Of a stretch of DNA of 64,000 nucleotides, positions 1-64,000 are shown piece by piece. Below the pieces are notes generated by a model. The model did not search any database. It saw only the letters and a program-made list of their open reading frames with translations, and was not told the origin of the DNA. The stretch is from Polaribacter litorisediminis (GTDB lineage: Bacteria; Bacteroidota; Bacteroidia; Flavobacteriales; Flavobacteriaceae), in assembly GCF_019968605.1 (NCBI RefSeq), contig NZ_CP082966.1, positions 3,647,501 to 3,711,500 of the forward strand, written 5' to 3'. Every line of letters begins with the position of its first letter. Within the stretch, counting starts at the first letter, position 1. The position numbers were made by a program, and so were the translations under genes.

Positions 1-792
1 CTTCAATTAAAAATTCCATTAATCGATCGAGTTGCAGGAAGATTGAGTTTAAAAATTCAGCAATTAGACGTAATTGTTGAAACAAAAACTTTAGATGATG
101 TTTTTGTAAAATTAAAAGTTTCTGTGCAGTATAAAGTAATCTCCGATAAAGTATATGATGCTTTTTACAAGCTAGATTATCCGCACGAACAAATAACTTC
201 TTATGTTTTTGATGTTGTAAGAGCAGAAGTTCCGAAAATGAAATTAGATGATGTATTTGTGAAAAAAGATGACATTGCCATTGCCGTTAAATCAGAATTA
301 AACGATGCCATGATGGAATATGGCTACGATATTATTAGAACTTTAGTGACTGATATTGACCCAGATGCTCAAGTAAAAATAGCCATGAACCGAATTAATG
401 CCGCGGATAGAGAAAAAACAGCCGCTCAATATGAAGGAGATGCACAACGAATTTTAATTGTTGAAAAAGCTAAAGCAGAAGCAGAAAGTAAGCGCTTACA
501 AGGACAAGGTATTGCAGACCAAAGAAGAGAAATTGCACGTGGTTTAGAAGAATCTGTAGATGTACTAAATAGAGTTGGTATTAATAGCCAAGAAGCCTCT
601 GCTTTGATTGTAGTTACACAACATTATGATACGTTACAATCTATTGGTAGCGAAACCAATTCTAATTTAATCTTGTTACCAAACTCACCACAAGCGGGTA
701 GTAATATGTTAAACGATATGGTTGCTAGTTTTACGGCTAGTAATCAAATTGGGGAAGCCATGAAAAGTCAAAAACCTAAAGAAAAGAAATAG
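1..792 (+). CDS. SPFH/band 7 (stomatin-like) protein, 5' truncated
   Basis: The reading frame is open from base 1, so the gene starts upstream; an internal TTG at 43 is not the true start. 263 residues are visible. The first ~140 residues match the SPFH/band 7 domain of stomatin/HflK-type proteins. A charged coiled-coil segment follows (about residues 145-190, rich in A, E, K, R, with KAKAEAESKRLQGQGIAD typical of the family), then a flexible tail ending in lysines. Family members form oligomeric scaffolds on membrane microdomains; the usual N-terminal membrane anchor lies outside the window. It converges on tatA and shares a bidirectional terminator with it. Family assignment is firm; the specific role is unknown. 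Confidence 0.88.
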   Translation, partial: LQLKIPLIDRVAGRLSLKIQQLDVIVETKTLDDVFVKLKVSVQYKVISDKVYDAFYKLDYPHEQITSYVFDVVRAEVPKMKLDDVFVKKDDIAIAVKSELNDAMMEYGYDIIRTLVTDIDPDAQVKIAMNRINAADREKTAAQYEGDAQRILIVEKAKAEAESKRLQGQGIADQRREIARGLEESVDVLNRVGINSQEASALIVVTQHYDTLQSIGSETNSNLILLPNSPQAGSNMLNDMVASFTASNQIGEAMKSQKPKEKK

Positions 793-813
793 TTATTAAA
801 AATAATGCCTATA

Positions 814-850
814 AAAAAGCTCAATTTGTTAGGTACAAATTGAGCTTTCT
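814..850. terminator. Bidirectional intrinsic terminator
   Basis: A perfect 14-bp stem (AAAGCTCAATTTGT / ACAAATTGAGCTTT, 816-829 and 835-848) with a 5-nt loop, flanked by A and T runs. It lies between the convergent SPFH gene and tatA, so it can serve both strands. Confidence 0.85.
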
Positions 851-869
851 ATTTTATATAAACAAAAGA

Positions 870-1061
870 TTATTTCTTTTCTTCTAATTTTTCTTCACCT
901 TCTTCTTTTGAAGCCTTTTTAAACTCTTTTAAACCACCACCGATACCTTTCATTAATTCTGGAATTTTTTTACCACCAAACAATAATAAAAGTGCTAAAG
1001 CGATAAGAATCCAGGATCCTCCTCCAGGCATTCCTAATAAAAAAATATTTAAAGTATTCAT
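870..1061 (-). CDS. tatA: Sec-independent translocase subunit TatA/TatE
   Basis: 63 residues, the normal length for a short TatA. A single hydrophobic helix (about residues 16-28) is followed by the hinge FGGKKIPEL and an amphipathic glycine/lysine-rich helix ([14 protein letters not shown]), then a charged E/K tail. This is the TatA/TatE architecture that builds the pore for folded twin-arginine substrates in the inner membrane. TatC is not in the window. A TATCTTTG box 20-30 bases upstream gives a short leader. TatA versus TatE cannot be separated by sequence alone. Confidence 0.93.
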
Positions 1062-1082
1062 AATTTCTAAATTTTAATAGTA

Positions 1083-1090
1083 CAAAGATA
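1083..1090 (-). promoter_or_regulatory. -7 promoter box of tatA
   Basis: On the minus strand this reads TATCTTTG, a perfect match to the Bacteroidetes -7 consensus TAnnTTTG, about 22 bases before the tatA ATG. No clear -33 TTTG was found. Confidence 0.6.
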
Positions 1091-1104
1091 CAAAAAGGAT
1101 TCTA

Positions 1105-1794
1105 TTAATTTCTTTTTTGAATAATACCACCCATTATTTTTTTATCTTTAATAACTTCTGGGTTTCCTTTATAAAAAATGGAACCTCCAAAACTTACTTT
1201 AGCATTCAAAGTTTCTCCTGCCATAATTTCTGCTTTTGCTCCCGTTCCTGCCTTTACCGTACTATTTGATTTCGTTTGTAAACCAAAACCATTATAAACT
1301 CCGTACAAATCTACATCCACTGTTTGGTTTTTTACGGAACCGGTTAGTTTTACAATCCCACCAGAGGAAGCTCTTACTTCTAAATGTTTCACTTTTAAAA
1401 CTAAATTGATAAAAGCTCTTTCTTGCGCGTTTACTTCTAATTTATCTTGTATAATTTCTTTTGCTGTAATTGTTGCACCTTCATTTGCATCTATGGTAGC
1501 CAAATTTTCATTATAATATAAGGTAACTAAAACTTCTCCGTCTGCTAAATTATCCTCCGGATTTAGTGAAAAAGGTAATGATATTTTTAAAATGTTATTC
1601 ACATTCTTAACCTTTACATTTTCTGATTTTTTGCCAGTAATTACTAATTTATTCTCTGTAGATTTTATCAACTCTAAAGCAATACCGTTGTAAACTTTTA
1701 AGATTGTATAATCCCCTAAATTTTTAGTAACTGTGCTTTGCGCTACTTGTGATATGCTAAATAATATTGCACTTATAAAAACTATTTTTTTCAT
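1105..1794 (-). CDS. Secreted head-GIN (DUF2807) domain protein
   Basis: 229 residues with an N-terminal signal peptide (about 1-20, MKKIVFISAILFSISQVAQS). The rest is a repetitive beta-rich domain (about 25-215) of alternating polar/hydrophobic short strands such as 'LEVNAQERAFINLVLKVKH' and 'VKAGTGAKAEIMAGETLNAK', typical of the head-GIN/DUF2807 putative auto-transporter adhesin fold, a right-handed beta helix. These are widespread periplasmic or surface proteins in Bacteroidetes without a settled function. It lies 43 bases upstream of tatA on the same strand and may be separately transcribed. Confidence 0.8.
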   Translation of the reverse strand: MKKIVFISAILFSISQVAQSTVTKNLGDYTILKVYNGIALELIKSTENKLVITGKKSENVKVKNVNNILKISLPFSLNPEDNLADGEVLVTLYYNENLATIDANEGATITAKEIIQDKLEVNAQERAFINLVLKVKHLEVRASSGGIVKLTGSVKNQTVDVDLYGVYNGFGLQTKSNSTVKAGTGAKAEIMAGETLNAKVSFGGSIFYKGNPEVIKDKKIMGGIIQKRN

Positions 1795-1964
1795 TATGAT
1801 TGAATTTGATTGATCATTACTAGATTTAAATCAATAAGTGTACCACTATAAAGACTTTTTTTGTTTTTTATTGTGACAAAACTATAAAATTATGAATACT
1901 TTTAACTACTAAAACAGCAACTTTATGAGGTATTTAAACCCTAAAAATGGCAGCTATTATAAAA

Positions 1965-4190
1965 TTAAGATAGCTCTTCTATCAAATTAAAATCTAAATG
2001 TTTACGTTCTAAATCTGTATTTTTTACTTTTATTTTTACAGCATCACCCAGTTGATACATGTTTTTAGTAGATTGCCCAATAATAGCATACTGCTTTTCA
2101 TCAAAAATATAATAATCGCTTTTTATATCTCTAATTCTTACCATTCCTTCGCATTTATTGGATGAAATTTCTACATAAATTCCCCATTCTGTAACACCTG
2201 TAATTACGCCATCGAAAACTTCATCTTTATGATCTTGCATGTATTTAACTTGCATGTATTTTATCGATGATCTTTCTGCTTTAGAAGCTAATTCTTCTCT
2301 TTTTGAAGAATGCTTACACCTTTCTTCATAAGGAAGCGCTTTCGGCGAATCTCCTCCCTCTAAATAATGTTGTAATAATCTGTGTGTCATTACATCTGGA
2401 TAACGTCTTATAGGCGATGTAAAATGACTATAATAATCAAAAGCCAGACCATAATGCCCAATATTATTTGTGGTATAGACTGCTTTAGACATCGTTCTAA
2501 TGGTTAAAGTCTCAATCATGTTTGATTCTGCCTTTCCACTTACAGCGCTTAATAATTTATTTAAAGATTCTGATGTAGATTCTTTCGTTTCTGTATTAAT
2601 TTTATATCCGAATTTGCTAATAATGTTTTGTAAAGAAGCCAATTTCTCATCGTCTGGTTCGTCATGAACTCTATAAATAAAAGTTTTACCCGAAGGTTTT
2701 CCTTTGTTACTTCCTATAAATTCTGCTACTTTTCTATTTGCTAATAACATAAATTCTTCAATTAATTTATTAGCATCTTTCGATGTTTTAAAGAAAACGC
2801 CCATTGGGTTTGCATCTTCATCTAAATGGAACTTCACTTCTACTCTATCAAAAGAAATAGCGCCTTGTTTCATACGTTTATCACGCATCATTTTTGCTAA
2901 TTTATCAAGGGTTAAAGTAGCCTCTACAATTTCTTTAGTTACTGTATATTCCTTATCTGTGATAGAAATATCCAAAGGCATTTGATACGATTTCATCTCC
3001 TCAGAAATCTCACAATTTTCTATAATAGATTGTGCTTCTTCGTAGGCAAAACGCTGATCTGAATACGTTACAGTTCTACCAAACCATTCATGTATAATTT
3101 GTGCTTTTTCGTTGATTTCAAAAACAGCAGAAAAGGTTAATTTTTCTTCATTTGGCCTTAAAGAACAAACGCCGTTAGAGAGCATTTCTGGCAACATTGG
3201 CACTACTCTATCTACTAAATAAACAGAAGTAGCTCTTTTATAAGCTTCATCATCTAAACTAGTTTTTGGTTGCAAATAATGAGAAACGTCTGCAATATGA
3301 ATGCCTATTTCATAATTACCATTTTTTAGTTTTGTAAAGGATAAAGCGTCATCAAAATCTTTTGCATCTTTCGGATCTATGGTAAATGTTAAGTCCTTGC
3401 GCATATCTCTACGTTTAGAAATCTCTTCTTTAGTAATTTCTAAAGGTAAACTTTCTGCTTCTTTTTCTATTTCGGGCTCAAATTCGTAAGGTAAATCATA
3501 CTCTAATAAAATAGAGTGCATTTCTGTACTATGTTCGCCAGGTTTACCAAGAACTGTGGTAATTTTTCCAAACGGATTTTTAGAGTTTTGAGGCCAATCT
3601 ATTAATTTTACTTGCACTTTATCGCCATCTTCTGCCCCATTCATTTTACTTTCGGCAATAAAAATATCTGCGTACATTTTCGTACTATCAGGAATAACAA
3701 AACCAAAGTTTTTGCTCTTTTGTAAAACTCCCACAAATTCTGTTTTAGCCCGCTCTAAAACTTCTACAACATCTGCTTCTAACTTATTACTGCGTTTTCT
3801 CTTATATACATAAGCTCTAACCACATCACCATGCAGACCTTTACCTAAATTTATATTCGGTATAAAGATATCATTTTCGTAATCATCGGTTATAAAATAT
3901 CCATTGCCATTAGACGTAATGTCTAAAGTTCCTAACGAGTATTTTCTATCCTCATTGATTTTAAATTTTCCTCTTTCTACTTCCTTAATTTTTTTATTGG
4001 CAGTTAACTCGGCTAATTTCTTTACAATTTGTGTTTTACCATCAGTATCAGAAATTTTTAATTTTGCAGCAATTTGTTTATGGTTATAAACCTTCGTGCT
4101 ATCTTCGTTTAAAATTCTAAATATATTTTTAGTTAAGTCTTTTACAACATTCCCTTTCTTTTTATATATTTTTTTCTTCTTTCTTGTCAT
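1965..4190 (-). CDS. rnr: Ribonuclease R
   Basis: 741 residues, normal for RNase R. A basic N-terminus and winged-helix region (about 1-75) is followed by two cold-shock-like domains (~85-235). The RNB catalytic domain starts near residue 265 with TIDPKDAKDFDDALS, which carries the Asp cluster for Mg2+; 'FTSPIRRYPDVMTHRLLQ' is the conserved RNB signature. An S1 RNA-binding domain lies at the C-terminus (VFDGVITGVTEWGIYVEI). The enzyme is a processive 3'-5' exoribonuclease for structured RNA. It is divergent from the lipid kinase gene, sharing a 112-bp intergenic region. Confidence 0.96.
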   Translation of the reverse strand: MTRKKKKIYKKKGNVVKDLTKNIFRILNEDSTKVYNHKQIAAKLKISDTDGKTQIVKKLAELTANKKIKEVERGKFKINEDRKYSLGTLDITSNGNGYFITDDYENDIFIPNINLGKGLHGDVVRAYVYKRKRSNKLEADVVEVLERAKTEFVGVLQKSKNFGFVIPDSTKMYADIFIAESKMNGAEDGDKVQVKLIDWPQNSKNPFGKITTVLGKPGEHSTEMHSILLEYDLPYEFEPEIEKEAESLPLEITKEEISKRRDMRKDLTFTIDPKDAKDFDDALSFTKLKNGNYEIGIHIADVSHYLQPKTSLDDEAYKRATSVYLVDRVVPMLPEMLSNGVCSLRPNEEKLTFSAVFEINEKAQIIHEWFGRTVTYSDQRFAYEEAQSIIENCEISEEMKSYQMPLDISITDKEYTVTKEIVEATLTLDKLAKMMRDKRMKQGAISFDRVEVKFHLDEDANPMGVFFKTSKDANKLIEEFMLLANRKVAEFIGSNKGKPSGKTFIYRVHDEPDDEKLASLQNIISKFGYKINTETKESTSESLNKLLSAVSGKAESNMIETLTIRTMSKAVYTTNNIGHYGLAFDYYSHFTSPIRRYPDVMTHRLLQHYLEGGDSPKALPYEERCKHSSKREELASKAERSSIKYMQVKYMQDHKDEVFDGVITGVTEWGIYVEISSNKCEGMVRIRDIKSDYYIFDEKQYAIIGQSTKNMYQLGDAVKIKVKNTDLERKHLDFNLIEELS

Positions 4191-4302
4191 TAATTCTTAC
4201 TTCTTGATTATGTACTACCAAAATACGATTATTAAATGTATTTGTTGATTAAAAAATAGTTATCAAACTATTATTGTATTTTGGCTTTTTAAATTTTTAT
4301 TT

Positions 4303-5232
4303 ATGTCTAATTCCGTCAAGCTAAATGCTGGCTCTTGGTTTATAATTGCAAATCCTACTTCTGGAAATCGGAATTTTTCTAAACAATGGAAGGAAATTCA
4401 GCAATTATTAACACAAGAGAACATAGACTTCTCTTTTGTTTTTACACAGTTTTCTAAACATGAAATTAAATTGGTTGATGCTGCAATTCAACAAGGGTTT
4501 AGAAATATTATTTCTGTAGGTGGAGACGGCACACTACATCATGTAGTAAACGGAATAATGTTGCAAAGATATGTAAAAACTTCTGATATAACTATTGCGG
4601 TAATTCCTTTAGGAACAGGAAATGACTGGATAAAGACCTATAACATTCCGAATTCGATTAAAAAAGCAATCCATATCATTGCTAATAAGAAAACAATTTT
4701 ACAAGATATTGGCGTTTTACAAACTGAAAATAACATAATTTCTTATTTTAACAATGTTGCAGGTTTAGGATATGACGGCTATATTGTTTACAAACTAGAA
4801 AAATTAAAACGTTTTGGAGCTATTGCGTATTTGTTAGCCGGAATTTCTGGTCTACTTTTTTATAAAAAAGCTGATTTTAAAATTATTTTTGATGATAAAA
4901 TAATAGAAACCAAATGCTTAATGGTTTTATTCGGAATTTGTAAATTTTCTGGTGGTGGCATGCAGTTTACAAAAGATGTACATACAACTGATGGTTTGTT
5001 AGATATAACGATTGCTAAAAATTTAAATTTATTTGATTTAATCATCAATATAAACAAACTATATAACGGACATATAGCAAGTCATAAAAAAATAGAAACC
5101 TACAAAACCAAAGAAATAACGGTAATTCCAAAATATTCCAATTCAATGATTCAGGCAGATGGCGAATTGATTGGAAAAGGGAAAGTAAAGGTAAAAATTA
5201 TAGAAAAGGCGTTGAATTTTGTGGTGAATTAA
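4303..5232 (+). CDS. Diacylglycerol kinase family lipid kinase
   Basis: 309 residues with the DAGK catalytic domain: IIANPTSGNRN near the N-terminus, the nucleotide-binding VGGDGTLHHVVNGIM (GGDGT at 73-77), and PLGTGNDW near residue 105. The C-terminal half carries the family's 'GGGMQFTKDVHTTDGLLDI' element. It resembles YegS/DgkB/BmrU-type soluble lipid kinases, which phosphorylate diacylglycerol or related lipids at the membrane face. Substrate is not determinable. Its 3' end overlaps the -33 element of the downstream sigma-factor promoter. Confidence 0.9.
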   Translation: MSNSVKLNAGSWFIIANPTSGNRNFSKQWKEIQQLLTQENIDFSFVFTQFSKHEIKLVDAAIQQGFRNIISVGGDGTLHHVVNGIMLQRYVKTSDITIAVIPLGTGNDWIKTYNIPNSIKKAIHIIANKKTILQDIGVLQTENNIISYFNNVAGLGYDGYIVYKLEKLKRFGAIAYLLAGISGLLFYKKADFKIIFDDKIIETKCLMVLFGICKFSGGGMQFTKDVHTTDGLLDITIAKNLNLFDLIININKLYNGHIASHKKIETYKTKEITVIPKYSNSMIQADGELIGKGKVKVKIIEKALNFVVN

Positions 5233-5246
5233 ATTTTTTATCTTTG
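5218..5246 (+). promoter_or_regulatory. Promoter of the FecI-type sigma gene
   Basis: TTTG (5218-5221) and TATCTTTG (5239-5246) are spaced by 17 bp, matching the Bacteroidetes -33/-7 consensus. The next plus-strand gene starts at 5471, so the transcript would have an untranslated leader of roughly 218 nt. The -33 element lies inside the end of the lipid kinase gene. Confidence 0.55.
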
Positions 5247-5470
5247 CAATTTGCCAAAATAATAAAACCTTTAACTTATTCATATATAACTGATTATACC
5301 CAAATACCCAAAATTTTTCAAGCTCACAAAAGTTTGGTTTAAAGAAAAAGATTCGGCAAACATATCTGTCTTTATGAAAACAAATTCTTTTGTAAGATGT
5401 TGATTTTATTTAGATTCGTACCATAATAGCAAATACCTTAATTTAAAAGAAACGCTTCTTTTGACTAAAA

Positions 5471-6070
5471 ATGAAAAAAACAGAAAATAAAGAGCTTATA
5501 AAATTTGTTCACTTTAAAAAAGGAAACGAAGCGGCTTTTGAGTACTTTTTTTATAAATTTTACAACCACATTGTTGGCTTTTGTATCCAATTTATTTATG
5601 ATGAAAATGATGCTAAAGAACTTGCACAAGAAGCTTTTTTAAATCTTTGGACCCAAAGAGAAAAAATAAAAACTGTAAACGGAATATCCTCTTTTTTATA
5701 TACCTATTCTAAATCTAAATGCCTAAATATTATTAGACATAGAAAGGTAAAAGAAAAATATATAAACCAAACTTTAAACAAAAAAGAAGCGCAATTAAAT
5801 ACAGAAATATTAGAATCCTTGCAATTCGATTCTTTAACTATCACCGAACTCGAAGATCTTATTTTTAGTTCTATTGAGGAATTACCTAAAAAAACCAAAG
5901 AAATTTTTAGAAGAAAAAGAATAGATCAGAAAAAAAACCAAGAAATTGCTGATGAAATGAATATTTCTATCAAAACGGTAGAAGTTCATTTTTCTAACGC
6001 AATAAAGGTTTTAAAGACTAAATTGTCAGATTATCTGCCAGCAATCTTACTTTATTTGATATTAAATTAA
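5471..6070 (+). CDS. ECF RNA polymerase sigma factor (FecI-like)
   Basis: 199 residues. Region 2 (about 20-90) includes 'DENDAKELAQEAFLNLWTQREKI', typical of sigma-70 region 2, and region 4 (about 130-190) ends in the helix-turn-helix 'NQEIADEMNISIKTVEVHF'. Length and sequence fit Bacteroidetes FecI-type extracytoplasmic sigma factors. It is followed after 77 bp by an anti-sigma FecR gene and then an STN-domain SusC, the standard cell-surface signalling arrangement: ligand in the outer-membrane transporter signals through FecR to release this sigma, which then activates the transporter operon. Confidence 0.92.
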   Translation: MKKTENKELIKFVHFKKGNEAAFEYFFYKFYNHIVGFCIQFIYDENDAKELAQEAFLNLWTQREKIKTVNGISSFLYTYSKSKCLNIIRHRKVKEKYINQTLNKKEAQLNTEILESLQFDSLTITELEDLIFSSIEELPKKTKEIFRRKRIDQKKNQEIADEMNISIKTVEVHFSNAIKVLKTKLSDYLPAILLYLILN

Positions 6071-6147
6071 CATTTTTTTTAGGGTTTTGTACTACTAATG
6101 TGTACAAACAGTAGAGGGGTTTGCATATTCTCTACTAAAAAAGTAAA

Positions 6148-7275
6148 ATGATTCAGAATTTAATATTTAAATATTTAAACAACCAGGCTTCAGAAAATGA
6201 AGTTTCTAAGGTTTTTGATTGGATTGAACAATCAGAAGAAAATAAACAAGAATTTATTCGTTTAAAAAAATTATGGATGTTATCTGGATCTTATTCCAAC
6301 ACCAAAAATTTATTTGAATGGAATAAAATTAAAAATAAACTTTCTGCACCCAAAAAATCAATTTTTAACCAAGTTTTAAAATACGCTGCTGTTCTTGTAT
6401 TGCTGGTGGCTGGTGCTCATTATATCACCACTATTTCTGTTAAAACTGAGGAGAAAAATACAGTAGAAAATTTTGTTATTTTAGAAAAAAGCTCAGGTAC
6501 AATAGAATACATTTCTGATAAAAAAGATAAAATTGTAAAAGACACTTTAGGAAATATCATTGCCAAAAAAAACAACAAAGAGCTTATTTATTATAAAAAT
6601 CCCTCAACTAAAAAAACGATTTATAACACGATAAAAGTTCCGTTTTCTAAAACCTTTAAAGTGGTACTTTCTGATGGAACGATTGTTCATTTAAATGCTG
6701 GGACTTCTTTTACGTATCCAGAACAATTTAATTTGGCGAATAATAGAAAAGTAAGCTTACAAGGAGAAGCTCATTTCGAGGTGTTTAAAGACAAAACAAA
6801 ACCTTTTATTGTAGAAGCAAATGATGTAAATATCGAGGTTTTAGGCACCACTTTTAATCTAAGTAACTATGAAGAAGATGGTTTTATTGATTGCGTTTTA
6901 ACGGAAGGTTCTGTGCGTTTATCAGAAAGAGATAATCAAGAAAACGCTATCTTTTTACAACCAAACCAAAAAGTAACTTGGCAAAAGAATAAAAGTAGTT
7001 TTATAGCTAAAGACGTAAATCCTGAAAACTACACTGCTTGGATTCATGGTGAATTAGTATTTCATAAAGATTCTTTTACCAATATTTCAAAAAAAATAGA
7101 GCGGTATTATAATGTTAAAATCATTAATAATTATACTTTTTTAGCTTCTCAAGAATTTACTGGGACTATAAAAATTAAAGAATCTAATGTAGAAAATATT
7201 TTAGAACTTTTTAAATTAGATACACCGTTTACCTATAAAAAAAAGCAGAATATTATAGAAATTTATCATCCTTAG
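6148..7275 (+). CDS. FecR-family anti-sigma factor / sigma regulator
   Basis: 375 residues: a cytoplasmic N-terminal helical part (1-70, sigma-binding), one transmembrane segment (~76-96, AAVLVLLVAGAHYITTI), a periplasmic FecR beta domain (~165-290; 'VVLSDGTIVHLNAGTSFTYP', 'GEAHFEVFKD'), and a C-terminal DUF4974-type domain (~305-375) that contacts the transporter's STN domain. It is in the same operon as the ECF sigma upstream and the SusC downstream (46-bp gap). It is inferred to relay transporter occupancy to the sigma factor. Confidence 0.92.
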   Translation: MIQNLIFKYLNNQASENEVSKVFDWIEQSEENKQEFIRLKKLWMLSGSYSNTKNLFEWNKIKNKLSAPKKSIFNQVLKYAAVLVLLVAGAHYITTISVKTEEKNTVENFVILEKSSGTIEYISDKKDKIVKDTLGNIIAKKNNKELIYYKNPSTKKTIYNTIKVPFSKTFKVVLSDGTIVHLNAGTSFTYPEQFNLANNRKVSLQGEAHFEVFKDKTKPFIVEANDVNIEVLGTTFNLSNYEEDGFIDCVLTEGSVRLSERDNQENAIFLQPNQKVTWQKNKSSFIAKDVNPENYTAWIHGELVFHKDSFTNISKKIERYYNVKIINNYTFLASQEFTGTIKIKESNVENILELFKLDTPFTYKKKQNIIEIYHP

Positions 7276-7320
7276 GATATAGAAATGATCCATAAAACAT
7301 CCAAATATTCATCCCCAATA

Positions 7321-10300
7321 ATGAAAAAAACTTTTTTTCTTTTAGGTTTTCTATTCTTAATAGTTTCAAGCACGTTTTCACAAACTGTGACTATTAATAA
7401 AAAAAATAAACCTTTAAGAGAAATTATTGAAACACTAGAAGAACAAACAACGTACAGAGTTTTATTCAATACGAATAAAGTAAGTAGTTCTAAAAGAGTA
7501 TCTATAGAAGTTCGCAATGTAAGCTTAACAGAAGTGCTAAATCTACTCACTAAAAAGATAAATGTTGCCTATGTGATAAAAGATAAGCAAATTCTATTTA
7601 TTGATAAAAAACCTGAAATTAAAAAGAGAGAAATCTCTGGAATTGTAAAAAGTAAGTCGGACAATTTTGGGATCCCAAACGCAACCATACTTATGAAGGG
7701 AACTAAAAAAGGAGCCATTACAGATTTTGATGGTAATTTTAAGTACCTTATTCAGTCCAAAGATATAAAATCTGTAATTTTAGAATTCTCTTATTTAGGT
7801 TTTCAAACCAAAGAAGTTACTCTAGGAAATGAATCGTATTTTGAAGTTTATTTGGAGGAAGAAACTACTAGTTTAAGTGAAATTGTGATTACATCCTCTT
7901 ACGGAACTTCTAAACTAAAAGAGGAAGTTGTGGGTAGCATTGCATCGGTAAAAGCATCAGAATTAGGCGTAGAACAACCTGTGGTTTCTTTTGATGAACT
8001 TTTAGAAGGACAAATTGCTGGGGTATCCATTCAAGCCGGACCGCAATTAGGGGAATCTGTAAAAATAGATATTAGAGGTCAAGGTTCAATCACTCCTTTA
8101 AATGGTAATGTAGTGGGTACTTCTACCCAACCTTTAATTATTATTGATGGTATTATTTTATCTGAAGAAACAGGTTTAGATGGTAATAACTTTTTTGATG
8201 TTGGTGAGGGTCTTTTATCTGAAAACATCCTAAATCCTTTAGCAAAAATTGGCATTGATGATATAGAAAGTTTTAATATTTTAAAAGATGCTGCTGCTGT
8301 TGGTTTGTATGGTGCAGATGCTGCAAATGGAGTCATTATTATTACTACTAAAAAAGGTAAAAAAGGAGCTTTAAAATTTACAGCCTCCACTCAAATGGGT
8401 GTTACCACTGCTTTTAATGGTTTAAAATATTTAAACGGAGAGCAATACCAAACCGTAATTAACGAATACAATTTAAATAGCGGTAATCTACAAAACATTC
8501 AACCTTGGAATGGTGTAAATACAGATTGGTTTCATCTGCTAAATACCACAGGTGTTTTTAACAGAGTTAATTTTAGTGCTTCTGGTGGAATTAAAAACAT
8601 TACTTACAGAGCAAGTTTAGGATATCAAAAAACAAAAGAAGCTCAAATTAACAACTCTTTTCAAAAACTAAATTCTTCATTTTCTATAAGATATAATAAA
8701 AATAAGTTCAATACATCACTCGTATTTTCTCCCTCAATTACTTTAAAAGAAGACCCAAATAAATTGTATTCTTTTGCATTACCCCCAACAATTCCTGTGT
8801 TTGATGATGATGGTAATTACACACCATTTGCAAGCTTTGGTAATCCATTAGCGGTTGCCAATCAAAACATATCAAAAGCACAAACAATTGCTTTTTTAAC
8901 AAGCATTAATGCAAACTATAGTTTTAGCGATCGCTTAAAATTTTCCACTTTATTTGGGTTTGATTTTTCTAATAAAGATGAAGATCGGTTCTTTTCAGGA
9001 TTAAATGGTTCTGGAGATTTTGGTACAGATAACGATTCTCCTTACTTTAGAGACGAAACAGATAGTTTTGGTTTGGTAAAAGGGAGACGTATGTTAAGAA
9101 ACAGAGATACAAGACGTTGGAACTGGAATGCCTCTTTAGCTTACAACAATACTTTTAGAGAACATCATAATATTGATGGTATTCTAGGAATAGAAGCCCG
9201 AAAAGAAAAAGTAAATTTTGGCTACGAAAGAGGAAATGGTTTTGATAATTTAAGTGTACCTCAACCCATTTCTACTGCCTTTGAACAAGATTATCAAACC
9301 GATTTTTCTGAAAGTGCAGGTAGGTCTCTATTTAGTCAATTTAATTACAACTTTAAGAAAAAATATTTCTTTTTAGTCAACTTTAGAATCGATCAAAGTT
9401 CTGCTTTTGGTGATGATAAAAACACCGCTTTTAATGGTGGTATTGGTGCTAGTTGGAATTTAAGCAGTGAATCTTTTTTAAGTGATAGTAATTTTGTAGA
9501 CTTTTTAAGAACAAGAATAAGTTATGGTACCACAGGTAACTCAAGAATTGGTTCTTACAGAGCGTTAGGTTTGTATACCTTAAATCAAAATGGATACAAT
9601 GGTTTGCCTTATGGAAATTTAACGAGTGCCCCTAACCCAAATTTAACTTGGGAAACGAATAAAAAATTTAACTTTGGTATCGATTTTAACTTTTTAAAAC
9701 GTTTTAAATTTACCACAGATTTCTTTAGAGATGTTATTGTAGATCAAATTGTTTCTAGAGATGTCATTATAGAATCTGGTTTTACATCAGCACAAATAAA
9801 TGGTGCAGAAATGTACAATCAAGGAATTGAATTTTCTTTAAATGCGAACGTTGTAGATTCTGATAAATTTTCTTGGAGTTCAAACTTTAACATTACTACT
9901 ATTAGAAATAAAGTAACTTCTTTAGTAGGTTTAGGTTCAGATTTTTCTTCAGCAGAAGCAGCAAGAGCACAAACAGTGGGCTATGCAACCTCTACTCTTT
10001 GGGGTTTTGATTTTATTGGAATTGATCCTGCAACAGGCCGTGAATTGTTTAATATTGATGATCAAATTTATGATGGCGCGCAAGTAAGATCTTTGTTTGA
10101 TGCTTCTAATTGGAAACCCATTGGTGACTCTCAAGCTGAATTTTTTGGGGGTATGCGGAATTCATTTACTTATAAAAACTTTAATTTAAACATTATTACC
10201 TCTTTTACCTATGGTGCAGATATTTTAGTAGATAGAGTATTGTTTGATAATTACAGAGTGTTATCCAACAGAAATATTAGTGTAAATGTTTTTGAAGATG

Positions 10301-10608
10301 CTTGGTATAATCAAGGAGACAGTGCTATTCATCCTATAATTATAAATGATAATCCTTTAATTTCTAACTCAACAAAATATCTTTTTGATACTTCTCATAT
10401 CAAATTAAAATCTATTAGTTTAAGTTATAATGCACCTGTTAAGCAAATGAAAATACCTTTAAATTCTCTTTCATTTACCTTAAACGCATCCAATTTATTG
10501 TACTGGTTTAAAAATACATCACCAGATGGAAAAAATGGCGTTTCTGAATTTAGAAATCAATATCCTGAAGCAAGAACATTTACATTAGGAATAAACACAA
10601 CTTTTTAG
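7321..10608 (+). CDS. SusC/RagA-family TonB-dependent transporter with STN domain
   Basis: 1095 residues from the ATG at 7321, chosen because it begins directly with a signal peptide (MKKTFFLLGFLFLIVSS); an upstream in-frame ATG at 7285 would add 12 non-signal residues. Domains: STN secretin/TonB short domain (~22-95) for signalling to FecR, a carboxypeptidase-like regulatory domain (~105-185, 'GIPNATILMKGTKKGAITD'), TonB plug (~195-340, 'DIRGQGSITPL', 'PLIIIDGIILSEE'), then a beta-barrel ending in 'TFTLGINTTF' with the terminal Phe expected of outer-membrane proteins. With the SusD that starts 3 bases later it should form an energy-driven outer-membrane importer. The substrate is unknown. 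Confidence 0.93.
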   Translation: MKKTFFLLGFLFLIVSSTFSQTVTINKKNKPLREIIETLEEQTTYRVLFNTNKVSSSKRVSIEVRNVSLTEVLNLLTKKINVAYVIKDKQILFIDKKPEIKKREISGIVKSKSDNFGIPNATILMKGTKKGAITDFDGNFKYLIQSKDIKSVILEFSYLGFQTKEVTLGNESYFEVYLEEETTSLSEIVITSSYGTSKLKEEVVGSIASVKASELGVEQPVVSFDELLEGQIAGVSIQAGPQLGESVKIDIRGQGSITPLNGNVVGTSTQPLIIIDGIILSEETGLDGNNFFDVGEGLLSENILNPLAKIGIDDIESFNILKDAAAVGLYGADAANGVIIITTKKGKKGALKFTASTQMGVTTAFNGLKYLNGEQYQTVINEYNLNSGNLQNIQPWNGVNTDWFHLLNTTGVFNRVNFSASGGIKNITYRASLGYQKTKEAQINNSFQKLNSSFSIRYNKNKFNTSLVFSPSITLKEDPNKLYSFALPPTIPVFDDDGNYTPFASFGNPLAVANQNISKAQTIAFLTSINANYSFSDRLKFSTLFGFDFSNKDEDRFFSGLNGSGDFGTDNDSPYFRDETDSFGLVKGRRMLRNRDTRRWNWNASLAYNNTFREHHNIDGILGIEARKEKVNFGYERGNGFDNLSVPQPISTAFEQDYQTDFSESAGRSLFSQFNYNFKKKYFFLVNFRIDQSSAFGDDKNTAFNGGIGASWNLSSESFLSDSNFVDFLRTRISYGTTGNSRIGSYRALGLYTLNQNGYNGLPYGNLTSAPNPNLTWETNKKFNFGIDFNFLKRFKFTTDFFRDVIVDQIVSRDVIIESGFTSAQINGAEMYNQGIEFSLNANVVDSDKFSWSSNFNITTIRNKVTSLVGLGSDFSSAEAARAQTVGYATSTLWGFDFIGIDPATGRELFNIDDQIYDGAQVRSLFDASNWKPIGDSQAEFFGGMRNSFTYKNFNLNIITSFTYGADILVDRVLFDNYRVLSNRNISVNVFEDAWYNQGDSAIHPIIINDNPLISNSTKYLFDTSHIKLKSISLSYNAPVKQMKIPLNSLSFTLNASNLLYWFKNTSPDGKNGVSEFRNQYPEARTFTLGINTTF

Positions 10609-10611
10609 AAA

Positions 10612-12057
10612 ATGAAATTATATAAAACATCTTATTTTTGCTGTCTTTTTTTAATAGTTTCTTGTAGCGATTTTTTAAAATTAGAACCTGGACAACAAAT
10701 ATCAATAAACGAACAGTTATCAACCAAAACCGGTTTACAATTGTCCTTAAATGGTTTGTATTATGATATTGAAGACTTGGTTTCATCAGTTCAAGTTATA
10801 TATCCAGATCTACAAGGAGGAAACATCACTTTTAGCCCAGTTATTAACAATAAAGAAGTCAGTGTATCTTCTGTCATAGAAAACAGTTATAGTTTTAGTG
10901 ATTTTGCAGAAGATTCTGATTATAGTGGATTTTATACCTCTTTGTATGATATCATCAATCAAGTAAATGTTATCTTAGATTATTTTGATACCTATACTTT
11001 TTTATCCGAAGATGAAAGAAACCAATTACAAGCAGAATTAATGGCTATGAGAGCTTTTGCTCATTACCAAATTACTCTAATGTATGCACAAAACTATAAT
11101 TTTACTGCTGATGGATCTCATTTGGGTATTGTATACAACACATCACCTTTGTTAATTGGTGTAGATTTTCCTGCAAGAAAAACAATGCAAGAAACCTATG
11201 AATTATTAAAAAATGATTTAGATACCGCACTTTCTTTATTTACCAATACTCAATTTTTAGCTGGTGCTAGTATTTCTTTATTTAATACAACCACAACAGA
11301 AGCTTTGTATGCAAGAGTTGCACTACAAATGAACGATTGGGAAAACGCATTCAATCATGCAAATACTATCATTACAACTTCTGGTATCAACTTAACATCA
11401 AAAGATATTTATGTTTTAGAATGGGAAAAAGAGGAAGATCCTATATCTGAAATTATTTTTGAATTTTCTGCACGTAGAACTTCTGAAGGTGCCATATCTC
11501 AATCCATATCTCAATGGTTCAAATACGAAACCGATCAAAACTACGCAAGATATGTTGCTTCTGGAGATTTATTAGACTTATACACCCCTGATGATATTAG
11601 AACAAACATGTTTTTAGAACAGCAATTACCAACAAATGTAAATGGTATAGCTGTAAATTTACCATACTATTTTACAAAAAAATATCAAGATGGTGCTGGT
11701 ACAACTTTTATAAGGTTAAGTGAAATGTATCTAATAAGAGCAGAAGCCAATGCAAGGTTAAACAAACCCACAGAAGCTTTACAAGATTTAAATAGTATAA
11801 GAGAAAGAGCAAATTTATCAGCATTAAATACTACTACTAATTTATTAGATGAAATATTTTTAGAACGCAGAAGAGAACTCGCTTTTGAAGGGCATTTATT
11901 GTACGATATTATGCGCTTTAAAAAGGATGTTATAAGAAATAAAGGATGTTTAGCAAACGTATGTAATTTAAATTATCCTTCTAATTTCTTTGTTTTACCG
12001 ATACCACAATCAAGTACAGAATTAAACGAAAATATACAACAAAATGAAGGTTATTAA
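10612..12057 (+). CDS. SusD/RagB-family surface lipoprotein
   Basis: 481 residues. The lipobox is IVSC with Cys18. The mature protein has SusD-type TPR-like helices: 'AELMAMRAFAHYQITLMYAQNY', 'YLIRAEANARLNKPTEALQDLNSIRERA' and 'ELAFEGHLLYDIMRFKK' are diagnostic of the family. It caps the SusC barrel and binds the ligand. It follows SusC with a 3-bp gap and overlaps the next lipoprotein gene by 14 bp, showing tight co-transcription. Confidence 0.93.
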   Translation: MKLYKTSYFCCLFLIVSCSDFLKLEPGQQISINEQLSTKTGLQLSLNGLYYDIEDLVSSVQVIYPDLQGGNITFSPVINNKEVSVSSVIENSYSFSDFAEDSDYSGFYTSLYDIINQVNVILDYFDTYTFLSEDERNQLQAELMAMRAFAHYQITLMYAQNYNFTADGSHLGIVYNTSPLLIGVDFPARKTMQETYELLKNDLDTALSLFTNTQFLAGASISLFNTTTTEALYARVALQMNDWENAFNHANTIITTSGINLTSKDIYVLEWEKEEDPISEIIFEFSARRTSEGAISQSISQWFKYETDQNYARYVASGDLLDLYTPDDIRTNMFLEQQLPTNVNGIAVNLPYYFTKKYQDGAGTTFIRLSEMYLIRAEANARLNKPTEALQDLNSIRERANLSALNTTTNLLDEIFLERRRELAFEGHLLYDIMRFKKDVIRNKGCLANVCNLNYPSNFFVLPIPQSSTELNENIQQNEGY

Positions 12058-13510
12058 AAATATACTTTTAGTAATTATCACTGTTCTTTTTCTAAGCTGT
12101 GAAAAAGAAGACAATAAAAGATTTACAGGAGAAAATAACTCTTTTGTTCGTTTCTTTTTATTGGTAGATAGTAATAATGGTGTACTAGAATTCCCTGAAA
12201 AAGATGGTGGTTTAGTGGCGACCTCTCAATACTTAAAAGATAACTTAAAAACATTAAAAATACCTGTTGCAATAACAGCCGGAAAAATAGAAAACACCAT
12301 AGATATTTCTTTTACTGCGAATGTTATCGGACTGACTAATTATACAATTACCCCTGCAAAAACAATCTCTTTTCATAATGAAAAAAGAGTAGATACCATC
12401 TATATTAAGGTAAATGAAAAGTGGGATTTAACAAACAATCCAGAAATAAAACTAAGTTTAACAAATAGTTCTAATAACGCTATTTCTTTAGGAATTCCCA
12501 ACGATAATCTTTCTAATAAAGATTTAACTATCAACTTTACAGAAACTAATTTTCCGTATTCTTTTGATATCAATAGAAAAGAAATAGAAGGTATTAATGA
12601 TGAATCTTTTGATTTTAAAGTGCTATTTCCAAATGGTTTTATTGCTGCAGATATAGAAAATACAGCGCTTTTTAGTACGCCATCAACTTTTAATTATTCC
12701 ATAGAACAAAAACCAATTACAAAAGAAGATGAAGTTGAATTTACATTTACAGTACATGAAAATTTAGCAGAAGATACTTCTTTAGATACCTCTTTATCCT
12801 TGGCGGATATTCCTAATTATGTAAAAGGAATCAACAAATATTTAGACATTAACAAACCGATAAAAATTGATAGAGAAGGAAATCCAGCACTCAATTTTTA
12901 TGATCTTTCCAATCCTTTTTATCGATTATTTGGAGAATATTGGAGGTACAATACCAATGATATGCTCTGCGAATGGAGAAGCACTTCTGTTTTTCCGAAA
13001 CCGGTAATTGTAGATAAAAACAATACTAACGGATTTTTATATTCTGATAATGGCACACCCAATGATGAATCTGATGACATCTATCATCATCAATATAAAT
13101 TAGGTTTTGTTGGTAATTTTGCTCCTGTAGGTACAAATCCTTTTGCATTAAGAAATCTTTTTAATGGTGCTTCTGTTGAGTCTCCTGGATTTAATTTAGT
13201 GGAAGCTATAGAGTTTTTTCCTAAAGATGGTAATAACCATACCGAAGGAATTGTAAATGTAGTTACCCAAAGAATTGTAATCCTTAAAAGTGGCGAAGGA
13301 ACAGCATTTAATGTACCTATTAGCGGAACAGGAACCTATAAATTAATGGATGCAACCTCTAATTTATGGAAAATAGATATGGAAATTCTTGTAGATTGTT
13401 CAGAAATTAATGGCGAAATTATAACAAGAAATTATATTTTATATAACAATAGAAATTACCCAGATCCAGAACCTATAAATGTTCCTTGTCCCTCAGAAAT
13501 TGACTTATAA
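12044..13510 (+). CDS. Uncharacterised lipoprotein of the SusCD operon
   Basis: 488 residues, not assigned to a named family by me. Signal peptide with lipobox LFLSC (Cys19). The first ~170 mature residues look like an all-beta N-terminal module, with alternating strands and 'TITPAKTISFHNEKRVDTIYI' suggesting a Calx-beta/BACON-like region, and the C-terminal half has a different beta-rich domain with several aromatic residues. It overlaps SusD by 14 bp and precedes a di-haem peroxidase by 10 bp, so it is probably the operon's accessory surface-binding lipoprotein. It could be a substrate or partner of the peroxidase; that is speculation. Confidence 0.7.
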   Translation: MKVIKNILLVIITVLFLSCEKEDNKRFTGENNSFVRFFLLVDSNNGVLEFPEKDGGLVATSQYLKDNLKTLKIPVAITAGKIENTIDISFTANVIGLTNYTITPAKTISFHNEKRVDTIYIKVNEKWDLTNNPEIKLSLTNSSNNAISLGIPNDNLSNKDLTINFTETNFPYSFDINRKEIEGINDESFDFKVLFPNGFIAADIENTALFSTPSTFNYSIEQKPITKEDEVEFTFTVHENLAEDTSLDTSLSLADIPNYVKGINKYLDINKPIKIDREGNPALNFYDLSNPFYRLFGEYWRYNTNDMLCEWRSTSVFPKPVIVDKNNTNGFLYSDNGTPNDESDDIYHHQYKLGFVGNFAPVGTNPFALRNLFNGASVESPGFNLVEAIEFFPKDGNNHTEGIVNVVTQRIVILKSGEGTAFNVPISGTGTYKLMDATSNLWKIDMEILVDCSEINGEIITRNYILYNNRNYPDPEPINVPCPSEIDL

Positions 13511-13520
13511 ATTTAAAAAA

Positions 13521-14660
13521 ATGAAAAATTTAGTTTTAGTTATTTGCACAACATTGTTTATTTTTTCTTGTAAAAAGAAAGAAGATACCTATGAAGATAT
13601 TGCATCTTTAAGAAAAATATATTCACAACCAGATGCTACCAAATGGCCTAAACCTCATTTAGATTCTTTAATAGATAAAAGCACTTTTAAAGATATTGGA
13701 GTGTTACCTGAAGTTGAATATCCTGAAGATAATCAATATTCTAAAGAGAAGAAAAAATTAGGTAAAACCTTATTTTTCGATCCAAGATTATCTAAAAGCG
13801 GACAAATAGCATGCGCTTCTTGTCATAATCCAGAATTAGGTTGGACCGATAATTCTACGCGTTCTTTTGGTCACGACAGACAAACTGGTGGTAGAAATTC
13901 TATGACTATTTTAAACGTTGCACATGCCAAAGAACTTTTTTGGGATGGTAGAGCTGTTAGTTTAGAGGATCAAGCACGTTTTCCTATTCCTGATCAATTA
14001 GAAATGAATATGGATTTAAAATTTGCTGTAGACAACATAAAAAAAATAGAAGGTTATAGGTCTCTTTTTACGGCTGCTTTTGGTGATGAAGAAATTACCA
14101 TGAAAAAAATTCAATATGCAATTGCTACCTTTGAAAGAACGGTAAAAAGTCCTAAATCTAAATTTGATAAGTTCATTACCGGAAAATCTGACCAGTTTAC
14201 AGATGAAGAAGTGTTAGGTTTACATCTTTTTAGAACCAAAGCTAGATGCATTAATTGTCATAATACTGGGTATTTTAGCGATAACCAATATCATAATGAC
14301 GGTCAAGCTTTATTTGGTGCCAAAGACGAAGATTTTGGACGATACAATGTGACCGGTAAAATTGAAGATATTGGTAAATTTAGAACACCAACGATAAGAG
14401 AAGTTGCCAACACAAGACCTTGGATGCACCATGGGCATTTTCCATCGCTTTTAGATGTTGTGGAATATTATAATCTAGGAAACCCTGCACCCATTCAAAA
14501 AAAATATTTAGGAACTCCGAGAGATTCTCTAATTCCTAAAACATCACCCATCTTAAAAAGATTGGAATTAAATAGAAAAGAAATAGATGCTTTAATCGCT
14601 TTTATAAAAACAATAAGCACCCCAAAAAGTAGAACTTTAATACCTAAATTACCACAATAA
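13521..14660 (+). CDS. Di-haem cytochrome c peroxidase / MauG-family lipoprotein
   Basis: 379 residues from the ATG at 13521, which begins a lipoprotein signal (IFSC, Cys17); earlier in-frame starts overlap the previous gene and lack a signal peptide. Two c-type haem sites are visible: CASCH (98-102) and CINCH (243-247). 'GKTLFFDPRLSKSGQIACAS', 'LNVAHAKELFWDGRAVSLED' and 'FRTPTIREVANTRPWMHHG' are hallmark segments of the CcpA/MauG superfamily. Members reduce H2O2 or, like MauG and MbnH, oxidise residues of a partner protein. Which of these applies is unresolved. Presence inside a FecIR-SusCD operon suggests coupling to the imported compound or a metal. Confidence 0.9.
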   Translation: MKNLVLVICTTLFIFSCKKKEDTYEDIASLRKIYSQPDATKWPKPHLDSLIDKSTFKDIGVLPEVEYPEDNQYSKEKKKLGKTLFFDPRLSKSGQIACASCHNPELGWTDNSTRSFGHDRQTGGRNSMTILNVAHAKELFWDGRAVSLEDQARFPIPDQLEMNMDLKFAVDNIKKIEGYRSLFTAAFGDEEITMKKIQYAIATFERTVKSPKSKFDKFITGKSDQFTDEEVLGLHLFRTKARCINCHNTGYFSDNQYHNDGQALFGAKDEDFGRYNVTGKIEDIGKFRTPTIREVANTRPWMHHGHFPSLLDVVEYYNLGNPAPIQKKYLGTPRDSLIPKTSPILKRLELNRKEIDALIAFIKTISTPKSRTLIPKLPQ

Positions 14661-14689
14661 ATATTTATTAATAATTAAAATCAAACATT

Positions 14690-16123
14690 ATGAAACAAAA
14701 ATTACTTTTAGCAATTGCATTCATTGCATTTTTAACAACGAATGCCCAAGTAACGAAACTTAAGGAAATTAATGATTCTGGAGATTCAAGTTCACAACCC
14801 TCAAACCTATTTGTTTTTAACAACAAAATTTATTTTCAAGCAGATGATTCTAATGGCTCAAACACACCCGGAGGTGCAGATTTAGGCGATGAATTATGGG
14901 TTACAGATGGTACAGAAGCAGGTACTACATTTTTAAAAGATTTAAGAACAGGTTCTGACAGTTCTGGTCCTAGTTTCTTTTTTGAGTTTAATGGTACGAT
15001 GTATTTTAGTGCAAACGAAACAGGAGATGGAAATGTTTTATTTTCTTCTGATGGAACAGCAGATGGCACCACATCTATTGGTGGATTATTTGTTTTTAAT
15101 CCTTTAGAATTAGACGGTTTAGTGTATTATATTAATACCACTGACGACAATGGTTTGTATGAATTTAACGGAACTACCCAAACAAAAGTTGCCAATGCTG
15201 GTGCAGAACATGTAAATTTCTTAGGAGCAAACTTCACATCACTTAATGGTAAAATAATTGGTTATGGAAGTACACCAACAGATGATCCAACCATTGGTGT
15301 AGAATTATATGAATACAATCCTGAAACAGACTCCTATGCTTTAATTAAAGATATTACTGGAGATGATGGAAATGCTGGTATTAGTAATTTTGTGACCATA
15401 GGTTCTGAAGTTTACTTTGAAGCAACAGGTAACGTATGGAAATCAGACGGTACCACAGACGGTACGATAGCTGTTGAAAGTGCAAGTAGTATTGGTGGCA
15501 CAAATAATTATTTTGTTTGGAATAATGCCTTGTATTTTGAAGGTGATAACTTTGAAGGTTCTAACGATCAATTATGGAAGTATGACCCAGCAACCGATAC
15601 AATATTAAATGTTAGTAATATTACAGGAAGTACAGCAACTGGTGGTAATAATCATGATCCTTCAGATTATGCTGTTTTAGGTGACTATTTATATTATAGA
15701 GGAGAAAATTCTGATGATAGTAGTGGATATATCTTTAGAACAAATGGTACTACTTCAGAAAATTTAGACAGCACTATCAAAGACATTGATGAAATTACTG
15801 TTTTAAATGGTAAATTATATTTTGAAGGTGACGACGGTGTAACAGGAAACGAATTATATATGTTAGACCCGGCTACATTATCTATTACTAAGGTTTTTAA
15901 AGACTCTTTAGAGATTTATCCTAACCCAACATCAGATTATATAAATATCTCTTCTGAATACCTTGATAATGATTTTAAAATATACTCTCTATTAGGTCAA
16001 GTAGTTAAAAAAGGAAAAATAACTTCTTCTAAAATAAAAGTTTCAGATTTAAGTACTGGAAGTTACATTTTAAAGGTTACTAAAGATCAAAAAACAGTTA
16101 CTAAAAAGCTGGTAATACAATAA
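14690..16123 (+). CDS. ELWxxDGT-repeat protein with type IX secretion signal
   Basis: 477 residues. Signal peptide of ~20 residues ending TTNAQ. The body has repeats of the ELWxxDGT family, clearest at 'GDELWVTDGTEAGTTFLKDL', with degenerate ones at 'LFSSDGTADGTTS' and 'VWKSDGTTDGTIAV', consistent with a propeller-like surface protein. The last ~75 residues are a T9SS type A sorting domain: 'LEIYPNPTSDYINIS', then 'GQVVKKG', 'SDLSTGSYILKV' and a basic end. It should be exported through T9SS and anchored or released at the surface. It is last in the operon, before a strong terminator. Confidence 0.88.
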   Translation: MKQKLLLAIAFIAFLTTNAQVTKLKEINDSGDSSSQPSNLFVFNNKIYFQADDSNGSNTPGGADLGDELWVTDGTEAGTTFLKDLRTGSDSSGPSFFFEFNGTMYFSANETGDGNVLFSSDGTADGTTSIGGLFVFNPLELDGLVYYINTTDDNGLYEFNGTTQTKVANAGAEHVNFLGANFTSLNGKIIGYGSTPTDDPTIGVELYEYNPETDSYALIKDITGDDGNAGISNFVTIGSEVYFEATGNVWKSDGTTDGTIAVESASSIGGTNNYFVWNNALYFEGDNFEGSNDQLWKYDPATDTILNVSNITGSTATGGNNHDPSDYAVLGDYLYYRGENSDDSSGYIFRTNGTTSENLDSTIKDIDEITVLNGKLYFEGDDGVTGNELYMLDPATLSITKVFKDSLEIYPNPTSDYINISSEYLDNDFKIYSLLGQVVKKGKITSSKIKVSDLSTGSYILKVTKDQKTVTKKLVIQ

Positions 16124-16149
16124 ACTTTATTTTTAAAAGAGTCCCCCCG

Positions 16150-16183
16150 AAAACCACTTGACATTGTTAGGTGGTTTTTTTTT
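16150..16183 (+). terminator. Intrinsic terminator of the SusCD operon
   Basis: AAAACCAC (16150-16157) pairs with GTGGTTTT (16171-16178) around a 13-nt loop and is followed by a run of T. It sits 27 bases after the ELWxxDGT gene stop. Confidence 0.75.
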
Positions 16184-16257
16184 GTTAAATAAATCTTAAA
16201 TTTAGTGTAACGTTTCTTAAAATAAAACGTCTTTATACTATAAGACCCACTTTTAAG

Positions 16258-16434
16258 ATGAAAAATCTACGTAAAATTATCGCTTTATTTGCATTCATAT
16301 TCCTTTTAGGAATCTATGTATCTATTAAAACGATTACTGCATCTTTAAATAAAAGTGAAGTTCAAGATAAAACTACTGTTGAAATACAGAAAGACACCCT
16401 ATATCTTTTAAAGGCTGAAAAGAAAACGGTTTAG
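16258..16434 (+). CDS. Small single-pass membrane protein (58 aa)
   Basis: ATG at 16258, TAG ending at 16434. MKNLRKIIALFAFIFLLGIY opens with a basic N-terminus and one hydrophobic helix (about 6-24), then a hydrophilic tail 'SLNKSEVQDKTTVEIQKDTL' ending KKTV. No family recognised. It lies after the operon terminator and just before the AT-rich candidate origin region. Hydrophobic-helix-plus-charged-tail composition and clean start/stop support it as a real gene, but conservation is untested. Confidence 0.5.
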   Translation: MKNLRKIIALFAFIFLLGIYVSIKTITASLNKSEVQDKTTVEIQKDTLYLLKAEKKTV

Positions 16435-17343
16435 TTTACCGATAATACCTATTTTAGTTCACAATTAGTTGCATCAAATTCTATTATTTCTTGAATTCTT
16501 TCATATTTTAAATAATTGACATTGTCTTCGCTGCTATTTTTTTTATTTTTTACTTTTATACCAATTATTATTCAAAATTACTTTGAAAGAAAATAAAGGT
16601 CTTCCTCTCTATCTATAAGAAAAAAATAAATGAACCTTCTTTTATATTTTCTTTTTTAATTAAAATAGATAGAGAAAAAGGTTACTAAACCAATTTTATT
16701 TTCAATCATTTTAAAAATGCTATTCTAAGATTCGTTTATATTTTATTTTTAAACACTTATCAACATTCTATATTATAATTATTTTTCTTTTATAAATTTT
16801 TAAAAAACAATGATGGTTATAATAGTGTGTGAATAGCTACTATAAAATAAATACATTTTCTTTTCATATATGAGTTATTAAAAAACACTGACATCTTATG
16901 AGTTTTTAATCGCTTAAAAATCAACTTAAAAATACACTTATGAACAAAACTTATAAACAGTCATCAACTTAAAATTCTTAATAGTTTTGGAGGAAACTGA
17001 TGTAAATAAATTGTAAATTTTATGTTGATAAACTTTTATCAAAAACTCATAATAAAATTTGTGTATGTGCTAAACTCCCTTGTATTGTAATAAAAATTAG
17101 ATTCACCAAAAAAAGTTTCGAGTTTTTCATAGCAACTTCTTAACAATTCTTAAAAAGGTTAAAAACTTAAAAATTAAAGAGTTATTAAAAATGTATAAAT
17201 TATCATTGTTTATAACTGTTGATAACCATAAAAAACTATATTTTTGTTGATGTAACTTCGTCATTGCGAGGTACGAAGCAATCTTTTAATTTACAGATTA
17301 CTTCAATCGTAGCCTCTTTCGTAATGACATCAATAATTAAATT
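16435..17343. other. AT-rich intergenic region; candidate replication origin
   Basis: About 900 bp without a gene, extremely A/T-rich, with A and T tracts. DnaA-box-like TTATnnACA sequences: TTATCAACA at 16757-16765; TTATGAACA at 16938-16946; TTATAAACA at 16951-16959; the inverse TGTTGATAA at 17023-17031; TGTTTATAA at 17207-17215 and TGTTGATAA at 17217-17225 (adjacent). The last ~80 bp hold a separate inverted-repeat element. In Bacteroidetes oriC is often not next to dnaA. That this is oriC is inference; TTATCAACA-type sites also occur by chance in AT-rich DNA. Confidence 0.4.
17260..17328. repeat. REP-like inverted repeat (GTCATTGCGAGG type)
   Basis: GTCATTGCGAGG...GAAGCAATCT at the left is matched in inverse by AGATTACTTC...CGTAATGAC at the right, forming an imperfect ~69-bp palindrome immediately upstream of rpiB. 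GTCATTGCGAGG...GCAATC repeats are widespread dispersed elements in bacteria. Confidence 0.65.
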
Positions 17344-17778
17344 ATGACAATTGCCATTGGTAACGATCACGCAGGTACTGAATATAAATTCGAAATTATA
17401 AAACATTTAGAAGAAAAAGGCTATAAAGTTTTAAATTTTGGCACCGATACAAATGCTTCTATGGATTATCCAGATGCCATTCATCCAACCGCAGAAGCCG
17501 TAGAATCTGGTAAAGCAGCATTCGGTATTATTTTGTGCGGTTCTGGTAATGGTGCACAAATGACAGCAAACAAACACCAAGGTATTCGGGCTGCTTTATG
17601 TTGGAATAACGAATTAGTCGCGTTAACAAGACAACACAACAATGCCAATATTTTAACGATTCCTGCTCGTTTTGTTTCTTTACAGCAAGCCATAGGTTTT
17701 GTAGATATTTTTTTAACGACAGAATTTGAAGGAGGTCGTCATCAAAATAGAGTTGGTAAAATTTCTTGTGCCGGATAA
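17344..17778 (+). CDS. rpiB: Ribose-5-phosphate isomerase B
   Basis: 144 residues, family length. 'AIGNDHAGTEYKFEI' is the N-terminal phosphate-binding region, 'CGSGNGAQMTANK' carries catalytic Cys65, and 'ALCWNNELVALTRQHNNANIL' is the conserved helix. The C-terminus has the phosphate-binding 'GGRHQNRVGKI'. It interconverts ribose-5-P and ribulose-5-P in the pentose phosphate pathway, in the cytoplasm. LacA/RpiB-type sugar isomerases with other substrates are similar. It is preceded closely by a dispersed repeat, and no consensus promoter stands out. Confidence 0.93.
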   Translation: MTIAIGNDHAGTEYKFEIIKHLEEKGYKVLNFGTDTNASMDYPDAIHPTAEAVESGKAAFGIILCGSGNGAQMTANKHQGIRAALCWNNELVALTRQHNNANILTIPARFVSLQQAIGFVDIFLTTEFEGGRHQNRVGKISCAG

Positions 17779-18106
17779 AAACTTCTCGATACAAAATTCT
17801 TAAAAAAGAATTTCTCTAGAAGTTACAGCATGTTTATTTATAACCATAAAAAGTGTTGTTAGTTTGAGTAATTTCGATTTTTCATCGGAATTGTAGCGAG
17901 AACATTTATAATTTAAAAGGATGATTTTTACAATAAAAACAAAACCTTAACGAATGCTATGTTTTATTTTTCTATTTTCAATAAAGAAAAAAAATCATCA
18001 TTTTCTTTTACGGTAATTTCAAAACAAAATTGAATTAAATAAACGAATGTCATTTCGAGTGATTCCGATTTTTCATCGGAATTGTATCGAGAAATTTTTA
18101 TAAATA
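17779..18106. repeat. Intergenic gap with three copies of a TCGAGAA-type repeat
   Basis: 328 bp, no gene. Three related hairpin elements: an inverted copy at 17783-17813 (TTCTCGATAC plus an AAATTCTT/AAGAATTT stem), a degenerate direct copy at about 17858-17908, and a good direct copy at about 18051-18096, GTCATTTCGAGTG...ATTCCGAT-loop-ATCGGAAT...TATCGAGAAA. A separate inverse pair (GGATGATTTTT / AAAAATCATCA) lies between them. This is the GTCATTTCGAG...CGAGAAAT dispersed family common in flavobacteria. Confidence 0.6.
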
Positions 18107-18547
18107 ATGAATTTCAGTATAAAATATTTTAATGAATTAACAATTCACGAATTATATCAAATATTACAATTACGCTCAGAGGTTTTTGTAGTAGAACAAG
18201 ATTGTGTGTATCAAGATTTAGATTTTAAAGATCAAAAATCGTTGCATGTTTTTGGGGTTAAAAATGATAAAATTGTAGCGTATACACGTATTTTTAAACC
18301 TGGAGATTATTTTAAAAATGCCAGTATAGGTAGGGTAGTAGTGCAAGAAAAAGAACGTAAGTTTGGTTACGGACATGAGGTAATAAAAGCTTCTATAAAG
18401 GCCATCAAAGACTATTTTAAAGTAGATGCTATTACAATTTCTGCACAACTGTATTTAAAAAGTTTCTACCAATCTCACGGATTTAAACAAGTAGGAGAAG
18501 GCTATTTAGAAGATGGTATTCCGCATATTAAAATGATTAGAAGTTAA
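18107..18547 (+). CDS. GNAT acetyltransferase, ElaA-like
   Basis: 146 residues matching ElaA/YkwB-type GNATs: 'LYQILQLRSEVFVVEQDCVYQD' at the N-terminus is the family signature, 'SIGRVVVQEKERKFGYGHEV' is the acetyl-CoA-binding motif A, and 'AQLYLKSFYQSHGFKQVGE' is motif B. The acceptor substrate is unknown. Its stop codon overlaps the stop of a tiny convergent gene on the other strand. Confidence 0.88.
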   Translation: MNFSIKYFNELTIHELYQILQLRSEVFVVEQDCVYQDLDFKDQKSLHVFGVKNDKIVAYTRIFKPGDYFKNASIGRVVVQEKERKFGYGHEVIKASIKAIKDYFKVDAITISAQLYLKSFYQSHGFKQVGEGYLEDGIPHIKMIRS

Positions 18548-18654
18548 TCTTTTCTTTTTTTTGTCATCCTATATAATAAGTAACCAAAACCCACTAAAAA
18601 GTGTAAAATTATAATAGCCGCTACAATATATAAAGTGGTGTTCGAATTGTTCAT
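18544..18654 (-). CDS. Tiny membrane protein (36 aa)
   Basis: Reading minus strand from ATG at 18652-18654 to TAA at 18544-18546: MNNSNTTLYIVAAIIILHFL then VGFGYLLYRMTKKRKD. One strongly hydrophobic helix (about 8-28) ends with a positively charged cytoplasmic tail, a typical micro-protein. It lies between convergent ElaA and the pseudouridine synthase and overlaps ElaA's stop. No family recognised by me. The layout (exact helix plus K/R tail, clean stop) makes chance less likely, but comparison with relatives is needed. Confidence 0.55.
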   Translation of the reverse strand: MNNSNTTLYIVAAIIILHFLVGFGYLLYRMTKKRKD

Positions 18655-18698
18655 AACACAAAATTAAATAGAATTCTTAATTTTATTTGTCACATTTA

Positions 18699-19268
18699 TT
18701 ACATAAAGTGATGTACTTCTTTTACCTCCCCAACTTCTAAATTATCTAACTTAATTTCGCCAATTCTAACCCGAATTAATCGCAATGTTGGATACCCTAC
18801 CGCAGCGGTCATTTTTCGCACTTGTCTAAATTTTCCTTCTCTAATGATGATAGAAACCCAACTTGTTGAGCCATGCCTTTCATCCCTAATTTTTTGACTT
18901 CTTAAAGCAAATTTAGGATCCTCAATTAAAAAAGCTTTTCCTGGTTTAGTGAGGTATTTTTTACCGTTCAAACCAATTTCTACCCCTTTTTTTAATTGTT
19001 CTACAGCTTCTTGTGTAATGTTACCATCAACTTGCACGTAATATTCTTTTTCAAATTTACTGCTTCTAATTTCTTGTGATACTTTACCATCTGTCGTTAA
19101 AAATAGCAATCCTTCAGAAGCCACATCCAAACGCCCAATTGCCATGGTTCCTTCAGGAAAATCATACAATTCTCCTAATAATTTTTTTTGTCTCTTTGCA
19201 GGATTTACAAATTGAGAAATCATTCCCCAAGGTTTATGAATGATGAAATGACGGTGTTTTTTAATCAA
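18699..19268 (-). CDS. Ribosomal large-subunit pseudouridine synthase, RsuA/RluE-like
   Basis: 189 residues. 'GRLDVASEGLLFLTTDG' carries the catalytic Asp48, with 'REGKFRQVRKMTAAVGYPTLRLIRVRIG' as the C-terminal RsuA-family signature and N-terminal 'FIIHKPWGMISQF' as expected. The N-terminal S4 domain present in RsuA/RluB is absent, which fits RluE (23S rRNA U2457). Target site is inferred from that architecture. It ends one base before the epimerase gene's stop side, likely co-transcribed with it. Confidence 0.85.
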   Translation of the reverse strand: MIKKHRHFIIHKPWGMISQFVNPAKRQKKLLGELYDFPEGTMAIGRLDVASEGLLFLTTDGKVSQEIRSSKFEKEYYVQVDGNITQEAVEQLKKGVEIGLNGKKYLTKPGKAFLIEDPKFALRSQKIRDERHGSTSWVSIIIREGKFRQVRKMTAAVGYPTLRLIRVRIGEIKLDNLEVGEVKEVHHFM

Positions 19269-19269
19269 C

Positions 19270-20061
19270 TTAAAGGATCTTTATCATTACAGAAAAACTA
19301 TTTTTTCCTTTAGATAAAGACATATTTTTTTCTGAAAATTTTTGATCTGTATACGAAGTGTATTGTGTTATTGGCTCAATACAAATCATATTATCAACTT
19401 CTGTCCACAACATAAAATTATTGAAACCTTTTGTGGTAATTTCTACATCATTTTTATCAATATTTTTTAAGACAATTTTTTCTTTTCCAAATACAGGAAA
19501 AGCATTGGAACCAGCTTTGTAAACGTCAGATAATGTAATTTTTTCTGAACCAGCTTTTAAAATTTCTTTTCCAGTATCTGACAATAAAAAAGCAGGATGA
19601 TAACCTAACATAAAAGGCATCTCTTTTTCTGAATTAATAATAAAATTGATGGTTAAAATATCATTTTCTAAGGTAAAATTCTTTTCAAAAGTAAAATCAA
19701 AAGTCCAAAATAATGCTTCTTCAGATGATTTTTCTGGAAACTTACTGTTTTTAATTTTGGTGTTTTTTTCGTAGTTTTTAATGAAGTTAGCACTCTTTTC
19801 ATCCGAAGAAATTAAAGAATACTCCATTTCACGCAACAAACCATGTTGATCTTGAATACAATCACCTTTTTTGGTATGCACTCTAAAGTTATTTTTATCC
19901 GTTGGACCAATGATAGGAAACATTTCATCATCGGATTTACGCCAACCTTTATTTCCTTTTTGATGTATATATTCTGTATTATTTTTTTGAAAACTAATTA
20001 ATTCCCCGTTTTCAATAGCAACCGTGCTATGTGCGTTTTGTAAATATATTTTAGAAGTCAT
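19270..20061 (-). CDS. Aldose 1-epimerase family protein
   Basis: 263 residues. 'MIGYHPAFLL'-type element appears as 'PFMLGYHPAFLLSD', the galactose-mutarotase-like motif with the active-site His, followed by 'NFMLWTEVDNMICIEPITQYTS'. N-terminal beta strands 'IAIENGELISFQKNNTEYI' fit the fold. Members interconvert alpha and beta anomers; this branch resembles YeaD/LacX-like proteins and its true substrate is unknown. 1-bp spacing to the pseudouridine synthase indicates an operon. Confidence 0.82.
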   Translation of the reverse strand: MTSKIYLQNAHSTVAIENGELISFQKNNTEYIHQKGNKGWRKSDDEMFPIIGPTDKNNFRVHTKKGDCIQDQHGLLREMEYSLISSDEKSANFIKNYEKNTKIKNSKFPEKSSEEALFWTFDFTFEKNFTLENDILTINFIINSEKEMPFMLGYHPAFLLSDTGKEILKAGSEKITLSDVYKAGSNAFPVFGKEKIVLKNIDKNDVEITTKGFNNFMLWTEVDNMICIEPITQYTSYTDQKFSEKNMSLSKGKNSFSVMIKIL

Positions 20062-20176
20062 AAAATTTAAATTTATAGTGTAAAAATACTATAAAAATGT
20101 ATTTTATTTTTTAGGAGAATAGCATTCCTTTTTTGTAACTTGTGCAACCAAATTAAAAAGAAATTTAGACAGATTT

Positions 20177-21190
20177 ATGGCGGCAGACAAAGAAAATAAA
20201 GAAAAAGTAGCAAAACTTAAAGCATTACAACTCACTTTAGATAAGTTAGATAAAACTTATGGAAAAGGTGCTGTAATGAAAATGGGAGATTCTGTAGTTG
20301 AAGATATAGAAGCCATTTCGTCGGGTTCTTTAGGGTTAGATTTAGCCTTAGGAGTGGGCGGATACCCAAGAGGAAGAGTCATTGAAATTTACGGGCCAGA
20401 ATCTTCTGGTAAAACAACACTTACTTTACACGCAATTGCAGAAGCACAAAAAGCTGGTGGTATTGCCGCGTTTATTGATGCAGAACATGCTTTTGATCGT
20501 TTTTACGCAGAAAATTTAGGAGTTGATATAGAAAATCTTATTATTTCTCAACCCGATCATGGTGAACAAGCTTTAGAAATTACAGAAAATTTAATACGTT
20601 CTGGAGCCATCGATATTGTTGTAATTGATTCGGTTGCGGCGTTAACACCAAAATCTGAAATTGAAGGTGAAATGGGAGATTCTAAAATGGGTCTTCATGC
20701 GCGTTTAATGTCTCAGGCATTACGTAAATTAACAGGTACCATTTCCAAAACAAAATGTACCGTTATTTTTATCAATCAATTAAGAGAAAAAATTGGTGTA
20801 ATGTTCGGTAATCCTGAAACCACAACAGGAGGAAATGCACTTAAATTTTATGCTTCTGTTCGTTTAGATATTAGAAGAAGAACACAAATTAAAGATGGCG
20901 ATCGCGTTATTGGAAACAGTACCAAAGTAAAAGTTGTAAAAAATAAAGTAGCACCTCCTTTCCAAGTAGCAGAGTTTGATATTATGTACGGACAAGGAAT
21001 CTCTAAAGTTGGAGAAATTTTAGATATTGGTGTAGAACTGGGCATTGTAAAGAAAAGTGGTTCATGGTTTAGCTATGGAGAAACAAAATTAGGCCAAGGA
21101 CGAGATTCTGTAAAAGGATTGATTAAAGACAACCCTGAATTAGCAGAAGAACTTGAAGCTAAAATAAAATTAGCTATCGAAAACCAATAG
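20177..21190 (+). CDS. recA: Recombinase RecA
   Basis: 337 residues, typical. Walker [10 protein letters not shown] (~73-81), Walker [10 protein letters not shown] (~151-159), loop L2/'[20 protein letters not shown]' and the '[17 protein letters not shown]' signature are all intact. It catalyses strand exchange and SOS co-protease activity. It is followed by a strong terminator. No SOS box could be defined confidently upstream. Confidence 0.98.
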
Positions 21191-21510
21191 TAAACACTAA
21201 AAGTTCTAAGTATTATTTTTATTAAAACTGCTGCAGAAGTAATCAATCTGCAGCAGTTTTTTTATCTTTTTAGTATCATTGTTGTTCGATAAAAGATAAA
21301 AAGACCGCTTTCGCTGTTAGAATCAAGAACAAAGACTTGGCTGTAACTAACTGAAAAACAATATTATTATGATTTTAAATTTTTCGATACATCATAAATT
21401 CTAAAGCAGTTTTAAAAGCAAGGTGTACTACTTTAAAAGCTCTTGAAAATCAATACTATCAATACTTTAAACCACTTTAGCTAATTTTAATCGGACAACA
21501 CTATTTTAGT
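21191..21510. other. Intergenic gap after recA
   Basis: 320 bp without a gene. It holds the recA terminator. The rest (about 21265-21510) is AT-rich with a degenerate 'GACCGCTTTCGCTG...' segment that may be a decayed dispersed repeat. No RNA gene or clear promoter could be assigned. Confidence 0.4.
21224..21263 (+). terminator. Intrinsic terminator of recA
   Basis: AAAACTGCTGCAG (21224-21236) pairs with CTGCAGCAGTTTT (21248-21260) around an 11-nt loop, followed by T residues. Confidence 0.88.
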
Positions 21511-22050
21511 ATGATAAAAATTTCAGAAAACATACAACTAAAGCCAATTTTAGCGTCAGATTTAGAAAATCTTTTTAGACTGATGAAAGAAGTGTATGGG
21601 TTAGCTTATAGTCATTTTTGGGTTGATAAAGGCAATTGGTACGTAAACTCGCAATATTCAAAAGAACATATTTTAAAAGAGTTATCTGTAGCAAAAGCAG
21701 CCTATTATTTTGTACTTTATAAAAACGAAATTATTGGTAATTTTAGGTTTGTTTGGGATGAAAAACTACCTAATTTATCCGAAGAAAAACAAGTAAAATT
21801 ACATAGAATTTACCTGCATCCAAAAGTGCAAGGAAAAGGAATTGGCAAAGAATTACTTACTTGGTTAGAGAAAAAAGCGCTTCAAAAGAAGTATCAGGTT
21901 ATTTGGTTGGATGCCATGAACGCGCAAGAAAATGCCTTTCAATTTTATAAAAAATTAGGCTATACATATCATTCTCACACATTTTTATCATTCGATTTAA
22001 TGCATGATGAAGTCAGAAAAATGAGCCAACTTTATAAAAAGCTAGATTAA
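21511..22050 (+). CDS. GNAT acetyltransferase
   Basis: 179 residues of the GNAT fold. 'KLHRIYLHPKVQGKGIGKELLTWLEK' is motif A with the acetyl-CoA loop Q/R-x-x-G-x-G, and 'WLDAMNAQENAFQFYKKLGYT' is motif B. The N-terminal part is specific to this group, and the substrate is unknown. It is a single gene on the plus strand converging on a PspC-like gene one base beyond its stop. Confidence 0.85.
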   Translation: MIKISENIQLKPILASDLENLFRLMKEVYGLAYSHFWVDKGNWYVNSQYSKEHILKELSVAKAAYYFVLYKNEIIGNFRFVWDEKLPNLSEEKQVKLHRIYLHPKVQGKGIGKELLTWLEKKALQKKYQVIWLDAMNAQENAFQFYKKLGYTYHSHTFLSFDLMHDEVRKMSQLYKKLD

Positions 22051-22051
22051 A

Positions 22052-22204
22052 TTATTCTTTGGATAAGATTTTTACCAACCATAAAATTAAATAAGCTCCA
22101 ACACCAAAGCCAGCTAATAACACTAACAATACAAATAATATTCTAATATTTTTTGCGGTGAATTGTGTTTTTGTACTCAACCATTCACATACTCCTAAAA
22201 TCAT
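22052..22204 (-). CDS. PspC-domain small membrane protein
   Basis: 50 residues, minus strand, ATG at 22202-22204. 'MILGVCEWLSTKTQFTAKNI' then 'RILFVLLVLLAGFGVGAYLI' and 'LWLVKILSKE'. The GVCEWL start, the RILFVLL helix, the glycine-rich GFGVGAYLILW and the length all match a minimal PspC domain (phage-shock protein C). The usual role is membrane-stress sensing or a small membrane scaffold. It is convergent with the GNAT gene upstream; dut follows on the same strand but is 90 bp away. Confidence 0.75.
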   Translation of the reverse strand: MILGVCEWLSTKTQFTAKNIRILFVLLVLLAGFGVGAYLILWLVKILSKE

Positions 22205-22261
22205 ACTTGTTGTTTTAATATTTGAGATGAAAATATTTTTTTTAAAAAAATTCTTATCAGA

Positions 22262-22282
22262 GTTTTCCCCCCTTTGGGGAAT
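22262..22282. repeat. Short CCCC-TTT-GGGG hairpin
   Basis: TTCCCCCCTTTGGGGAA forms a short palindrome between PspC and dut. It resembles the CCTTTGGGG-type dispersed repeats; there is no T-run on the dut side, so it is not a good terminator for dut. Confidence 0.4.
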
Positions 22283-22293
22283 TAAAGAGACTT

Positions 22294-22725
22294 TTAAATT
22301 CCTGTGCTTCCAAAACCACCAGAACCACGCTCAGTTTCAGATAAAATTGTAACTTCTTGCCAATTTGCACGCTCGTGTTTTGCAATGATTAATTGTGCAA
22401 TCCGTTCACCATCGTTTATAATAAATTCTTCATTTGATAAATTCACTAGAATCACACCAATTTCTCCACGATAATCTGCATCTACAGTTCCAGGAGCGTT
22501 TAAAACAGTAATTCCTTTTTTAGCTGCCAATCCGCTTCTAGGTCTCACTTGCGCTTCAAAACCAACCGGTAAAGCTATAAATAATCCTGTCTTCACAATA
22601 GCTCTTTCTAACGGTTTAAGCGTTATAGAAGCATCAATATTAGCTCTTAAATCCATTCCTGCAGCACCTTCTGTTTCGTAATTAGGAGTTGCGTGTTTCG
22701 ATTTGTTAATGATTTGTACGTTCAT
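22294..22725 (-). CDS. dut: dUTP diphosphatase
   Basis: 143 residues with all five dUTPase motifs: [30 protein letters not shown] (catalytic Asp), RIAQLI, and C-terminal [10 protein letters not shown] arm. It hydrolyses dUTP to dUMP, keeping uracil out of DNA. Its start overlaps the 3' end of the upstream esterase gene by 20 bp (22706-22725), so the two form one transcript. Confidence 0.97.
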
Positions 22726-23623
22726 TTGTTTCTATGTTATATAAAAAAGTAATTACTGCTAAAAATTCTGCTTTCCAAAAAGCTTCTGTATGTTGTCCTT
22801 CAGGAACAATTTTTGTTTTTAAATACTCTTTTGTGAAGCCTACATCTTGTAAGATTTTCGCCATATTTTCGGTATCCGGAACCATGGTATCGCCTTCTTT
22901 TCCGCCTACTAAAAAATAGAGTTTCGAGTTTTGTTGATTTCCATTTTCTTTGGCAAATTCAAAAACTTCTTCAGAAAACCAAAAAGAGGTAGAAAGTGCG
23001 CCTATTTTGCCGAAAACTTCCGGATATTTTAAGCCTCCATAAAAAGAAATTAAACCTCCTAAAGAGCTTCCAATAATAGCTGTATTTTTTGCATCAATTT
23101 TTGTTCTATAGTTTTTATCAATAAAAGGCTTTAATTCATTGGCTAAAAAATTGATATACATAGCTCCTTTTCCTCCTCCATATTTTTGGTGTTGCCAAGG
23201 TGTATATTCCTCAATTCTTTTTTCTCCACCATTTTCAATGCCAACAACAATAAAGCTTTTACCTGTTTTTTTATAAAGTGTATTTAAAGTTTCATCGATG
23301 CACCATTCACCCACAAAAGAAGTTTTATGATCAAACAAATTTTGAGCATCGTGCATATAAATTACAGGATATTCTTCGGTGGATGTTTGATAATTTGGAG
23401 GTAAATACAACCAAATTTTATGCGAAATATCATTTAAACCATCAATGATAAACTCTTTTTTTAGAATGGAAACATTTGCTGATTTTGTAGATTTTTTTTC
23501 ATCAATTTTTTCATCAATTTTTTCATCCGTTTTTACTTCGGATTCTATTTTTGTTTCAGGAACTTTTTTACAAGAATTGAAGGTTAATAATAGGAAACAA
23601 AACAAAAAGAGAATTCGTTGCAT
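22706..23623 (-). CDS. Lipoprotein esterase of the IroE/Fes type (alpha/beta hydrolase)
   Basis: 305 residues. Lipobox FNSC with Cys18, then a Lys/Glu/Asp-rich linker with a tandem KIDE repeat (about 35-44). The hydrolase has '[20 protein letters not shown]', HDAQNLFD, the nucleophile elbow GSSLGG (Ser187), and a C-terminal 'EGQHTEAFW' with the likely catalytic His. It matches the IroE/enterochelin-esterase-like and esterase-D families that hydrolyse peptide- or acyl-ester substrates such as siderophores. Substrate not known; being an outer lipoprotein fits extracellular or periplasmic action. It is promoted by the box at 23644-23676. Confidence 0.82.
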
Positions 23624-23643
23624 AAATGACAGTTGATTTTTTA

Positions 23644-23676
23644 CAAATATAATAAATCAGTCAAGTTTTCATCAAA
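23644..23676 (-). promoter_or_regulatory. Promoter of the esterase-dut operon
   Basis: Minus strand: -33 TTTG (23673-23676) and -7 TATATTTG (23644-23651) with a 21-bp spacer; the ATG at 23623 is 20 bases downstream. Both elements match the Bacteroidetes consensus. Confidence 0.6.
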
Positions 23677-23691
23677 AGATACTAATTTTCT

Positions 23692-23699
23692 TACATTTG
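23692..23699 (+). promoter_or_regulatory. -7 promoter box of gpsA
   Basis: TACATTTG matches TAnnTTTG and lies 18 bases before the ATG at 23718. It overlaps the alternative in-frame TTG at 23697, which argues against that start. Confidence 0.6.
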
Positions 23700-23717
23700 A
23701 AATCAAAATATATACGT

Positions 23718-24713
23718 ATGATTGAACATCAGAAGATTGCTGTTTTTGGAGGTGGAAGTTGGGCAACGGCTATTGTTAAAATGTTGATAGAGAACCTAGA
23801 AACTGTGGGTTGGTATATGCGAAATACGCAAGCCATAGAACATATAAAAGAAAATGATCATAACCCTAAATATTTACGTTCTGCAGAATTAGATGCAGCT
23901 CGTTTGGATTTATCGGACGATATTAATTATATGGTGGCTAAGTATGATGTGCTAATTTTTGCAATTCCGTCTGCTTTTTTAACAAGTGAATTAAATAAAT
24001 TATCCGAATCTTTAGTTGATAAAACTATTTTTTCTGCCATTAAAGGAATTGTTCCGGAAACAGGTTTAATTGTTGGAGAACATTTTCATAAAGAGTACCA
24101 TATTCCCCTAGAAAATATTGGTGTAATCACAGGACCTTGTCATGCAGAAGAGGTGGCTATGGAGCGTTTGTCATATTTAACAATTGCGTGCCAAGATGAA
24201 GCCATTGCTGCAAAAATGTCGCTAGCTTTAGGGAGTTGGTATATCAATGTAAAAACCACAGATGATATTATTGGAACAGAATATGCCGCAGTTTTAAAAA
24301 ATATTTATGCAGTTGCTGCAGGGATTGCGCACGGTTTAGGCTATGGTGATAATTTTCAATCGGTCTTAATGAGCAATGCTATTCGAGAAATGAAACGTTT
24401 TATAAAAAAGGTTCATAAGATGAAGCGAAACATTAACAATTCTGCTTATTTAGGCGATTTGTTAGTGACAGGATACTCAACCTTTAGTAGAAATAGAATG
24501 TTCGGGAATATGATAGGAAAAGGATATACGGTAAGGTCTGCCCAACATGAAATGAGTATGATTGCCGAAGGGTATTACGCTACAAAAAGTGCTTATAAAA
24601 TTAAAGAAGAAAAAGGTACAAAAACTCCTATTATAGATGCGGTTTATAACATTTTGTATGATGATAAAGATCCAAAAAAAGAATTTAAAAAGTTGACCAA
24701 TAAACTGGATTAA
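23718..24713 (+). CDS. gpsA: Glycerol-3-phosphate dehydrogenase (NAD(P)+)
   Basis: 331 residues from the ATG at 23718. N-terminal Rossmann motif VFGGGSWATAIV, 'AIKGIVPETGLIVGEHF', 'GVITGPCHAEEVAM' and the catalytic 'AVLKNIYAVAAGIAHGLGYGDN' with the conserved Lys are all GpsA features. It reduces dihydroxyacetone phosphate to glycerol-3-phosphate for phospholipid synthesis. The catabolic GlpD (28978-30624) is also in the window. Terminus ends at 24713; a dispersed repeat follows. Confidence 0.95.
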   Translation: MIEHQKIAVFGGGSWATAIVKMLIENLETVGWYMRNTQAIEHIKENDHNPKYLRSAELDAARLDLSDDINYMVAKYDVLIFAIPSAFLTSELNKLSESLVDKTIFSAIKGIVPETGLIVGEHFHKEYHIPLENIGVITGPCHAEEVAMERLSYLTIACQDEAIAAKMSLALGSWYINVKTTDDIIGTEYAAVLKNIYAVAAGIAHGLGYGDNFQSVLMSNAIREMKRFIKKVHKMKRNINNSAYLGDLLVTGYSTFSRNRMFGNMIGKGYTVRSAQHEMSMIAEGYYATKSAYKIKEEKGTKTPIIDAVYNILYDDKDPKKEFKKLTNKLD

Positions 24714-24768
24714 TTGTTTCATTAAAAAGAGCTTCTTGCCGTTTTTTACCTTAAGTTTCTCTTAAAAT

Positions 24769-24797
24769 TGTCATTCCCTTAAAAACGGGAATCTAGA
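24769..24797. repeat. Short REP (GTCATTCCC...GGGAATCT)
   Basis: TGTCATTCCC and GGGAATCTAG flank an A-rich loop, a short member of the widespread GTCATTCCG/GGAATC dispersed repeat. The same GTCATTCYG start recurs in the 42-47 kb array. Confidence 0.6.
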
Positions 24798-24877
24798 ATA
24801 AAATTAATATTTATAAAAGAATTAAAATGTTCAAAATTCTTCTATTATTAAAAGATAGTTGAATGTAATAAATTGTT

Positions 24878-24885
24878 TATTTTTG
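24878..24885 (+). promoter_or_regulatory. -7 promoter box
   Basis: TATTTTTG matches TAnnTTTG and lies 30 bases before the ATG at 24916. Confidence 0.5.
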
Positions 24886-24915
24886 AACAATTATTTAGGT
24901 TTTTAAACTTTTATC

Positions 24916-25575
24916 ATGAAAACAATACAAGAAGTTGTAGAAAGTACCATTCGAAAAACACCATTTATAGAAGAGGCTTTAAATGAAAAATTGATTAATG
25001 TTTCTTCTCTAGCAAGAATTATTTTACCCGAAGTTTCAGAAAAGTTAAATAAAGAGGTAAAAGTGGGTGCAGTAATGATGGCTATTAATAGACTTTCACC
25101 TGCAAGCGAATTACGCATCAGAAAAAATATAAAAAAGTTAGCGTTAGATTTAGGAGATGTAATCGTTCGGTCTGATTTATGTGATTTTACGTTTAAAAAC
25201 ACCCCTGCTTTATTAAAAGAAATCGCAAAGATTTTAAATAAATCGTCTGAAAGTTCAGATTATTTTTTAACAGTTTCTCAAGGTATTTTTGAAACGAATA
25301 TTGTAATTAGTAAAAATCTACGACCTTTTGTAGAAGAAATTTTTGAAAATGAAATGCTAACACATAGCATGTTAGATTTGGCCTCTATTACCATAAAATT
25401 ACCCAAAGAAAATCAAGCACAATCGGGTATTTACTACTTTATTTTAAAGCAATTGGCTTGGGCAGATATTCCTTTACAAGAAATTATTTCTACAACAAAT
25501 GAAATGACAATCGTTGTAAAGGAATCAGACATCAATCAAACATTTGCTATTTTAATGGATATGAAATTAAGCTAA
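24916..25575 (+). CDS. ACT-domain-like conserved protein
   Basis: 219 residues. The N-terminal ~70 residues are helical ('KLINVSSLARIILPEVSEKL', 'AVMMAINRLSP') and may form a small helical or winged-helix module. The C-terminal ~130 residues have two ACT-like beta-alpha-beta units, 'YFLTVSQGIFETNIVISKNL' and 'GIYYFILKQLAWADIPLQEI' ending 'MTIVVKESDINQTFAILMD', reminiscent of ACT regulatory domains of aspartokinase. No kinase domain is present. It is 4 bases upstream of an MFS transporter, so they are likely co-expressed. Ligand and role are unknown. Confidence 0.65.
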   Translation: MKTIQEVVESTIRKTPFIEEALNEKLINVSSLARIILPEVSEKLNKEVKVGAVMMAINRLSPASELRIRKNIKKLALDLGDVIVRSDLCDFTFKNTPALLKEIAKILNKSSESSDYFLTVSQGIFETNIVISKNLRPFVEEIFENEMLTHSMLDLASITIKLPKENQAQSGIYYFILKQLAWADIPLQEIISTTNEMTIVVKESDINQTFAILMDMKLS

Positions 25576-25579
25576 GAAA

Positions 25580-26848
25580 ATGCCAAAGCAAGATCCTTAT
25601 GCAGCCTTAAGAATAAAAGAATTCAATATTTTTTTATTTGTAAGATTTTTACTCGTTTTTGGTTGGTCCATGCAATTTATTGTCATTGAATGGCAAGTAT
25701 ATTCCATCACAAAAGATCCTCTATCCTTAGGAATTATAGGTTTAATGGAAATAATTCCCGCGTTTTCTATGGCTTTATTTGCAGGTCATATTGTAGATCA
25801 AAGAGAAAAAAGAAATCTATTAGCACTCTGTACGGGCGCTTTTTCATTGATTAGTTTAGGCTTATTTTTGCTAACTACGGATACCGTTTTAAGTAGTTGG
25901 TCTACCAATGCTATTTTATATTGTATTTATGGATTGGTCTTTTTTGGTGGCTTTTTACGCTCTTTTTTCGGACCTACCATTTTCTCTTTAGTAGCCTTGT
26001 TGGTTCCTAAAAAAATATATCATAATGCAGCAACTTGGAGCACCAGTACCTGGAAAACAGCTTCTGTTTCTGGAGCGCTTTGTGGAGGTTTTTTTATAGG
26101 TTGGATGGGCGTTGATAAAACACTTTCTATCGTTTTTATTTTGGTAACGCTTTCATTTATCACCATTTTTCAAATAAAGAAAAAACCTATTTTAAATACA
26201 AAAATTGGCGAACCTGTTAAAGAAAGTTTGAAAGCGGGTATTAAATTTGTGTTTCAAAATAAAGCAATTTTAGGAACCTTAACGTTAGATATGATTGCGG
26301 TTTTATTTGGTGGAACTGTTGCTATTTTATCCGTTTTTGCGCAAGATATTTTAAAAGTAGGTCCGGAAGGTTTTGGCATTTTAAACGCCTCTATTTCTAT
26401 AGGTAGTATTGTAACGATGTTGTTAACAACCTACATTCCTATCAACAGAAATACGGGTAGAAAAATGCTAATCTCTGTCTTTATCTTTGGAGTAAGCATT
26501 ATTGCTTTTGGCTTGTCGTCTATTTTCTGGGTGAGTGTTTTAGCCTTGTTTGTAAGTGGTGCAGCAGACGGAATTTCAATGGTGATTCGTCAAACCATAT
26601 TACAATTAAAAACACCAGATGATATGAGAGGCAGAGTAGCTTCTGTAAACTCTATGTTTGTGGGTTCTTCTAACGAGCTAGGCGCATTTGAAAGTGGTTT
26701 AGCAGCTAAAATAATAGGTCCTGTAGCGGCCGTAGTTTTTGGCGGAACCATGACTTTAATAACCGTTGTTACTACAGCAATTGTAAGTCCTACAATTAGA
26801 AATTTAGATTTGACTGAAGATATTCAAGAAAATGAAAAGGAGGATTAA
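25580..26848 (+). CDS. MFS transporter
   Basis: 422 residues with about 12 transmembrane helices and the MFS signature between TM2 and TM3 ('GHIVDQREKRNLLALC'). It lies 4 bp after the ACT-like gene. 'GRVASVNSMFVGSSNELGAF' (about 350) is typical of the MFS_3/enterobactin-exporter EntS-like subgroup. Substrate unknown; export of a small molecule is likely. Its stop overlaps the convergent DUF547 gene's stop by 4 bp. Confidence 0.85.
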   Translation: MPKQDPYAALRIKEFNIFLFVRFLLVFGWSMQFIVIEWQVYSITKDPLSLGIIGLMEIIPAFSMALFAGHIVDQREKRNLLALCTGAFSLISLGLFLLTTDTVLSSWSTNAILYCIYGLVFFGGFLRSFFGPTIFSLVALLVPKKIYHNAATWSTSTWKTASVSGALCGGFFIGWMGVDKTLSIVFILVTLSFITIFQIKKKPILNTKIGEPVKESLKAGIKFVFQNKAILGTLTLDMIAVLFGGTVAILSVFAQDILKVGPEGFGILNASISIGSIVTMLLTTYIPINRNTGRKMLISVFIFGVSIIAFGLSSIFWVSVLALFVSGAADGISMVIRQTILQLKTPDDMRGRVASVNSMFVGSSNELGAFESGLAAKIIGPVAAVVFGGTMTLITVVTTAIVSPTIRNLDLTEDIQENEKED

Positions 26849-27618
26849 TCATAAATGGTAGTAGGAATCGTTCTATAATTGTTTAATAATAACGTCCAAT
26901 CGTAGGTTTTAAATTCTAAATTTTTTGGTTTTTCAGGGGTAATTTTATAATTAAAAAGAAGATCTCTTGCACCAGAATTTCCTCCAAAATCTCCTCGAAA
27001 CCAAGACATCAAAGCCACTGAGGTAGCTGTTTTAGTTCTTTTGTTGTAGGTGGTTTGTTCCTTTAGATATTCTTTGGTTATAAAGTATAATTCTTTCTCT
27101 AAATTTTCAGCGCTATAAATGGCAACGGGCGGGCAGCTTTTTGCACCACAATTTAAAGCAAAATGAATTCTCCAATCTATCTTATCTACGCGTAATTTAC
27201 GTTCCCATGAAGCAACAAACCATTTATTTAAATAACCTAAACTTAGTTTAATTTTCGATTTTCTAATAATTCCGTGTTCAATAGCATCAAAAGATAAAAG
27301 CTCTCCGGCAATTTTAATCCTTTCCTCACTAAAAAAGGTACCTTTATCTTCATATAATTTAGGGTTTTCCGTCAATGAAATTTGAATAAATGCGTTATAA
27401 ATATTTACCCAAAATGCTATTTTTTGTTGGTCTGTTTTCAATGCTGTAACGAGTTCATCTAACGTACTTTCTGATAAAATTTTTACTTGTTTTTCATAGG
27501 AAGTATCCTCCATAATATTTTGTAGTAAATCTTGAGAAACTTGATTATAGTTTACATTATTTTGTGCGCTAACTGTAAAGACGGATAAAAAAAAGAAGGA
27601 AATTAAAAACTGTTTCAT
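26845..27618 (-). CDS. Secreted DUF547-domain protein
   Basis: 257 residues, signal peptide of ~18 (FLSVFTVSAQ). DUF547 signatures are present: 'KIAFWVNIYNAFIQISL', 'LSFDAIEHGIIRKS', 'IHFALNCGAKSCPPVAIY' (with conserved Cys/His-type motif), then 'FRGDFGGNSGARDLLFNY'. Domain function is unclear; it is related to the NlpC/transglutaminase-like or glutaredoxin-associated group in plants and bacteria. It is divergent from the glycosyltransferase gene. Confidence 0.82.
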   Translation of the reverse strand: MKQFLISFFFLSVFTVSAQNNVNYNQVSQDLLQNIMEDTSYEKQVKILSESTLDELVTALKTDQQKIAFWVNIYNAFIQISLTENPKLYEDKGTFFSEERIKIAGELLSFDAIEHGIIRKSKIKLSLGYLNKWFVASWERKLRVDKIDWRIHFALNCGAKSCPPVAIYSAENLEKELYFITKEYLKEQTTYNKRTKTATSVALMSWFRGDFGGNSGARDLLFNYKITPEKPKNLEFKTYDWTLLLNNYRTIPTTIYD

Positions 27619-27640
27619 AATAAATTACGTAGGTTTAAAG

Positions 27641-28345
27641 ATGATATTAAGTATAATAATTCCGGTGTACAATGAACAACAAAACCTTATAAAGATTCTG
27701 TCGTTTTTAAATGAGCAAGCTAACAAACTTCCCATAGAAATCATTGTTTCTAATTCTCCAGAATCAATTGACGAGAGCGGTATGGTTTGTAAAAATTTTG
27801 ATAAAGTTACGTATTTTGATGCTGTTAAAAAAGGTAGAGCTGCTCAAATGAATGCAGGTGCAACAATAGCTAAAGGCGATATTTTATTGTTTTTACATGC
27901 GGATATAATTTTGCCTAAAGATTTCTACAATCAGATAATATTGGCAATTAAAGAGGGAAACAAAGCTGGTTTTTTTGCATATCAGTTTGATAAAAAAACA
28001 TTTTTACTGCGTATAAATAGTTCTTTTACCCAAAAAGATGGTTTTTTTGCTGGTGGAGGAGATCAATGTCAGTTTTTTACAAAAGAAACTTTTGAAGCTT
28101 TACAAGGCTACAATGAGGAGTTTTGCATCATGGAAGATTTTGAAATGATTGATAAAGTAAGAAAGCATGGAATTTCTTTTAAGATAATACAATCTAAAGC
28201 AACGGTAAGTGCCAGAAAATATCAAACAAATTCTTGGCTTAAAGTAAATTTAATTAACGGATATGTTTTTTTAAAATATAAGTTAGGGGTTCATCCCATA
28301 AAGCTGCGTAAAACCTATCAATCGCTTTTAAGAGAAAGCCTATAA
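27641..28345 (+). CDS. TIGR04283-like glycosyltransferase (family 2)
   Basis: 234 residues. 'SIIIPVYNEQQNLIKILSFL' is the GT2 nucleotide-binding start, 'GRAAQMNAGATIAKGDILLF' and 'LHADIILPKDF' contain the family signature with the DxD-like aspartates. Close to the TIGR04283 group associated with arsenosugar or glycolipid synthesis, but no partner genes (arsenic methyltransferase) are nearby, so that link is not supported here. Followed by a strong terminator. Confidence 0.85.
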   Translation: MILSIIIPVYNEQQNLIKILSFLNEQANKLPIEIIVSNSPESIDESGMVCKNFDKVTYFDAVKKGRAAQMNAGATIAKGDILLFLHADIILPKDFYNQIILAIKEGNKAGFFAYQFDKKTFLLRINSSFTQKDGFFAGGGDQCQFFTKETFEALQGYNEEFCIMEDFEMIDKVRKHGISFKIIQSKATVSARKYQTNSWLKVNLINGYVFLKYKLGVHPIKLRKTYQSLLRESL

Positions 28346-28382
28346 AAAAACCCCGTTTATTATACATAAACGGGGTTTTTAG
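28346..28382. terminator. Bidirectional intrinsic terminator
   Basis: A 15-bp perfect stem AAAAACCCCGTTTAT / ATAAACGGGGTTTTT (28346-28360, 28366-28380) with a 5-nt loop. It serves the glycosyltransferase gene and the convergent small secreted gene. Confidence 0.9.
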
Positions 28383-28386
28383 TTTT

Positions 28387-28716
28387 TTATGATTGCTTTA
28401 AAGAAGTAATTATTTTAACAGTTATGTTTTTGCCTGTTTCTTCTCCGTCTTCGTTTAAATGTTCTATTTCTTGGTTTTTCCAAGTAAGTGTAAATTTCTT
28501 ACCGATAAAAGTATCATCATATAAGTCTATTTCAATTTCATCATCTGTATCGTAAAACAAATGTTCTTTATTTTTATCGTCTACAAATTTGTATAAATCA
28601 TCATCTGTAATTCCTTTAAAAGTAGCTACTAATTTATTGTCTTGAAATATTGATTTTTTTGCCGAAAAAGAAATGGTAATTAATAGCACTAAAGCTACTT
28701 TATATATGGTTTTCAT
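28387..28716 (-). CDS. Small secreted protein of unknown function
   Basis: 109 residues. N-terminal signal peptide (MKTIYKVALVLLITISFSAK). The mature part is acidic and beta-rich ('KGITDDDLYKFVDDKNKE', 'TDDEIEIDLYDDTFIGKKFTL', 'TGKNITVKIITSLKQS'), a single small beta-barrel-like or OB-like domain. No family recognised. A possible -7 box (TATATTTG, minus strand) lies at 28839-28846, which would give a ~115-nt leader. The terminator behind it is shared with the glycosyltransferase. Confidence 0.7.
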   Translation of the reverse strand: MKTIYKVALVLLITISFSAKKSIFQDNKLVATFKGITDDDLYKFVDDKNKEHLFYDTDDEIEIDLYDDTFIGKKFTLTWKNQEIEHLNEDGEETGKNITVKIITSLKQS

Positions 28717-28977
28717 AATTTATTATTTTTAGCTTGTTATTATAATTCTTTTGAAGTTTCTTTTTCCCAAAAAAAAACTTTTTTACTGAAGTTGAATTAC
28801 AATATTTGCATAAGCTAAAATTTATAAATTAAGCAATTCAAATATACATTATTTTTCAATTGATACTACAAATCAATTTAAATTTTCGTGCTAAAAAATG
28901 TTGTTTTTAATATTTTCTAAGATTGATATAAATATTTTTAAATCAATTTATTAGGGTGCTATTCAATTCAAATAGTT

Positions 28978-30624
28978 TTACTCAAAAGTGGTGGCTTCTT
29001 TTAGTTGTTCTTCTAATTCCTTTTGATGTTTATTAACAATTTTATCATCCCAAGAAAACGCTTTTTTAAACTCTTCTAATACCAAATTAGTGTACAAAAT
29101 TACGCTAGGTATGTCAAAAAATAAGCGTCCTGTTCTGCGCATAAAAAAATCAGTCGGATTGCTCGCCATTTCATAGTTTATGGTAAACCAAACTTCTGCT
29201 TTTATCATTTTTTCTGGCATATTATCGTGCATTAAATCATCAAATTTTTGCAAAATAATATCGGTTTGTTTGCCATAATTATAGACTAAATATTGTGCAT
29301 CTTTTTCATCAAAATCTACTTCTGCAATTCTATTATGAATGGCATCTATATAACTTCTTACTTCAGATGAATTTTTAAATGTACCACCAGAAAGTACAAT
29401 TTCTTTGGTTTTGATAGCATCAAATTCTTTATCAAATCTCCGTTCGTATTTTTTACCTACCAAATCTACAATACGTTCCGCCATTTTTCGATAGCCCGTT
29501 AATTTACCCCCAGCAATAGAAATTAATTCTGAATCAGAAACAAAAATTTCATCCTTTCTAGAAAGTTCTGAGGCCGATTTTCCTTCTTCATGAATTAACG
29601 GTCGCAAACCCGCCCAAGAAGATTGCACATCATTTAGTGTAATAGTTATATCAGGAAACATATTGTTAACGGCAGATATTAAATAAGTGGCATCTACTAA
29701 ATTTGTTTGAACGTTGTCTTTATCCTGCTGATAATTGGTGTCTGTTGTTCCAAAATAAGTAACTTTTCCACGTGGAATAGCAAACATCATTCTGCCATCC
29801 GGAACATCAAAATATACAGATTGTTTTACAGGTAATTTTTCATGAGCAACCACCAAATGTACACCTTTTGTTAAATGCAAACGTTTGCCCGTTTTAGAGT
29901 GATTTATTTGTCGCAATTCATCTACCCAAGGGCCACAAGCATTTACTACATATTTTGCTTTTATAGCAAATTCATCCCCAGAAATACGGTCTATAACTTT
30001 TGCTCCAACAACCCTATTTTCTTCGTAAATAAATTCTTTTGCTTCTATGTAGTTAATGATTCGTGCTTTATAATTGCAAGCAGTTTTTAAAACTTCTATT
30101 GTTAAGCGGGCATCATCAGTTCTATACTCGGCATAATAACCAGCGCCATTTAAAATATTTTCTGGTAGTAGTGGTTCTTTTTCTAAAGCTTCTTTTTTGT
30201 TGAGCATTTTACGTTGGTCTTCGCCTTCTACAGAAGCCAAAATATCATACACTTTTAAGCCAATGGAGGTTAACCAAGAACCATACGTTCCGCCATCAAT
30301 TAAAGGTAAAATCATTTTTTCTGGAATCACCAAATGCGGCGCTAATTTGTGCACAATAGCACGCTCTGTACCGACTTCTTTTACCAACCAAAAGTCGAAT
30401 TGTTTTAGGTAACGCAAGCCGCCATGTATCAGTTTTGTAGATTTGCTAGAGGTTCCGGAGGCAAAATCACTTTTTTCAATTAAGGCAACTTTCATTCCTC
30501 TAGAAGCCGCGTCTAAAGCAATTCCTGCGCCTGTAATTCCGCCACCAATAATTAACAAATCGAATTCTGTGGTTTTTAATTGTTGAGTACTATTTTCTCT
30601 GTTGAAAGACGAAAATTTTTTCAT
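28978..30624 (-). CDS. glpD: Aerobic glycerol-3-phosphate dehydrogenase (FAD)
   Basis: 548 residues. Dinucleotide motif LLIIGGGITGAGIALDAASRG (FAD), 'TSSKSTKLIHGGLRYLKQF' and 'YFGTTDTNYQQD' are GlpD/GlpA features, with a C-terminal DAO_C helical domain (~400-530). It oxidises glycerol-3-phosphate to DHAP and passes electrons to the quinone pool; membrane-associated. GlpK/GlpF are not adjacent. It is divergent from the first subtilase with a 74-bp gap. Confidence 0.93.
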   Translation of the reverse strand: MKKFSSFNRENSTQQLKTTEFDLLIIGGGITGAGIALDAASRGMKVALIEKSDFASGTSSKSTKLIHGGLRYLKQFDFWLVKEVGTERAIVHKLAPHLVIPEKMILPLIDGGTYGSWLTSIGLKVYDILASVEGEDQRKMLNKKEALEKEPLLPENILNGAGYYAEYRTDDARLTIEVLKTACNYKARIINYIEAKEFIYEENRVVGAKVIDRISGDEFAIKAKYVVNACGPWVDELRQINHSKTGKRLHLTKGVHLVVAHEKLPVKQSVYFDVPDGRMMFAIPRGKVTYFGTTDTNYQQDKDNVQTNLVDATYLISAVNNMFPDITITLNDVQSSWAGLRPLIHEEGKSASELSRKDEIFVSDSELISIAGGKLTGYRKMAERIVDLVGKKYERRFDKEFDAIKTKEIVLSGGTFKNSSEVRSYIDAIHNRIAEVDFDEKDAQYLVYNYGKQTDIILQKFDDLMHDNMPEKMIKAEVWFTINYEMASNPTDFFMRRTGRLFFDIPSVILYTNLVLEEFKKAFSWDDKIVNKHQKELEEQLKEATTFE

Positions 30625-30665
30625 GCTAAAAAGTTAAATTTTGTGTAAAACGCGTTCAAACGTTT

Positions 30666-30673
30666 TATATTTG
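30666..30673 (+). promoter_or_regulatory. -7 promoter box of first subtilase
   Basis: TATATTTG, a perfect TAnnTTTG match, 25 bases before the ATG. An equivalent box lies before the paralogue at 34323-34330. Confidence 0.6.
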
Positions 30674-30698
30674 TTAAAAACACTACAAAAATAGCAAT

Positions 30699-33600
30699 AT
30701 GAATTACAAATCCTTTAAGCAATTATTTTTTATTTTATGTTTAATTTCTTTTTCTATGGTTTCTCAAAGCAAACTAGAAATAGAAAAAATGACGAAAGAA
30801 TATGATCTCATAAAACTAGAGAATCTTAGTAATAAATTTGCTATTGATTTTGAGACTCAAAAAAATAAAGCATTGATAATGGCAGCCCAAAAAGGTTGGA
30901 AACTAAAATATAAAGACTTAAAAGGTGCCCAGCACGAATTAGTTGGTGTCACCAAAGAAGGTACACCACTGTATTATAAAACGTATAATGTTGATGCCGC
31001 TATTTCTACAAGAGCCAACTTTTTACATAACGGCGGAGGTCTTGGATTAAACCTAGAAGGTCAAGGAATGACAATCCATGTTTGGGATTTTGGTTTGCCA
31101 AGACTAACCCATCAGGAATATGACGGTATTGGAGGTGAAGATAGAGTTTCTATTGGGGATGGAACCGCAGGGTTAGGTGATCATGCCGGACATGTAATGG
31201 GAACTATTATTTCTTCTGGTTTTGATCCTGCTGCAAAAGGAATGGCACCGCAAGCAAAAGGTGTAGCTTTTCGGTATCAGCAAGATGCTGCAAAAGCTGC
31301 TGATGCTGCGGCAGATGGGATGTTAATATCCAACCATTCTTATGGTTTAGTGGTTAGAGATGATAACGATGAGCCTTCGCTACCAGCCTACTATTTTGGT
31401 TCATATATTAACAGCTCTAGAGATTGGGATGCTATTATGTACAATGCACCGTATTACTTGATGGTTACTTCTGCAGGAAACAATGGAGCTGACAATTCTG
31501 CAAATTTAGAACCTTTAGAAGGAAATGCCCCTTATGATAAATTAACAGGTATTGCAACTTCAAAAAATAATTTAGTGATTGCGAATGGAACGGATGCCGA
31601 AATAAATGAAGATGGAAGTTTAAATTCAGTAAATAGAAGCGCTTCTAGTTCTGAAGGTCCGACGGATGATTTAAGAATTAAACCAGACCTTATGGGCAAT
31701 GGAGTGTTAGTATATTCTACTTTAACAACAGCTGATGATGATTATGCCTCTTATAGCGGAACCTCAATGGCTTCCCCAAATGTAGCGGGTTCTTTATTGT
31801 TATTGCAACAATATTATAATGAAACGTATGGTAATTTTATGAGAGCGGCTACTTTAAAAGGACTGGCTTTGCATACAGCCGATGATGTAGATATCGTTGG
31901 GCCCGATGCAAATACAGGTTGGGGATTGATGAATACCAAAGTTGCTGCGGAAACAATTACTGCAAATGGTTTTGAATCTTGGATTTCTGAAGAGGTTTTA
32001 AAAAATGGAGATACTTTTTCTATCAAGGTGAAATCAGATGGTTTAAGTCCTTTATTGGCATCTATTTCTTGGACAGACAAACCTGGAGTTTCGATTCAAG
32101 ATAATATTACTATTGAACCAAATGACCCAACTCCTGCTTTGATTAATGATTTGGATATTAAAGTTACTCGAGAAACCGATGAGTTTAAACCCTGGAGACT
32201 TACAGGAGTGGATAGTAATGAAAAAGGAGATAATTTAGTAGACCCTTATGAAAGAGTAGATATCATGAATCCTTCTGCCGGTGAATATACCATTACAGTT
32301 ACTCATAAAGGAACTTTAGAAGAAGATCAAAGGTTTTCTTTAATTGTTACCGGTATTTCAGGAGAGTTCACTTTTGTAGCCGATAGTTCAGAGAAAACAT
32401 TTTGCTCAGATACAGATGCTGTTTTTAACTTTGAATATATTCCTGCTGTTGAAGGAACTACACAATTTACAGCCACAGGTGCTCACGAAGCAATGACGAT
32501 GTCTTTTTCTGAAAATTCATTAAGTGCTGCTGGAAATTTTGACATCACTTTTGGAAATTTAATCAATGTTCCAGCAGGTACGTATGAAATTGAAATAACG
32601 GGGGATAACGGAAGTGAAACGCAAATAAGAAAAGTTAGATTCGAGGTGTATCATTCAAGTTTTGATAGGAATCCGTCTGAATTAGAATTTCCTGCGAACG
32701 GCCAAAAAGCACTAGCTGCAAAAGTATCATTACTTTGGAAAGAGAATTTAAATGCAGAAAATTATAGCGTAGAATTATCGGATTCACCTAGTTTTAATAA
32801 TATTCTATTTACAGAAGAGGTTACAACTTTAACCATAGATATAGAGGATTTACAACTCAATTCTGTATATTATTGGCGAGTAAAACCAAAAAACAGCTGT
32901 GCTGATGGCGCATACTCGCCCGTTTTTAGCTTCCAAACGGGAGTTATAGATTGTGAAAACACCTTTACCGCCACAGATTTATCTGAGGCTATTATAGATC
33001 CGCTAGTTGCAAATGCTAGTGCTATCGCTACTATTAATGTTTCAGAAGAATTAACTGTAAATAACATTATTTTTACTACAGATATTTCGCATACAAGTGT
33101 TAAAGAGTTAACCATTACCATACAAGATCCTAATGGTAATAATGTGGTTGTTTTATCAAATTCAAATCCATGCTTAGCAGGTATTGCCGACATCAGCAAC
33201 GCAACTTTTAGTGATGATGGAGAGACTTTATTTTGTGGTTTTTCAGCACCTGCCATTAGAGGAACCATTAAACCAGAAAATAACATGAGTATTCCTTTTA
33301 TTGGACAAAATGCTTTAGGAGAATGGAAAATTATAGTTGAGGATAATGCCGAGTTAAATGGAGGCCAAATTAATGCGGCGTCTATTACTATTTGTGCATC
33401 AGCAGAGAATACAAGTATTCCAACATTTACTTCTACAAGTGTAAGTTTAGGAGGTAGTGCAGATTATGTACTAACTCCAGCCAATATGAGTGCTTCTACA
33501 GCATCAGAAACAGAAGAACAACAAGTGTTTGTTTTGGTAGCATTAGCAAAAAAAGGAGTTCTTAAAAAAGAGGGTGTAGCGCTAACGGCTGGAGATACTT

Positions 33601-34019
33601 TTACACAAGCAGACATAACAGCGGGTAAAATTTCTTTTACAAAATCTGAAATAGGTTCTTTTACAGATCTATTTATAGTAGATGTGACCAATGATGCTAA
33701 AGGATGGCTACCAAACCAAACTATTAGCATTCAGGAAGGCGTTTTAAAAGTAAATGAGTTTTCGTTAAATGAAATTTCTTTATGGCCAAACCCAGTAAAA
33801 GGAATTTTAAATATAAAAATAAATAATGTGAATAATGAAGATGTAAAAATTTCTTTATTTGACTTACAAGGAAGACAAATAAGTACGTCTACAAACAAGG
33901 TTACCAACACAACATTTACAAAAGAAATAGAGACCAGAAATATTTCTTCAGGTGTTTATTTGTTAAGCATAGCACAAGGAAATAAAAAAGCCACTAAAAA
34001 GATTATTATTTCTAAATAG
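30699..34019 (+). CDS. Secreted S8 subtilisin-like protease with T9SS signal (copy 1)
   Basis: 1106 residues. Signal peptide (~1-22), propeptide-like N-region with 'KALIMAAQKGWKLKY', then an S8 domain with catalytic Asp130 (HVWDFG), His162 (GDHAGHVMGT) and Ser356 (YSGTSMASPNVAG), so the triad is intact. Later beta domains: a fibronectin/FN3-like unit (~670-750; 'VYYWRVKPKNSCADGAYSPV'), a P/Homo-B proprotein-convertase-like domain (~770-915, 'GEWKIIVEDNAELNGGQINA'), a cadherin-like stretch, and a T9SS type A domain at the end ('ISLWPNPVKGILNIKI'). It should be exported by T9SS and act on proteins outside the cell. Paralogue follows directly. Confidence 0.92.
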   Translation: MNYKSFKQLFFILCLISFSMVSQSKLEIEKMTKEYDLIKLENLSNKFAIDFETQKNKALIMAAQKGWKLKYKDLKGAQHELVGVTKEGTPLYYKTYNVDAAISTRANFLHNGGGLGLNLEGQGMTIHVWDFGLPRLTHQEYDGIGGEDRVSIGDGTAGLGDHAGHVMGTIISSGFDPAAKGMAPQAKGVAFRYQQDAAKAADAAADGMLISNHSYGLVVRDDNDEPSLPAYYFGSYINSSRDWDAIMYNAPYYLMVTSAGNNGADNSANLEPLEGNAPYDKLTGIATSKNNLVIANGTDAEINEDGSLNSVNRSASSSEGPTDDLRIKPDLMGNGVLVYSTLTTADDDYASYSGTSMASPNVAGSLLLLQQYYNETYGNFMRAATLKGLALHTADDVDIVGPDANTGWGLMNTKVAAETITANGFESWISEEVLKNGDTFSIKVKSDGLSPLLASISWTDKPGVSIQDNITIEPNDPTPALINDLDIKVTRETDEFKPWRLTGVDSNEKGDNLVDPYERVDIMNPSAGEYTITVTHKGTLEEDQRFSLIVTGISGEFTFVADSSEKTFCSDTDAVFNFEYIPAVEGTTQFTATGAHEAMTMSFSENSLSAAGNFDITFGNLINVPAGTYEIEITGDNGSETQIRKVRFEVYHSSFDRNPSELEFPANGQKALAAKVSLLWKENLNAENYSVELSDSPSFNNILFTEEVTTLTIDIEDLQLNSVYYWRVKPKNSCADGAYSPVFSFQTGVIDCENTFTATDLSEAIIDPLVANASAIATINVSEELTVNNIIFTTDISHTSVKELTITIQDPNGNNVVVLSNSNPCLAGIADISNATFSDDGETLFCGFSAPAIRGTIKPENNMSIPFIGQNALGEWKIIVEDNAELNGGQINAASITICASAENTSIPTFTSTSVSLGGSADYVLTPANMSASTASETEEQQVFVLVALAKKGVLKKEGVALTAGDTFTQADITAGKISFTKSEIGSFTDLFIVDVTNDAKGWLPNQTISIQEGVLKVNEFSLNEISLWPNPVKGILNIKINNVNNEDVKISLFDLQGRQISTSTNKVTNTTFTKEIETRNISSGVYLLSIAQGNKKATKKIIISK

Positions 34020-34039
34020 ACGTCATAATTTTATAATTC

Positions 34040-34069
34040 AAAGCCAGCACCTCCATGCTGGCTTTTTTT
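34040..34069 (+). terminator. Intrinsic terminator after subtilase copy 1
   Basis: AAAGCCAGCA (34040-34049) pairs with TGCTGGCTTT (34056-34065) followed by T residues. Nearly the same stem (GCCAG/CTGGC) terminates copy 2 at 37687-37717. Confidence 0.8.
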
Positions 34070-34322
34070 ATTTTAAAATTGGTATTATTCTAGTAATTGT
34101 TTACAATTAAAAAAGAATTAGCAGAACCTTCATTACGGTCATTTTTCTAATAAGAAGGATGCGAAAAGAAATGATTTATTACGATATTATATGTCTATAA
34201 ATGGCAATAACATCAAATATTTGACCAGTTTTGGGAAGGTTCGGAAACTAAATTTTTATTTTGAAGTATAAAAAGTGTTATAACCAAAAGTTTAAATTTT
34301 AGACAAAAAATATTTAAAGAGT

Positions 34323-34330
34323 TATATTTG
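34323..34330 (+). promoter_or_regulatory. -7 promoter box of second subtilase
   Basis: TATATTTG, a perfect match, 24 bases before the ATG; the box and its distance from the start are conserved between the two paralogues, so both are probably expressed independently. Confidence 0.6.
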
Positions 34331-34353
34331 CTAACAAAATAAAAAATAGCATT

Positions 34354-37300
34354 ATGAATTACAAATCCTTCAAGCAAATATTCCTTATTTTATTTTTAAT
34401 TTCTTGTTCTATAGTTTCTCAAAGCAAACAAGAGATAGAAAAAATGACGAAAGAATATGATCTCATAAAACTAGATAATTTTAGTGAAAAATATGCTAAT
34501 GATTTTTATGCTGAAAAAGAGAAAGCATTGTTAATGGCAGCCCAAAAAGGGTGGAAACTAAAGTATACAGATTCAAAAGGTTCTCATTATGGATTAATTG
34601 GAGTTACAAAACAGGGAAAACCATTGTATTATAAAACGTATAATGCAGACGCTGCTATTTCTACAAGAGCTAATTTTTTGCATAACAATGGCGGATTAGG
34701 ATTAAATATTGAAGGCCAAGGAATGACAGCCCATGTTTGGGATTTTGGCATACCAAGAGAAACGCACCAAGAATATGATGGAGTAGGAGGAGAAAATAGA
34801 GTTTCTGTTGGAGACGGAACTACAGAATTAGGTGATCATGCTGCACATGTAATGGGTACCATTATTTCTTCTGGTTTTGAGTCAGCAGCAAAAGGGATGG
34901 CACCGCAAGCAAAAGGTGTTGCTTATAGTTATGAAAATGATTTGTCAACAGCAACAGCCACCGCGGCAGACGGCATGTTAATATCAAACCACTCTTATGG
35001 TTTCTCTACTAGAGATGATGATGGTAATCCTTCACTACCTGCTTTCTTTTTTGGAGGCTATATTGATGAATCTAGAAATTGGGATAACATAATGTTTAAT
35101 GCTCCGTATTATTTAATGGTGGTAGCTGCAGGAAATGAAGGAAATGATGAAGGTATAAATTTAGAGCCTTTACAGGGAAATTTTCTTTTTGATAAATTAA
35201 CTGGACAAGGAACTTCAAAAAATGGTTTAGTCGTAGCAAACGGACAAGATGCTGCAATAAATGCAGACGGTAGCTTAAATACAGTAGAGAGAAATAGCTC
35301 AAGTACAGAAGGACCAACCGATGATTTAAGAGTGAAGCCAGACATTATGGGTAACGGAACTGGCGTATATTCTACGTTAGAAGCAGCGGATGATGCTTAT
35401 GCCTCTTATAGCGGAACCTCAATGGCTTCTCCAAATGTTGCAGGCTCTTTATTGTTATTACAACAATATTATAAGGAAAAAAATGGTACTTTTATGAAAG
35501 CTGCTACTTTAAAAGGTTTGGCTTTACATACAGCAGATGATGTTGCAGCAATAGGTCCGGATGCAGATACAGGTTGGGGGTTAATGAATACCAAAAAAGC
35601 TGCAGAAACGATTACAACTAATAATTTTCAATCTATAATTTCAGAAATAGAAATAACACAAGGTAGCACATATACATTGGTCGTAAAATCTGATGGAGTA
35701 GCACCATTATTAGCTTCAATTTCTTGGACAGATGCACCTGGAGTTGCAAATACAGGTGTTGTAAATGACGCAACACCAGTGTTGGTAAACGATATAGATA
35801 TTAGAATAACAAATAACTCAGAAGATAGTTCAGAGATATTTATGCCTTGGAAACTCACCTCTGTAGTTACAAATGAAAAAGGAGACAATATAGTAGATCC
35901 TTATGAAAAAGTAGAGATTCAAAATGCATTGGGAGAGTATACAATTACCATTAGTCATAAAGGAACTTTAGCAGGAGAATCTCAAAATGTATCCTTAATT
36001 GTTACCGGTGTTACTTCAGGAATAGGTTTATTTACAAGTGAAAATGCTAAAACATCCTGCGGAAATACAACCTCTTTTGATTTGAATTATGTGGAAACCA
36101 TCGGAGGAACAACAACTTTTTCTGTTGAAGGGCAACCTACAAATGCTACTGTAAATTTATCAGACACTTCTTTAAGTGCAGATGGAGCGCTTACAGTAAC
36201 TTTTGGAAACTTAGATAACGTGTTACCCGGATCTTACCCAATAAATATTACTGGAAAAAATGGAAATGAAATCACCACAACCCCCATTGAATTAAATGTA
36301 ATAGAATACAAGTTTTCAGGCGAAGAAGTTGTGCCCGCATACCCCGAAAATGGTTTAACAGGAATTACTACATCAAAAGTTAATTTGTCTTGGGAAAAGT
36401 ACACTAATGCAAAAACTTACCTCGTAGAGGTTTCAGAAAGTCCTACGTTTAACAGCATTTCATTTTCTGAAAATAGCGACGATTTACAGTTTTCAATTGA
36501 AGGCTTGCAAAGTGAAACCGTGTATTATTGGAGAATAAAACCTGAAAACACTTGTATTTCTGGGGATTATTCCTCTATAAATAGTTTTCAAACAGGCATA
36601 AGTGAATGCCCAAACACATATGTGGCTACAGATTTTTCTATGGCAAAAATAGACACCATAGCAGGGTCTAGAGCCTTTGTTCCTATAAATGTAACAGATA
36701 CTATGTTTATTGATAAAATTTTAGTGACAACAGATATTAATCACAGTTATGTGCAAGATATAATTATTTCATTAGAAGGACCAGAAAGTATAGGCAGTAC
36801 CCAAGTTGTTTTATTACAAAATCCTTGTGGTGAAATAGCCAATATTAGTAATGTTACTTTTGATGATGATGCAAACCCCTTAAATTGCAATAACATAGCA
36901 CCTGCAATTTCTGGACCTGTTAAGCCAATAAATAATATGAGCGCGCCTTATACTGGTAAAAATGCTTTAGGAGAGTGGAAATTAATCGTTGACGATGGCT
37001 GGGATTTAGATGGAGGACAGATAAATGCTGCAAGTATATCGATATGTACGGTACAAAAAAATACAAATATTCCGTCATTAGCGCTTTCAGATATTATTGT
37101 TGATAAAAACTCTACCTATACAATTACTAGTAGCGATATAAGTGCTTCAACAACGGATGATGTTGCTACAAATCAAATATTTACGTTAGTAAGTTTGCCT
37201 ACAAAAGGCTATTTAGAAATTAGAGGTGTTCAATTATCTCTGGGAGATCAATTTGATCAACATAAAATAAATGCAGGATTTATAAACTATGTAAACACGC

Positions 37301-37671
37301 AAACTGATTCTTTTAGTGATGAATTTAAAGTTGATGTAACAAACAGTTCAAAAGGATGGTTGCCTAATAAAACCATCAACATAAGAGAAGCTACGTTAAG
37401 CCTAGAAAAAAATGTTTTAGAAGAAATTTCTTTATGGCCAAACCCAACAAAAGGAATTTTAAATATAAAAATTAATAATGTGAATAACGAAGATGTAAAA
37501 ATCTCTTTATTAGATTTACAAGGAAGACAAATAAGTACCTCTATCAATAAAGTTACCAATGCAAAGTTTACAAAAGAAATAGAGACCAGAAATATTTCTG
37601 CAGGTGTTTATTTGTTAAGGATACAGCAAGGCAATAAAAAGGCAACTAAAAAGATTATTGTTTCTAAATAA
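34354..37671 (+). CDS. Secreted S8 subtilisin-like protease with T9SS signal (copy 2)
   Basis: 1105 residues, collinear paralogue of the gene directly upstream. Catalytic residues fall at identical positions: Asp130, His162 (GDHAAHVMGT), Ser356 (YSGTSMASPNVAG). FN3-like, P/Homo-B-like and T9SS type A ('ISLWPNPTKGILNIKI') domains are kept. Divergence is highest in the middle (about 430-700, where copy 2 lacks several copy-1 loops) and lowest in the last ~100 residues, where even the nucleotide sequence is nearly the same, suggesting conversion. Both likely cleave different proteins or act as a redundant pair. Confidence 0.92.
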   Translation: MNYKSFKQIFLILFLISCSIVSQSKQEIEKMTKEYDLIKLDNFSEKYANDFYAEKEKALLMAAQKGWKLKYTDSKGSHYGLIGVTKQGKPLYYKTYNADAAISTRANFLHNNGGLGLNIEGQGMTAHVWDFGIPRETHQEYDGVGGENRVSVGDGTTELGDHAAHVMGTIISSGFESAAKGMAPQAKGVAYSYENDLSTATATAADGMLISNHSYGFSTRDDDGNPSLPAFFFGGYIDESRNWDNIMFNAPYYLMVVAAGNEGNDEGINLEPLQGNFLFDKLTGQGTSKNGLVVANGQDAAINADGSLNTVERNSSSTEGPTDDLRVKPDIMGNGTGVYSTLEAADDAYASYSGTSMASPNVAGSLLLLQQYYKEKNGTFMKAATLKGLALHTADDVAAIGPDADTGWGLMNTKKAAETITTNNFQSIISEIEITQGSTYTLVVKSDGVAPLLASISWTDAPGVANTGVVNDATPVLVNDIDIRITNNSEDSSEIFMPWKLTSVVTNEKGDNIVDPYEKVEIQNALGEYTITISHKGTLAGESQNVSLIVTGVTSGIGLFTSENAKTSCGNTTSFDLNYVETIGGTTTFSVEGQPTNATVNLSDTSLSADGALTVTFGNLDNVLPGSYPINITGKNGNEITTTPIELNVIEYKFSGEEVVPAYPENGLTGITTSKVNLSWEKYTNAKTYLVEVSESPTFNSISFSENSDDLQFSIEGLQSETVYYWRIKPENTCISGDYSSINSFQTGISECPNTYVATDFSMAKIDTIAGSRAFVPINVTDTMFIDKILVTTDINHSYVQDIIISLEGPESIGSTQVVLLQNPCGEIANISNVTFDDDANPLNCNNIAPAISGPVKPINNMSAPYTGKNALGEWKLIVDDGWDLDGGQINAASISICTVQKNTNIPSLALSDIIVDKNSTYTITSSDISASTTDDVATNQIFTLVSLPTKGYLEIRGVQLSLGDQFDQHKINAGFINYVNTQTDSFSDEFKVDVTNSSKGWLPNKTINIREATLSLEKNVLEEISLWPNPTKGILNIKINNVNNEDVKISLLDLQGRQISTSINKVTNAKFTKEIETRNISAGVYLLRIQQGNKKATKKIIVSK

Positions 37672-37686
37672 TTACAAAGTTTATTT

Positions 37687-37717
37687 AAAAGCCAGTATAC
37701 GTATGCTGGCTTTTTTT
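37687..37717. terminator. Intrinsic terminator after subtilase copy 2
   Basis: AAAAGCCAG...CTGGCTTTT stem (37687-37695 with 37705-37713) with an inner T-A-T/A-T-G extension, followed by T residues; A-run at the other side lets it serve the convergent FMN-binding gene too. Confidence 0.78.
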
Positions 37718-38258
37718 ATTCTAAAAGATGTGTTGGTAAACCATCAATACTCGTTTGATTTTTGTTTTCCCAGTACTCTTGAATTCCTTCTGGGCCTTGT
37801 TCAGATGCCCAATTGTTCAAATCATTTCTTTCTCCTTTATACTCAAAAAACGGAATGGACATTCCGCAAGAAGTTTGAGCAGATTCAATCGTAATATCAA
37901 ATATTTGGCGGGTTCCCGGAGTTTCAGGAAATAAAGAAATAATGCTATTCCATTCTTCATCTTTGGGTTTAATTTCTTTTCCTTTTCCGTATAACCGTAA
38001 GATATTAGGCACTTTTTCAAAAGAACAAAACATGATGGTAATACGTTCATTTTCTGATAAATGTGCTGCAGTTTCATTACCACTTCCAGTAACATTTAGC
38101 CATAAAACACGGTTTTTATGCAGCACTTTAAAAGAATCCATTCCTTTTGGCGATAAATTAATACGTCCAGAATTTGGCGCTGTGGCAACAAAAAATATTT
38201 TTTGTGCTTCAATAAATTTTTGAAGTTTTGATGTAATTTTGGTGTAAAATTTAGACAT
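37716..38258 (-). CDS. Pyridoxamine 5'-phosphate oxidase-like FMN-binding protein
   Basis: 180 residues. 'FFVATAPNSGRINLSPKGMDS' and 'LWLNVTGSGNETAAHLSENE' followed by 'ITIMFCSFEKVPNILRLYGKG' are typical of the split-barrel PNPOx-like group that binds FMN, heme or F420. Likely a small oxidoreductase; substrate unknown. It converges on the subtilase, and is 3 bp after the LytTR regulator gene on the same strand. Confidence 0.85.
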   Translation of the reverse strand: MSKFYTKITSKLQKFIEAQKIFFVATAPNSGRINLSPKGMDSFKVLHKNRVLWLNVTGSGNETAAHLSENERITIMFCSFEKVPNILRLYGKGKEIKPKDEEWNSIISLFPETPGTRQIFDITIESAQTSCGMSIPFFEYKGERNDLNNWASEQGPEGIQEYWENKNQTSIDGLPTHLLE

Positions 38259-38260
38259 AT

Positions 38261-38941
38261 TTATGCATTAAAATGATCAAGAAATTCTTTCTTATATTTT
38301 TGTCCTAAAGGTATTTTATTTGAGTTGATGATTGCCAAGTTCCCTTCTATATAATCCAGTTTATTTTTGTTGATGATAAACGATTTATGAACTTGTATAA
38401 AAATAGACTTTGGCAGGGAATTATGCATCATTTTTAAAGATTTATACGTTACTAAAAAGGTATTATTTAAATGCACTTTAATATAATCTCCTAAACCTTC
38501 TATAAAATAAATGTCTTCAATTTTTATCTGGTGTAATTTTTTGTCAGATTTTACAAAGATATACGCAATGTTAGCATCCTTTAAATCTTTAATTTTTGAA
38601 ACTGCTTTTAAAAAACGTTCAAAAGAAAAAGGTTTTAACAAATAATCTGTGGCATCAACTTCAAAACCTTCTAAGGCATATGCCGAATAAGCGGTTGTAA
38701 AAATTACTTTTGGCGGGTTTTTTAGCGATTTGTAAAAATCAACTCCCGAAAGTTGAGGCATATTAATATCTAAAAAAAGTAAATCAACAGTATTGCTTTT
38801 TAAATATTCTAAAGCCTCTAAAGCCTCTAAAGCATTATTACAAATATGGACTAATTCTAAATAATCAATTTTATGTATAAATGATTTTAGAACATTTTGC
38901 GAAGAGGGTTCATCATCAATTATGAGGCAACTTATATTCAT
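38261..38941 (-). CDS. LytTR-family response regulator
   Basis: 226 residues: receiver domain (~1-118) with acidic pocket DDE (9-11), phospho-acceptor Asp58 (LLFLDINMPQLSG) and Lys in 'YLLKPFSFERF', then a LytTR DNA-binding domain (~130-226; 'LHQIKIEDIYFIEGLGDYIKV'). It overlaps its cognate histidine kinase by 4 bp. A three-unit 9-nt repeat (38808-38833) encodes ALEALEALE in the receiver; see findings. Targets unknown. Confidence 0.92.
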   Translation of the reverse strand: MNISCLIIDDEPSSQNVLKSFIHKIDYLELVHICNNALEALEALEYLKSNTVDLLFLDINMPQLSGVDFYKSLKNPPKVIFTTAYSAYALEGFEVDATDYLLKPFSFERFLKAVSKIKDLKDANIAYIFVKSDKKLHQIKIEDIYFIEGLGDYIKVHLNNTFLVTYKSLKMMHNSLPKSIFIQVHKSFIINKNKLDYIEGNLAIINSNKIPLGQKYKKEFLDHFNA

Positions 38942-39993
38942 TTTTCTAAATCTAACGTTAGCTTTACTGTAAAAATAGTTTCGGTATTTTCAATTGAAAA
39001 AAGATGTTGATCAGGATAAATAATGGCTAAATTTTCTTGAATATTTTTTAAACCGATTCCATGTTCTTCTTTTGAATGATCATTTGTAGATTCTTTAAAA
39101 TTATTAGAAATTACAAAATCTATTTTTTTGTTTTTAGCTGTTAATTTTACATCAATATAAGGATTTTTTATACCACTTTTTAATCCGTGTTTAAAACTAT
39201 TTTCAAGTAAAGGCAATAACAACATTGGGTAGATTTCTAAATCTTCATCAACTTTGTACTTAAATTTAATAGTTGAATCGTTTACATGCCTATTTTTTTC
39301 AAATTCAATGTAATTATGAAGGAGTTCAATTTCTTTTTTGATGGTTATTTTATCAGCATTTATATCATAAATAACATATCTCAAAATATCTGATAATTGT
39401 AAAATTGCTTGGGTAACTTCTTTTTTTTCATCAATTGCCAACGAATACAATACGTTTAAAGAATTGAATAAAAAATGCGGATTAATCTGACCTTTTAAAT
39501 AATACAATTGATTTTCTATATGCTGATTCTGAATTTTAAGCGTTTTGTTTTCTAATTGATTTAAATACACCCAATTTTCGGCAAGTTTTATCAGCGCAGT
39601 TAGGATAAAAAACACCGAAAAAATAAAATAGATTTCTATGGTATTATGATAGGAAATAAAGAAATAATCTTTAAAAAAGGTATTGACCAAAACATTAAAG
39701 AGCCAAGGATTTATCTGTGCAAACACAATAAGATGTATAACAAAAAGGATTCCGAAGAGTCCATATTTTTCCTTTTTAAGATATTTAGGAAGTAACCAAT
39801 ATAAATTTAAAGAGACAGGAACCACTAAAGTAAATATAAAGCTTGCGGTATAAATATAATCGATTTTTGCAGGCAAGGAACTTCCAGAAAAAAGAAATAG
39901 CAGAATCGCAAAAGAACAACTCCATAACACAGTGTTAAAAACGACTATGTTATGAGCGTTTGTTCCTTTTAAAAAAAGTTTATTTTGCTGCAT
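38938..39993 (-). CDS. LytS/YehU-type sensor histidine kinase
   Basis: 351 residues with four to five transmembrane helices in the N-terminal ~145 residues, then a coiled coil and a His_kinase domain: 'QINPHFLFNSLN' with phospho-accepting His173, and an HATPase-like 'PMLLLPLLENSFKHGLKSGI' and 'GIGLKNIQENL'. It forms a two-component pair with the regulator. It overlaps the upstream lipoprotein gene by 14 bp, so all three genes share an operon. Confidence 0.92.
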   Translation of the reverse strand: MQQNKLFLKGTNAHNIVVFNTVLWSCSFAILLFLFSGSSLPAKIDYIYTASFIFTLVVPVSLNLYWLLPKYLKKEKYGLFGILFVIHLIVFAQINPWLFNVLVNTFFKDYFFISYHNTIEIYFIFSVFFILTALIKLAENWVYLNQLENKTLKIQNQHIENQLYYLKGQINPHFLFNSLNVLYSLAIDEKKEVTQAILQLSDILRYVIYDINADKITIKKEIELLHNYIEFEKNRHVNDSTIKFKYKVDEDLEIYPMLLLPLLENSFKHGLKSGIKNPYIDVKLTAKNKKIDFVISNNFKESTNDHSKEEHGIGLKNIQENLAIIYPDQHLFSIENTETIFTVKLTLDLEK

Positions 39994-40636
39994 CTATTTT
40001 ACTTAATATAAATTTTGTTGAAGTATTCCATTTTTCTGCATCGTTAGAAGCCATGTATTTTTTAATAAATTTTTGCAATTCTTTAGAGCTTGCAGTCAAC
40101 AAATACTGATCGTTTAAAACACCAAATGTTTCGTGTTTAATTTTTATTTTTTTCTTTTTAAAAAGGGCGTCAATTTTGTCTTCATCTAACCATCTTATTT
40201 CAATTTTCCCATTTTTTAAAACATCATATTTAACCAAACTGTGCGTATAAATGGAATGACTTTCTAACAAATTATCTATATTTTCTTGACGACCAAAAGG
40301 GAAAAAATCTAAATACCTTTGGTTGTTTATTACAAATGGTGTTGCAATAAACAAAACTTCTTGGTCTTCATAATTTCTTTTAATAAGATAACTGTTATTA
40401 AATTCTTTATACAATTGTAAATCTTCATCTTTCATTTTTCCTAAAGGGTTTTCTTTTAACATTTGTTCTTTAAAGGAAACAATTTGCCATTTTCCGTTTT
40501 TTGAATCTTGCCAATCTCCAATAAAACTATGATCAAAAGAGATGGTTTCTTTGGTGTAAAAAGGATGTAAAGATTTTACTACACAAGAAGTTAATAGTAT
40601 CAAACAAAGTCCTAAAATTACGTTTCTAATTTTCAT
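39980..40636 (-). CDS. Lipoprotein of the LytS/LytTR operon
   Basis: 218 residues from the ATG at 40634-40636, which starts the signal peptide MKIRNVILGLCLILLTSC with lipobox LLTSC; an upstream in-frame ATG would add residues that are not signal-like. The mature protein is mixed alpha/beta ('SFIGDWQDSKNGKWQIVSFK') with no recognised family. Being operonic with a sensor kinase suggests it is the sensed or co-regulated envelope component. 14-bp overlap with the kinase gene. Confidence 0.72.
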   Translation of the reverse strand: MKIRNVILGLCLILLTSCVVKSLHPFYTKETISFDHSFIGDWQDSKNGKWQIVSFKEQMLKENPLGKMKDEDLQLYKEFNNSYLIKRNYEDQEVLFIATPFVINNQRYLDFFPFGRQENIDNLLESHSIYTHSLVKYDVLKNGKIEIRWLDEDKIDALFKKKKIKIKHETFGVLNDQYLLTASSKELQKFIKKYMASNDAEKWNTSTKFILSKIDAAK

Positions 40637-40855
40637 GAGTTTCAAATTTAAAATTATTTGCCACAAAAAAAGGGTAGCGGTTCATAAAAGGGAAATTTTT
40701 TAGACAAACACTGTTTTTTTCTCGATGAAACAGGGATTTATAAAATTAAGGAACCTGACTTTAATTTAAAATATGCAAATAACGAGTACAATTTTATAAA
40801 TAACATTTTGTGATATTGATAAATTATTACCTTTAGCCTAAATAAACTTTTTTTT

Positions 40856-42331
40856 ATGGAATATGGATTTTTATCAGTAATACCGCCAATTGTGGCAATC
40901 ATTTTAGCATTAAGAACCAAGCAAGTGTACATCGCTTTGTTATTTGGTATTTGGTTTTCTTGGCTGATCATTGAGGGTTGGAACCCACTAACAGGAACAT
41001 TAGCCATGATTGAAGGAATGGTCAATGTGTTTCAATCTAAAGGAAATACAAGAACCATTATGTTTAGTGCTTTGGTAGGTGCCTTGCTTATTTTTATTCA
41101 ATATTCTAGAGGGGTAGAGGGTTTTATCAATATTTTAAATAGACAATTGGTAAAGCTAGAAGATAAAAAAACGGGTTACAGTAGAGTAATGGTGCAAATT
41201 TTAGCAACAATTACGGGATTGTTACTGTTTGTGGAAACGAGCATTAGTTCTTTAACCGTAGGAACTTTATATAGACCCATTTTTGATAAATTAGGAATTC
41301 CGAGAGAAAAGTTAGCGTATATAGCAGATTCAAGTTCTGCGCCTTCATCAATTTTAATTCCTTTTAATGCATGGGGCGCTTTTATTATGGGATTGTTGCT
41401 TACACAAGGAATTGACAAACCATTTTCTGTGATGATTGCTTCTATTAAATATAATTTTTATCCATTATTGGCTATAACAATTGTGTTTATTGTCATTTTT
41501 TCAAAGAACGATTTAGGCCCAATGAAAAAAGCCGAAACAAGAACGAAAGACACCGGTTTGTTAATGAATAAAGGATCTAAACCCATGGTTTCTGACGCAG
41601 TAACTTCATTTCCGCCAAAAGAAGGCATTGAAGCCAAAGCCTATAATATGATTGTGCCGCTTTTGGTCATGGTTTGTATGATGCCAATTAATTTAATGTA
41701 CACTGGGTGGAGTGCTGTTAAGGAATCTACCTCTTTTTTAAATCACGCGTCACAAGCAATTGGCGAAGGCTCTGGCTCGTCATCTGTTTTATATGCAGTA
41801 ATTACATCACTTTTGGTGGCTATGCTGATGTATTTTATTCAAGGAATCATGAGGCCAAAAGAAGCTATCAATTTAACATTAAAAGGTATTAGTGAGTTAA
41901 TACCTTTGGCTTTGTTAATGTTATTAGCATTTGCTATTGGAGATGCTTGTAAAGAATTAGAAACCGGAATTTATGTTGCCAATGCAACAAAAGAATGGCT
42001 GTCTCCAGAGTTGTTGCCAGCTGTTGTTTTTATCATTAGTTCTTTTATTGCTTTTTCTACAGGAACTTCTTGGGGAACATTTGCTATTATGTTGGCAATT
42101 TCAGTACCCATGGCAAATATTCATGGTGCTGAGGTAACTATTGTGGTGGCTGCTACTTTAGGAGGAGGTATTTTTGGAGATCATTGTTCGCCAATTTCAG
42201 ATACGTCTATTATTTCTTCTATGGCTTCTGCCAGTGATCATATAGATCATGTAAAAACCCAATTACCGTATGCTTTAGTGGGAGGTGCAATTACTGTTAT
42301 TTTGTATTTGTTAATTGGTTTTTTTGGTTGA
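40856..42331 (+). CDS. Na+/H+ antiporter, NhaC family
   Basis: 491 residues, about 12 helices. 'YGFLSVIPPIVAIILALRTK' and 'ALVGALLIFIQYSRGVEGFI' at the start, 'FIMGLLLTQGIDK', 'STGTSWGTFAIMLAIS' and 'GGGIFGDHCSPISDTSIISS' near the end are NhaC signature segments with charged residues buried in helices. It should exchange Na+ for H+ across the inner membrane. Possible promoter TACCTTTA at 40828-40835 with TTTTG 17 bp upstream. A 10-bp inverted repeat covers its stop codon. Confidence 0.85.
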   Translation: MEYGFLSVIPPIVAIILALRTKQVYIALLFGIWFSWLIIEGWNPLTGTLAMIEGMVNVFQSKGNTRTIMFSALVGALLIFIQYSRGVEGFINILNRQLVKLEDKKTGYSRVMVQILATITGLLLFVETSISSLTVGTLYRPIFDKLGIPREKLAYIADSSSAPSSILIPFNAWGAFIMGLLLTQGIDKPFSVMIASIKYNFYPLLAITIVFIVIFSKNDLGPMKKAETRTKDTGLLMNKGSKPMVSDAVTSFPPKEGIEAKAYNMIVPLLVMVCMMPINLMYTGWSAVKESTSFLNHASQAIGEGSGSSSVLYAVITSLLVAMLMYFIQGIMRPKEAINLTLKGISELIPLALLMLLAFAIGDACKELETGIYVANATKEWLSPELLPAVVFIISSFIAFSTGTSWGTFAIMLAISVPMANIHGAEVTIVVAATLGGGIFGDHCSPISDTSIISSMASASDHIDHVKTQLPYALVGGAITVILYLLIGFFG

Positions 42332-42369
42332 TTTACCGAGGAAAGGTAGAGGTAAAATTTCGGTAAATC
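42330..42369 (+). terminator. Possible terminator of nhaC
   Basis: GATTTACCGA (42330-42339) and TCGGTAAATC (42360-42369) are a perfect 10-bp inverted repeat overlapping the nhaC stop, followed by T-rich DNA, with a 20-nt loop. Confidence 0.5.
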
Positions 42370-42835
42370 TAAATATTATTTCGTTCTCTTTTCCCTCACA
42401 GTTTGTCATTCCGTAGGAATCTTTTGCATACTGTTGCTCACTCTTGCGCGAGATCCTTTCAGGGTGATAAACAGAACGTATTTTTTACGTTTATCTTACT
42501 CACTTTCTATCCAGTTTCCAATTAGTTTCTCCACCTAGTTTTGTCATTCTGCAAGAATCTTTTGGGGTTTGGTTTGCTCATTCTAGTGTGAGACCCTTTC
42601 AGGGAGACAAACTGAACGGGTTTTGTGAGGTTTTCTCTTTCACTTTCCATCCAGTTTCCAATTAGTTTTTCCACCCAGTTTTGTCATTCTGTAAGAATCT
42701 TCGCGTGCTGTTGCTCACTGTTGTGTGAGACCCTTTCAGGGTGACAAACTGTGTGGGTTTGGTTTTGCTGTTTTCAATTAATTTGTAACTAGTTTTTCAC
42801 ACAATTTTGTCATTCCGTAGGAATCTCAGACAACT
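42332..42835 (+). repeat. Left cluster of the TTTGTCATTCYG element array (three units and a half)
   Basis: Three complete units start at 42402, 42540 and 42680 and end at 42471, 42611 and 42748. A half-unit (TTTGTCATTCCGTAGGAATC) starts at 42806 and runs into the GIY-YIG gene's stop codon at 42836. Unit 1 keeps the archetypal CCGTAGGAATC arm, whereas most units to the right have CTGCAAGAATC. Spacers include a 'CACTTTCCATCCAG'-like class. Confidence 0.85.
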
Positions 42836-43147
42836 CTATTCAAACAAATAATTTAAAAAATCCATTTGAGCATTTTGCTCTTGAATCAAATTTATTTTCT
42901 TTTGTCTTGTTAAGTTTTTAATCTCTTTTTCTCTTGCAATAGCTTCTTGTATCCAACCAAAATGTTCGTAATGTAATAAATAATGTACATTGTATTTCGC
43001 AGTAAAACTTTTAGGGTTCTTTTTTTGTTTATGTTGCTGCAAACGTAATTTTAGATTATTTGTAACGCCAGTATATAAAACGGTTTTGTTTTTATTAGTA
43101 ATAATGTATGCATAAAAATTGTATATACCTGGTGTGTGGGATATCAT
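42836..43147 (-). CDS. GIY-YIG endonuclease-domain protein
   Basis: 103 residues, single GIY-YIG domain of the UvrC/YhbQ type. 'FYAYIITNKNKTVLYTGVT' carries the GIY (YAY) and YIG (YTG) motif tyrosines, 'LKLRLQQHK' the catalytic Arg, and 'REKEIKNLT' the metal-binding Glu, so it is likely an active nuclease. It is the only gene in the 5-kb repeat array; half elements flank both sides. Small solo GIY-YIG genes are abundant in flavobacteria with no settled role. Ordinary DNA repair is also possible. Confidence 0.85.
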   Translation of the reverse strand: MISHTPGIYNFYAYIITNKNKTVLYTGVTNNLKLRLQQHKQKKNPKSFTAKYNVHYLLHYEHFGWIQEAIAREKEIKNLTRQKKINLIQEQNAQMDFLNYLFE

Positions 43148-46100
43148 GTTTGGTGGTATTTAGTTTTGTTCTTTTTGAAAAACAGTAAAAATATGTAAAG
43201 TTTGTTATTCCAAAGGAATTTTTCGACTAGTTTTGTCATTCTGTAAGAATCTTTTGGGGTTTGGTTTTCTCACTCTTGTGTGAGACCCTTTCAGGGTGAC
43301 AAACTGTGTTTGAGTGAAATGCCTATTGGTTTTGCGTTCTTGTTTGCATTTGGTTTGTCATTCTGCAAGAATCTTTGCGTGCTGTTGCTCACTGTTGTGT
43401 GAGACCCTTTCAGGGAGACAAACTGTGTGGTGTTGCGTTTCTGTTTCCACGGAGTTATCACTCAGTTTCAATCCAGTTTTGTCATTCTGCAAGAATCTTT
43501 GCGTGCTATTGCTCACTGTTGTGTGAGACCCTTTCAGGGAGACAAACTGTGTGGTGTTGCGTTTCTGTTTCCACGGAGTTATCACTCAGTTTCAATCCAG
43601 TTTTGTCATTCTGCAAGAATCTTTGCGTGCTATTGCTCACTGTTGTGTGAGACCCTTTCAGGGAGACAAACTGTGTGGTGTTGCGTTGCTGTTTCCACGC
43701 AGTTATCAGTCAGTTTCAATCCATTTTTGTCATTCTGCAAGAATCTTTGCGTGCTGTTGCTTACTGTTGTGTGAGACCCTTTCAGGGAGACAAACTGAAT
43801 AGGTTTTGTTAGGATTTATTTCTCATTTTGCAGCCAGTTTTTATCCAGTTTTGTTATTCTGTAAGAATCTTTGCGTGCTGCTGCTCACTGTTGTTTGAGA
43901 TCCTTTCAGGTTGACAAACAGAACGTGTTTCTCACTCACTTTCCATACAGTTTTGTCATTCTGCAAGAATCTTCTGGGGTTAGGTTTGCTTTTCTTTGTG
44001 TGAGACCCTTTCAGGGAGACAAAGCGTGTGGTGTTGCGTTGCTGTTTTCACGCAGTTACCGGTCAGTTTCAATCTAGTTTTGTCATTCTGCAAGAATCTT
44101 TGCGTGCTGTTGCTCACTGTTGTGTGAGACCCTTTCAGGGAGACAAACTGAATTGGTTTTTTACGGTTTTCTCACTCACTTTCCATACAGTTTTGTCATT
44201 CTGCAAGAATCTTTGCGTGCTGTTGCTCAATGTTGTTTGAGACTCTTTCAGTGAGACAAACTGTGTGGTGTTGCGTTGCTATTTCCACGCAGTTATCAGT
44301 CAGTTTCAATCCAGTTTTGTCATTCTGCAAGAATCTTTGCATGCTATTGCTTAATGTTATGTGAGACCCTTTCAGGGAGACAAATCGTGTGGTGTTGCGT
44401 TGCTATTTCCACGCATTTACCGCTCAGTTTCCATACAGTTTTGTCATTCTGAAAGAATCTTTGCGTGCTGTTGCTCACTGTTGTGTGAGACCCTTTCAGG
44501 GAGACAAACAGAACGTGTTTCTCACTCACTTTCCATACAGTTTTGTCATTCTGCAAGAATCTTCTGAGGTTTAGTTTGCTTTTCTTTGTGTGAGACCCTT
44601 TCAGGGAGACAAACTGAATGGGTTTTTTACGGTTTTCTCACTCACTTTCCATACAGTTTTGTCATTCTGTAAGAATCTTTGCGTGCTATTGCTTACTGTT
44701 GTGTGAGACCCTTTCAGGGAGACAAACTGTGTGGGTTTTGTGAGGATTTCTTTCTCATTTTGTAGCCAGTTTTTATCCAATTTTCGACCAGTTTTGTCAT
44801 TCTGCAAGAATCTTTGCATGCTGTTGCTCACTGTTGTGTGAGACCCTTTCAGGGAGACAAACTGTGTGGTGTTGCGTTGCTATTTCCACGCATTTATCAG
44901 TCAGTTTCCATACAGTTTTGTTATTCTGCAAGAATTTTTGCGTGCTGTTGCTCACTGTTGTGTGAGACCCTTTCAGGGAGACAAACTGTGTGGTGTTGCG
45001 TTTCTGTTTCCACGGAGTTATCAGTCAGTTTCAATCCATTTTTGTCATTCTGCAAGAATCTTTGCGTGCTATTGCTTACTGTTGTGTGAGACCCTTTCAG
45101 GGAGACAAAGCGTGTGGTGTTGCGTTGCTGTTTCCACGCAGTTAACGCTCAGTTTCAATCCATTTTTGTCATTCCGTAGGAATCTTTGCGTGCTATTGCT
45201 CACTGTTGTGTGAGACCCTTTCAGGTAGACAAACTGAATGGGTTTTGTGAGGATTTATTTCTCATTTTGCAGCCAGTTTTTATCCAATTTTCAATCCATT
45301 TTTGTCATTCTGAAAGAATCTTTGCGTGCTGTTGCTCACTGTTGTGTGAGACCCTTTCAGGGAGACAAACTGTGTGGTGTTGCGTTGCTGTTTCCACGCA
45401 GTTATCAGTCAGTTTCAATCCAGTTTTGTCATTCTGTAAGAATCTTTTCGTGCTATTGCTCACTGTTATGTGAGACCCTTTCAGGGAGACAAACTGTGTG
45501 GTGTTGCGTTGCTGTTTCCACGGAGTTATCAGCCAGTTTCAATCCAGTTTTGTCATTCTGTAAGAATCTTTTCGTGCTATTGCTTACTGTTGTGTGAGAC
45601 CCTTTCAGGGAGACAAACTGAATGGGTTTTGTGAGGATTTATTTCTCATTTTGCAGCCAGTTTTTATCCAATTTTCAATCCATTTTTGTCATTCTGAAAG
45701 AATCTTTGCGTGCTATTGCTCACTGTTGTGTGAGACCCTTTCAGGGAGACAAACTGTGTGGTGTTGCGTTGCTATTTCCACGCATTTATCAGTCAGTTTC
45801 CATACAGTTTTGTCATTCTGCAAGAATCTTTGCGTGCTGTTGCTCACTGTTGTGTGAGACCCTTTCAGGGAGACAAACTGTGTGGGTTTTGTGAGGATTT
45901 CTTTCTCATTTTGCAGCCAGTTTTTATCCAATTTTCAATCCAGTTTTGTTATTCTGTAAGAATCTTTGCGTGCTATTACTTACTGTTGTGTGAGACCCTT
46001 TCAGGGAGACAAACTGTGTGGGTTTTGTGAGGATTTCTTTCTCATTTTGCAGCCAGTTTTTATCCAATTTTCAATCCAGTTTTGTTATTCTGTAAGAATC

Positions 46101-47303
46101 TTTGCGTGCTATTGCTTACTGTTGTGTGAGACCCTTTCAGGGAGACAAACTGTGTGGGTTTTGTGAGGATTTCTTTCTCATTTTGTAGCCAGTTTTTATC
46201 CAATTTTCGACCAGTTTTGTCATTCTGCAAGAATCTTTGCATGCTGTTGCTCACTGTTGTGTGAGACCCTTTCAGGGAGACAAACTGTGTGGTGTTGCGT
46301 TGCTGTTTCCACGGAGTTACCGCTCAGTTTCAATCCAGTTTTGTCATTCTGTAAGAATCTTTTCGTGCTATTGCTCACTGTTATGTGAGACCCTTTCAGG
46401 GAGACAAACTGTGTGGTGTTGCGTTGCTGTTTCCACGCAGTTATCAGTCAGTTTCAATCTAGTTTTGTCATTCTGAAAGAATCTTTGCGTGCTGTTGCTC
46501 ACTGTTGTGTGAGACCCTTTCAGGGAGACAAACTGTGTGGGTTTTGTGAGGATTTCTTTCTCATTTTGTAGCCAGTTTTTATCCAATTTTCAATCCATTT
46601 TTGTCATTCTGAAAGAATCTTTGCGTGCTGTTGCTCACTATTGTTTGAGACCCTTTCAGTGAGACAAAGCGTGTGGTGTTGCGTTTCTGTTTCCACGCAG
46701 TTATCAGTCAGTTTCAATCCATTTTTGCCATTCTGAAAGAATCTTTACGTGCTGTTGCTCACTGTTGTGTGAGACCCTTTCAGGGTGACAAACAGAACGT
46801 GTTTCTCACTCACTTTCCATACAGTTTTGTCATTCTGCAAGAATCTTCTGAGGTTTAGTTTGCTTTTCTTTGTGTGAGACCCTTTCAGGGAGACAAACTG
46901 AATGGGTTTTTTACGGTTTTCTCACTCACTTTCCATACAGTTTTGTCATTCTGCAAGAATCTTCTGAGGTTTAGTTTGCTTTTCTTTGTGTGAGACCCTT
47001 TCAGGGAGACAAACTGAATGGGTTTTTTACGGTTTTCTCACTCACTTTCCATACAGTTTTGTCATTCTGCAACAATCTTTGCGTGCTGTTGATCAGTATT
47101 GTTTTAGACCCTTTCAGGGTGACAAACTGAACGGGTTTTGTGAGGGTTTCTTTCTCATTTTGCAGCCAGTTTTTATCCAATTTTCAATCCATTTTTGTCA
47201 TTCTGCAAGAATCTTTGCGTGCTGTTGCTCACTGTTGTGAGAGACCCTTTCAGGGAGACAAATTAAGTGTCAGTGACAAACAAGGTGCGCTATAAACAAC
47301 GCA
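43148..47303 (+). repeat. Main array of direct repeats of the TTTGTC...GACAAA element (33 units)
   Basis: After a half-unit at 43201-43222, thirty-three units begin between 43232 and 47194, the last ending at 47262. Each unit is ~68-72 bp: TTTGTCATTCTGCAAGAATC, a variable middle with small hairpin CTCAC...GTGAG, then GAGACCCTTTCAGGGAGACAAA. The ends are imperfect inverted repeats (TTTGTC/GACAAA, CTG/CAG, AAG/CTT). Units repeat in the same direction with steps of about 124, 136 or 102-116 bp, set by three repeated spacer classes (TGTTGCGTTGCTG..., GGGTTTTGTGAGG..., CTCACTCACTTTCC...). Open frames seen here are repeat artefacts. Confidence 0.9.
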
Positions 47304-47699
47304 TTACTTTGCTAAAATTCCACGTTTTTTAATCTCGTTAATCATACGTAAAGCACCTTCTTTGATGGTATTTTGATCGAAAATAAAAGTTTTTTCAAAT
47401 AATGCATTTCCTTCGAAAAAAGTAACTTGAAAACGATTGTTTAACTTGAATAATTCAGGTTGAATAAACTCTATTTTAGCAAAAGAATTTGCAGGTAAAA
47501 CATCAATTTTTTTACGAATCAAAGACGTTGTTTTTGTTTCAGAAAAACCTTGAGAAACAATTACCATCATTTCTAAAGCAACATTTTTATTGTTGATTAA
47601 ATATACATTCCAATCATCAGTTTTATAAAGATCATTGTATTCATAAACAACTGCCATTTCTACATTGGTAACTTCAGGTATTTGAATGTCTTTTTTCAT
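47304..47699 (-). CDS. Conserved protein next to pheS, unknown function
   Basis: 131 residues from the ATG at 47697-47699; a longer start adds six residues with no support. Beta-rich sequence 'MAVVYEYNDLYKTDDWNVYL', 'FQVTFFEGNALFEKTFIF' ends with a helix. Flavobacterial genomes have similar ORFs near pheS that are sometimes mislabelled as a tRNA synthetase subunit; it has no synthetase motif. It ends 42 bases from the repeat array. Family unknown to me. Confidence 0.6.
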   Translation of the reverse strand: MKKDIQIPEVTNVEMAVVYEYNDLYKTDDWNVYLINNKNVALEMMVIVSQGFSETKTTSLIRKKIDVLPANSFAKIEFIQPELFKLNNRFQVTFFEGNALFEKTFIFDQNTIKEGALRMINEIKKRGILAK

Positions 47700-47707
47700 A
47701 ATTTTAT

Positions 47708-47724
47708 CTTCTCCCAAAGGGAGA
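47708..47724. repeat. Short TTCTCCC...GGGAGAA palindrome
   Basis: TTCTCCC-AAA-GGGAGAA, a short dispersed CCTCTCCCTTTGG-type hairpin in the leader of the upstream-side gene. Confidence 0.45.
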
Positions 47725-47856
47725 AATTATTTATAAATTTATAGTATAAAGAAGTCTAAAGGTTTTTTGATTCAATCATATTTCGATCAAAATGAAAAAT
47801 TGTTTATTTTTTAATTTGAGTTAGTTCATTCCCTTTGAGAAGGTTAGAATGAGATG

Positions 47857-48876
47857 TTAGAGTACACTTTTAAACTGCTCTAAAAAACGCTTGTCATTTT
47901 CGTAAAACATTCTAATATCAGGAATTTGATATAGCAACATGGCAATGCGCTCAATTCCCATTCCAAAGGCATAACCAGAATATTTTTTTGGATCGATGTT
48001 ACAGTTTTTCAAAACATTAGGATCTACCATTCCGCAGCCCATAATTTCTAACCATCCGGTTCCTTTTGTAATTTTATAATCGGTTTCTGTTTCTAATCCC
48101 CAATAAATATCTACTTCTGCACTTGGTTCTGTAAACGGAAAATAAGAAGGACGTAAACGTATTTTAGACTTCCCAAACATCTCTTTGGTAAAGTATAAAA
48201 GTGTTTGTTTTAAATCAGCAAAAGAAACATCTGTATCGATATACAAACCTTCTACTTGATGAAAAATACAATGTGCACGGGCAGAAATATCTTCGTTTCT
48301 AAATACTCTTCCTGGAGAAATGGTTCTGATAGGAGGTGTGTTATTTTCCATATAACGCACTTGTACGGAAGAAGTGTGTGTACGCAATAAAATATCAGGA
48401 TTTTGTTCTATAAAGAAAGTGTCTTGCATGTCTCTTGCCGGATGATACTCTGGCAAATTTAATGCTGTAAAGTTGTGCCAATCATCTTCAATCTCTGGAC
48501 CTTCGGAAACCGTAAAACCAATTCTATTAAAAACCTCAATAATTTTATTTTTTACTAAGGATATTGGATGGCGTGAGCCTAACTCAATAGGTTCAGCAGG
48601 TCTTGATAAATCGCCATAAACACCTTTTTCTTCAACAGCATTTTCTAAAACATCATTTAATTCGGCTACTTTTCCTTCAGCAGATTTTTTTAAGTTGTTT
48701 AAGGCTTGCCCAAAATCTTTACGAAGTTCAGCATCTACATTTTTAAATTCAGAAAATAAATCTTTAAGCAAACCTTTACTGCCTAAATATTTAATTCTAA
48801 ATGCTTCAACCTCCTCTTTCGTATTCGCCTTAAATGCATCTACATCACCAATAAGTTCTTTTACTTTATCTAACAT
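47857..48876 (-). CDS. pheS: Phenylalanine-tRNA ligase alpha subunit
   Basis: 339 residues, normal for bacterial PheS. N-terminal coiled-coil arm (1-95), then class II motifs: 'HPISLVKNKIIEVFNRIGF' and 'GPEIEDDWHNFTALNLPEYH', 'RTHTSSVQVRYM', 'ARAHCIFHQVEGLYID' and motif 3 'GFGMGIERIAML' as 'YAFGMGIERIAMLLYQIPDI'. It charges tRNA-Phe with PheT, which is not in the window. -7 box TAAATTTG lies 20 bases upstream. Confidence 0.97.
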   Translation of the reverse strand: MLDKVKELIGDVDAFKANTKEEVEAFRIKYLGSKGLLKDLFSEFKNVDAELRKDFGQALNNLKKSAEGKVAELNDVLENAVEEKGVYGDLSRPAEPIELGSRHPISLVKNKIIEVFNRIGFTVSEGPEIEDDWHNFTALNLPEYHPARDMQDTFFIEQNPDILLRTHTSSVQVRYMENNTPPIRTISPGRVFRNEDISARAHCIFHQVEGLYIDTDVSFADLKQTLLYFTKEMFGKSKIRLRPSYFPFTEPSAEVDIYWGLETETDYKITKGTGWLEIMGCGMVDPNVLKNCNIDPKKYSGYAFGMGIERIAMLLYQIPDIRMFYENDKRFLEQFKSVL

Positions 48877-48896
48877 TTTTTAAAAAAATTATCTGG

Positions 48897-48904
48897 CAAA
48901 TTTA
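48897..48904 (-). promoter_or_regulatory. -7 promoter box of pheS
   Basis: Minus strand TAAATTTG matches TAnnTTTG 20 bases before the pheS ATG. Confidence 0.55.
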
Positions 48905-49031
48905 GCGTTTTTTAGGTACTTTTTTTAGTGTTTTTTAAAGTATTAGAAACCTCCTAACGAAATCGATTGAAATAAGGGTTTATCGCAATAAAATAAAAAA
49001 TAGTTTTTATTTTATCAATTCAGAAAATATG

Positions 49032-49039
49032 TATCTTTG
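49032..49039 (+). promoter_or_regulatory. -7 promoter box of gdhA
   Basis: TATCTTTG, perfect consensus, 34 bases before the gdhA ATG. Confidence 0.55.
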
Positions 49040-49073
49040 CCACGTTAAAATTTTATAAAATTCATAAAAAACT

Positions 49074-50429
49074 ATGGCAGAAAATATCGATTTTAAAATT
49101 ACAGAGTTTATGGAAATGGTTACTAAAAGAAATAACCATGAGCCAGAATTCCTACAAGCTGTTAAAGAAGTTGCAGAAACTGTAATTCCTTACATTGCTC
49201 GTAACGATATTTATAACGGTAAAAATATTTTACTGAGAATGGTAGAACCAGAAAGATTAATTTCTTTTAGAGTTTCTTGGGTAGATGATGACGGCGAAAT
49301 ACAAGTGAATAGAGGGTATAGAATTCAAATGAATTCTGCAATAGGACCTTATAAAGGAGGTTTGCGTTTTCATCCTACAGTAAATGCGAGTATTTTAAAG
49401 TTTTTAGCTTTTGAACAAGTGTTTAAAAACTCGTTAACAACTTTACCGATGGGCGGTGGAAAAGGAGGCTCTGATTTTGATCCAAAAGGAAAATCAGATA
49501 ATGAAATTATGCGTTTTTGTCATTCTTTTATGACCGAATTATATAGACATATTGGTCACAATACAGATGTCCCGGCTGGAGATATTGGCGTTGGAGCGAG
49601 AGAAATTGGTTATATGTTTGGAATGTATAAAAAATTAAATAACACATTTACAGGGGTTTTAACAGGTAAAGGCGCTTCTTGGGGTGGATCTTTAATTAGA
49701 CCAGAAGCTACGGGTTACGGAACGGTATATTTTGCGCAAAACATGTTAAAGCGTAAAAAAGACTCTTTTAATGGTAAAAAAGTGGTGATTTCTGGTTCTG
49801 GAAATGTGGCACAATATGCAGCAGAAAAAGCAATCGAATTAGGAGCAACGGTTTTAACTTTATCCGATTCTGGAGGATATATTTTTGATGAAGAAGGTAT
49901 CAACACAGAAAAGTTGAAACACGTTATGTATATCAAAAATGATAAAAGAGGCAGAATTAGTGAGTACACAGATAAATACCCCAATGCAAAATATGTAGAA
50001 GGAAGCAGGCCTTGGTCTGTTGTTTGTGATATTGCTTTGCCTTGTGCAACTCAAAATGAGTTAAATGGTGAAGAAGCAGCAGTATTAATTAAAAATGGTT
50101 GTATATGTGTTTCTGAAGGTGCAAATATGCCTTCTACACCAGATGCAATTCACGCATTTACAAAAGCAAAAATCTTGTTTGCGCCAGGAAAAGCATCGAA
50201 TGCTGGTGGGGTTGCAACATCTGGTTTAGAAATGAGTCAGAATTCATTACGTTTAAGTTGGACACGTAAAGAAGTAGATGATAAACTGAAAGATATTATG
50301 GAAGATATTCATGATTCTTGCGTTCAATATGGAGAGCAAGAAGATGGTACTATAGATTATATTTCAGGAGCAAATATTGCTGGTTTTGTAAAAGTTGCAG
50401 ACGCAATGTTAGCACAAGGAGTTGTCTAA
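49074..50429 (+). CDS. gdhA: NADP-specific glutamate dehydrogenase
   Basis: 451 residues of the hexameric type. 'PYKGGLRFHPTVNASILKFL', catalytic Lys in 'LPMGGGKGGSDFDPKGKS', 'VPAGDIGVGAREIGYMFG' and Rossmann 'VVISGSGNVAQYAAEKA' are all present. It reversibly aminates 2-oxoglutarate to glutamate and assimilates ammonium. It has its own promoter and a strong terminator. Confidence 0.97.
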   Translation: MAENIDFKITEFMEMVTKRNNHEPEFLQAVKEVAETVIPYIARNDIYNGKNILLRMVEPERLISFRVSWVDDDGEIQVNRGYRIQMNSAIGPYKGGLRFHPTVNASILKFLAFEQVFKNSLTTLPMGGGKGGSDFDPKGKSDNEIMRFCHSFMTELYRHIGHNTDVPAGDIGVGAREIGYMFGMYKKLNNTFTGVLTGKGASWGGSLIRPEATGYGTVYFAQNMLKRKKDSFNGKKVVISGSGNVAQYAAEKAIELGATVLTLSDSGGYIFDEEGINTEKLKHVMYIKNDKRGRISEYTDKYPNAKYVEGSRPWSVVCDIALPCATQNELNGEEAAVLIKNGCICVSEGANMPSTPDAIHAFTKAKILFAPGKASNAGGVATSGLEMSQNSLRLSWTRKEVDDKLKDIMEDIHDSCVQYGEQEDGTIDYISGANIAGFVKVADAMLAQGVV

Positions 50430-50455
50430 AAAATAGATTTTTTGAAATAGAATTT

Positions 50456-50488
50456 AAAACGCATCAATTTTTTTGATGCGTTTTTTTT
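50456..50488 (+). terminator. Intrinsic terminator of gdhA
   Basis: AAAACGCATCAA pairs with TTGATGCGTTTT across a short T loop and runs into eight T residues. Confidence 0.88.
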
Positions 50489-50535
50489 GTACAACTTATT
50501 TTAAAAAGTAATCTTTACACAAAGTATTTTTACGC

Positions 50536-51156
50536 ATGATGCTACTCTATCTTTTTTTCTTCGGATTTTTCTTCTCTTTTACAGGTTCTATAACTCCAAG
50601 TATGTTAAATATGACCGCCTTAAAAATTAGTTTAGAGAAAGGCCGGGAAGCGGCTAATAAATATGCTCTGGGGGTTTCTTTTGTGGTAATTCCACAAGTA
50701 TTTATTGCTGTTGTTTTAACCAAATATATTGCAGAAAATCCTAAAATTTTGCAGACTTTAGAAAAGTTAGGAATTATAATTTTTATATTTTTATCCTTCT
50801 ATTTTTATAGCGCATCTAAAAAAGGTAAAATTAAGATGGATGCTATGAAATCTAAAAAAGAAAATCCTTTTTTGACTGGTGTTACGCTCTCTGTTTTAAA
50901 TATGTTTGCAATTCCTTTTTTTTCCGGAATCGCCCTATTTTTAGATGCTTTTAACCTATTTATTTTTGATGTTATTCCTGTAATTTCATTTGTTTTAGGC
51001 GCTGTAATAGGTTCTTTTTATATTTTATTTTTTTATGGAAAATTTGCAAAAATAATTCAGAAAAAAACAGGAGAACTCACAAAAGATATCAATATAATTT
51101 TAGCTATTTTAACAGCGGTAGTGGCTGTTTTAACCGGAATTAAACAAATTTTTTAA
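50536..51156 (+). CDS. LysE-family exporter
   Basis: 206 residues with about six hydrophobic helices. 'FTGSITPSMLNMTALKISLEK', 'ANKYALGVSFVVIPQVFIAV' and helices around 'AIPFFSGIALFLDAF' match the LysE/RhtB translocator family that exports amino acids or small polar metabolites. Substrate unknown. The next gene begins 7 bases after its stop. Confidence 0.78.
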   Translation: MMLLYLFFFGFFFSFTGSITPSMLNMTALKISLEKGREAANKYALGVSFVVIPQVFIAVVLTKYIAENPKILQTLEKLGIIIFIFLSFYFYSASKKGKIKMDAMKSKKENPFLTGVTLSVLNMFAIPFFSGIALFLDAFNLFIFDVIPVISFVLGAVIGSFYILFFYGKFAKIIQKKTGELTKDINIILAILTAVVAVLTGIKQIF

Positions 51157-51163
51157 ACAAGAT

Positions 51164-52003
51164 ATGAAAAATATTAAAAATAGTATTATTGATGGAAAAC
51201 ATCAAAAACCAATCGTAACAGACGTTTTTTATAACGAAACCCATCAACCCAAAAAAGTAGTTATTTTTTGTCATGGTTACAAAGGTTTTAAAGATTGGGG
51301 CGCTTGGAATTTAATGGCAGAAGCATTTGCAAAAGCTGGTTTTTTCTTTATCAAATTCAATTTTTCTCATAACGGCGGAACTCCAGAACAACCCATTGAT
51401 TTTCCAGATTTAGAAGCTTTTGGGAACAATAATTACTCCAAGGAATTAGACGATTTAGAAAGTGTTTTAGATTGGATTTCGAGAACTACAGATTTTAAAA
51501 ACGAAATAAATAGTACTGATATTTCGTTGATAGGGCATAGTAGAGGTGGCGGAATTGTATTGCTAAAAGCAAACGAAGATGCAAGAATAAAAGAAGTAAT
51601 TACTTTAGCTGCGGTTTGTGATTTTGGGTCAAGAAGCACTATTACTGGTGATTTAGAAAACTGGAAGAATGAAGGTGTTAAATATGTTGTAAATGGAAGA
51701 ACAAAACAGCAAATGCCTCATTTTTATCAGTTTTATGAAGATTTTAAAGCCAATGAAGAACGACTACATATTCAAAAAGCAGTAGAAAAAATAAAAGTTC
51801 CGCAATTAATAATTCATGGAGATCAAGATACCTCAATTTCTATTGATGAAGCGCATAAAATTCATTCTTGGAATGGGAACAGTATTTTAAAGTTCATAAA
51901 AAATGCAGATCATGTGTTTAATGTTTGTCATCCTTGGGAAAAAGAAAAAATGTCTAAAGAATTGGCAGAAACAACACAACTTTGTATCGATTTTTTAAAA
52001 TAA
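51164..52003 (+). CDS. Alpha/beta hydrolase
   Basis: 279 residues. 'VIFCHGYKGFKDWGAWNLMA' (oxyanion HGYKG), nucleophile GHSRGGG (about 121-127), 'IIHGDQDTSI' with likely Asp and 'ADHVFNV' with His form the Ser-Asp-His set. Likely soluble, cytoplasmic; acyl ester or peptide substrate unknown. Likely same transcript as the LysE gene. Confidence 0.88.
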   Translation: MKNIKNSIIDGKHQKPIVTDVFYNETHQPKKVVIFCHGYKGFKDWGAWNLMAEAFAKAGFFFIKFNFSHNGGTPEQPIDFPDLEAFGNNNYSKELDDLESVLDWISRTTDFKNEINSTDISLIGHSRGGGIVLLKANEDARIKEVITLAAVCDFGSRSTITGDLENWKNEGVKYVVNGRTKQQMPHFYQFYEDFKANEERLHIQKAVEKIKVPQLIIHGDQDTSISIDEAHKIHSWNGNSILKFIKNADHVFNVCHPWEKEKMSKELAETTQLCIDFLK

Positions 52004-52071
52004 ATAAACAACAATTTTAAGGTACAAAAAATGGATTTCTATTGTATATTTAAGCAAATAAAAATGAAAAC

Positions 52072-52557
52072 ATGGCGTTAATTAAATGTTTAGAATGTAA
52101 AAAAGAAATTAGCGATAAAGCTAAAATTTGTCCAAACTGCGGAATGGCCTTAAAAAAGAAATCTAATATTATTTTACCTCTATTATTGGGTATTATCACC
52201 CCAATATTGATTATAAGCTTTTTTTTGCAATCAGAAAGTGAGAGTGAATTTGATTATAGAATTGATAAATCAGATAATTCCACAAGTAAAGAAAGGAAAA
52301 AAAGCAATTCTATTAGTAAAACAGAAGCAGCTTATTCAGCACAAAAATTTGTTGAAAAACAATTAAAAGCTCCGAGTACAGCAAAATTTCCTTCACTAAA
52401 CAAGGCAAATATTAAAAAATCTAATGACGTTTATGAAGTTTCATCTTATGTTGACTCACAAAATGGTTTCGGAGCAATGATAAGAAGTAATTATACTGTA
52501 AAAATTAGCAGAAAAGATAACGGAAATATTACTCTTTTGGATATTAAAATTGATTAA
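52072..52557 (+). CDS. Zinc-ribbon membrane protein
   Basis: 161 residues. Two CxxC knuckles, CLEC (6-9) and CPNC (20-23), form a zinc ribbon (~1-30). One transmembrane helix follows (IILPLLLGIITPILIISFFL, ~33-52), then a low-complexity Ser/Lys linker and a C-terminal beta domain (~85-161; 'FVEKQLKAPSTAKFPSLNKA'). The ribbon plus one helix is common in Bacteroidetes accessory regions; function unknown. The next gene starts 11 bp downstream and begins with an almost identical ribbon. Near-consensus TATATTTA precedes it. Confidence 0.78.
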   Translation: MALIKCLECKKEISDKAKICPNCGMALKKKSNIILPLLLGIITPILIISFFLQSESESEFDYRIDKSDNSTSKERKKSNSISKTEAAYSAQKFVEKQLKAPSTAKFPSLNKANIKKSNDVYEVSSYVDSQNGFGAMIRSNYTVKISRKDNGNITLLDIKID

Positions 52558-52568
52558 ATATAAAAAAT

Positions 52569-53288
52569 ATGGGGTTAATAAATTGTTCCGAGTGCAAAAA
52601 AGAAATAAGTGATAAAGCAAAGAGTTGTCCAAGTTGTGGAAACCCAATAAACCAATTAGTCGAACAAAGTAAGGATGTTGGTTTTGAATTATTGAAATTC
52701 CCTAAATTACCTGAAAATTTAAAAATTGGCAAACCAATTACAAATTGGACTGGCGATAGTGCTTTTGATGGATTTTATGAGCAAAAAGAAAATACTATTA
52801 CTGAAATTAATTCAGGTAAGGTAAAAGTTAATTTACATACTCATGGAATTGAAATTTCACAAGGATTAATTAACTTCTTCCCCATTCATCAAACTCAAAT
52901 AATTAGTATAAAAAAAGCATCAAGAGAAGAAATTGCAAAAACAAAGAAAAGCGTATTAGGAAGAGCAGTTGTTGGAGGGTTAATATTAGGACCAATTGGA
53001 GCTATTGTTGGTGGAATAAGTGGTCTAGATAAAGTAAAAACCGAAAATATTCATTATTTAGTTATTAATTACTGGGAAGTAGAATCTAAATCTGCAAAAA
53101 CTTTACTAATAAGTGGAGTAAATAATTTGATTTCAGCATTTATAAAAAGGTACAAGGTAGAGCAAATAATTAATGTAAAGGAAAGAAGAAAAGCTGAAGA
53201 TATTGAAATTACCCCAGCAATTTTAATTCAAAACATTTTAGGTCTTTTAGTAATAGTTTCTATGATAATTTACCTCTTATTTTTCTAA
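52569..53288 (+). CDS. Zinc-ribbon protein with glycine-rich and C-terminal membrane segments
   Basis: 239 residues. N-terminal ribbon with CSEC (6-9) and CPSC (20-23), closely similar to its upstream neighbour ('CKKEISDKAKSCPSCGNPIN'), then a beta-rich middle (~45-120), a glycine-rich hydrophobic stretch 'LGRAVVGGLILGPIGAIVGG' (~135-155), and a last transmembrane helix (~215-239). No known family. The shared ribbon and 11-bp gap suggest tandem duplication of the ribbon with divergent effector domains. Confidence 0.75.
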   Translation: MGLINCSECKKEISDKAKSCPSCGNPINQLVEQSKDVGFELLKFPKLPENLKIGKPITNWTGDSAFDGFYEQKENTITEINSGKVKVNLHTHGIEISQGLINFFPIHQTQIISIKKASREEIAKTKKSVLGRAVVGGLILGPIGAIVGGISGLDKVKTENIHYLVINYWEVESKSAKTLLISGVNNLISAFIKRYKVEQIINVKERRKAEDIEITPAILIQNILGLLVIVSMIIYLLFF

Positions 53289-53476
53289 TCTTTGAGAAAA
53301 CACCATTATGAAAAAACAAAAGAAAAAAGAAACCTTACCTATATCGTTTCATAAGATATAATATCAAATGCTTATTACTTCTATTTGTTGCTAATGACAA
53401 AGGCAGTAACTCTATTTGCTAGAAATTTTAAATAGATTTTGTAACTTTATCAAGTAAATTTTTAAAAAAAATTATT

Positions 53477-53740
53477 ATGACAGCACAATTAACAGTATTA
53501 ACTGTAATCTTTTTAGGGGCTATTATATTTTTTCTCTTGATAAGAGAAATAGTATGTTGGTACTATAAAATAAACATTAGAATTGAGCTACAAAAAGAAA
53601 CTAATAGCCTTTTGAGGAGGTTAGTTGAAAAAAATGAAAGTAAAGTAAGCGAAAAAAATAATTCTGATAGTTCAGAAACTACATTTTATGGTGATAAAGA
53701 CGAATTAAAAAAAGCTCTTGGTGAACTTCGGGGTCAATAG
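53477..53740 (+). CDS. Small single-helix membrane protein
   Basis: 87 residues with one N-terminal hydrophobic helix (~7-27, 'VLTVIFLGAIIFFLLIREIV') then a charged, helical cytoplasmic tail ('LRRLVEKNESKVSEKNNSD'). No family recognised. Base composition is like the surrounding accessory genes. Confidence 0.6.
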   Translation: MTAQLTVLTVIFLGAIIFFLLIREIVCWYYKINIRIELQKETNSLLRRLVEKNESKVSEKNNSDSSETTFYGDKDELKKALGELRGQ

Positions 53741-54088
53741 TATGCACGAAATGACGCTTTAAAAACAACTTTATTTTTTTAACTTTTAAAAAAAACCTTT
53801 AATTACGGAAACTCGTAAAATTCTTTAAAACATAGATTGTAAGTTTGTTTAAAAAAAACTTATGATAGAAGATGCAGTAGCACAAATCGCAGGAATTATC
53901 AATACTTTTCCTGGTATTAAAGAAACTGTTATAAACATAAAAAGCCCTTTAGATAGTCTGCTAGAAAAGACTAATTTTAGAACGTAGAACATATATGCGA
54001 TTTATCAACAATGAGCATATACAATTGTTGGCAAACATTTAAGCATATTATAGACAATAACGTGTGAAAGGAAAAAAACATAAAAAGT
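53741..54088. other. Intergenic gap with a possible 41-aa ORF and a hairpin
   Basis: 348 bp. A 41-codon ORF (53862-53987) is listed separately. A perfect 7-bp stem CAACAAT/ATTGTTG (about 54008-54034) lies to its right, and 'GGCAAACATTTAAGCATAT' follows. No gene of the usual size. It resembles the cassette-type spacers further right but lacks their AACGTTRCYAGCAA motif. Confidence 0.4.
53862..53987 (+). CDS. Possible micro-ORF or gene remnant (41 aa)
   Basis: ATG at 53862, TAG ending at 53987. 'MIEDAVAQIAGIINTFPGIK' then 'ETVINIKSPLDSLLEKTNFR' and T. The composition is protein-like, but length, lack of a visible signal or family, and decay-like surroundings make it uncertain; it may be the start of a truncated gene. 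Confidence 0.25.
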   Translation: MIEDAVAQIAGIINTFPGIKETVINIKSPLDSLLEKTNFRT

Positions 54089-54649
54089 ATGAGTAAAAGA
54101 AATGATGATTTAGATGCTATTTTAGAAGTACTTATGTTTAACGCTGTTCCTATATTTAAAGAATTGGCTAAAAACGCTTATGGTTCTGAAAAACTAACTA
54201 AAGAATCATTGAAAGATTCCCTTGCAAAATTAGAATTAGAAGATTGGATTCTTGAAAAATATTTGGACAAATTAGAGAAAGACGGCTATATTGAATATGA
54301 AAACGGATTTGTATCCATAAGCAATAAAGGAGAAAATTTCAAAATAAACGAAGGAGGTTTTAGAGGTGTTTCTAAAAAGAACAAAAAAGAGGAAGAAAGA
54401 CAAGAAAAAAAAGATTGGATACTTAATTTTGACAAAAAATGGAGAATACCGGCATCAATAATAGTCGTTATCGGGGTTGTTTTTGGTGGCATAAAGTTAT
54501 TTAACACTATGAATATCTCAAAATCAAACGAACCAATCGAAACAAAAAAAGGAAATATAGAACCAAGAGAAAATAGTATTGAATTACAGGAAAATAAAAT
54601 TGAAAAAAAGGAGGTTGACAGCTTAAAGTCAACAAAAAAATCTGAATAA
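54089..54649 (+). CDS. Winged-helix-like membrane protein
   Basis: 186 residues. N-terminal ~90 residues resemble a winged helix: helix 'AILEVLMFNAVPIFKELAK', helix-turn-helix 'KESLKDSLAKLELEDWILEK', wing 'KDGYIEYENGFVSISNKGE'. A transmembrane helix (~122-139, 'RIPASIIVVIGVVFGGI') and a charged repetitive tail (~145-186) follow. It could be a membrane-tethered transcription factor, or the winged helix could be a protein-protein element. Family unknown. Confidence 0.6.
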   Translation: MSKRNDDLDAILEVLMFNAVPIFKELAKNAYGSEKLTKESLKDSLAKLELEDWILEKYLDKLEKDGYIEYENGFVSISNKGENFKINEGGFRGVSKKNKKEEERQEKKDWILNFDKKWRIPASIIVVIGVVFGGIKLFNTMNISKSNEPIETKKGNIEPRENSIELQENKIEKKEVDSLKSTKKSE

Positions 54650-54663
54650 TAAAACGATTTGCC

Positions 54664-54767
54664 AAAACCGTATAAAAATAATTGCGGTTTAGTGCTTAAT
54701 CAAAGGACGTTGCGTGTTTGTAACGTCTGATTTTCCTTTGGAAAATCCTCGCATACAAACCAGCAAC
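54664..54767. repeat. Cassette-boundary hairpins before the methylase-like gene
   Basis: AAACCG...CGGTTT hairpin (54664-54690), then an imperfect palindrome GTTGCGTGTTTGTA...TACAAACCAGCAAC (54709-54767) enclosing GATTTTCC-TTT-GGAAAATC (54729-54747). It precedes the AACGTTACCAGCAA motif at 54782-54795. Confidence 0.6.
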
Positions 54768-54781
54768 TATTCTTAAACATA

Positions 54782-54795
54782 AACGTTACCAGCAA
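54782..54795 (+). repeat. Boundary motif AACGTTRCYAGCAA, copy 1
   Basis: AACGTTACCAGCAA lies 20 bases before the ATG of the methylase-like gene. A near-identical motif (AACGTTGCTAGCAA) lies at 57418-57431 before the antitoxin gene; both are preceded by a GCAAC and an AAATCC..GGATTT-type hairpin. Confidence 0.55.
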
Positions 54796-54815
54796 GCTAA
54801 AAAAACTGACAACCA

Positions 54816-57077
54816 ATGAAAGATCAAGAGATTAAAAATAAAATTTGGAACAAACTCAATAAACTGCGAGCTGACCGAAACTTCTCTGGTTTTCGTGACA
54901 CTAAAATATTGGAATTTATCGGAGTAAAATTAGGGATTGAAAAACTTGATTCTATTCTCAATAATAAAGAATTATTATTGAAAATGGCAGAAACTTTTAC
55001 AATTACAGCACCAACCTATGTTTATAATTTTATAGAGGAGATAATAAAATCAGAAAATAGTAAAACATTTTTTGACCCTTGGCTGACGGTTTCTTCACCT
55101 GCATTATACACAGAGAATAAAACTTTAAACGGAACCTGTATAAATAAAACGGAACTTGATATAATAAAAACGATATTCAAGGAAAAAAGCCAAAACATTA
55201 AACTTGGCGATACTTTAGAAATACTTTCGGAAACAAGTGAAAAATTAGAGTTAGTTGTTTCATTTCCGCCTTTCGGAATGCGAATTCAAAGTATAAATGG
55301 AACAAAAAGTAAATTTGATTTTGCAACAACTTTACTTTTAGAATGTGGGAAAAAAATTGAAAATGACGGTAAACTAATTTTCCTTGTTTCTAACTCTTTT
55401 TTCATGGATGAAAAAGGGAAAGAAGAACTAATGAAAAAAGGTCTTTTTGTTGAAGCTGTTTTTTCAATTCCTTCTGGTGCATTAGCCCCAATAACAAATA
55501 TTGCTTCAAATTTAATTTTAGTTACTAAAAATAATATAGAAAAAACATTTGTCGCAGAAATATCCACAGACGAAAGCACAAATATTTCAATACTTAAAAA
55601 TTTCAGAAGCCAAAAGGAAGGTAAAGCTATACAACTTGGTTGTTTTGTGGATATAAGGGAGTTTAAATCCTTAAACTCATTAGTTGCTGGAAAAGAAATG
55701 AATGATTTGGTTAAAAGAATTGGCTATCCGCCAATTCTTTTAACTGATATTTTGATTTCAATTAATGCACTGAAAGGCGATAATTCACAAGAAGTTGTGC
55801 ATTTGTCAAACTCAATTTACTTACCAAAAGTTGGTAATAGTCCTGTAGTTGCAAGTTTGTCGGAACTGAAAATAAAACCGAAAAATTATTACCAAATTCA
55901 ACTAGACGAGAAAAAAGCCAATGCAATTTATATAGCAAATTATTTCAACACGGCAGTTGGTAGAAAATTGAGAGCAAGTATAGAAGTTGGTGCAGTTATT
56001 CCACAGATTTCAAAATCACAACTCACAAAATGTATTTTCTATGTTCCAGACTTAAATACACAAGCGGAATTAATCGAAGTTGATAATAGAATACAGCAAT
56101 TTACATTTAGACTTGATGAACTTCAAAGGAACTTATGGAAGCAACCTAAAAGCTATAAGTCAATTGTAAAGGAATTAAAAACAATCAATCAAGAAGAAAA
56201 ACTTGAAAATTGGATTGATAAATTACCATTTCCAATTTCGTCAATTCTTTGGCGTTATTATGCTACTAAAAACAATAGTAAAAAAATTGAACATTTATTT
56301 CACTTCTTTGAAGCATTTTCAGAATTCCTATCAATGCTTATGTTAAGTGCTTTAGTTCAAGACAAAGAATTCTATAATGCAGAAAGTCATAACTGGATTG
56401 GCAAACAAGAAAAATTTAAAAATTGGTATTTAAGAGCAACTTTTGGTAATTGGAATAATCTAACGTCTAATCTTTCAAAAGCTATTAGAAAGTATCTTTC
56501 AGAAAGTGATAAAAAAGAGTATTGCAAAAATCTTTTTGGAAACCCAAGTGATTCTTTTCTTTCAATGATTACGAGTAAAGGAATTGTAAATGTACTATTT
56601 GAAGTTGCAAGTTTAAGAAATAAATGGAAAGGTCACGGAGGAATTACAAGTGAAACAGAAAACATTCAACGTGTTTTAACACTTGAAAAACAATTAAACG
56701 AATTTAGAAAATACATTGCTGATGCTTTTGACGAAACTACAATGCTATCACCAACAACGAGTAGTTTTGAAGATGGAATTTTCACATTTAATGCAAAACA
56801 GCTTATTGGTGCAAGAACACCATTTAATGAAATAACAATTAAAAGTCTAATTCCACTTGACAGAAAAAAACTTTATTTAAGCAATTCTCAACAGACAAAA
56901 CCTTTGGAATTACTACCATTTATAAAATTCATAGAAGCAACAGACGCAATTTATTTTTATACAAGTATTGAAAGTAAAGATGTTCGTTGGGTTTCTTACC
57001 ATTTTGACAAAGAAGCGGAATTGAAGCAACCTGCGGACAATGAATTATTTAAAGCATTTGATTTCCTGAAACAATAG
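54816..57077 (+). CDS. Degenerate N6-methylase/S-subunit-like fusion with HEPN-like C-terminus
   Basis: 753 residues. Residues ~1-260 align with HsdM-type N6-adenine methylases: helical N-terminus, 'TITAPTYVYNFIEEII', 'FDPWLTVSSPAL' (86-97) where DPxCGSGG would be, 'GDTLEIL' (131-137), and SFPPFG (149-154) where NPPF is needed. The SAM and catalytic motifs are broken, so it should not methylate. About 265-430 resembles a type I S-subunit half ('FNTAVGRKLRASIEVGAVIP', 'TKCIFYVPDLNTQAEL', the recognition-domain plus coiled-coil pattern). The ~460-690 helical region carries R601 and H607 (RNKWKGH), an RxxxxxH pattern like HEPN RNases. It is a lone gene between boundary motifs; no restriction subunit lies nearby. 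Defence role is an inference. Confidence 0.75.
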   Translation: MKDQEIKNKIWNKLNKLRADRNFSGFRDTKILEFIGVKLGIEKLDSILNNKELLLKMAETFTITAPTYVYNFIEEIIKSENSKTFFDPWLTVSSPALYTENKTLNGTCINKTELDIIKTIFKEKSQNIKLGDTLEILSETSEKLELVVSFPPFGMRIQSINGTKSKFDFATTLLLECGKKIENDGKLIFLVSNSFFMDEKGKEELMKKGLFVEAVFSIPSGALAPITNIASNLILVTKNNIEKTFVAEISTDESTNISILKNFRSQKEGKAIQLGCFVDIREFKSLNSLVAGKEMNDLVKRIGYPPILLTDILISINALKGDNSQEVVHLSNSIYLPKVGNSPVVASLSELKIKPKNYYQIQLDEKKANAIYIANYFNTAVGRKLRASIEVGAVIPQISKSQLTKCIFYVPDLNTQAELIEVDNRIQQFTFRLDELQRNLWKQPKSYKSIVKELKTINQEEKLENWIDKLPFPISSILWRYYATKNNSKKIEHLFHFFEAFSEFLSMLMLSALVQDKEFYNAESHNWIGKQEKFKNWYLRATFGNWNNLTSNLSKAIRKYLSESDKKEYCKNLFGNPSDSFLSMITSKGIVNVLFEVASLRNKWKGHGGITSETENIQRVLTLEKQLNEFRKYIADAFDETTMLSPTTSSFEDGIFTFNAKQLIGARTPFNEITIKSLIPLDRKKLYLSNSQQTKPLELLPFIKFIEATDAIYFYTSIESKDVRWVSYHFDKEAELKQPADNELFKAFDFLKQ

Positions 57078-57103
57078 ACAATGAACAAAGAAAGCCTGTA
57101 TGT

Positions 57104-57272
57104 AATAACTAAGCCTATGACCCGCCGATAGGCCAACGCTATATGCCTTGTTGACTGATCCATTGCTAAGGATAAGGGGTAAAACGACGGTTTGGGTGTG
57201 GGTTTTAAAAGGAGTGTCATTGGGGAAAGTAGAGTATTTTCAATAGTTCTATTACATACAAGCTATTTATGA
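57104..57272 (+). repeat. Direct repeat R1 (~169 bp) left of the toxin-antitoxin pair
   Basis: AATAACTAAGCCTATGACCC... is the start. It shares its first 30 bases and most of the rest (including GGTTTTGAAAAGG-like, AAAACGACGGTTTGG and GCTATTTATGA blocks) with R2 at 58034-58195. Contains a GCCTAT/ATAGGC hairpin. It begins 27 bases after the methylase-like gene stop. Confidence 0.8.
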
Positions 57273-57417
57273 TCCGCTTTTTTTAATTTTTAGTTCAACA
57301 CCATATATAATTTATTGCTAGTACTCGCCTACTTACGTAAATCCTTGCGGATTTTCTATTCGGTTTATATTTGCTAAATTAGTTACTGAACCAAGCAACA
57401 AAATCATACACAAAAAC

Positions 57418-57431
57418 AACGTTGCTAGCAA
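57418..57431 (+). repeat. Boundary motif AACGTTRCYAGCAA, copy 2
   Basis: AACGTTGCTAGCAA, two mismatches to copy 1 at 54782. Preceded at ~20 bases by GCAAC and by the 57339 hairpin. Confidence 0.55.
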
Positions 57432-57441
57432 TACGAAAAAT

Positions 57442-57476
57442 TTTGGGTAAATCATATTTTGTACATACATTTGTAC
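57442..57476 (+). promoter_or_regulatory. Promoter and YefM/YoeB-type operator
   Basis: -33 TTTG (57442-57445) and -7 TACATTTG (57466-57473) with a 20-bp spacer. TGTACA (57460-57465) and TGTACT (57472-57477) overlap the -7 box, centred 12 bp apart. E. coli yefM-yoeB is known to be repressed through TGTACA palindromes at this centre-to-centre spacing, so this looks like an autoregulatory operator. Confidence 0.6.
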
Positions 57477-57494
57477 TTAATAAAATACAATATT

Positions 57495-57758
57495 ATGCTA
57501 ATAACAACTGTTTCTGACTTCAGAAAAGATATTAAAAGTTACTTAGACAAAGTTGTGAAGAACTTTGAGACATTGATAATAAATCGCGGAAAAGATTCCG
57601 GAATTGTAGTTATGTCATTGCAAGAATACAATTCTTTAATGGCTACAAATCACGAACTGTCTTCACGAAAGAATGAATTAAGATTAGATTCTGCAATTGA
57701 CAAGCTAAAAAGCGGAAGGACTTTTAACAAAGACCTAAAAGACCTAATCGAAAATTAA
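57495..57758 (+). CDS. YefM/Phd-family antitoxin
   Basis: 87 residues from the ATG at 57495; a longer frame starting at 57459 would overlap the promoter. 'MLITTVSDFRKDIKSYLDKV' and 'LIINRGKDSGIVVMSLQEYN' are the Phd/YefM DNA-binding half, followed by a variable C-terminal toxin-binding tail ('LDSAIDKLKSGRTFNKDLKD'). It is cotranscribed with the toxin, separated by one base. Confidence 0.88.
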   Translation: MLITTVSDFRKDIKSYLDKVVKNFETLIINRGKDSGIVVMSLQEYNSLMATNHELSSRKNELRLDSAIDKLKSGRTFNKDLKDLIEN

Positions 57759-57759
57759 A

Positions 57760-58017
57760 ATGAAGTATATATTCGTTGACGAGTCTTGGGAAGATTATTT
57801 GTATTGGCAAAAAACGGACAAGAAAAAGCTGAAAAAAATAAATGAACTTCTGGAAGACATCTCTCGAAATCCTTTTGATGGAATTGGAAAACCTGAACCG
57901 CTAAAACATAAATACGCAGGATTTTGGTCAAGAAGGATGGATAGCGAACATAGACTGATTTACCAATATAAAGAAGGAGAAATATTAATTGCGAAATGCA
58001 GATTTCATTATGACTGA
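57760..58017 (+). CDS. YoeB/Txe-family toxin
   Basis: 85 residues of the RelE-like mRNA-interferase fold: 'YIFVDESWEDYLYWQKTDKK', 'INELLEDISRNPFDGIGKPE', 'HKYAGFWSRRMDSEHRLIYQ' and the final 'CRFHYD' with the catalytic-region His-Tyr of the YoeB family. It cleaves mRNA in the ribosome A site when antitoxin is lost. Flanked by R1/R2. Confidence 0.9.
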   Translation: MKYIFVDESWEDYLYWQKTDKKKLKKINELLEDISRNPFDGIGKPEPLKHKYAGFWSRRMDSEHRLIYQYKEGEILIAKCRFHYD

Positions 58018-58335
58018 AAAAAGCACTTTTGCCAATAACTAAGCCTATGACCCGCCGATAGGCGAACGCTATATATCTTATGGACTAATCCATCGCTAAG
58101 GATAAGGGGGAAAACGACGGTTTGGTTTTGAAAAGGAGTGTGACTGGGGAAAGGAAAGCGTTTTTAAGATTTCTATTGCAAACGAGCTATTTATGAACGA
58201 CTATAACTTCTATTATGTAAAAAGAAAATACTTAATGGAAACTCAAATAATTTTACTAACAATGCGAAAATCGTACAAATTACAAAACCAAAAAACCCAA
58301 CTACTTTAAAATAAAATAGTTGAAGTTTTTGTTTG
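58018..58335. other. Intergenic gap between toxin and tRNA-Ala
   Basis: 318 bp. Holds R2 (58034-58195) and about 140 bp of AT-rich DNA up to the tRNA 3' end; an AACTACTTTAAAATAAAATAGTT stretch (about 58299-58321) could be the tRNA terminator. No gene. Confidence 0.6.
58034..58195 (+). repeat. Direct repeat R2 (~162 bp) right of the toxin-antitoxin pair
   Basis: Begins AATAACTAAGCCTATGACCC, ends GCTATTTATGA; matches R1 at 57104-57272 with scattered differences and a few short gaps. Recombination between R1 and R2 would remove exactly the antitoxin-toxin pair plus one copy. Confidence 0.8.
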
Positions 58336-58409
58336 TGGAGCATATCAGATTCGAACTGACGACCTCTACGCTGCCAGCGTAGCGCTCTAGCCAACTGAGC
58401 TAATGCCCC
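58336..58409 (-). tRNA. tRNA-Ala (anticodon GGC)
   Basis: A full cloverleaf reads on the minus strand: GGGGCAT acceptor pairing with ATGCTCC, with the G3:U70 pair that identifies tRNA-Ala, D-arm GCTC/GAGC, anticodon stem CTACG/CGTAG, loop CTGGCAG (anticodon GGC), T-loop GTTCGAATC. CCA is not encoded. It ends the accessory island. Confidence 0.95.
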
Positions 58410-58449
58410 ATTTATTGTGAGGTAAAAATACATTTTTTTATTGATATTC

Positions 58450-59532
58450 ATGAAATTAGAACCTCCTTTTAGAAAAATCATTCATGTAGATATGGATGCG
58501 TATTATGCATCTGTAGCGGAATTAGACAACCCTGAATTAAGAGGGAAAGCCATTGCAGTTGGCGGAGGAGGAGAAAGAGGCGTGGTTTCTGCGGCTAGTT
58601 ACGAAGCTCGAAAATTTGGAGTAAAATCAGCTATGAGCGGTGTTTTGGCGCGACAAAAATGTCCACATTTAATTTTTGTGAAATCAGATTTTGCACGCTA
58701 TAAAGAACTCTCAAATCAAATTAGGAATATTTTTTATGACTATACAGATTTGGTGGAACCGCTTTCTTTAGACGAAGCTTATTTAGATGTTACCGAAAAT
58801 AAAAAAGGAAATCCATCAGCAAACGCCATCGCCAGAGAAATTAGAAAGCGTATTTATGAAGAAACGGGTTTGCGAGCTTCTGCAGGGATTTCGATTAATA
58901 AATTTATTGCAAAAGTGGCTTCTGACATCAACAAGCCCAACGGACAAAAAACAATTCATCCAGAGGAGGTTCTTACCTTTTTAGAGGAATTACCCGTCAA
59001 TAAATTTTATGGAGTGGGTAAAGTTACCGCCGCCAAAATGTATAATTTGGGTATTTTTATTGGAAACGATCTAAAGAAAAAATCGTTAGAAGAGCTGGTA
59101 AAGCTATTCGGAAAATCTGGAACTCATTATTACCATATTGTTCGCGGAATTCATCATAGTGCTGTAAAACCGAATCGAATTAGAAAATCTGTTGGTGCCG
59201 AAACAACGTTTAGTGAAAATATTTCTTCAGAAATTTATATGTTAGAACGTCTAGATCATATTGCCGATGAGATAGAAAAACGCATGAAAAAATCAAATAC
59301 CAAAGGAAAAACAATTACCTTGAAAATAAAATATTCAGATTTTACACAACAGACAAGAAGTAAAACAAAAGCGCATTTTATGCAAACTAAAAAGGAGTTT
59401 TTTCCGACGATAAAAGAATTGTTATACCAAGATAAATTAACAAATTCTGTTCGTTTATTAGGGATTTCTTTCGGAAATTTAAACACCGAAAAGAAAGAAC
59501 CAGTTTGGGTACAATTACAGTTTGATTTTTAA
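58450..59532 (+). CDS. dinB: DNA polymerase IV (Y-family)
   Basis: 360 residues from ATG at 58450. 'IHVDMDAYYASVAELDNPEL' (catalytic Asp), 'LVEPLSLDEAYLDVTE' (second catalytic Asp/Glu), 'SAGISINKFIAKVASDINKP' and little-finger 'FYGVGKVTAAKMYNLGI' are all intact. It bypasses lesions and is typically mutagenic. The beta-clamp-binding C-terminus ends 'LQFDF'. Confidence 0.95.
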   Translation: MKLEPPFRKIIHVDMDAYYASVAELDNPELRGKAIAVGGGGERGVVSAASYEARKFGVKSAMSGVLARQKCPHLIFVKSDFARYKELSNQIRNIFYDYTDLVEPLSLDEAYLDVTENKKGNPSANAIAREIRKRIYEETGLRASAGISINKFIAKVASDINKPNGQKTIHPEEVLTFLEELPVNKFYGVGKVTAAKMYNLGIFIGNDLKKKSLEELVKLFGKSGTHYYHIVRGIHHSAVKPNRIRKSVGAETTFSENISSEIYMLERLDHIADEIEKRMKKSNTKGKTITLKIKYSDFTQQTRSKTKAHFMQTKKEFFPTIKELLYQDKLTNSVRLLGISFGNLNTEKKEPVWVQLQFDF

Positions 59533-59543
59533 AAACTAATATA

Positions 59544-60053
59544 GTGACTTTAGAGAAAAGCAATATTGAAGATTTAGAAGAAATTTTTAAATTATATAAA
59601 CAAGCATCACAATTTCAAGAAACTAAAAAAATGGTTGTTTGGCCAAGTTTTAGTAAAGAAATGGTCATTAACGAAATTAAAGAGCAAAAACAATTCAAAA
59701 TTATAATTAGTAATCAAATAGCGTGCGTTTGGGCAATTGCTTTTACAGATCCGTTAATTTGGGGGGAGAAAAATAAAGATGCAGCTATATACATTCATAG
59801 AATAGCTACAAACCCAAATTTTAGAGGTAATAACTTAGTGAAAGAAATTGTAGAATGGTCTAAAAAGCATGCTAAAATCAATAAAAAAGAATATATTAGG
59901 ATGGATACCGTTGGCGAGAACTTAGGACTTATAAATTACTACAAAAAATGTGGTTTTGAGTTTTTAGGACTCTCGAAATTAAATGAAACTAATGGTTTAC
60001 CAGCTCATTACAAAAATGCAACCGTAAGTTTATTTGAAATTAAATTAACGTGA
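59544..60053 (+). CDS. GNAT acetyltransferase
   Basis: 169 residues starting at GTG. 'IYIHRIATNPNFRGNNLVKE' is motif A and 'DTVGENLGLINYYKKCGFEF' motif B of GNAT. The start overlaps no upstream gene, and its TGA overlaps the GTG start of the next GNAT by 4 bp (GTGA), so both are cotranscribed. Substrate unknown. Confidence 0.84.
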   Translation: MTLEKSNIEDLEEIFKLYKQASQFQETKKMVVWPSFSKEMVINEIKEQKQFKIIISNQIACVWAIAFTDPLIWGEKNKDAAIYIHRIATNPNFRGNNLVKEIVEWSKKHAKINKKEYIRMDTVGENLGLINYYKKCGFEFLGLSKLNETNGLPAHYKNATVSLFEIKLT

Positions 60054-60496
60054 AAATAATTAGAACAAATTCAGAAAATAAAGATTTTATCGATTTGGTA
60101 AAACAATTAGACGCATATCTAAAAATTACTGATGAGGATGAGCACGATTTTTACAATCAATTTAATCATATTGATGTTATTAAAGAGGTTGTTGTTGTTT
60201 ACGACGGTACAATTGCTCTTGGTTGTGGAGCGATTAAAAAGTTTGATAATCATACTGCTGAAATCAAAAGAATGTTTGTTTCATCCGAAAAAAGAGGATT
60301 GGGAATTGCTCAAAAAATAGTCACAGAATTAGAAGCTTGGTCAAAGGAATTAGGCTATGAAAAATGTGTTTTAGAAACAGGAAAAAGACAAATAGAAGCC
60401 GTAAAATTATATAAGAAATGTGGTTATAAAATCATTCCGAATTATGGGCAATATAAAAATATGGAAAATAGTATTTGCTTTGAAAAACACTTGTAA
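60050..60496 (+). CDS. GNAT acetyltransferase
   Basis: 148 residues, GTG start. 'EIKRMFVSSEKRGLGIAQKI' is motif A and 'LETGKRQIEAVKLYKKCGYK' motif B. Unlike its neighbour, it has an N-terminal 'SENKDFIDLVKQLDAYLKIT' element of YncA-like acetyltransferases. Immediately followed (0 bp) by the FAD oxidoreductase gene, an operon. Confidence 0.84.
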   Translation: MKIIRTNSENKDFIDLVKQLDAYLKITDEDEHDFYNQFNHIDVIKEVVVVYDGTIALGCGAIKKFDNHTAEIKRMFVSSEKRGLGIAQKIVTELEAWSKELGYEKCVLETGKRQIEAVKLYKKCGYKIIPNYGQYKNMENSICFEKHL

Positions 60497-61606
60497 ATGA
60501 ATTATAGTTATTGGGAATTAAAAGAATGGTTTAGCAACATCGATTTTACAATTGTTGGTAGCGGAATTGTGGGCTTAAATTGTGCCTTAGAAATCAAAAA
60601 AAAGCATCCCAAAGCAAAGGTTTTAGTGCTAGAAAAAGGAATGTTGCCACAAGGTGCCAGTACAAAAAATGCGGGTTTTGCTTGTTTTGGTAGCTTATCA
60701 GAAATTATTGATGATTTAAAATCTCATACAGAACAAGAGGTTTTTAATCTGGTGGATGATCGCTGGAAAGGGTTACAATTATTAAGAAATAATTTAGGAG
60801 ATAAGAGCATCGACTTTCAACAACATAAAGGGTTTGAATTGTGCGATTCTAAAGATTTTTTTGAAGAATGTATTGCTAAAAAAGAGCACATAAATAGGTT
60901 GTTAAAACCCATATTTAAAGAGGAAGTTTTTTCGATTTCTGAGAATACTTTTAATTTTCAAAAGGTACATCAAAAGTATATTGTCAATAATTTTGAAGGT
61001 CAGATTGATACCGGAAAAATGGCAGCTAAGTTGCTTTTTAAGGCTCAAAAAAACGGAATTAAAATACTAAACAATATTCTGGTAGAAAGTTTTGTTGAAA
61101 ATGAGGGTGAAGTACACCTAAAAACCAATAGACTAGATTTTTATACTAAAAAATTATGTATTGCTACGAATGGTTTTGCAAATAAATTATTGAATGAAAA
61201 TGTGCAACCAGCAAGAGCGCAAGTTCTCATTACAAAGCCAATTAAGAACTTACAAATTAAAGGAACTTTTCATTTAGACAAAGGGTATTTTTATTTTAGA
61301 AATATTGATGATAGAATTTTATTTGGTGGCGGTAGAAATCTCGATTTTAAAACGGAAGAAACTTCTGAATTTGGCGAAACTACGATCATACAAAATGAAT
61401 TAGAAAAAATTTTAGAAGAAACCATTTTACCAAACACCAATTTTGAAATCGAACACAGATGGAGTGGAATTATGGGGGTCGGAAATCAGAAAAAAGCGAT
61501 TGTAAAACAACTTTCTAATCACGTGTTTTGTGGCGTCCGTTTGGGCGGAATGGGTGTTGCTATTGGTAGTTTGGTTGGTAAAGAATTAGCAGAATTAATA
61601 CAATAG
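60497..61606 (+). CDS. FAD-dependent amino-acid-oxidase-like oxidoreductase
   Basis: 369 residues. Dinucleotide motif 'TIVGSGIVGLNCALEIKKKH' (~19-38), 'GASTKNAGFACFGSLSEIID', C-terminal 'HVFCGVRLGGMGVAIGSLVG' of the DAO superfamily, similar to glycine/D-amino-acid oxidases such as ThiO/DadA. Substrate unknown. It starts directly after the GNAT gene. Confidence 0.85.
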   Translation: MNYSYWELKEWFSNIDFTIVGSGIVGLNCALEIKKKHPKAKVLVLEKGMLPQGASTKNAGFACFGSLSEIIDDLKSHTEQEVFNLVDDRWKGLQLLRNNLGDKSIDFQQHKGFELCDSKDFFEECIAKKEHINRLLKPIFKEEVFSISENTFNFQKVHQKYIVNNFEGQIDTGKMAAKLLFKAQKNGIKILNNILVESFVENEGEVHLKTNRLDFYTKKLCIATNGFANKLLNENVQPARAQVLITKPIKNLQIKGTFHLDKGYFYFRNIDDRILFGGGRNLDFKTEETSEFGETTIIQNELEKILEETILPNTNFEIEHRWSGIMGVGNQKKAIVKQLSNHVFCGVRLGGMGVAIGSLVGKELAELIQ

Positions 61607-61674
61607 GAAGATATATTGCTCAATTTTAGTTTATCTTGAACAAAGTTGAAAGACTTTAGGCGATACAAAAATAA

Positions 61675-62838
61675 ATGGAGAAAAATATTCAAACTGCAAA
61701 TCATATAAAAAGTAATTTAGTTGCAGACGTACTTATAATTGGTGGAGGATTAGCCGGATTATGCAATGCAATTCATTTATCAAAATTTGGTAAAAAGGTT
61801 GTGTTGATTGAAAAGAATTCCTACCCAAAACATAAAGTTTGTGGTGAATATATTTCTAACGAAGTGTTGCCTTATTTACAATTTTTAGACTTTAATCCGT
61901 TTGATTTTGGTGCGGTAAAAATTGGTCGATTTCAGTTGTCAACCACCAATAACAAGTTAATTTCTGCAAAACTTCCTTTTGGTGGATTCGGTATTTCACG
62001 GTATACCTTAGATTTTGAACTCGCAAAAAAAGCACTAGAAAATGGTGTTACTATCCTTCAAGATGAAGTGATAAACATTGATTTTAATCATGATTTTTTT
62101 CAAGTTGAAACCAAAGAAAATAAAAGTTTTACCTCAAAATTTGCAATTGGTTCTTTTGGCAAACGTTCTTTATTAGATGTAAAAATGGAGCGTAGTTTTA
62201 TCCAAAAAAAATCACCATATTTAGGTGTAAAAATACATGTAAAAGGAAATTTTTCTAAAAATTTGGTGGCACTTCATAATTTTAAAGGAGGTTATTGTGG
62301 CGTTTCTAAAGTAGAAAATGACACGATTAATTTGTGTTATATCACCAGTTTTTCATCTTTTAAAAAATTTAAAAACATAGATGATTTTCAAGAAAATGTG
62401 GTGTTTAAAAATAGCTTTTTAAAAGAAATATTTCAAAATTCAAAAGCTGTTTGGGAGAAACCATTATCGATTAGTCAGATTTCTTTTGAAACCAAAAAAC
62501 CAATAGAAAATCACATGATTATGTGTGGCGATGCTGCAGGAATGATTCATCCGTTGTGTGGTAACGGAATGAGTATGGCAATTCAGTCTGCACAAATAGC
62601 ATCTAAACTGATTCTAAATTATTATGATGGTAAAATTACAACACGAATTGAAGTAGAAAAGCAGTACATTAGATTGTGGAACAAACAATTTAAATGGCGC
62701 TTAAAGGCAGGTCATTTTATTGCAATGCTGTTTAGAAATGCAAAAATTTCGAATGTGTTATTACAAGTTTTAAGAAGAATGCCGTTTTTATTACCTATAA
62801 TTATTAAGCAAACCCATGGTAAATCAATAAAATTATAA
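61675..62838 (+). CDS. FAD oxidoreductase, geranylgeranyl-reductase-like
   Basis: 387 residues. 'VLIIGGGLAGLCNAIHLSKF' (FAD motif ~20-40), 'CGEYISNEVLPYLQFL', 'MCGDAAGMIHPLCGNGMSM' (second FAD motif). Closest by pattern to GGR/flavin-dependent monooxygenases. Its stop overlaps the methyltransferase start (TAATG), and a type III PKS follows, matching a common flavobacterial type III PKS cluster. It may reduce or hydroxylate the polyketide or its lipid starter. Confidence 0.82.
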   Translation: MEKNIQTANHIKSNLVADVLIIGGGLAGLCNAIHLSKFGKKVVLIEKNSYPKHKVCGEYISNEVLPYLQFLDFNPFDFGAVKIGRFQLSTTNNKLISAKLPFGGFGISRYTLDFELAKKALENGVTILQDEVINIDFNHDFFQVETKENKSFTSKFAIGSFGKRSLLDVKMERSFIQKKSPYLGVKIHVKGNFSKNLVALHNFKGGYCGVSKVENDTINLCYITSFSSFKKFKNIDDFQENVVFKNSFLKEIFQNSKAVWEKPLSISQISFETKKPIENHMIMCGDAAGMIHPLCGNGMSMAIQSAQIASKLILNYYDGKITTRIEVEKQYIRLWNKQFKWRLKAGHFIAMLFRNAKISNVLLQVLRRMPFLLPIIIKQTHGKSIKL

Positions 62839-63557
62839 TGGATTTTTTCATCAGCACAAAACAAAGAACAGACAAAGAAGAATTGATGGATGATTTTTCT
62901 ATCGGAGGAGATTTGTTGCGAGATACGTTAGATAAATTAGAGAATATAAATCGTTGGTTAGGTGGTAATAAAGTAACGGTTAATGGATTAAAAACAATAT
63001 TAAAAAAGCACCCAAAAGAGCAAGAAATCACAATTGTTGATGTGGGTTGCGGTCATGGAGATATTTTGCGAGATGTAGCCAAATTTGGACGAAAGAATCA
63101 TTATAAATTCAAATTAATTGGTATAGATGCCAATCCGACTGCGATTGCATATGCGATTGAATTATCAATAGAGTTTCCTGAATTGAGTTTTGAAACGCAA
63201 GATATTTTTTCGGATGAATTTAAAAATAGAAAGTTTGATGTAGTTTTAGCAACGTTATTTTTACATCATTTTAAAGAACCAGAACTAGTTTCTTATTTAA
63301 AGAATACTTTAAAACAAACAAAAATCGGAATCGTTGTAAATGATTTGCATAGAAACAAAATAGCCTATTATTTGTTTATGCTATTGTCTATATTTATCAC
63401 TAATAAAATGATTATCGAAGACGGATTAACATCTGTTTTAAGAGGTTTTAAAAGAAAAGATTTAGAACAGATGACAACAAAAATAAATATTCAATCCAAT
63501 ATTTCCTGGAAATGGGCTTTTCGCTTTTTGTGGATTCTAAAGAGTAAGAAAGCATAA
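62838..63557 (+). CDS. Class I SAM-dependent methyltransferase
   Basis: 239 residues. 'TIVDVGCGHGDILRDVAKFG' is motif I, 'KLIGIDANPTAIAYAIELS' motif II (Asp for ribose), 'FDVVLATLFLHHFKEPELV' motif III. Likely methylates the product of the adjacent PKS, as an O- or C-methyltransferase. Start ATG overlaps the previous stop by one base. Confidence 0.88.
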   Translation: MDFFISTKQRTDKEELMDDFSIGGDLLRDTLDKLENINRWLGGNKVTVNGLKTILKKHPKEQEITIVDVGCGHGDILRDVAKFGRKNHYKFKLIGIDANPTAIAYAIELSIEFPELSFETQDIFSDEFKNRKFDVVLATLFLHHFKEPELVSYLKNTLKQTKIGIVVNDLHRNKIAYYLFMLLSIFITNKMIIEDGLTSVLRGFKRKDLEQMTTKINIQSNISWKWAFRFLWILKSKKA

Positions 63558-63607
63558 AAATAGTGCCAGTAATTAGTGCAAATTAGTGAAATTAGTTTGA
63601 TGAAAAT

Positions 63608-64000
63608 ATGAAAGTAAAAATAACATCTGTTGCAAAGCAACTTCCCAAATATTTTAGAGAAACAAAAAATATCATTCCGTTTGTAAAATTGTGGATGCAA
63701 GATCAAGATAGTCGTTTTCAAAGAAAAGTCATCAAACTTTTTGAAGGCGCTGGTGTTGATAAACGGTATTCAATTATGGATCCTGAAGAAGTTTTTACAG
63801 CAACTTCTTTTGAAGATAAAAACAATATTTACACAAGAGAAGTTGTGCAATTAGCGGAACAATCACTTAAAAAATCATTAAAAAAAGCAGCGCTAAAAGC
63901 CACAGATTTAGATTATATTATTACCGTGAGTTGCACAGGAATTATGATTCCGTCTATGGACGCTTATTTGATAAATTCTCTAGGAATGAAACAAGATATT
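63608..64000 (+). CDS. Type III polyketide synthase, 3' truncated at window edge
   Basis: 131 residues visible. 'KVIKLFEGAGVDKRYSIMDP' and 'AALKATDLDYIITVSCTGIM' with 'IPSMDAYLINSLGMKQDI' align with the N-terminal region of chalcone-synthase-like enzymes; the catalytic Cys falls in the next segment beyond the window. The Cys here (in SCTG) is not the catalytic one. 50 bp after the methyltransferase. Type III PKSs condense acyl-CoA with malonyl-CoA to make resorcinols, pyrones or phloroglucinols; product unknown. Confidence 0.88.
   Translation, partial: MKVKITSVAKQLPKYFRETKNIIPFVKLWMQDQDSRFQRKVIKLFEGAGVDKRYSIMDPEEVFTATSFEDKNNIYTREVVQLAEQSLKKSLKKAALKATDLDYIITVSCTGIMIPSMDAYLINSLGMKQDI

What the first reader, a model, noticed from the sequence alone, without database searches (positions are those of the whole stretch)
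54816..57077. Single-gene fusion: dead N6-methylase fold, S-subunit-like recognition region, HEPN-like RxxxxxH tail
Motif I (FDPWLTVSS) and motif IV (SFPPFG) lack the residues needed for SAM binding and methyl transfer, yet the fold, GDTL motif and the recognition-type segment are kept. The long helical C-terminus carries R601 and H607 spaced as in HEPN ribonucleases. There is no adjacent restriction or antirestriction gene and it lies in an accessory island beside a toxin-antitoxin pair. Inference: a methylase-derived DNA sensor coupled to an RNase effector, a possible abortive-infection system of a type not described to my knowledge.
Basis: partly seen in the sequence, partly recalled or inferred. 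Interest (0 to 1): 0.72.

Follow-up and report, generated by a model that had tools for sequence, protein, structure and literature searches.

The report
Dead DNA methylase fused to RNase-like module
A bacterial gene joins a worn-out copy of a DNA-marking enzyme to what looks like an RNA-cutting domain; it seems to be a one-protein alarm-and-shutdown device against viruses, and some relatives in other bacteria sit inside DNA-restriction gene clusters.

Summary
ORF 54816-57077 encodes 753 aa: an N6-methylase fold without the SAM-loop glycines or the catalytic Asn (SFPPFG), a type I S-subunit-like segment, and a helical C-terminus with R601/H607. R and H align in 365 of 365 proteins (window included), down to 25-28% identity; an intact NPP[FYW] survives in 1 of 235 rows. 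The HEPN assignment rests on motif, its place in the predicted structure and a weak profile match to Swt1-type HEPN; no fold search confirmed it. Best reading: a PrrC-like second line of defence in which a decoy methylase senses infection or R-M failure and releases an RNase. The 2013 HEPN survey says R-M-linked HEPN domains do not fuse to methylases; this family is an exception, with the methylase inactivated. The gene lies in a ~6.4 kb accessory insertion. RNase activity, trigger and defence are untested.

The parts
54816..57077 (+). the gene: pseudo-N6-methylase / S-like / HEPN-like fusion, 753 aa, ATG start
   Evidence: ORF; 230 homologues at E<=1e-3 among 7992 scored candidates, best 120 listed
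54996..55685 (+). residues 61-290: N6-adenine methyltransferase fold, inactive motifs
   Evidence: Foldseek and VIA matches to type I M subunits and M.TaqI; PADLOC MTase_I, residues 124-244, E 9.2e-6
55071..55100 (+). motif I position, FDPWLTVSSP (no GxG loop)
   Evidence: sequence; DPxxGxG in 76 of 235 rows
55260..55277 (+). motif IV position, SFPPFG (Phe for catalytic Asn)
   Evidence: F 127, C 21, N 17, others 70 of 235 rows
55716..56135 (+). residues 301-440: S-subunit-like (half-S) segment ending in a long helix 413-442
   Evidence: PADLOC Specificity_I; NCBIfam MAD5 S subunit, residues 355-472, E 0.0069, 15.3 bits against a cutoff of 400; CamA-type structural match to 435
56202..56726 (+). 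residues 463-637: helical HEPN-like module
   Evidence: model pLDDT 91.0, pTM 0.88 for residues 440-753; shared with kinase fusions
56310..56312 (+). E499, conserved acidic residue in the long helix before the R/H motif
   Evidence: invariant in A3 of 93 rows, at least 90% in A4
56616..56636 (+). R601-N602-...-H607 motif
   Evidence: R 93, N 92, H 93, G609 93 of 93 rows; R/H 365 of 365
56736..57020 (+). residues 641-735: small beta-rich C-terminal domain, part of the shared module
   Evidence: DSSP of the model; aligned in kinase fusions
52004..58440 (.). accessory insertion between hydrolase (51164-52003) and dinB (58441-59532)
   Evidence: near-empty sites in 4 of 10 same-genus loci, island genes in 0 of 10 at tblastn E<=1e-8
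57489..58017 (+). YefM-YoeB type toxin-antitoxin pair, neighbour, probably independent
   Evidence: Pfam and NCBIfam

Best explanation
A one-protein, R-M-linked abortive-defence device. The N-terminal half is a methyltransferase/half-S scaffold that can no longer methylate and serves as the sensing and holding part. The C-terminal half is a HEPN-type, probably dimeric, metal-independent RNase held silent by the scaffold. When the scaffold meets its trigger (foreign or unmodified DNA on the M-S surface, or loss or inhibition of the cell's type I R-M complex, for example by a DNA-mimic anti-restriction protein), the two R/H sites pair and cut RNA, probably stopping translation and sparing neighbouring cells. 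It works like PrrC, which guards a type I R-M enzyme, but with the R-M-derived part inside the same polypeptide. Shown here: architecture, loss of methylase motifs, R/H conservation, reuse of both halves with other partners, repeated type I operon linkage in relatives, accessory location. Inferred: HEPN fold, RNase activity, dimerisation, trigger, phage defence. For the window's stand-alone copy, any R-M partner must act in trans (the genome holds a type I locus with hsdR, hsdM and hsdS) or is not needed.
For: R/H in 365 of 365 proteins, kinase fusions among them; Asn of motif IV kept in 17 of 235 rows, a full NPP[FYW] in 1. R lies near the end of a helix, H in the following loop, then a helix, as the HEPN survey defines (PMC3710099 passages). 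Profile match to 27 Swt1-HEPN sequences, local, centred on RN.W..H: prob 11-31% by the range used (18% for 463-637), against at most 3.6% for 8 column shuffles of 463-637 and 4.6% for HepT against Swt1. HEPN_Swt1 is hit by 2 of 62 members, best E 0.011. Module swaps: Ser/Thr kinase N-termini and SLFN_AlbA_2 C-termini, E 1.6e-15 to 2.8e-21 in 4 loci. Type I operons in 4 of 17 loci: L006 M-DUF4268-S-R-gene, L011 M-YhcG-S-gene-R, L023 M-S-R-gene, L044 M-S-DUF4238-R-gene with McrBC beyond. One relative has an N-terminal match to the phosphorothioated-DNA-binding restriction enzyme family (P0160, E 2.1e-31, 109 bits, cutoff 180). Own genome: hsdR, hsdM and hsdS at L104.
Confidence: 0.58

Rival explanations
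1. Direct DNA-sensing RNase: the pseudo-methylase/S part binds foreign or unmodified DNA and switches on the RNase, with no role for any R-M system.
For: In 13 of 17 loci no type I operon was seen next to the gene, the window among them; M-S folds of this kind bind DNA (structural relatives CamA and M.TaqI with DNA); P0160 carries an added match to a phosphorothioated-DNA-binding family.
Against: Repeated type I operon linkage in four phyla; the S-like segment is not hypervariable (mean pair identity 0.67 against 0.43-0.71 in the other regions of A1, 0.32 against 0.17-0.41 in A5).
Confidence: 0.25
2. A restriction enzyme of type IIG-like layout: recognition by M-S, cleavage of DNA by an unrecognised C-terminal nuclease, with methylation supplied in trans by the linked type I methylase.
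For: M-S plus nuclease in one chain is the type IIG layout (BsaXI and DrdV among VIA rows); location of some relatives in R-M operons.
Against: The module is also fused to protein kinases with no DNA-binding part recognised by Pfam; its invariants include R, H and G, not PD-(D/E)XK or HNH (motifs recalled); the swapped partner is a Schlafen AlbA_2 domain.
Confidence: 0.08
3. A non-nuclease accessory or regulatory subunit: the M-S half joins or competes in type I complexes and the tail is a binding or assembly domain.
For: Operon linkage in 4 of 17 loci; no confirmed nuclease fold.
Against: Retention of R and H in all 365 proteins aligned, kinase fusions among them; copies without adjacent R-M genes.
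Confidence: 0.1

Closest known systems
PrrC / EcoprrI (anticodon nuclease lodged in a type Ic R-M locus)
   Same: R-M-linked HEPN RNase whose active site uses the R/H motif; gene lodged in an hsdMSR locus (PMC3710099 passages and section 10; PMC2610378 passages and reference list). The order hsdM-hsdS-prrC-hsdR is recalled; L011 has hsdM-yhcG-hsdS-gene-hsdR.
   Different: PrrC has an ABC-ATPase N-terminus and no methylase part; here the R-M-like part is in the same polypeptide, and many copies stand alone.
Type I M subunit with half-S; type IIG enzymes; CamA
   Same: Fold of residues 1-435.
   Different: Motifs I and IV lost; no recognised endonuclease; RNase-like tail.
Swt1-like HEPN (PF18731), e.g. 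in DUF499 ATPases (PMC3710099 section 10) of the BREX-related systems (PMC12839542 passages)
   Same: RN.W-(x)-H region, weak profile match.
   Different: Fused to pseudo-methylase or kinase, with an extra beta domain; below the Pfam cutoff.
PARIS (AriAB)
   Same: Second line of defence set off by an anti-restriction protein (PMC9122126 passages); a possible logic here.
   Different: No shared domain is claimed; trigger here unknown.
Pseudo-methylase/S + Schlafen AlbA_2 proteins found here (L046-L049)
   Same: Same scaffold, other effector domain; one beside hsdM and hsdS.
   Different: AlbA_2 in place of the HEPN-like module.

Membership tests
HEPN superfamily | Rx4-6H motif, the strongest conserved feature (PMC3710099) | tested here: met
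   R and H in 365 of 365 aligned; mostly R-x5-H; 4 of 93 rows of A3 lack one position between them, and P0200 has R-x4-H
HEPN superfamily | polar residue (N, D or H) after the R | tested here: met
   N in 92 of 93 rows
[quoted passage not shown]
   predicted model: helix 149-166 holds R162 (=R601); H168 (=H607) lies in loop 167-173; next helix 174-195
HEPN superfamily | acidic residue in helix 2, typically Ex3[KR] (present in many families, not all) | tested here: inconclusive
   E499 invariant in A3 in an earlier long helix, but followed by x3-E
HEPN superfamily | two-hairpin four-helix fold | tested here: inconclusive
   no HEPN chain seen among the Foldseek/VIA rows shown; helices compatible; coordinates not at hand
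HEPN superfamily | profile similarity to a known HEPN family | tested here: inconclusive
   Swt1-HEPN prob 11-31%, controls up to 3.6%; HepT 0.08%; Pfam HEPN_Swt1 in 2 of 62 members, best E 0.011, below cutoff
Active N6-adenine DNA methyltransferase | motif I GxG loop and motif IV (N/D/S)PP(Y/F/W) (recalled) | tested here: not met
   DPWLTVSS and SFPPFG, residue 150 = F; so it is a methylase-derived fold, not filed as a methylase
Type I R-M accessory gene | lies in an hsdMSR operon | tested here: not met
   not in the window; met in 4 of 17 loci of the family
PrrC | ABC-ATPase N-terminus with HEPN C-terminus | tested here: not met
   N-terminus is a methylase fold
Abortive infection system | protects a population from phage through arrest or death of the infected cell | not testable with these tools
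   needs phage challenge

The most novel reading that the evidence does not exclude
A decoy methylase: bacteria have kept a dead copy of the type I methylase/specificity surface as bait for phage anti-restriction (DNA-mimic) proteins or as a probe of R-M integrity, and wired it in one polypeptide to interchangeable RNase-type effectors (HEPN-like here, Schlafen AlbA_2 elsewhere). It would be a modular guard family of anti-anti-restriction immunity spread over several phyla.
Probability: 0.25. Interest if true: 0.82.

Novelty: new variant of a known kind. Interest (0 to 1): 0.62.

Why it matters
The HEPN survey concluded that R-M-linked HEPN domains fuse to nucleases, helicases and ATPases but not to methylases (PMC3710099 section 10, read whole; its table does mention occasional methylase fusions of another family, DUF86). 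This family breaks that rule, and the methylase in it is inactivated, which suggests that the rule is about active modification enzymes. It offers a single gene in which sensing by an R-M scaffold and RNase-type killing can be tested together, with natural swaps of effector (Schlafen) and of sensor (kinase) as ready-made chimeras.

Tried and rejected
Active methylase or orphan modification gene: rejected for this protein on motifs I and IV; one relative, P0357, keeps both motifs, so an active ancestor is possible. A structure-level HEPN call: tried with a separate C-terminal model against PDB, VIA and BFVD; no useful match, so left as inconclusive. HEPN comparison sets by family search: DUF4145 gave 0 of 39 genomes, HepT 3 of 39, Swt1-HEPN 7 of 118 and 30 of 385. 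S-only + HEPN architecture: P0133, P0134, P0136, P0148 and P0165 look to me like truncated or split copies, so not claimed. Phage carriage: no tblastn match at E<=1e-5 in 50,697 phage records; no relative in a first IMG/VR scan and one C-terminal fragment at a contig edge in the second (L052). Plasmids: 4 records, Streptomyces 3 and Gordonia 1; two of the Streptomyces records were not opened. MAD5/MADS membership: 15.3 bits against a cutoff of 400, rejected. Toxin-antitoxin partnership with YefM/YoeB: the pair is absent from the 10 fetched sites, but I did not search for it beside other family members, and ORFs that short fall at or under the listing limits (80 aa; 90 aa); treated as a neighbour only. 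Papers: 8 searches; I saw no description of this fusion in what was listed. One search listed 25 of 45 papers and one search listed 8 of 1,787; subscription papers, bioRxiv and supplements were out of reach.

Rows left out: one search dropped 12 gapped rows of 247 (from 246 proteins). The neighbourhood count uses 17 of 20 loci, leaving out three fragments (L008, L050, L052); flanks are short or one-sided in L002, L005, L007, L009 and L012, and genes were named by profile, in part, only in L001, L002, L006, L007, L010, L011 and L044 (and L049 of the Schlafen type), by record annotation in L022 and L023, and elsewhere by eye from ORF starts, so 4 of 17 may be an undercount. One search used 27 of the 30 Swt1 loci (one partial match left out, two cut at contig ends). 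Protein counts use the best 120 hits of each of three searches (230, 239 and 212 hits in all), and part of those proteins helped to build the profiles used to align them. A2-A5 were chosen by hand for diversity; proteins that a first motif pattern missed were left out of A3, which is why one search was run on all 365.

Full report
What is there. The window encodes one uninterrupted 753-aa protein at 54816-57077. No Pfam or NCBIfam model reaches its curated cutoff on it; PADLOC gives weak MTase_I (residues 124-244, E 9.2e-6) and Specificity_I (339-435, E 1.2e-6) matches. The AlphaFold2 model (pLDDT 79.9, pTM 0.52) matches type I M subunits over about residues 1-290 and TaqI/CamA-type methylases to residue 411-435. 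So the N-terminal 435 residues are a methylase fold plus a half-S segment ending in a long helix.

The methylase is dead. Residues 87-94 read DPWLTVSS and 149-154 SFPPFG. In 235 ungapped rows (12 of 247 left out) the catalytic Asn position is F 127, C 21, N 17, S 14, I 11, M 11, V 9, E 9, others 16. Only P0357 has NPPW, together with DPFAGVGG; two have DPPL; the other 16 with N have one or both of the next prolines altered. DPxxGxG is kept in 76 of 235. On a tree of the C-terminal module (93 rows, quick method), presence of Asn needs at least 5 changes and the motif I state 7, while the kinase/methylase architecture needs 1. The methylase has thus decayed in several ways while the tail has not.

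Modules. The same C-terminal module follows protein kinase domains (P0229 Pkinase E 3.4e-27; 115 of the 120 listed hits carry precomputed PF00069). The same pseudo-methylase/S scaffold precedes SLFN_AlbA_2 in four loci from genomes of the window's own phylum (PF04326 E 1.6e-15 to 2.8e-21). One relative, P0160, has an N-terminal match to the phosphorothioated-DNA-binding restriction enzyme family (E 2.1e-31, below its full-length cutoff). Sensor and effector halves are thus exchanged.

Neighbourhood. Of 17 loci (window, L001-L007, L009-L013, L022, L023, L044, L045) four lie in type I operons with hsdM, hsdS and hsdR: L006 Rufibacter, L011 Sumerlaeota (between hsdS and hsdR, overlapping hsdS by 4 bp), L023 Gordonia plasmid (gene split in two ORFs) and L044, from the phylum of the Bacillus locus (Pfam for the L006, L011 and L044 genes; record annotation for L023). 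McrBC genes are close by in L010 and L044, and GmrSD lies upstream in L001. One of four Schlafen-type loci also lies with hsdM and hsdS (L049). Motif IV is degenerate in the three type I operon copies I read (L006, L011, L044), so these are unlikely to be spare modification subunits; L011 keeps a GxG in motif I. The window's own genome has the gene once and, elsewhere, a type I locus with hsdR, hsdM and hsdS (L104) and an hsdM-yhcG-hsdS cluster (L103).

Distribution. Matches are rare. Counts include the seed genome: 3 of 397 family genomes (own, one other, one Schlafen-type), 5 of 395 phylum genomes (own, three Schlafen-type, one remnant), 3 of 299 in the phylum of the Bacillus locus (seed, L044, and L043 without the HEPN-like part), 1 of 251 in the phylum of the Armatimonadetes locus (the seed). 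Four plasmid records and no phage record match. In same-genus genomes the match ends of the flanking hydrolase and dinB genes are 34, 34, 110 and 112 bp apart in 4 of 10 fetched loci and 1.5-1.7 kb in three (content not examined); three show no hydrolase near dinB; none of the 10 has the island genes at E<=1e-8. The window copy is thus part of a ~6.4 kb insertion.

Mechanism. The linkage to hsdMSR resembles PrrC, which an R-M enzyme holds silent and a phage anti-restriction peptide releases (PMC3710099 section 10; PMC2610378 passages), and the logic of PARIS, set off by Ocr (PMC9122126 passages). The S-like segment is as conserved as its surroundings, which argues against a fast-changing DNA target and for a common trigger. 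My preferred mechanism is a decoy or guard methylase that releases an RNase; direct DNA sensing is the main rival. RNase activity, trigger and defence are inference.

Novelty. The HEPN survey states that R-M-linked HEPN domains do not fuse to methylases, though its table mentions occasional nucleic acid methylase fusions of another HEPN family, DUF86. Eight paper searches gave no description of this fusion in what they listed. DefensePredictor reports HEPN systems among its validated ones, a CBS-HEPN protein among them; the passages I saw do not describe this architecture (PMC13092281). I call it a new variant of R-M-linked HEPN defence.

Noticed in passing
window 58335-58409: A tRNA-Ala (GGC) gene on the minus strand sits at the right end of the insertion, next to dinB; no tRNA gene was found in the 10 same-genus loci fetched.
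   Followed up: partly
L046-L049 (G684, G506, G546, G007): Pseudo-methylase/S scaffold fused to Schlafen AlbA_2; a sister architecture, one copy beside hsdM and hsdS.
   Followed up: partly
P0229 and relatives: A large family of Ser/Thr kinase + the same HEPN-like module; the 23 used form one clade on the tree; function open.
   Followed up: partly
P0160: N-terminal match to the phosphorothioated-DNA-binding restriction enzyme family, fused to pseudo-methylase/S/HEPN-like.
   Followed up: no
P0357: The only one of 235 rows with intact motifs I and IV (DPFAGVGG, NPPW); could be an active ancestor-like form.
   Followed up: no
L103 (own genome 3308000-3325000): hsdM-yhcG-hsdS followed by a 966-aa AAA/SMC-like protein whose start reads to me like a PHP domain, a PDDEXK_4 protein and an AlbA_2 protein: a second defence cluster.
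   Followed up: no
L104 (own genome 1678000-1694000): Type I operon with a RhuM-Fic protein between hsdR and hsdM; the HEPN survey notes RhuM proteins in R-M loci with PrrC-like genes.
   Followed up: no
window 52072-53288 and 54089-54649: Two adjacent zinc-ribbon-like proteins and a winged-helix-like protein (sub-cutoff matches) in the same insertion; functions unknown.
   Followed up: no
L045 2234-3450: Two tandem 170-aa genes with identical printed starts directly upstream of the gene in another genome of the same family.
   Followed up: no
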